A DNA stretch of 21,261 nucleotides, taken from positions 1 through 21,261 of IMG/VR virus record IMGVR_UViG_3300009149_007059; one strand, given 5' to 3'. A program made the translations under genes and the position numbers. This DNA comes from a virus. This document shows, in pieces, positions 1 through 21,261 of the stretch (its first letter is position 1; each line of letters begins with the position of its first letter). Below the pieces are notes generated by a model. It ran no database searches. It was given only the letters and a program-made list of their open reading frames with translations, and was not told where the DNA came from.

Positions 1-549
1 GATGAAGATGAAGTTGAAGATGAAGTTGACGATGATGGTGATGTTATGTTTAAGTTTAATACTAATAATCATAAAATAGAAGGAAAACACGCATTAAAAA
101 GAGATACAATTTTTAAAGGTAAGATTGAAGAAGTTAATGAAGAATCAGAGCATTATACATCACAAGACGATTTTAATCTTAATAGTGGATTACCAATTGA
201 AACTGGCACAATGTATGAATTTGAAAGTAAATATCATGAAGAATATATTGGTAGACTTAATTTATCAAAGGATGTATATGATTTATTAAGTGAAAATACC
301 GAATTAGATTTTTCGTCAAATAGAAGAAAACCAAATAGGCAAGCATTTAATGATTATTATAAAATGTTGTTGGATAATATAGGTCATGATTTTACTAAAT
401 CAGAAATTTTTGTTGAATTATCATATTACTTTACTGATAATATATTTAATATGTTTAAATTATTAGATAAAGAATATGCAACACAAATAATAATAGAATT
501 AAAAAAAAGTGGTTATTTAGATAATCTTAATAATATAAATTTTATATAA
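1..549 (+). CDS. 3' part of an unknown acidic phage protein (5' end outside window)
   Basis: The frame is open from base 1. The first 15 codons encode an acidic stretch (DEDEVEDEVDDDGDV) that runs directly into the methionine at 46. That ATG has no A-rich leader of the kind seen before neighbouring genes, so I treat the gene as entering from upstream rather than starting at 46. The visible part is about 182 residues: an acidic linker, a charged middle, and a C-terminal half (from about residue 110 counting from the 46 ATG) that looks like a compact helical domain rich in F, Y, I and L. No family was recognised. It ends in TAA 17 bases before the ribonucleotide reductase ATG, so the two are probably co-transcribed. 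An ATG start at 46, giving 167 residues, remains possible. Confidence 0.7.
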   Translation, partial: DEDEVEDEVDDDGDVMFKFNTNNHKIEGKHALKRDTIFKGKIEEVNEESEHYTSQDDFNLNSGLPIETGTMYEFESKYHEEYIGRLNLSKDVYDLLSENTELDFSSNRRKPNRQAFNDYYKMLLDNIGHDFTKSEIFVELSYYFTDNIFNMFKLLDKEYATQIIIELKKSGYLDNLNNINFI

Positions 550-566
550 AAAATAAAAAAATAAAA

Positions 567-3113
567 ATGAATTATACAAGGGAAGAAGCATATGATGCAA
601 CATTGAGTTATTTTAATGGTGATACTTTAGCAGCTGATGTTTGGGTCAATAAATATGCATTAAAAGAAACTAAAGATGGTGGAACTGTTTATCATGAAAA
701 AACACCTGATGATATGCATAAAAGACTTGCAAGAGAATTACATAGAATTGAAATGAAATATGAAAATCCATTATCAGAAGAATTAATATTTGATTCTTTA
801 AAGAAATTTAAATATATAATCCCACAGGGTTCTCCAATGTCTGGGATAGGTAACATAAATCAAGTTTTGTCGTTATCTAATTGCTTTGTTGTTGGGAATC
901 CATCAGATTCTTATGGATCAATCATGCAAATTGATGAAGAACAAATACAATTGATGAAACGTAGGGGAGGTGTGGGACACGATCTTTCACATATTAGACC
1001 AGCTGGATTACCTGTTAAAAATTCTGCATTAACATCAACAGGACTAGTTCCTTTTATGGATAGATATTCAAATTCAACAAATGAAGTTGCGCAAGGGGGG
1101 AGAAGAGGAGCACTAATGTTAACTTGTTCCATTAAACATCCTGATTCAGAACAATTTATAGATGCCAAATTGGAACAAGGTAAAGTTACAGGAGCAAATA
1201 TTTCTGTTAAAATTACTGATGATTTTATGAAAGCTGTTAAGAATTCTAAAATGTTTAATCAAATATTTCCTATTGATTCAAAAAATCCAATTGTTAAAAA
1301 AGAGGTTGATGCAGAAAAATTGTGGAAAAAAATTATACATAATGCTTGGAAATCTGCTGAACCAGGAATATTATTTTGGGACACTATTATGAAAGAATCT
1401 GTTCCTGATTGTTATCAAGAACACGGATTTACAACAATATCAACGAATCCTTGTGGTGAGATAACCCTCTGTCCTTATGATAGTTGTAGATTATTAGCAA
1501 TTAATCTTTATGGTTTTGTTGTTAATCCATTTACAAAAGATGCTTATTTTGATTGGGATAAATTTAAACAATATGTTATTTATTCTGAACGATTTATGGA
1601 TGATATTGTTGATTTAGAGATTGAAAAAATTGATATGATTCTTGAAAAAATTGAAAATGATCCAGAAGATGTAAAAACTAAAAGCACCGAAAAAGAAACA
1701 TGGCTAAAAATAAAAGATATGACTATAAAAGGTCGTAGAACAGGATTAGGTGTTACAGCTGAAGGTGATATGTTAGCAGCATTAGGATATATTTATGGTA
1801 CAAAAGATGCAACAATTTTTTCAACAGAAGTTCATAAAGCTTTAGCAATAAATGCATATAAATCTTCTGCAATTATGGCTAAAGAACGTGGTTCTTTCCA
1901 TATTTATGATTATAAAAAAGAAGAAGGTAATCCATTTGTTTCAAGATTAAAAGACGCTGATCCTGAATTAGATACAATGTTAAAAGAATATGGTCGAAGA
2001 AATATTGCACTTCTTACAATTGCGCCAACAGGGTCTGTTTCTATTATGACACAAACTACATCTGGTATTGAACCAGCATATCTTGTATCATACAAAAGAA
2101 GAAGAAAAATTAATCCTACTGATAAAAGTGGTAGAGTTGATTTTATAGATGCAGAAGGTGTTAAATGGGAAGAATATAATGTATTCCATCATAAATTTGA
2201 AACATGGTTAGAAATAAATGGGTATGATATTGCTGATGTTAAACAAATGTCAGATTCAGATTTGAAAGAAATTATTAAGAAATCCCCATATTATAAAGCA
2301 ACTTCTAATGATGTTGATTGGGTTGAAAAAGTTAATATGCAAGGAAAAATTCAGAAGTTCGTTGATCATTCTATATCAGTGACAGTTAATTTACCAGAAA
2401 ATGTAACAGAAGACGTTGTTTCTAAAGTTTACGAAACTGGATGGAAAAGTGGATGTAAAGGTATTACTGTTTATCGTGATGGTTCACGACAAGGTGTTAT
2501 TATGTCTAATGAAGGAACAACACAAAATGTTGTTAAAGATGTAAAGGAAAATAACGCAAAACCAAGACCAAAAAGGTTACCATGTGATGTTGTTAGATTT
2601 ATTAACAATAAAGAAAAATGGATTGGATTTTTAGGTATAATGTTAGATGATGATAAAAATGAATATCCATATGAGTTATTTACTGGATTAGCTGATAAAT
2701 TCTATATTCCTAATAATGTTGAAAGTGGAGAAATTGTTAGAAATAAGAAAGATGGTAAAACAAGATATGATTTTACATATAAAGATAAGGATGGGTACGC
2801 TGTTACTATGGAAGGCTTAAATAGAGCGTTTGATAGAGAGTTTTGGAACACTAGCAAATTAATATCAGCGTTTTTGAGACATAGAATACATTTACCAAGT
2901 GTAATAGATTTAATTGATACGTTACAGTTAGACTATAATAATGATGTCTTTGGAACATGGAAAAGTGGTGTTAAACGAACAATTAAAAAATATATTAATT
3001 CAACTGTTGTTGATGAATCTTGTCCTATATGTGGAGCAGTTGCACCAGATTTAACATATGTGGAAGGGTGCAAGACATGCAGGAAATGCTCGTGGTCAAA
3101 ATGTGAAAGTTAG
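567..3113 (+). CDS. nrdJ: adenosylcobalamin-dependent class II ribonucleotide reductase
   Basis: This enzyme reduces ribonucleotides to deoxyribonucleotides in the cytoplasm, using a radical made from coenzyme B12. It needs no oxygen and no separate radical subunit. The 848 residues show the RNR barrel signatures: the first redox cysteine in SNCFVV (C106), the finger-loop NPCGEI with N294, radical cysteine C296 and E298, and the APTGSVS phosphate-binding loop near residue 489. The C-terminus (819-846) carries six cysteines (CPIC, then CxxCxxC, then C), the zinc-ribbon-like tail typical of the B12-dependent NrdJ group, which feeds electrons to the active site. There is no N-terminal ATP-cone, so allosteric activity control is probably absent. 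It ends in adjacent TAG TGA stops. No intein or frameshift is visible. In a phage its role would be supplying dNTPs for replication. Confidence 0.93.
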   Translation: MNYTREEAYDATLSYFNGDTLAADVWVNKYALKETKDGGTVYHEKTPDDMHKRLARELHRIEMKYENPLSEELIFDSLKKFKYIIPQGSPMSGIGNINQVLSLSNCFVVGNPSDSYGSIMQIDEEQIQLMKRRGGVGHDLSHIRPAGLPVKNSALTSTGLVPFMDRYSNSTNEVAQGGRRGALMLTCSIKHPDSEQFIDAKLEQGKVTGANISVKITDDFMKAVKNSKMFNQIFPIDSKNPIVKKEVDAEKLWKKIIHNAWKSAEPGILFWDTIMKESVPDCYQEHGFTTISTNPCGEITLCPYDSCRLLAINLYGFVVNPFTKDAYFDWDKFKQYVIYSERFMDDIVDLEIEKIDMILEKIENDPEDVKTKSTEKETWLKIKDMTIKGRRTGLGVTAEGDMLAALGYIYGTKDATIFSTEVHKALAINAYKSSAIMAKERGSFHIYDYKKEEGNPFVSRLKDADPELDTMLKEYGRRNIALLTIAPTGSVSIMTQTTSGIEPAYLVSYKRRRKINPTDKSGRVDFIDAEGVKWEEYNVFHHKFETWLEINGYDIADVKQMSDSDLKEIIKKSPYYKATSNDVDWVEKVNMQGKIQKFVDHSISVTVNLPENVTEDVVSKVYETGWKSGCKGITVYRDGSRQGVIMSNEGTTQNVVKDVKENNAKPRPKRLPCDVVRFINNKEKWIGFLGIMLDDDKNEYPYELFTGLADKFYIPNNVESGEIVRNKKDGKTRYDFTYKDKDGYAVTMEGLNRAFDREFWNTSKLISAFLRHRIHLPSVIDLIDTLQLDYNNDVFGTWKSGVKRTIKKYINSTVVDESCPICGAVAPDLTYVEGCKTCRKCSWSKCES

Positions 3114-3156
3114 TGACAATTAGATACTTACAAGAATTTTAAATAAAAATTATAAT

Positions 3157-3492
3157 ATGAAAAATAAATATAACACACCAAGATTAGATTGTGAAAATGT
3201 TGTAACATTTACATGTTCAACGTATGCATTAGATGGGATAATAGAATTGTTAGAAAATATGAAAGCTATGGGGTCTATGGGATGCACTAGAGATATAATA
3301 GTTAATTGGGGAGGTGAAGGAAATAATGTTATTTGTTTTGATGGTGATGGTGGTGATAAGCTTAATAATATAAGTATAAACGGCTTAACTCAAACACAAT
3401 GGAAAGAAGAAAGAAAAAGATTAGAAGAAATTAGAACTTCATTTGGAACAGATAATGATCAAAATGATGATATTAGTGAAAATTGTCAATAA
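3157..3492 (+). CDS. unknown small phage protein
   Basis: The product is 111 residues and I recognise no family. The N-terminal part (about 10-45) contains three cysteines and a helix-like segment; a glycine-rich stretch follows (about 50-68, GGEGNN and GDGGD), then a charged helix (about 80-95) and an acidic tail. The start is preceded by an A/T leader (aaataaaaattataat) resembling that of the following gene. It lies 43 bases after nrdJ and 22 bases before the glycosyltransferase gene, so it is probably part of the same transcript. Nothing in it indicates a metabolic role. Confidence 0.75.
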   Translation: MKNKYNTPRLDCENVVTFTCSTYALDGIIELLENMKAMGSMGCTRDIIVNWGGEGNNVICFDGDGGDKLNNISINGLTQTQWKEERKRLEEIRTSFGTDNDQNDDISENCQ

Positions 3493-3514
3493 AAAAATTA
3501 TAATAAAAATATAA

Positions 3515-4687
3515 ATGGTTGAATTTATACCCAATTTTAAAGATGATAATGCTATTTTAGAAATAGTCGGTGATGATGATAACATTTACCATGTTGATTT
3601 TATTGATATTGATAATGATAAAGTATTATATTCAAGTGATATTGGTGTAAATCATTGGTCAAAATTATCTAAGATATCAGAATTTAATGTTACAGTTAAA
3701 GTTACACTTAATGATGAAATAGTATTTGAACGAAATAAGAATGATAAATTTAATAAAGTTTATGTTTTATTTGGATCAAATGCATTAGGTGATAATATTG
3801 CATGGATTCCATATGTAGAAGAATATAGAAAAACTTATAATACTAAAGTTATATTATATACTAATTTCAATTATTTATTTGATAAAGTATATCCAGATAT
3901 AATATTTACTGATATTAATGATCCAGATAATATAAATGATGTTGATAAAAAATTTAAAATAGATTATGGTCCTGAATTTTATATAAAAGATGGTAAATAT
4001 AAAACTGAGGAATGGTATATAGTAAACAAAAAATTTGATAATGATGTTGAGTATTTTGATTATAGGACACAATCGTTACAATCAAATGCTGCATTAATAT
4101 TAGGATTATCAAAAAATGAGATTGTTTCTAAAGTTAATATCCCTGATAATAATGGGCCAAAAATAAAAGGGAAATATGTTGTTGTTGCCATTCAATCTAC
4201 AGCACAATTAAAATATTGGAATAATGTGGTGGGATGGGGGAGATTATTTGATTTTCTTAAAAAGAATGGATATAAAGTTGTCATAATAGATAAATATAAA
4301 AGTTTTGGAACTGTTGGTTTTTATAATGAAGCACCAAAAGGAAAAAATGTTATTTTTAAAACAGGAAATATACCTTTAAGTGAAAGAATAATTGATATAA
4401 AATATGCTGATATGATGATAACAATAAGTTCTGGGTTAGCGTGGTTGTCTTGGGCAATAGGGACACCTGTGGTTATGATTAGTGGTTTTACAAAACCTTG
4501 GAACGAGTTTCAATCAAATGTTGAAAGGGTGTATAATGATAAAGTGTGTAATGGGTGTTGGAATGATATAAGTGTTAAATATGATATATTTAATTGGATG
4601 TCGTGTCCAAGAAATAAAGCATTTGAATGTTCAACATCAATTGAACCAAGACAAGTTATAGATAGTGTCAAAAAATTTATGAAATAA
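3515..4687 (+). CDS. TibC/Aah-like heptosyltransferase family glycosyltransferase (GT-B, GT9-like)
   Basis: The 390 residues match the layout of the bacterial autotransporter heptosyltransferases (TibC, Aah): an N-terminal beta-rich domain (1-80), a GT-B Rossmann start with GDNIAWIPYVEEYR (D93), the QSTAQLKYWNN motif (K233), the SSGLAWLSWAIGTPVVMISG nucleotide-sugar region (305-324), and a C-terminal CNGCWND...CP...FEC segment. Cysteines 345, 348, 364 and 372 match the four-cysteine iron site reported for TibC. Known members transfer heptose from ADP-heptose to serines of autotransporter passenger domains in the cytoplasm. Here the acceptor is unknown: a phage virion protein, a host surface protein, or another sugar acceptor. 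The gene follows nrdJ and a small unknown gene on the plus strand, and its stop is only 3 bases from the stop of the convergent gene. Family membership is well supported; sugar and substrate are inference. Confidence 0.88.
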   Translation: MVEFIPNFKDDNAILEIVGDDDNIYHVDFIDIDNDKVLYSSDIGVNHWSKLSKISEFNVTVKVTLNDEIVFERNKNDKFNKVYVLFGSNALGDNIAWIPYVEEYRKTYNTKVILYTNFNYLFDKVYPDIIFTDINDPDNINDVDKKFKIDYGPEFYIKDGKYKTEEWYIVNKKFDNDVEYFDYRTQSLQSNAALILGLSKNEIVSKVNIPDNNGPKIKGKYVVVAIQSTAQLKYWNNVVGWGRLFDFLKKNGYKVVIIDKYKSFGTVGFYNEAPKGKNVIFKTGNIPLSERIIDIKYADMMITISSGLAWLSWAIGTPVVMISGFTKPWNEFQSNVERVYNDKVCNGCWNDISVKYDIFNWMSCPRNKAFECSTSIEPRQVIDSVKKFMK

Positions 4688-4690
4688 AAA

Positions 4691-5041
4691 TTACCATTTT
4701 AATTGTTTCATCTTTATTTTTCTTTTTTCTGTTGTATATCTTATTGAATTAATATTTTTTAATGCATTATCATGTTGCTGTATATAATACCTTAATTTTT
4801 CTTTTTCATTTTTGATGTTTTTTGATGTTGTTAAAATACCTTTAATTAATATCAAATTTAAAAATAATGTTGTTACCGTGATTTGGTTTATTTCTAATGT
4901 TGCATTATATGCTATTATATTAAAAATTGCTATTAATGTTGTGACAATTATAAATATTATATTTAAAGATGATATATCGTGTTTTTTGTTGGTTATGCAT
5001 AATTTATAATAGTTTAAGTCTCCTTTGTTATAATTTAGCAT
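4691..5041 (-). CDS. small two-TM membrane protein (third of three tandem genes)
   Basis: The 116 residues comprise an N-terminal polar segment (1-24), two hydrophobic helices (about 25-46 and 52-70) with a short polar hairpin between them, and a C-terminal charged helix rich in lysine and glutamate (about 72-112). The predicted topology has both ends in the cytoplasm. It overlaps the preceding gene by 14 bases and is the last of three genes with this plan, so translation is probably coupled. No family is recognised. Candidates by topology alone are a holin-like protein, a superinfection-exclusion protein, or a 2TM effector of the SLATT type; the sequence does not decide between them. Confidence 0.72.
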   Translation of the reverse strand: MLNYNKGDLNYYKLCITNKKHDISSLNIIFIIVTTLIAIFNIIAYNATLEINQITVTTLFLNLILIKGILTTSKNIKNEKEKLRYYIQQHDNALKNINSIRYTTEKRKIKMKQLKW

Positions 5042-5399
5042 TTTTAAAAAATTTAAATTTATTTAACTTTTTAAGTTTTTTGATTCTTTTTTTAATTAAG
5101 TATTTTTTTGGATCAACTTCTTTTAATTTATTATAGTAACTATCTTTGGTACTATTTAGTGTTTTTTTACTTCTCTTATAAGTGTAATAATTAGCAATTA
5201 ATGAACCTACCCAAACTAAAGAAAATATACCTTGAGGTATATCTACATCTGTTGAAAAACTATTTATAAAATTTATTACATATAATAATGATACAACAAC
5301 ACACATAATTAGATATAATAGCATAAACACCCGAAATTTTTTTTGTCGTTTATACATACTTTTTAATAATACTAAATAATCATCATCAAATGAATTCAT
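5028..5399 (-). CDS. small two-TM membrane protein (second of three tandem genes)
   Basis: The 123 residues begin with a cytoplasmic segment of about 22 residues ending in a basic patch (KRQKKFR). Two membrane helices follow (about 23-46 and 55-74), then a long, very basic C-terminal helix ending in repeated KK-L-KK motifs. The start ATG overlaps the stop of the upstream gene as ATGA, indicating translational coupling. The plan is the same as both flanking genes although sequence identity by eye is low. The strongly basic tail could bind nucleic acid or the membrane surface, but this is only inferred from charge. Confidence 0.72.
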   Translation of the reverse strand: MNSFDDDYLVLLKSMYKRQKKFRVFMLLYLIMCVVVSLLYVINFINSFSTDVDIPQGIFSLVWVGSLIANYYTYKRSKKTLNSTKDSYYNKLKEVDPKKYLIKKRIKKLKKLNKFKFFKNAKL

Positions 5400-5755
5400 T
5401 TTATTTTTTTAAGTTTTTCTTTCCTTGTTATTTGTTTAAGATTTTTATCATTAGAAGTATCTAATAATTTAAAAATTTCAGTTTTAAGATATTTTATTTC
5501 TAACCTATTATCTCTTATTCTTTTGTATTGCGAATATATGAATAATCCACTAAAACACCAAGAAATAAATAAAATAAATACTAATAATGGTATTATTTTT
5601 ATTGTTGATATCGATATAATATTACATAATAAAAGAATAAATAAAAATAAACTAGTGATTACAAAATAAAAATTGTTGAGTTCTGTGTATGTTTTTATTG
5701 TGCTCCTTTTGTTTTTTAATAATATTTTTGTGTACTCTGAACTAAGTTGTGTCAT
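5396..5755 (-). CDS. small two-TM membrane protein (first of three tandem genes)
   Basis: The 119 residues comprise a polar N-terminal helix (1-28), two strongly hydrophobic segments (about 29-50 and 53-75) and a basic, coiled-coil-like C-terminus (78-119, ending KEKLKKIK). It is the first gene of a three-gene overlapping cluster read on the minus strand and starts just downstream of a terminator-like hairpin (5768-5797). No Bacteroidota-type promoter is obvious in the short leader, so it may be reached by readthrough from the AAA+ gene or by a promoter I cannot recognise. The function is unknown. Confidence 0.72.
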   Translation of the reverse strand: MTQLSSEYTKILLKNKRSTIKTYTELNNFYFVITSLFLFILLLCNIISISTIKIIPLLVFILFISWCFSGLFIYSQYKRIRDNRLEIKYLKTEIFKLLDTSNDKNLKQITRKEKLKKIK

Positions 5756-5767
5756 AAAATATAATAT

Positions 5768-5797
5768 AAAAAAGCCGCATAGAAATACGACTTTTTT
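5768..5797 (-). terminator. imperfect hairpin with T tract after the AAA+ gene
   Basis: Arms 5768-5779 and 5786-5797 pair over 12 positions with two mismatches around a six-base loop. The outer part is six A:T pairs, giving an A tract on one side and a T tract on the other, so it can act in either direction. It lies between the AAA+ gene stop (5819) and the first two-TM gene start (5755). Confidence 0.55.
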
Positions 5798-5818
5798 GGG
5801 TTTGTTTTACATCAGAGG

Positions 5819-7084
5819 TTATTCATCATCAACGTGTTTCATAATGGCATCACGAAACTTGTTGAATCTTTTATCTCCTAAGAATTCCTCAGCTGCTTTA
5901 TTATCTTTACTGCTTTCAGATAAGTTGTATTCAGCATCAAGAACATGTAATAAGTAACCAACGATTTCATCCTCAGAGATTGTTTGTAAGAACTTAATTA
6001 GGTTCTCATTTTGGATCTTTTTCAAGCTTGAAACTTTACGTTCCTTCATGTTGGCAAGAAGTTCTGATTTCTTATCTCTGTTGAAGTTTTTGATGTCTGT
6101 TTCTAATTCATCATATTTATTCAATACATCATCAAGTGTGATTTTAAGGGTATCTTGACAATATCTCATAAATCTAGCATTTGATGCTCCAACATATCCA
6201 TGTCCTATTTGTTTGATGTCATTTAAAAATGCGCTGATGTGTGGGAACTTTTTGAATTGTTTTGGTGTTCCATCATCATTAAGAACAAGTTTTATATCAC
6301 CATTTTGATCTATTTCTTTTTTGGTTTCCCATTTTCCAAAATTTTCAAAAATGTAGTCAGAAAGGAAAGTCCAAGAACGAGGAGTAGCATATGCTTTATT
6401 TCTTTGGTTTCTTTCATCTGGTTTTTTGTAATAATGCTCTGTGTGAGTTTTTAAGAATTGTATAATTACAGGTGAAACATGTTCATTTGCATAATTCTCT
6501 ACCCATTCAGGATAAGGTAATGTGTGTTCAATGTGAATCAATCTGTTATTGAGAGCTTGATCAAATTCTTCAACATCTGTACCATCTTCCTCACCAAGGT
6601 TACCTGATGAACACATTAATACATTTTTATTAAATTTGAAAAATGCTCCAATTTCTCTTTCAAGCAACATTTGAAGCGCAGCATTACGAACAGCAAGTGT
6701 AGAACGGTTCAATTCTTCAAAGTGGATCAATGTAGGCTTTTCATTTGCCATATATGCCCATTTTGGCACAACATGAGAAAGAGATTTTTGGATTTTTCCA
6801 TCAATTGTAACATCCCCAATTGTTGGGAATAATCCAACATCAGTTTCATCAACCATTGATAAACGAATATCAAAATATTGATATCCTAACTTATTTGCGA
6901 TTGAACGCATCATAGCTGATTTTGCATAACCAGGAGCAGCTGAAATATACAACACCCCACTTTTTGCGTTCATTATTTTGAAGTACCTTTTTTCTCTATC
7001 TGATAGAGACTCAAACTTAGTTGGGAATCTATTAGCTTCTTCCATTGATACGCCTTTTGAAATCTCTTTTCTTTTTGTAACCAT
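5819..7084 (-). CDS. MoxR/RavA-like AAA+ ATPase
   Basis: The 421-residue protein has an AAA+ core at about residues 40-200. Walker A is SAAPGYAKS (48-56, with K55); the alanine before the lysine is normal for the RavA/MoxR group (RavA has GPPGIAKS). Walker B is LIHFEE (119-124), with Glu replacing the usual Asp. A sensor-1-like SSGN lies at 159-162 and an arginine-finger-like NNRL at 179-182. The C-terminal 220 residues are helical and unassigned. MoxR ATPases remodel or mature protein complexes together with a VWA-domain partner, and a VWA-metallopeptidase-like protein is encoded two genes upstream (9111-10721), which supports that pairing. The gene has its own host-type promoter (7143-7172). 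Being in the cytoplasm, it could act on virion or host complexes; the target is unknown. Confidence 0.85.
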   Translation of the reverse strand: MVTKRKEISKGVSMEEANRFPTKFESLSDREKRYFKIMNAKSGVLYISAAPGYAKSAMMRSIANKLGYQYFDIRLSMVDETDVGLFPTIGDVTIDGKIQKSLSHVVPKWAYMANEKPTLIHFEELNRSTLAVRNAALQMLLEREIGAFFKFNKNVLMCSSGNLGEEDGTDVEEFDQALNNRLIHIEHTLPYPEWVENYANEHVSPVIIQFLKTHTEHYYKKPDERNQRNKAYATPRSWTFLSDYIFENFGKWETKKEIDQNGDIKLVLNDDGTPKQFKKFPHISAFLNDIKQIGHGYVGASNARFMRYCQDTLKITLDDVLNKYDELETDIKNFNRDKKSELLANMKERKVSSLKKIQNENLIKFLQTISEDEIVGYLLHVLDAEYNLSESSKDNKAAEEFLGDKRFNKFRDAIMKHVDDE

Positions 7085-7142
7085 AATTTCGTTTTTAATT
7101 GTTATTATTTAATTTAAAAATTATTATTTTTTAATTGCTTTA

Positions 7143-7172
7143 CAAATGTAAGTAAAAAAATTTAATTATCAA
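7143..7172 (-). promoter_or_regulatory. Bacteroidota-type promoter for the AAA+ gene
   Basis: On the minus strand, TTG (7172-7170), a 19-base spacer and TACATTTG (7150-7143) match the Bacteroidota sigma-A consensus TTG-N19/20-TAnnTTTG. The element fits exactly between the stop of the 234-residue gene and the AAA+ ATG at 7084, leaving a leader of roughly 50 bases. Confidence 0.75.
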
Positions 7173-7178
7173 AATGTA

Positions 7179-7883
7179 TTATAAAATAAAACCTAAATTT
7201 TTTATTTTTTCTTCTATCTTACTTAATGTCAAATCACTGGTGATACCTAAAAAACCACCTTCATCCATTTGTATTTCGCCAAGTTCAAGATTTTTTAATT
7301 CTGGTAATTCTGATAAAATATCTTCATCACACATAACACCATCTTTATTTACTATTATACCAATATTTATACCATTTTCATTATACATATCTATTTGCCA
7401 ATCAATTTTTGAATTACTAAAATCAATAATTTCTAAATCATACTTAGATATATTTATGTTTGTTGTGGGTGTAATAGGTGTAATGGGTGTAATGGGTGTA
7501 TTACGTTTAACATGTGCAGACTGTTTAACTAATGTTGCATATGATAGAACATCAATACCATATTCTAAAATCTTACCAACAGGGTAATGTGGACGTTTTT
7601 TGTTTGTTAACCTATCAAGTGTTATTTTAGGTTTTAATACCTTCAATTCACAAAATCCAGCATGACCATGTTCTTGTATTGTGACTATTTCTACTTCGCC
7701 TATTGGATAAGCACCTGTTATAGAAACTATATCATGAAGCAAAAAACCATAATGTTTTTTTCTTTCTTCTGTGGTGTAAACATCCACTAAACCTTTTTCG
7801 CAATATTCAGAATGTGTATTTTTAAACATGTTTCTACCACCTTCTCTTATGAATTCTCTTTCGTTAGATTTGTAATTGTCCAT
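7179..7883 (-). CDS. unknown protein with a TPI-repeat linker, within the AAA+/VWA cluster
   Basis: The 234 residues appear to form two parts joined by a linker (about 128-141) made of repeated Thr-Pro-Ile triplets. The N-terminal part (1-125) has several H, C and G residues (for example EHGHAGFCEL at 71-80) and a beta-rich look. The C-terminal part (145-234) is acidic and ends in a predicted helix. No family is recognised. It sits between the AAA+ gene and the gene preceding it, inside the AAA+/VWA cluster, so it may be a substrate or adaptor of that machine. A TATCTTTG -7 element lies 24 bases upstream of its ATG. Confidence 0.75.
   Translation of the reverse strand: MDNYKSNEREFIREGGRNMFKNTHSEYCEKGLVDVYTTEERKKHYGFLLHDIVSITGAYPIGEVEIVTIQEHGHAGFCELKVLKPKITLDRLTNKKRPHYPVGKILEYGIDVLSYATLVKQSAHVKRNTPITPITPITPTTNINISKYDLEIIDFSNSKIDWQIDMYNENGINIGIIVNKDGVMCDEDILSELPELKNLELGEIQMDEGGFLGITSDLTLSKIEEKIKNLGFIL
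7466..7502 (-). repeat. 9-base tandem repeat encoding Thr-Pro-Ile units
   Basis: About four near-identical copies of a 9-base unit (plus-strand ggtgtaatg-type) lie within the 234-residue gene and encode a TPI-TPI-TPI linker. Because the unit is a multiple of three, copy-number changes would lengthen or shorten the linker without shifting the frame. Confidence 0.75.
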
Positions 7884-7907
7884 TTTTTAAGTTTTAAAGT
7901 TATAATA

Positions 7908-7915
7908 CAAAGATA
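7908..7915 (-). promoter_or_regulatory. -7 promoter element (TATCTTTG) for the 234-residue gene
   Basis: TATCTTTG on the minus strand matches the Bacteroidota TAnnTTTG element and lies just upstream of the ATG at 7883. The expected TTG about 20 bases further up is not present (TTA instead), so strength is uncertain. Confidence 0.5.
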
Positions 7916-7966
7916 AATATAATTTTTTAATTTATAAACTATATTGTATATATTTTTATTGTTTTA

Positions 7967-9001
7967 TTAAAATAACTCACTTTCATCATCTTCACTGTCT
8001 TCATCATCTTCCTGAGCATCTTTATACTTTTTTGTTATTTCTTCAATACGTTTCTTTTGTTCTTCCTCAATTTCTTTCTTAAAAATTGGTGCTAAATAAT
8101 CAATAACATATTTAAATCTATCAGTACCATTTTTAAAATCCCATTCCTTAACAGTAGATGTATCTACATCATATAATTCGGATAAAAATTCATAATCTTT
8201 AAAATATGTAGGTGGTGTATCACCATCTTTTAGTTCTACGACATTTTCAGTAACAAGATTAGTTTTATCAAACTTTAATGTTGCTGTAAATGATTGAGTT
8301 CCATTAGTTAGAAAAACGTTCAATTTATCTTTTTTAATTGAACAAACATGTATGTTACAATTAAATGGTTTTTCATCAATTTTAATCCAAGTATCAATGT
8401 CCATTAAATTATTAATAAATCTTTCAATTATTTTTTGATATTCAAAATCATGTTTTTCATATTGGATAGTAGATTTTAAACTATCTTGTAATAATTTAAT
8501 TAAATCATTATCAAATGCCAATAATGCATCTTCACGTTGTTTAATTTGTTCTCTTTGTTGTTCAAGTGCTTTCTCATATAAATCTTTTTGTTGTTCTTCA
8601 TGTTCAGCACGTTTTACTTTTTCGTATTCTTCAGGATCTTTCTTATATAACAATGAGTCTCTAATTTCTAACATACGATATTCATCTTTAACTGTCCCGA
8701 TAAACTCTGAAAATTCAGTATTTTCTTCTAATTTTTCTTTGAGTTTATATTTCAATTCTTCAGAACTAGTTATATCACTGAAGAATACAGCAGGTGCAAA
8801 TTTTTCAACTTTAATATCACATTCTAAGAAAAGTTCTTCAATAATATGTGTTGGTGAGAACTCTAATGAATCTACATCAAATTTAGACTCACTGTTTAAT
8901 ACATAAATAAGATTTCCATCTGGCTCTTTACTTTCAATTAAATGAAAACAATAAGAAACATCTTGTGAAAATAATTTTAATAAATTTTTCTTTTTACTCA
9001 T
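7967..9001 (-). CDS. unknown coiled-coil protein with acidic tail, within the AAA+/VWA cluster
   Basis: The 344-residue protein matches no family I recognise. Residues about 1-100 look globular. Residues about 105-165 form a charged coiled coil rich in E, K and Q. Residues about 190-300 look like a mixed alpha/beta domain. The last 35 residues run from a basic helix (KKRIEEITKKYK) into a very acidic tail (DDEDSEDDESE). It lies 83 bases after neither an overlap nor a coupling signal but is transcribed with the cluster that holds the AAA+ and VWA genes. A cytoplasmic structural or scaffold-like role is possible, without specific evidence. The leader contains a TATATTTG element. Confidence 0.75.
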   Translation of the reverse strand: MSKKKNLLKLFSQDVSYCFHLIESKEPDGNLIYVLNSESKFDVDSLEFSPTHIIEELFLECDIKVEKFAPAVFFSDITSSEELKYKLKEKLEENTEFSEFIGTVKDEYRMLEIRDSLLYKKDPEEYEKVKRAEHEEQQKDLYEKALEQQREQIKQREDALLAFDNDLIKLLQDSLKSTIQYEKHDFEYQKIIERFINNLMDIDTWIKIDEKPFNCNIHVCSIKKDKLNVFLTNGTQSFTATLKFDKTNLVTENVVELKDGDTPPTYFKDYEFLSELYDVDTSTVKEWDFKNGTDRFKYVIDYLAPIFKKEIEEEQKKRIEEITKKYKDAQEDDEDSEDDESELF

Positions 9002-9045
9002 TTTTTTATTTATATATTTTTTTATATTTAAATACTTTGGTAGTA

Positions 9046-9053
9046 CAAATATA
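9046..9053 (-). promoter_or_regulatory. -7 promoter element (TATATTTG) for the 344-residue gene
   Basis: This minus-strand match to TAnnTTTG lies 45 bases upstream of the ATG at 9001. No TTG occurs at the right distance, where the neighbouring terminator hairpin begins, so this is a weaker candidate than the others. Confidence 0.4.
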
Positions 9054-9062
9054 ATAAAAAAA

Positions 9063-9086
9063 AGTTGATATTAAAAAATATCAACT
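9063..9086 (-). terminator. strong hairpin terminator after the VWA gene
   Basis: There is a perfect 10-base stem (9063-9072 with 9077-9086) and an AAAA loop. On the minus strand it follows the VWA gene stop and is followed by a T-rich run (complement of 9055-9062). On the plus strand it is followed by eight T residues, so it could stop transcription from both sides. Confidence 0.8.
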
Positions 9087-9110
9087 CCTTTTTTTTATTT
9101 TAATTGTAAA

Positions 9111-10721
9111 TTAATCCTCTTTTCCTATGTTTTCAATCTGTTTAACTTTACCATTATCATAAGTAAGTGGACATTTACTTGCTGTTGATAAAATTAACGT
9201 TTTAGTTTTAACATCTTTAAAATTTAAAGAGTCTGTCCAACCATCAGTTAAAATAACTGAATTAAACATGTTAATTTTATTCTTTTTGTCTGTAACAAAA
9301 TCGATTCCAGGTTGTAAAACAGTTCCACCTAAACCACTAATTTTCATTTTTTCAAGTTCTTTTTTATCCTTAATTTTGTATACTTTTTGGATTCTGGTGT
9401 CACATTGAATTAGATTTATTCTAATATCATTTTGAAAGATATAAGATAAAACTTTTTCAAAATCCCCACCCATTGAACCAGATGTATCAAGAAGAACATT
9501 AATTTCATTACTGAATTTTTTATGTCCTTTTAATCCACTAATACCTCTACGATTTGGACGAACAATTGTTTTTTGTTTTTTTGTTCCAAATACATGGTTT
9601 GTCATGGTTCTTTTGATTTCTTTTAAATAATCTTTTTTAGTTTTTCTAAGTTTATTTAAAATAGTATCAATATCTCCTGATTCTAATCCACGGTTTTTAA
9701 GTTTGGTCATAATCCCTTCAACAATCTCCCTTTTTAATTCTTGAGGGATATCATCTGGTAAGTGTGCATCAAGAGTATTTTGTTCTTCTCTTTCTTCTCC
9801 TTCAAATATAGTGTCCATTGAGTACATCTCTGCACCATTTTGACCATAATCTCCATATTTGTTTTTACCTGAGGTATCTGTTTTTCCTTGATGAGATTTG
9901 TTGTTGTTATGCTCGTGTCCACAGCTAGGACATTTTGATGTACCACCTTGACCTTCACCTTGTCCTTCACTTTGACCTTGACCTTCACCTTGTCCTTCAC
10001 CTTCTCCACCTTCACCTTGACCTTTTTCGCCTTCACCTTGACCTTCACCTTTTTCGCCTTTTTTTCCATCTGAACCTTGACCGTCTTTTTCTTCTTCACC
10101 ATCACCTTCAGATTTTTCTTGACTTGCGCCACACTTAGGACATTTATTGGCTTCATTTTTCATTTTTTGAATCTTGTCCTTATTCTTTTCTTGCCATTTC
10201 CTTTTTTCGTTAACATACCATTCGTACAAATTTTCAAAAATAGGTTCACCTTTATATTCCTTAGGAATAAATAATGCACTATTGTTTTCAAATTCATCTT
10301 TTGGTACACTAATAAAAGGTTTAACTCCACTACCAAGACCTTGTTTTTTCATTATTTCATCAAAGATAACTTGGTTGATGATCATATCTTGGACGATGTT
10401 TGCAGAACGCATATTGTACCCAACTGACCTTTTCACGTGATCAAACAAAATGTGGAATTCTTCATGTACTAATAAGAAATTAACTTCTGGTTGAGGTAAT
10501 TTATCAATAAACCCTCTATCCCAATAGAAGTTCATTCCTTCTGAAGTAACATTTACTCCAGCTGTTGGAATATAAGGATTATTCTTTGACTCATAAAAGT
10601 TAATAAAAAGAGCGAATTCTCCATAATATGGTAAATTACCAGTTGCCATCATTGCTACTACAGATTCTGTGAGCTTTTCATGCATTTGGTCTGGTATTAC
10701 GTGTTTATAAAAATCTAACAT
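9111..10721 (-). CDS. putative metallopeptidase-like plus VWA (MIDAS) domain protein, DUF2201 type
   Basis: The 536 residues carry an N-terminal zincin-like domain with HEEFHILFDH (86-95), that is HExxH plus a third histidine, followed by QDMIIN (111-116), as in DUF2201_N putative metallopeptidases. CPKC (194-197) and CPSCGHEH (264-271) flank a low-complexity stretch rich in G, E, Q and K (about 201-262). The C-terminal VWA-like domain has a complete MIDAS: DTSGS (412-416), the GGT loop (465-467) and TDG (492-494). VWA proteins of this class are partners of MoxR-type AAA+ ATPases, and such an ATPase is encoded downstream in the same direction. Whether the HExxH site cuts peptide bonds is not established for the family. 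The gene has its own host-type promoter and terminator. No signal peptide was seen, so it is probably cytoplasmic. Confidence 0.88.
   Translation of the reverse strand: MLDFYKHVIPDQMHEKLTESVVAMMATGNLPYYGEFALFINFYESKNNPYIPTAGVNVTSEGMNFYWDRGFIDKLPQPEVNFLLVHEEFHILFDHVKRSVGYNMRSANIVQDMIINQVIFDEIMKKQGLGSGVKPFISVPKDEFENNSALFIPKEYKGEPIFENLYEWYVNEKRKWQEKNKDKIQKMKNEANKCPKCGASQEKSEGDGEEEKDGQGSDGKKGEKGEGQGEGEKGQGEGGEGEGQGEGQGQSEGQGEGQGGTSKCPSCGHEHNNNKSHQGKTDTSGKNKYGDYGQNGAEMYSMDTIFEGEEREEQNTLDAHLPDDIPQELKREIVEGIMTKLKNRGLESGDIDTILNKLRKTKKDYLKEIKRTMTNHVFGTKKQKTIVRPNRRGISGLKGHKKFSNEINVLLDTSGSMGGDFEKVLSYIFQNDIRINLIQCDTRIQKVYKIKDKKELEKMKISGLGGTVLQPGIDFVTDKKNKINMFNSVILTDGWTDSLNFKDVKTKTLILSTASKCPLTYDNGKVKQIENIGKED
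9944..10120 (-). repeat. coding low-complexity repeat (Gly-Glu-Gly-Gln-type)
   Basis: Many copies of a 6- to 12-base pattern (plus-strand accttcacctt-type) encode GEGQ, GEGE and GEKG units within the VWA protein. It lies between two CxxC pairs. Both other frames and the opposite strand are also open here as a by-product of the repeat, producing spurious ORFs. Confidence 0.8.
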
Positions 10722-10724
10722 ACT

Positions 10725-10756
10725 AATTTATTTTTAATTTATTTTTAATTTATTTA
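10725..10756 (-). repeat. three tandem 11-base units in the VWA gene leader
   Basis: The plus-strand unit aatttattttt occurs twice exactly and a third time almost exactly, filling the untranslated leader between the promoter and the ATG at 10721. On the mRNA it gives an A-rich stretch just before the start codon, which could help ribosome binding in Bacteroidota, where Shine-Dalgarno sequences are rare. Confidence 0.6.
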
Positions 10757-10766
10757 TTATTTTATA

Positions 10767-10797
10767 CAAAAATACAATTTATTTGTTACAATATCAA
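10767..10797 (-). promoter_or_regulatory. Bacteroidota-type promoter for the VWA gene
   Basis: On the minus strand, TTG (10797-10795), a 20-base spacer and TATTTTTG (10774-10767) match TTG-N19/20-TAnnTTTG. It lies about 46 bases upstream of the ATG at 10721. Confidence 0.7.
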
Positions 10798-10798
10798 A

Positions 10799-11098
10799 TT
10801 ATTCCTTCTTATTTTTTAACCAAAGTAAATATAATATTACAAATATTACAAAAGGTAAGAAGATAAAAGAATTCATTTGTATTGTTTTTTTTACTCCAAA
10901 CAATTTAACTTCCTCTTTAAGAATTCGGTATGTGCCCTTTATATAATAAAAGGTACTATCCATTTCTTGTTTAATTGTGTCAATATCTTCGACAACTTTT
11001 TTAGTGTCTAGTCTTTCAAAATCTTGTATTTCTCTTGATTGAGAAAAACACATTGTTACTGTGAGTAACATAAATAATACTAATCCAATCTTTTTCAT
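10799..11098 (-). CDS. small exported protein with signal peptide and C-terminal TM anchor
   Basis: Residues 1-20 of the 99 form a signal peptide (MKKIGLVLF... ending TMCFSQ), a style common in flavobacteria. Residues 21-75 are a charged, helical extracytoplasmic segment. Residues about 77-94 form a membrane helix containing Pro82, followed by the basic stop-transfer tail KNKKE. The topology is N-out/C-in. Two roles fit this layout. One is a substrate of the rhomboid protease encoded immediately upstream in the same direction, since rhomboids prefer N-out helices with helix breakers. The other is a spanin-like lysis protein; however, Cys17 lacks a proper lipobox (Met at -1), which argues against a lipoprotein. 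The gene has its own host-type promoter. Function is inference only. Confidence 0.75.
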   Translation of the reverse strand: MKKIGLVLFMLLTVTMCFSQSREIQDFERLDTKKVVEDIDTIKQEMDSTFYYIKGTYRILKEEVKLFGVKKTIQMNSFIFLPFVIFVILYLLWLKNKKE

Positions 11099-11123
11099 AA
11101 TTTTATATATTTATTATTTAATA

Positions 11124-11153
11124 CAAAGATAGGATTTTTTTTCTAAATTACAA
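11124..11153 (-). promoter_or_regulatory. Bacteroidota-type promoter for the exported TM protein gene
   Basis: On the minus strand, TTG (11153-11151), a 19-base spacer and TATCTTTG (11131-11124) match the consensus very well. It sits in the 57-base gap between the rhomboid gene stop and the ATG at 11098. Confidence 0.75.
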
Positions 11154-11155
11154 AA

Positions 11156-11860
11156 TTATTGGGTATATATTTTTTTATTTTGTTTCCACCAATATGTAAG
11201 GATATATCCACCTATTAAACCACCTAAATGTGCAAAGTGTCCAATCCCAAACCCAAGTGAAGGGTTTACTAATGATGCTAACCCAAATACTAATGAAAAT
11301 GCTGCGAAACCGTAAAATGCATATTTTAATTTCATCGGTATAATAAACATTAACATAACTTTTGCTTCTGGTGCAATAAATATAAATGCTGCGAATAATC
11401 CTGATAATGCTCCTGATGCGCCTACTGCTGGTCCTGTTCCAAGATACATCCAAAATATAGATGATACTAAGCCTGATAAGAAATAAACAATTAAAAATTT
11501 ACGTTGACCAATTACTCTTTCAAGTTGGTTTCCAAATGACCATAACATAAACATATTAAATGCTAAGTGTAAAAAACCACCATGTAAAAACATTGATGTT
11601 AATACTTGGTATGGTTGGAAGTTTGGGTTTGATGTTGGGTATAATGCATAATTTTGTATTATTGCACTATATAATAACGATGCGATAAATATTACAACAT
11701 TTAATACAATTAAATTTCTAACTGTGTTAGTTGAGTTGGCTATTGATGTAAATTTGTAGGTTTTTTCACGCCTTTTTTGTGTTTTAATTGCTTCTTTTTT
11801 ATATTCCCTATATTCAGGCGTATCTAACAATCCTCTCATTCGTTTACTTTTAGAACTCAT
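11156..11860 (-). CDS. rhomboid family intramembrane serine protease
   Basis: This polytopic inner-membrane protease cleaves transmembrane segments. I chose the ATG at 11860 (MSSKSKRMRG, 234 residues) over a TTG nine bases further up. A basic cytoplasmic N-terminus of about 45 residues precedes about six membrane helices. The catalytic set is intact: HxxxN in HLAFNM (H98, N102), the serine in GASGALSG (S149) and the histidine in GHFAHLGG (H211), with GxxxG-type packing in the last helix (GGLIGG). It appears complete and active. Rhomboids are common in bacteria but unusual in phages. The neighbour downstream on the same strand (10799-11098) encodes a single-TM exported protein that could be its substrate. 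The leader contains a TAAATTTG -7-like element at 11895-11902. Confidence 0.92.
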   Translation of the reverse strand: MSSKSKRMRGLLDTPEYREYKKEAIKTQKRREKTYKFTSIANSTNTVRNLIVLNVVIFIASLLYSAIIQNYALYPTSNPNFQPYQVLTSMFLHGGFLHLAFNMFMLWSFGNQLERVIGQRKFLIVYFLSGLVSSIFWMYLGTGPAVGASGALSGLFAAFIFIAPEAKVMLMFIIPMKLKYAFYGFAAFSLVFGLASLVNPSLGFGIGHFAHLGGLIGGYILTYWWKQNKKIYTQ

Positions 11861-11885
11861 AATAATCAATTTTTAAATGTTAATA

Positions 11886-12140
11886 CTATCTTTTCAAATT
11901 TATATCTTTGTTTTTTGTGGTTGTAAGTTTACACATTTTGTTTAATTCGACATGTCTAACAATATATCTCCATTCAGTCCTTAATTCTGCATTTTCTTCA
12001 TTTTCTAATTCTTTATTAAGTAATAATTCTATAATAATGTTAATGGTTAATAGATTTTTAATGTGGAGAAAAAAGGCATATATATACCATCTTTTTCTCC
12101 ACATTTTAACATACCATTTACAAGATTCATATGAAATCAT
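11886..12140 (-). CDS. possible small ORF coupled to the sigma factor gene
   Basis: The frame gives 84 residues with its ATG overlapping the sigma factor stop as ATGA, a common coupling arrangement. The C-terminal half (about 38-70, ELLLNKELENEENAEL onward) looks like a genuine charged helical protein. The N-terminal third is read from a long palindrome (12061-12104) and looks less protein-like. Either the whole ORF is real, or only the C-terminal part is, from a start I cannot identify. If the palindrome is a transcription terminator for the sigma gene, the ATGA start would be silent. No family was recognised. Confidence 0.4.
   Translation of the reverse strand: MISYESCKWYVKMWRKRWYIYAFFLHIKNLLTINIIIELLLNKELENEENAELRTEWRYIVRHVELNKMCKLTTTKNKDINLKR
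11895..11902 (-). promoter_or_regulatory. possible -7 promoter element (TAAATTTG) for the rhomboid gene
   Basis: This minus-strand match to TAnnTTTG lies 34 bases upstream of the chosen ATG. No TTG occurs at 19-21 bases, so the assignment is weak. It also lies inside the uncertain small ORF 11886-12140. Confidence 0.35.
12061..12104. repeat. 13-bp perfect inverted repeat with AT-rich centre
   Basis: The arms atgtggagaaaaa (12061-12073) and its exact complement (12092-12104) flank an 18-base spacer whose core (ggcatatatatacc) is nearly palindromic too. It lies 33 bases after the sigma factor stop on the minus strand. It could be a bidirectional terminator (inner GG/CC stem flanked by A and T tracts), a protein-binding palindrome, or an RNA regulatory hairpin. 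Confidence 0.7.
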
Positions 12141-12763
12141 AATTTAAAGCCATTTATATCTATGTCCTGAAATTTTTTAAATATTTTTTTCTTAATAATA
12201 CTTCTACCTTTTTTAATTTGAGATTTGATAGTAGATAAATTAATATTTAGATTTTCTGAAATTTCTTTATATGCCATACCTTCTATTTCTCTCATAATTA
12301 AAACTTTCTTGTATTTATAATCCTTTTCAGGTAAATTGTAGATTGTATCTTTAATCATATTTGCCTTTTTAACAAAAATATTATATTCATCTACGACTTT
12401 TTTCCCATCATCATATGGAATTAAATTAGATAGATTAAAATTTTCTGCCATTTCTTTATCTAAAGAATTGGTAGGGATTCGTTCACTATCTTTATGTGCT
12501 TTTTTTACAATATTTTCAGCTATTTTATAAATCCATGTATTTACCTGAGCACCACCTTCGTCAGGTCTCTTATATGTATTTATATTTAACATTGCTTGTA
12601 TAAAAGCATCATCTACATGATCTTCTGCTACTTCAAGATCCTTAGTGTATCTTGAAATATACCAAATTAATTTTGGTTTTTGATTCTTGTAAAATTCTTT
12701 AAAGTTAATACCAGTTCGTTCTTCGAACTTTAATTCTAGTTCATTATTAATTACTTCTTTCAT
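12137..12763 (-). CDS. ECF-type sigma-70 family RNA polymerase sigma factor
   Basis: The 208 residues have the two-domain ECF layout. Region 2 spans about 21-93, including AEDHVDDAFIQAMLNI and the NTWIYKIAENIVKKA promoter-melting segment. Region 4 spans about 139-193 with a helix-turn-helix at roughly 162-188 (GMAYKEISENLNINLSTIKS). A linker of about 45 residues joins them, and region 3 is absent. It should bind host core RNA polymerase and direct it to a dedicated promoter set. In a phage, the likely targets are late or middle genes, by analogy with T4 gp55. No anti-sigma factor is adjacent. No clear TTG/TAnnTTTG promoter precedes it; the gap to the upstream gene is 80 bases. Confidence 0.88.
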   Translation of the reverse strand: MKEVINNELELKFEERTGINFKEFYKNQKPKLIWYISRYTKDLEVAEDHVDDAFIQAMLNINTYKRPDEGGAQVNTWIYKIAENIVKKAHKDSERIPTNSLDKEMAENFNLSNLIPYDDGKKVVDEYNIFVKKANMIKDTIYNLPEKDYKYKKVLIMREIEGMAYKEISENLNINLSTIKSQIKKGRSIIKKKIFKKFQDIDINGFKL

Positions 12764-12843
12764 ATATATTATTTAGGACATTTATATAGTAAATAAATAA
12801 TGCTTTGTTTATATTTATTTTACTAAAACCTCTCTTATTTTTT

Positions 12844-13272
12844 TTAAATTTCTGTTACAGTGTTTTCAAATTTTAATAACCTGAAACCTAGAATCTTAAT
12901 TTCAGAGTCATTTTTATGAAACTCTGCCATTCTACCTTTTGTTTTAAATATATTATCCCAATCCTTAACACGTTCTTTCATTAATTTTATTTGTTCATCT
13001 GTTGGTTTATTATAAAAAAATATAGCAACAGAGTTATTCATCCCAGATTTTGGTTCTAGCCAACAACTTGTTGGTCTATAACATCCATGATCATCTGCAA
13101 CTTGCTGTATATCATCTTCAAAGTTAATTGGTAATTTTTCAACCATATCTTCTCCAACTCCACAATCTCCAACTACTCCTGTTAAATATGCTGTCATTTC
13201 TCTTTCAAAATTACCAGCATATGAATTTGTGTCTATGATAAATGCATAACCATTTTTTGGTCCATCTTCCAT
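12844..13272 (-). CDS. unknown conserved-looking phage protein
   Basis: The 142 residues begin with a beta-like segment (GYAFIIDTNSYAGNFEREM). A glycine- and cysteine-containing loop region follows (about 31-73, with C37, C64 and C70), then a helix and a basic C-terminal stretch. I recognise no family. Its ATG follows the stop of the upstream gene by a single base (TAA-G-ATG), so translation is almost certainly coupled to the 155-residue protein. It is the last gene of the minus-strand run that begins at 15103, ahead of the sigma factor. Confidence 0.75.
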   Translation of the reverse strand: MEDGPKNGYAFIIDTNSYAGNFEREMTAYLTGVVGDCGVGEDMVEKLPINFEDDIQQVADDHGCYRPTSCWLEPKSGMNNSVAIFFYNKPTDEQIKLMKERVKDWDNIFKTKGRMAEFHKNDSEIKILGFRLLKFENTVTEI

Positions 13273-13273
13273 C

Positions 13274-13741
13274 TTATTTCTCCTTTTCTTTCTTTTTATT
13301 TTCTAAAAATTCTCTAATTCTATCTCTCTCTTGTGTACTAGGGGTTGAGTGATAATAACCTATGTGTGTTCTTTGTAATATTTTATTTTTACATTTACAA
13401 TTTTCTTGCATCCACATTAATAACTTAAAATTATTTTCATTTTTTGGTAGTAAGTATTTATAATGACCTTCTTCTTGTATAATTATTATGCCATGTGTTT
13501 CATAAATTTCTTCCGTTACACATTCTTTTACACTAAATTGATACTTATCCCAATATGTTTTTTCTTTGTTTTTTGTTACTTTTTTAATAAAACTCCAAAA
13601 GAATTCAATATGATTTTTAGCTGCTTCATGATGATTTTTATGTGCTTTTATGTCACCACTATGAAATTTTTTCATATAATATGGTGACCCATAATACCTT
13701 ACTTTTAAAATGTAATAATCTTTACTGTTTAATAGTTTCAT
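13274..13741 (-). CDS. unknown basic phage protein
   Basis: The product has 155 residues, is rich in K, Y and H, and is very basic. It has a central helical, aromatic segment (about 36-75) and two cysteines in NCKCKN near residue 115-117. The tail is highly charged (about 137-155, ERDRIREFLENKKKEKEK). No domain was recognised. It is preceded by the 48-residue TM ORF and followed at one base by the 142-residue gene. A nucleic-acid-binding role would fit the charge but is not shown. Confidence 0.72.
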   Translation of the reverse strand: MKLLNSKDYYILKVRYYGSPYYMKKFHSGDIKAHKNHHEAAKNHIEFFWSFIKKVTKNKEKTYWDKYQFSVKECVTEEIYETHGIIIIQEEGHYKYLLPKNENNFKLLMWMQENCKCKNKILQRTHIGYYHSTPSTQERDRIREFLENKKKEKEK

Positions 13742-13782
13742 TTGTTTTTGATCTCCCCCATTTATTTTTATAGATTTTGGTA

Positions 13783-13929
13783 TTATTTACCTCTTTTCAT
13801 TTTTAAAATTTCATACTTAATAAAATTAACAGCATCATCAATCATACCAACTTTTGTTGCGTAATATGTATACCAAATAATAAGGATAAAAAATACTACA
13901 ATACAAATAATCATTTCTGTTTCACTCAT
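13783..13929 (-). CDS. 48-residue single-TM microprotein
   Basis: Translating the complement from the ATG at 13929 gives MSETEMIICIVVFFILIIWY followed by a polar helix and the basic end KMKRGK, then TAA. Residues about 6-23 are a clear membrane helix with a short acidic N-terminus and a C-terminal cytoplasmic or periplasmic tail. It fills the gap between the zinc-knuckle gene (5 bases away) and the 155-residue gene (41 bases), consistent with gene-dense phage packing. The function is unknown. Confidence 0.6.
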   Translation of the reverse strand: MSETEMIICIVVFFILIIWYTYYATKVGMIDDAVNFIKYEILKMKRGK

Positions 13930-13934
13930 TGTTT

Positions 13935-14171
13935 TTATAGTTTATTTAAATTCTCCAATTTTTTTTCTCTGATAAATTTTTCAATAATATTAAAATCTAT
14001 ACTTTCTAATAATACAATAGGATCTATTCCCTTAAATTGTCCTTTTTTGATTGTTAAATCAGGTTTTGACCAATTTGGTACTTTATACATACACATATTA
14101 CATCGTCCATAACCAAATATTTCCTGACTAAAACATTCTATACAACCACCATGGTATATTTTTGTTGCCAT
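13935..14171 (-). CDS. small zinc-knuckle protein
   Basis: The 78-residue protein contains CIEC (10-13) and CNMC (24-27), two CxxC pairs separated by ten residues, predicted to bind one zinc ion. A short beta or loop region follows, then a C-terminal helix (about 52-77). The fold resembles small phage zinc-ribbon proteins that often contact nucleic acid or polymerase, but no specific family was recognised. Its ATG lies three bases after the stop of a 21-codon ORF and five bases upstream of the next ORF, indicating a compact operon. Confidence 0.75.
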   Translation of the reverse strand: MATKIYHGGCIECFSQEIFGYGRCNMCMYKVPNWSKPDLTIKKGQFKGIDPIVLLESIDFNIIEKFIREKKLENLNKL

Positions 14172-14174
14172 TTT

Positions 14175-14240
14175 TTATTTTAAAAATATTAAATAAAAAG
14201 CCAATATAATAAAAAATAAATATAGTAATAATTCCTTCAT
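14175..14240 (-). CDS. possible 21-residue hydrophobic micro-ORF
   Basis: The complement reads ATG then MKELLLYLFFIILAFYLIFLK and TAA: almost entirely one membrane helix with charged ends. It exactly fills the gap between the stop at 14255 and the ATG at 14171, with an AAA spacer before the next start. The position and sensible sequence favour a real micro-ORF or a translation-coupling leader, but AT-rich DNA gives such hydrophobic ORFs by chance easily. Confidence 0.35.
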   Translation of the reverse strand: MKELLLYLFFIILAFYLIFLK

Positions 14241-14254
14241 TATATTAATTATTA

Positions 14255-15103
14255 TTAAACTTTTTCAATTGCTTCAATAATTCTTCTCGTTTCTCTTGCG
14301 ATAACAGAAGAATCTGATTCTTTATATGAATTAACATATGCCTCAAACACAGTTTTTGCATTTAATTTTAAATCACCAAGGGTATCAATGTTACGTCCAC
14401 ATAACCCCCATAATCGTCTATCGTTTTTAAGTCCATGATAACGTCTCAGATTTTGAAACATTACTTGAAGTTTTAAATCAACAGTTTTAATTATTCTTCC
14501 TTCTTTATTATATAACATGTTTTTACAAACTTCAAGTAAAGATATTTCTTTGTTTTTAAGATCTTCAATTGTTTTAATATGAAAATCAATATCAATATCA
14601 AAATTGATTAAGTTGTTAGAAAATGCTTTGATTTTGTCTGGAAGGGATGATTTATAGTGCTTGTTGCTGAAACTTGTTAAAATAATACATGATTCAATTC
14701 GCCCAAAACTATTGAGTTTAACTAACCCAACATTCATAGATAATGCTCTTGACCTGTCAGTTGAATTAACAATACTGAACATTTTTTCGTATTTTTCATT
14801 GTCAATATATATTTCATCACCAACTAACCGAATCTCTTGTACACCACTTGCGGCTTTAAGAGAATATTTATCAGGTGTAAAATAATTTTGAATTTGTGAA
14901 ATAATTGATTTTGAGAAGGTTGTGAAGTCAAAGTTATAATAAACTTTAGAAACATCAACTTTACATATTTCTCTACCATCATACGATGTTGTTAAACGAC
15001 CATTTTCTAATTTATTAGAAAACTTATCAAGATTTTCATTAATTTCCTCAGCGTTGAATTCATTTTTGATTGCGACTGTTCTAGGTGCGAAATAATAACT
15101 CAT
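14255..15103 (-). CDS. phage conserved protein, possibly DUF932-like
   Basis: From the ATG at 15103 (MSYYFAPRTVAIKNEF) the protein has 282 residues. A nine-codon-longer start at TTG 15130 is rejected because that TTG lies inside the promoter -7 element. The middle (about 95-140, with VNSTDRSRALSMNVGL) faintly resembles DUF932 proteins of phages and plasmids, which have an NS-DGS-AL pattern and are of unknown function. The C-terminal third is helical and basic (ARETRRIIEAIEKV end). No catalytic motif was recognised. It has one of the clearest host promoters in the window and heads a run of coupled small genes reaching to 12844. The family assignment is tentative. Confidence 0.72.
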   Translation of the reverse strand: MSYYFAPRTVAIKNEFNAEEINENLDKFSNKLENGRLTTSYDGREICKVDVSKVYYNFDFTTFSKSIISQIQNYFTPDKYSLKAASGVQEIRLVGDEIYIDNEKYEKMFSIVNSTDRSRALSMNVGLVKLNSFGRIESCIILTSFSNKHYKSSLPDKIKAFSNNLINFDIDIDFHIKTIEDLKNKEISLLEVCKNMLYNKEGRIIKTVDLKLQVMFQNLRRYHGLKNDRRLWGLCGRNIDTLGDLKLNAKTVFEAYVNSYKESDSSVIARETRRIIEAIEKV

Positions 15104-15127
15104 ATCTATATTTTTAATTTGTTTATA

Positions 15128-15158
15128 CAAAGATACATATAATTTATTTAATTGCCAA
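15128..15158 (-). promoter_or_regulatory. Bacteroidota-type promoter for the 15103-12844 operon
   Basis: On the minus strand, TTG (15158-15156), a 20-base spacer and TATCTTTG (15135-15128) fit the consensus exactly. The start site would fall near 15121, about 18 bases before the ATG at 15103, which also fixes that ATG as the start. Confidence 0.78.
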
Positions 15159-15169
15159 TTTTTTTCAAG

Positions 15170-15475
15170 TTAAATAGCCAAATTATTTAATTTTATTTTT
15201 CTAATAATTGAATTAAAATTTTTTGTTTCAAATAATTTATCAAAACTATAACAACAATATACTTTTTCTTTTTTAATTATAGTGTAATAATGTATAGAAC
15301 ATTTAACTTCAACACTCCCGTTAAAATTTAAAAAATATCTATTTATGCCAATTTTTAAAATAATAGATTTTTTTGGTATTACTAATTTTGGGTCTATATC
15401 AAAAATATCTAACAATGAATTTAATGATTTGTTATTTTTTGTTGGGTATTTTAATGTATAATGATATTTTTCCAT
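15170..15475 (-). CDS. unknown small basic protein
   Basis: The 101 residues are basic and beta-rich in pattern (alternating hydrophobic and charged stretches from about 35 to 80), with two adjacent cysteines in VYCCYSFD. No family is recognised, and no signal peptide or membrane helix is present. It is the first minus-strand gene next to the divergent sheath gene. The only promoter hint is a TATATTTG element at 15482-15489, directly upstream of the ATG. The codon use is as AT-rich as its neighbours. Confidence 0.65.
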   Translation of the reverse strand: MEKYHYTLKYPTKNNKSLNSLLDIFDIDPKLVIPKKSIILKIGINRYFLNFNGSVEVKCSIHYYTIIKKEKVYCCYSFDKLFETKNFNSIIRKIKLNNLAI

Positions 15476-15481
15476 GAGTCA

Positions 15482-15489
15482 CAAATATA
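15482..15489 (-). promoter_or_regulatory. possible -7 element (TATATTTG) for the 101-residue gene
   Basis: This minus-strand match to TAnnTTTG lies seven bases upstream of the ATG at 15475. No TTG occurs 19-21 bases further up. If used, the message would be nearly leaderless, so this is uncertain. Confidence 0.3.
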
Positions 15490-15610
15490 CAAAAAAATAC
15501 TTATATCTTGCATTATTTTTAGATTTTTTTCATAAAAAAGTTTTAATATATAATGTATAAAATAAATAGGAAAATGTAAAAGAGATTTTTCTTATAAAAA
15601 TATATTAATA

Positions 15611-15618
15611 TATAAATA
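15611..15618 (+). promoter_or_regulatory. possible T4-late-like box (TATAAATA) before the sheath gene
   Basis: TATAAATA, identical to the T4 late promoter core, lies 17 bases before the sheath ATG. No host-type TAnnTTTG element occurs in the 160-base divergent region on this strand. The surroundings are nearly pure A/T, so a chance match is quite possible. Confidence 0.3.
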
Positions 15619-15635
15619 AAAATAATTATTAAATT

Positions 15636-18587
15636 ATGCCAATTAAAGACAAAGATTTCGGAAAATACAAAAGACCAGGTATTTTTATAGAAGAGATTGA
15701 TAATAGTATTATTGAACTTCCAGTACAGAATGTTCTTATAAATTTAGTACCAGGTTTTTCTAAAAAAGGTCCTTTCAATGCACCAATTTATGTGACAAAC
15801 CCTAATGATTTTGAAGCAATTTATGGTGAGGATGATAGACGATTAGAAAATAAAGGATCATATTTTCATAAAACAGTTAAACAAATGTTGAAAAGTGGAC
15901 CAGTTTGGGCGTTGAACTTATTAGATACTAATGCAAACAGAGATAAGGTTGACTGGCAATCTATTTCAGTATCAGCACAATATGAAAATAGTGATGTTAA
16001 AAGATCTGCTTATTCATCTTTTTTTAATCGTCAAGATTTTTGGGAAAGAGACACAGATGCATTCTTAAATGTTGTTAAACAAGACAATTTTGGTGTTGAC
16101 GTTAAAGATCAACTATTTCACATAACAAATATGGGAGATAAAGATATTACTGTGTTTATGTTTAAATCAGATGTTACTGGTTTTGATATTACAGCAGAAG
16201 AATGGTATGGGGATAGAACAAAAGTTCCAGCTTATATTGATTATAGAGAATGGATTTCAGATTATCTAGTGTCAATAGTTATACTTGCTGGTGATTGGTC
16301 AGATTATAAAACATTAAGTAATGATACTACATTCTCAAAGTATTTCAATAGAAACGGTTTGATAAAAGAACAAGTAAATAACTTACTTAATGAAAGAACA
16401 GTTAGTGTTCTTGGTAGCTATGATTGCTCATTAATTCCATATTTCAAAGATTTAAATAGTAGAGATATGTATATTAAAAATGTCATTAATAATAATACAG
16501 ATAAAACAGGGTTGTTCTGTACTTATAATGAAAACGTATTATTGGAGGCAGATTTTAAAATAGGTAATCCTGATATTATTGGTGATGTTCTTGTAGGTCA
16601 AAATTATTCAAGTGTTAAATTTATGTCATATGATACTTCACTTAAAGAACAATTAACATATAGTCAAAAATGGTTGGACACTAGTAATAACGTTATTACA
16701 ACTAACCCTGATAGTTATACTGTCGCAAAAACCGTCTTAGATGATAGAACAGGTATTTGGATGAATGGTAAAGTTTTTGATATAAATTACGCAGCATCTA
16801 ACCCAACAACAGGTGTAACAGGGGCAACATATGACTTAGATATTGAGGGTGGAACTTATCCATATTATATAGTTGATGGTGAAATGGTTGAAGATTTCGT
16901 TACACAAACAATAACATTGAGTGGAATATCAACATCATTAGGATCAAGATATGACATACTTTATATGACAAACGATAGTACTGTTAATATACAATATGGT
17001 GTACCTTCAAACTTGACAACAGGTGCAATTATTCCTGATTATACATTAAGCTTAGAAAGTACAATTATATTGGGTAGGTTATACTTAGTTAATAATGGGG
17101 TATCAGGCGCAACATTAACATATGATCCAGTTACAGTAGATACCTCTGGGTATGTTGACCTTGCAAGTATTTTAAATTATGGTATTGAAGTTACTGATAC
17201 TTATGATTCATTAGGAACATATTTAAATCTTGAATTTAAAGGTACAGCAGGACAAGCAGGTGAATATAGCGACTATAAGTATTTAAGGACGTTACAAGCA
17301 TTTAATGAAATTTATGATAGGATAACATCTAAAAGTGTTCTTGTACAATCAGGAACAACAGGTGATTTTACAGTTGGAAATAAAGTTCCAATTTCAGCAA
17401 TAGTCCCAGTTGACGCAACAACTACGGTTAACGCAAGTGTTAAGTTATATGTTACTGCACCAGATACTTGTCATGTATTAAATAAATTCTTAATATATTA
17501 TAATGATGATGAGTTTTTATTACATAACGAAGTTATAGATACTAGCTCACTTAAAACCCGTTATGATGTTCTTGGTACAACAACAAAAGTAGGTATAGTA
17601 GCAACATATTCACAACTATATCAAGATTATTATAATGGTATTATAAACAATTTAGATTATTTTTATGTAAATAATGATAGTGGATCAACTAATAAAATTA
17701 TGATGAAGATGTTTATGAATCAAAGTGAATTGCTTACTGTTAATTTCCTATCTGCAATTAATCCTGATGTTGAATATGATGTAGATAATGCAGATTATGA
17801 AGATGTATTAAAATATAATCTTTCATTAATATTACATTCTAATAGATCAAATTGGGAACAATCAGTTGAAATTGAGCAAATTGATGAAGATGATTTAACA
17901 ATTATTCAAAAAATTTGGGTTGATAAAAATAGATACTCTGAAGTTACAAAAGGTAGTTATCTTGCAGCTTATTATGATGAAGATAATTGGGAAACAGGTG
18001 GTGCAGGATATTTAGAAGGTTCAACCCCTAGAAAATTAACTAGAATATTAGATGTTAAAAATGATACTAATAATGTAGATCTTAAAATACTTTATACAGA
18101 TGCACCAATTAAAATTGTAGATTATGATATAGCAACTGGCACAACCAGAATAGATTATCAAACATTTACTTATCCTTCAATTGACACATATGTTACAGAG
18201 TATAAAGCATTGAAAATATCTCCATTTGTTGTACATCAAGATTCAATTCCTGATGGAACAGATACAAGACAATATTCAATACTTGATATTATACAAAAAG
18301 ATACTAATCTTGCCCAAGCATTAGCAGACAAAAATAAAATATCTTGGAGATATTTAATTGATTCATTTGGACTTGGACTTGAACCAGTTGAAAATTATGG
18401 ATCTAAACAACAACTTGTTGATCTTTGTGGTCTGAAACTTAATGCATTAGGTTTTATTAATATGCCAAGTGCAAGAATATTTAGAGATTCAACTAATCCA
18501 TCATTTGTTGATACTGACGGTGTATTAGATATTCAATATATTAAAGCAGGTGCTGATGATAGTAAAAATCCAGATTATTACTACTAA
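15636..18587 (+). CDS. contractile tail sheath protein, N-terminal part up to an in-frame TAA
   Basis: This 983-residue segment is the bulk of a tail sheath protein, which polymerises around the tail tube and contracts during infection. It opens with the typical sheath start (YKRPGIFIEEIDNS, then the LINLVPGFSKKGPFNAPIYV strand). The region about 130-380 is sheath-like and contains SVLGSYDCSLIPYF. An inserted beta-rich domain lies at about 380-500 (GSRYDILYMTND...ILGRLYLVNNG), similar in pattern to add-on domains of phage baseplate and appendage proteins. From about 860 (DSIPDGTDTRQYSILDII onward) it re-enters the conserved C-terminal sheath domain. It then stops at TAA (18585-18587), immediately after DYYY. 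The same frame continues for 225 codons of obvious sheath sequence, so the natural product should be about 1209 residues. Alone, this fragment would lack the C-terminal domain needed for assembly. Confidence 0.9.
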   Translation: MPIKDKDFGKYKRPGIFIEEIDNSIIELPVQNVLINLVPGFSKKGPFNAPIYVTNPNDFEAIYGEDDRRLENKGSYFHKTVKQMLKSGPVWALNLLDTNANRDKVDWQSISVSAQYENSDVKRSAYSSFFNRQDFWERDTDAFLNVVKQDNFGVDVKDQLFHITNMGDKDITVFMFKSDVTGFDITAEEWYGDRTKVPAYIDYREWISDYLVSIVILAGDWSDYKTLSNDTTFSKYFNRNGLIKEQVNNLLNERTVSVLGSYDCSLIPYFKDLNSRDMYIKNVINNNTDKTGLFCTYNENVLLEADFKIGNPDIIGDVLVGQNYSSVKFMSYDTSLKEQLTYSQKWLDTSNNVITTNPDSYTVAKTVLDDRTGIWMNGKVFDINYAASNPTTGVTGATYDLDIEGGTYPYYIVDGEMVEDFVTQTITLSGISTSLGSRYDILYMTNDSTVNIQYGVPSNLTTGAIIPDYTLSLESTIILGRLYLVNNGVSGATLTYDPVTVDTSGYVDLASILNYGIEVTDTYDSLGTYLNLEFKGTAGQAGEYSDYKYLRTLQAFNEIYDRITSKSVLVQSGTTGDFTVGNKVPISAIVPVDATTTVNASVKLYVTAPDTCHVLNKFLIYYNDDEFLLHNEVIDTSSLKTRYDVLGTTTKVGIVATYSQLYQDYYNGIINNLDYFYVNNDSGSTNKIMMKMFMNQSELLTVNFLSAINPDVEYDVDNADYEDVLKYNLSLILHSNRSNWEQSVEIEQIDEDDLTIIQKIWVDKNRYSEVTKGSYLAAYYDEDNWETGGAGYLEGSTPRKLTRILDVKNDTNNVDLKILYTDAPIKIVDYDIATGTTRIDYQTFTYPSIDTYVTEYKALKISPFVVHQDSIPDGTDTRQYSILDIIQKDTNLAQALADKNKISWRYLIDSFGLGLEPVENYGSKQQLVDLCGLKLNALGFINMPSARIFRDSTNPSFVDTDGVLDIQYIKAGADDSKNPDYYY

Positions 18588-19265
18588 TTCGCACATAGAA
18601 ATGGTGATATTGATGGAAGAAGTTGTGTGGGTTATTTCTTCCCATATGTGAGAATATATGATAATGGAATACCTAAATGGTTTCCACCAGCATCTCATGC
18701 AGCAACAACATATATGCACAAATTTACATCAAGTGTTGCTGGTACAGTACCTTGGACAATTTGTGCAGGTATTACTAATGGAAGAGTTCAAAATATCACT
18801 AAAACTGAAATGGATTTTACTAATACAGATTTAGAATATTTACATCAAATGAACGCTAACCCAATTATTTACAAAATAAATAATGGTTACTGTATCAACG
18901 ATGAAGCATCAGCACAAGTATTCCCTGCCACTTCACTTAGTTTCTTACACTCAAGAGAAATATTAATTGAACTTGAAAATAGACTATATGATATGCTATT
19001 GAAATACCAATGGAGTTTCAACACACCTGAAATCAGAGCTGAAATTAAATATAGAGCTGATAAAATCTGTAAAGATATGCTAGATAATGACGCATTCTAC
19101 GATTTCTGGAATGTTTGTGATGAAACAAACAATACAGATTATGTGATCGACCTTCAAATGGGGGTTTTAGATACTTATATTGAGGTGATTAAAGGTATGG
19201 GTATTATAGTAAACAATATTACAATAATGAAAAAAGGTGATATACAATCTATGGGATTCAAATAA
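18588..19265 (+). CDS. tail sheath protein, C-terminal domain, in frame after the TAA
   Basis: The frame continues directly from the TAA: FAHRNGDIDG, then GYFFPYVRIYDNGIPKWFPP, then SHAATTYMHKF and the PWTICAGITNGRV segment, which is the conserved end of phage sheath proteins (strand, VPPSGH-like loop and W-K-A-P-like region). The last part (ILIELENRLYDMLLKYQWSF to the final GFK) is the usual sheath C-terminal helical and beta segment. It has no ATG near its beginning and no leader. The first alternative start in frame is a GTG at 18627, placed in the middle of a conserved strand, so independent translation is unlikely. It is therefore either translated by stop-codon readthrough, broken by a nonsense mutation, or split by a base error in the sequence. 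Confidence 0.85.
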   Translation, partial: FAHRNGDIDGRSCVGYFFPYVRIYDNGIPKWFPPASHAATTYMHKFTSSVAGTVPWTICAGITNGRVQNITKTEMDFTNTDLEYLHQMNANPIIYKINNGYCINDEASAQVFPATSLSFLHSREILIELENRLYDMLLKYQWSFNTPEIRAEIKYRADKICKDMLDNDAFYDFWNVCDETNNTDYVIDLQMGVLDTYIEVIKGMGIIVNNITIMKKGDIQSMGFK

Positions 19266-19287
19266 TAGAAATACCAAATTGATAAAT

Positions 19288-19315
19288 AAAAAGAGGAAAG
19301 AAATTTCCTCTTTTT
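19288..19315 (+). terminator. strong terminator after the tail sheath gene
   Basis: A perfect 12-base stem (19288-19299 with 19304-19315) closes on a GAAA tetraloop, with an A tract before and a T tract after. It begins 23 bases after the sheath stop at 19265. It should end sheath transcription and isolate the downstream homing endonuclease gene. Confidence 0.88.
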
Positions 19316-19351
19316 TTATTTAGTAAACTTTAGTTATTTCATTTACTATAT

Positions 19352-21085
19352 ATGTATAAAAGATACCAATTTATGAATAATATAGAAACAATAAAAAAAG
19401 AGAATGGACCTTCAGGTAAAATGTACACTGAAAAATATGTTAAAAATAATTATATAGAAATTTATGATGATGTTATAAATTTTTGTAAAGAAAGTTTACC
19501 TGATTTACCTTTTAAAGAGAAAGTGTATCATTATGTTAATAATTTAGATAGTATGATATTTTGTTCTAACCCAGATTGTAATAATTTAGTTAAATTTAAA
19601 AATTCAACCATCGGGTATTATAAGTATTGTTCTAATAAGTGTGTTAGTAGTGACCCTGAAGTAAAAAAAGTAAAAGAGGAAAAATCATATAAAAAATATG
19701 GAACTAAAGCACCAGGAATGTGTGATGTGATAAAAGAAAAAATGATAAAAACAAATCAAGAAAAATATGGAAGTAATAGTCCTATGCAAAATTTTGAAAT
19801 ACAAAATAAATCAAAAGAAACTCTTTTAAAAAATTATGGGGTAGATAATCCTAGTAAATCAAAGGAGATAACTGATAAAACAAAAAAAACTTGTTTATGT
19901 AGATATGGTGTAGATAATCCAAAAAAAAATAAAGATATAAATAATAAAATAAAAAAAACGATGGTGTTGAGATATGGTGTTGAATATGCTTTACAAAATA
20001 CTGAAATTAAAATAAAGGCAAAAGAAAAACAAATGATAACATTAGCAAAAAATATAAAAGAACTTTACACTGAATATGATATTTTGAAGATTGATAATGA
20101 AAATAAAAAATATATAATGAAGTGTGATAATGGGCATATATTTGAAATTGATTATACCTTATTAAATTCAAGAAGAAGAACAAACACATTGATATGTGTA
20201 GAATGTAATCCTATAAATAAAAGTATTTCTGGATTAGAAATTGAAATGGTTCAATTTATTCAAAAAAATTATAATGGTAGTATTATTCTTAATGATAGAG
20301 ATTTTATAGGTAAAGAGTTAGATATATTTTTGCCAAATTTAAATTTAGCATTTGAGTTTAATGGATTATGGTGGCATAATGAAATTAATAAACCAGATGA
20401 TTATCATTTAGTAAAAACAAATTTGTGTGTAGAAAAAAATATACAATTAATACATATATGGGAAGATGATTGGATTTATAAAAAAGATATAGTTAAATCT
20501 ATGATATTAAATAAATTAAATTTATCTACAAATAGAATTTTTGCACGTAAAACAAAAATAAAAAATATAATTGATAAAAAAATAATTAAAGAGTTTTTAG
20601 AAAAAAATCATATTCAAGGATTTGTTGGTAGTAAAGTTAAATTGGGCTTATTTTATAATGATGACCTGGTTAGTTTAATGACTTTTGGAAATAAAAGAAT
20701 AGTAATGAATGATAAAAATTATATAAATGAATGGGAATTAAGTAGATTTTGTAATAAATTAAACACCTCGGTTATAGGTGGGGCATCAAAATTATTTAAA
20801 TACTTTATTGGTAATTATGATCCGAAAGAAATAATAACATATGCTAATAGAAGTTATTCAAATGGATTGTTATATGAAAAATTAAATTTTAATTATTCTC
20901 ACATAACAAAACCAAATTATTATTATATTGTTGATAAAATAAGAAAACATAGGTTTACATACAGAAAAAATAAACTAATTAAAGATGGGTTTGATCCTAA
21001 AAAAACCGAACATCAAATAATGTCAGATAGAAAAATATATAGAATTTATGATTCAGGACAATTAAAATTTATATGGAAAAAATAA
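19352..21085 (+). CDS. free-standing homing endonuclease with YG-x-x-NP repeats and PD-(D/E)xK/Vsr-like nuclease domain
   Basis: The 577-residue protein has a clear modular layout. A zinc finger occupies 71-97 (C71, C76, C93, C97). Five repeats of about 23 residues follow between about 116 and 225, each with YG(V/T/S)-x-x-P and a charged helix, as in phage homing endonucleases, where they are thought to contact DNA. A treble-clef-like finger lies at about 258-285 (KCDNGHIF...CVEC). The nuclease core at about 294-375 has ELDIFLP (D324), LAFEFNG (E335, N337), WWH, YHL (H352) and IHIWEDDW, resembling Vsr-like/PD-(D/E)xK homing enzymes. The C-terminal domain (400-577) is typical of the same family. 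The gene follows the sheath terminator and has its own short leader, as expected for a selfish insertion. The start could be M8 (19373) instead. The target is probably a phage gene, possibly the neighbouring sheath gene. Confidence 0.85.
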   Translation: MYKRYQFMNNIETIKKENGPSGKMYTEKYVKNNYIEIYDDVINFCKESLPDLPFKEKVYHYVNNLDSMIFCSNPDCNNLVKFKNSTIGYYKYCSNKCVSSDPEVKKVKEEKSYKKYGTKAPGMCDVIKEKMIKTNQEKYGSNSPMQNFEIQNKSKETLLKNYGVDNPSKSKEITDKTKKTCLCRYGVDNPKKNKDINNKIKKTMVLRYGVEYALQNTEIKIKAKEKQMITLAKNIKELYTEYDILKIDNENKKYIMKCDNGHIFEIDYTLLNSRRRTNTLICVECNPINKSISGLEIEMVQFIQKNYNGSIILNDRDFIGKELDIFLPNLNLAFEFNGLWWHNEINKPDDYHLVKTNLCVEKNIQLIHIWEDDWIYKKDIVKSMILNKLNLSTNRIFARKTKIKNIIDKKIIKEFLEKNHIQGFVGSKVKLGLFYNDDLVSLMTFGNKRIVMNDKNYINEWELSRFCNKLNTSVIGGASKLFKYFIGNYDPKEIITYANRSYSNGLLYEKLNFNYSHITKPNYYYIVDKIRKHRFTYRKNKLIKDGFDPKKTEHQIMSDRKIYRIYDSGQLKFIWKK

Positions 21086-21109
21086 TTAAAAATATTTATA
21101 TATACTATC

Positions 21110-21261
21110 ATGATGATAAAAACATTTGAAAATTTTAATGAAGATCTTGTCGATAAATTACTAAATGATATCGAAGATAAAAACAAAATAATAAATGGAT
21201 ATTCTTGTGAATACGAATCCCAAGGAGCAATAGCATGGTACAATGGTAAATATTCAATATA
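21110..21261 (+). CDS. 5' part of an unknown phage protein (3' end outside window)
   Basis: The frame opens at ATG 21110 (MMIKTFENFNEDLVDKLLND) and stays open for 50 codons to the window edge. The next ATG (21113) could also be the start. The beginning, IKTFENFNED, resembles the N-terminal MKTFxEF-type segments of many T4-like small proteins, including the capsid-targeting signals of T4 internal head proteins. The rest (SCEYESQGAIAWYNGKYS) gives no family. It starts 24 bases after the homing endonuclease stop, on the plus strand. Confidence 0.6.
   Translation, partial: MMIKTFENFNEDLVDKLLNDIEDKNKIINGYSCEYESQGAIAWYNGKYSI

Follow-up and report, generated by a model that had tools for sequence, protein, structure and literature searches.

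A tail sheath frame interrupted by TAA

The window (the whole stretch of DNA analyzed here, a 21-kb viral fragment of 21,261 nucleotides) contains a reading frame that opens with an ATG at 15636 and meets an in-frame TAA at 18585-18587, directly after the residues DYYY. The same frame then remains open for 225 codons and is terminated by a second TAA at 19263-19265, so that the gene span 15636-19265 is divided into 983 and 225 codons:

15636..18587, plus strand: N-terminal part of the tail sheath gene, 983 codons, ending at the premature TAA (open reading frame; phrog_34521 tail sheath, E 3.8e-50; frame unbroken in the sister contig IMGVR_UViG_3300024262_005124)
18585..18587, plus strand: premature TAA, C>T relative to the sister's CAA (Gln) (codon comparison with 47 relatives; base-by-base comparison with the sister)
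18588..19265, plus strand: conserved C-terminal part of the sheath, the 225 codons left in the frame (phrog_34521 profile 755-951 of 962, E 4.1e-26; T4 gp18, 3J2M, residues 458-643, E 2.3e-7)

Residues 22-305 of the first piece align to positions 25-322 of the 962-position phrog_34521 (tail sheath) profile, and residues 16-214 of the second piece align to its C-terminal end; because both pieces fall on one profile, they represent a single gene interrupted by a stop. The sheath profile is thus matched at both ends of the frame, and solved structures of T4 gp18 match the C-terminal piece. These matches bear out a sequence-only reading of this DNA, which had recognized a tail sheath gene with an in-frame TAA followed by open sheath sequence to 19265. 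The gene is a broken copy of a contractile tail sheath gene. Both of its parts belong to the same family as T4 gp18 (PDB 3J2M), but the relatives' sheath proteins are of ~1209 residues compared with 659 for gp18, a long stretch separates their conserved ends, and the window gene, unlike gp18, carries a premature stop.

The conserved core of sheath proteins is assembled from N- and C-terminal parts together (PMC9230969). As written, the window does not encode both parts in a single chain, which ends at residue 983, whereas the sister does. Translation as written would halt there and the C-terminal part of the conserved core would be lost, so that the product is expected to be non-functional; we infer that the TAA would abolish sheath function.

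The codon at 18585 in relatives and in a near-identical contig

Searching IMG/VR with the part of the gene that follows the stop identified 47 relatives with 67-99% identity. At the aligned codon every one of the 47 encodes an amino acid, CAA or CAG (glutamine) in 45 and TCA (serine) in the other two, and none has a stop; the more distant 735-kb phage LR756501 has AGC, also serine. As the alignment indicates, the residue at 18585 is a conserved glutamine, not a tyrosine, and TAA is reached from CAA by one C-to-T transition. The earlier proposal that replacing TAA by TAT or TAC would give one continuous protein therefore holds arithmetically but does not describe the history of the site, and a tyrosine-codon origin is contradicted by relatives with glutamine (45/47) or serine (2/47). 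Searches for relatives in bacterial genomes and for near-identical DNA in phage records returned none, and when IMG/VR was scanned for the surrounding 35 bases, allowing C or T at the variable position, the sister alone was recovered, carrying C.

The sister contig (14,002 bases) aligns to window positions 9993-21261 with 99.9% identity; eight substitutions and one 2-base gap separate the two across 11,271 bases. Its sheath frame is uninterrupted, with CAA at 18585. The only gap, at 12769, removes 2 bases shortly before a sigma-factor-like gene begins (12137-12763, minus strand). Six of the eight substitutions lie inside the sheath gene, where sister and window differ, in that order, as follows:

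Codon 235: T/K
Codon 385: synonymous
Codon 835: synonymous
Codon 984: Q/stop
Codon 1028: R/H
Codon 1109: V/I

Apart from the stop, there are thus two synonymous differences and three replacements. Upstream of the stop are the T/K replacement and both synonymous differences, and the two differences 3′ of it (R/H at 18718 and V/I at 18960) are both replacements; at 18960, valine is present in 46 of 48 alignment rows, the remaining two being the window, with isoleucine, and one gap. About 5.4% of all possible single-base changes in the sheath gene create a stop, so no special cause has to be sought for one stop among six differences, which is unremarkable. Within a span of 376 bases, positions 18585, 18718, and 18960 all changed from G:C to A:T, but in a simulation on a partial comparison of window and sister three changes fall this close together by chance with P about 0.15, and we draw no conclusion from the clustering.

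Because a contig with 99.9% identity lacks it, the TAA is private to the window contig and very recent. At the level of sequence, comparison of the two contigs shows a recent single substitution at 18585, a C-to-T transition that turns the CAA of Gln984 into TAA and falls on a very recent branch. We regard the TAA as almost certainly an ordinary nonsense variant or a sequence error in an otherwise normal sheath gene, rather than an example of new decoding. The first reading had listed a nonsense mutant or base error among its options, and this option fits the sense codon in all relatives and the CAA in the sister.

Readthrough and reassignment of the stop codon

Programmed or tRNA-assisted readthrough of the TAA, giving a short and a full-length sheath protein, had been raised as the novel possibility. 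The frame beyond the stop does remain open and conserved, and the 81 bases that begin with the stop give a somewhat better fold than shuffled sequences (z -2.36), but the CAA-bearing sister has identical downstream bases, and those bases encode a conserved peptide. The two stems suggested as readthrough aids, which are equally present in the sister, are unconserved among relatives. Across 28 sequences, standard pairs occupy 39.9% of cells in the CACATA/TATGTG stem (shuffled mean, 41.5%) and 75.5% in the GTGTGGG/CCCATAT stem (shuffled mean, 75.6%), with no compensatory change in either; neither pairs better than its shuffled controls or behaves as a conserved stimulatory structure 3′ of the stop. 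The stop itself is found in none of the 47 relatives, and the comparison of homologous sheath genes that the sequence-only reading had proposed returned a sense codon in the 99.9%-identical contig and in every other relative, an outcome that the same reading had itself set against readthrough. Site-specific readthrough yielding two sheath forms is thus unsupported, and we consider it very improbable. A TAA fixed in a living strain and inefficiently read through by a suppressor tRNA, encoded elsewhere in the genome or by the host, again giving two sheath forms, is harder still to credit. Least credible of all, and in our view close to negligible, is that the phage reads TAA as glutamine. The replaced residue is indeed glutamine, which code 15 phages insert at TAG (PMC9523058), but both this known recoding to glutamine and the reassignment reported in huge phages with altered codes (PMC7162821) concern TAG rather than TAA. 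Reassignment should leave a codon that is rare as a terminator and recurrent in frame; here TAA ends 19 of 22 listed open reading frames (TGA 2, TAG 1), nearly all with only a short open frame after the stop, and conserved gene frames hold just one in-frame TAA. Relatives cover the window over about 11159-21259, and in that part the stop at 18585 alone lies in a gene's own frame where they have a residue; we read the other in-frame stop hits as shadow alignments on wrong frames or upstream of start codons. Glutamine makes up at least 90% of 15 sheath-alignment columns, and the window's codons at these are CAA at 12, CAG at one, AAA at one, and TAA at one. The stop usage and the 13 CAA or CAG codons at conserved glutamine positions refute general recoding of TAA in the window, as the earlier reading had also concluded. 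What the window shares with code 15 phages (PMC9523058) is a stop in place of glutamine within a late structural gene; it differs in that the codon is TAA, at a single site, in DNA where TAA is the normal terminator, in that relatives have CAA or CAG, and in that neither contig nor the larger relatives' arrays yielded a suppressor tRNA.

That search of the window, the sister, and the tRNA arrays of larger relatives identified no tRNA genes in either contig and no TTA, CTA, or TCA anticodons in the arrays. As the window is one fragment of its genome, a suppressor tRNA may lie elsewhere in that genome. The arrays of these larger relatives (L082-L091) have up to 17 tRNA genes in 5.5 kb and are rich in Pro, Thr, Gly, Val, Ala, and Arg tRNAs, and one relative (L084) has five consecutive Leu tRNAs. 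Translation of the C-terminal part on its own from GTG 18627 was also considered and rejected; this start would skip the first 13 codons past the stop, and the protein accounts for the purine-rich stretch ahead of it, since those bases are coding sequence in every relative. A literature search for readthrough in tail sheath genes returned nothing relevant. For a premature stop in a lone metagenomic contig, close relatives should be compared before readthrough is proposed.

Origin of the stop and the surrounding genes

Two origins would then fit the TAA: a true nonsense allele, belonging to a defective genome or to a minority variant taken up into the consensus, or an error in the base or the assembly. 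For a real allele we put the chance at about even; the phage genome bearing it would be defective or a minority type, and co-infection with intact phage might have sustained it for a time. True strain differences between the two contigs appear to exist, and the two replacements after the stop, with no synonymous change, would fit early decay; against this, only one genome and two downstream changes are available, no deletion, frameshift, or further stop was seen, and no other window gene aligned to relatives has a stop in its own frame (about 11159-21259). An error of base calling, DNA damage, or assembly consensus, with a sense codon in the living phage, we rate a shade below even. At 18585 the sister and 45 of 47 relatives have glutamine, the stop and both later differences (all G:C to A:T) follow the pattern of cytosine deamination, and the part lost belongs to an essential-looking conserved core, for which reason a true allele should be rare. 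However, window and sister also differ at two synonymous and other plausible sites, from which true strain differences between them probably exist, and the stop may be one of these. The replacements 3′ of the stop and the G:C to A:T trend could reflect either decay after the stop or damage and errors.

The phage that carries the variant is an uncultivated myophage with a distant relation to huge phages. The closest phage-record matches to the C-terminal part of the sheath are in huge phages, including the 735-kb LR756501 (Al-Shayeb et al. 2020; PMC7162821), at 53-64% identity; the relation is only distant, and it is the 735-kb phage that has serine at the codon 984 position. The window documents a family of long sheath proteins (about 1200 residues) in uncultivated, probably large myophages.

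Between the sheath gene and a conserved gene of 291 residues is a 101-residue open reading frame (15170-15475, minus strand) which, among the relatives compared, is found in the sister only. Downstream of the sheath gene, at 19352-21085, is a 577-residue open reading frame with a DUF7487 match and internal repeats (two offset self-matches at 19806-20030); our guess is that it may be a homing-endonuclease-like mobile gene. DNA similar to it lies downstream of the sheath gene in several relatives (L004, L012, and L013), and another (L022) has two matches to it, on opposite strands.
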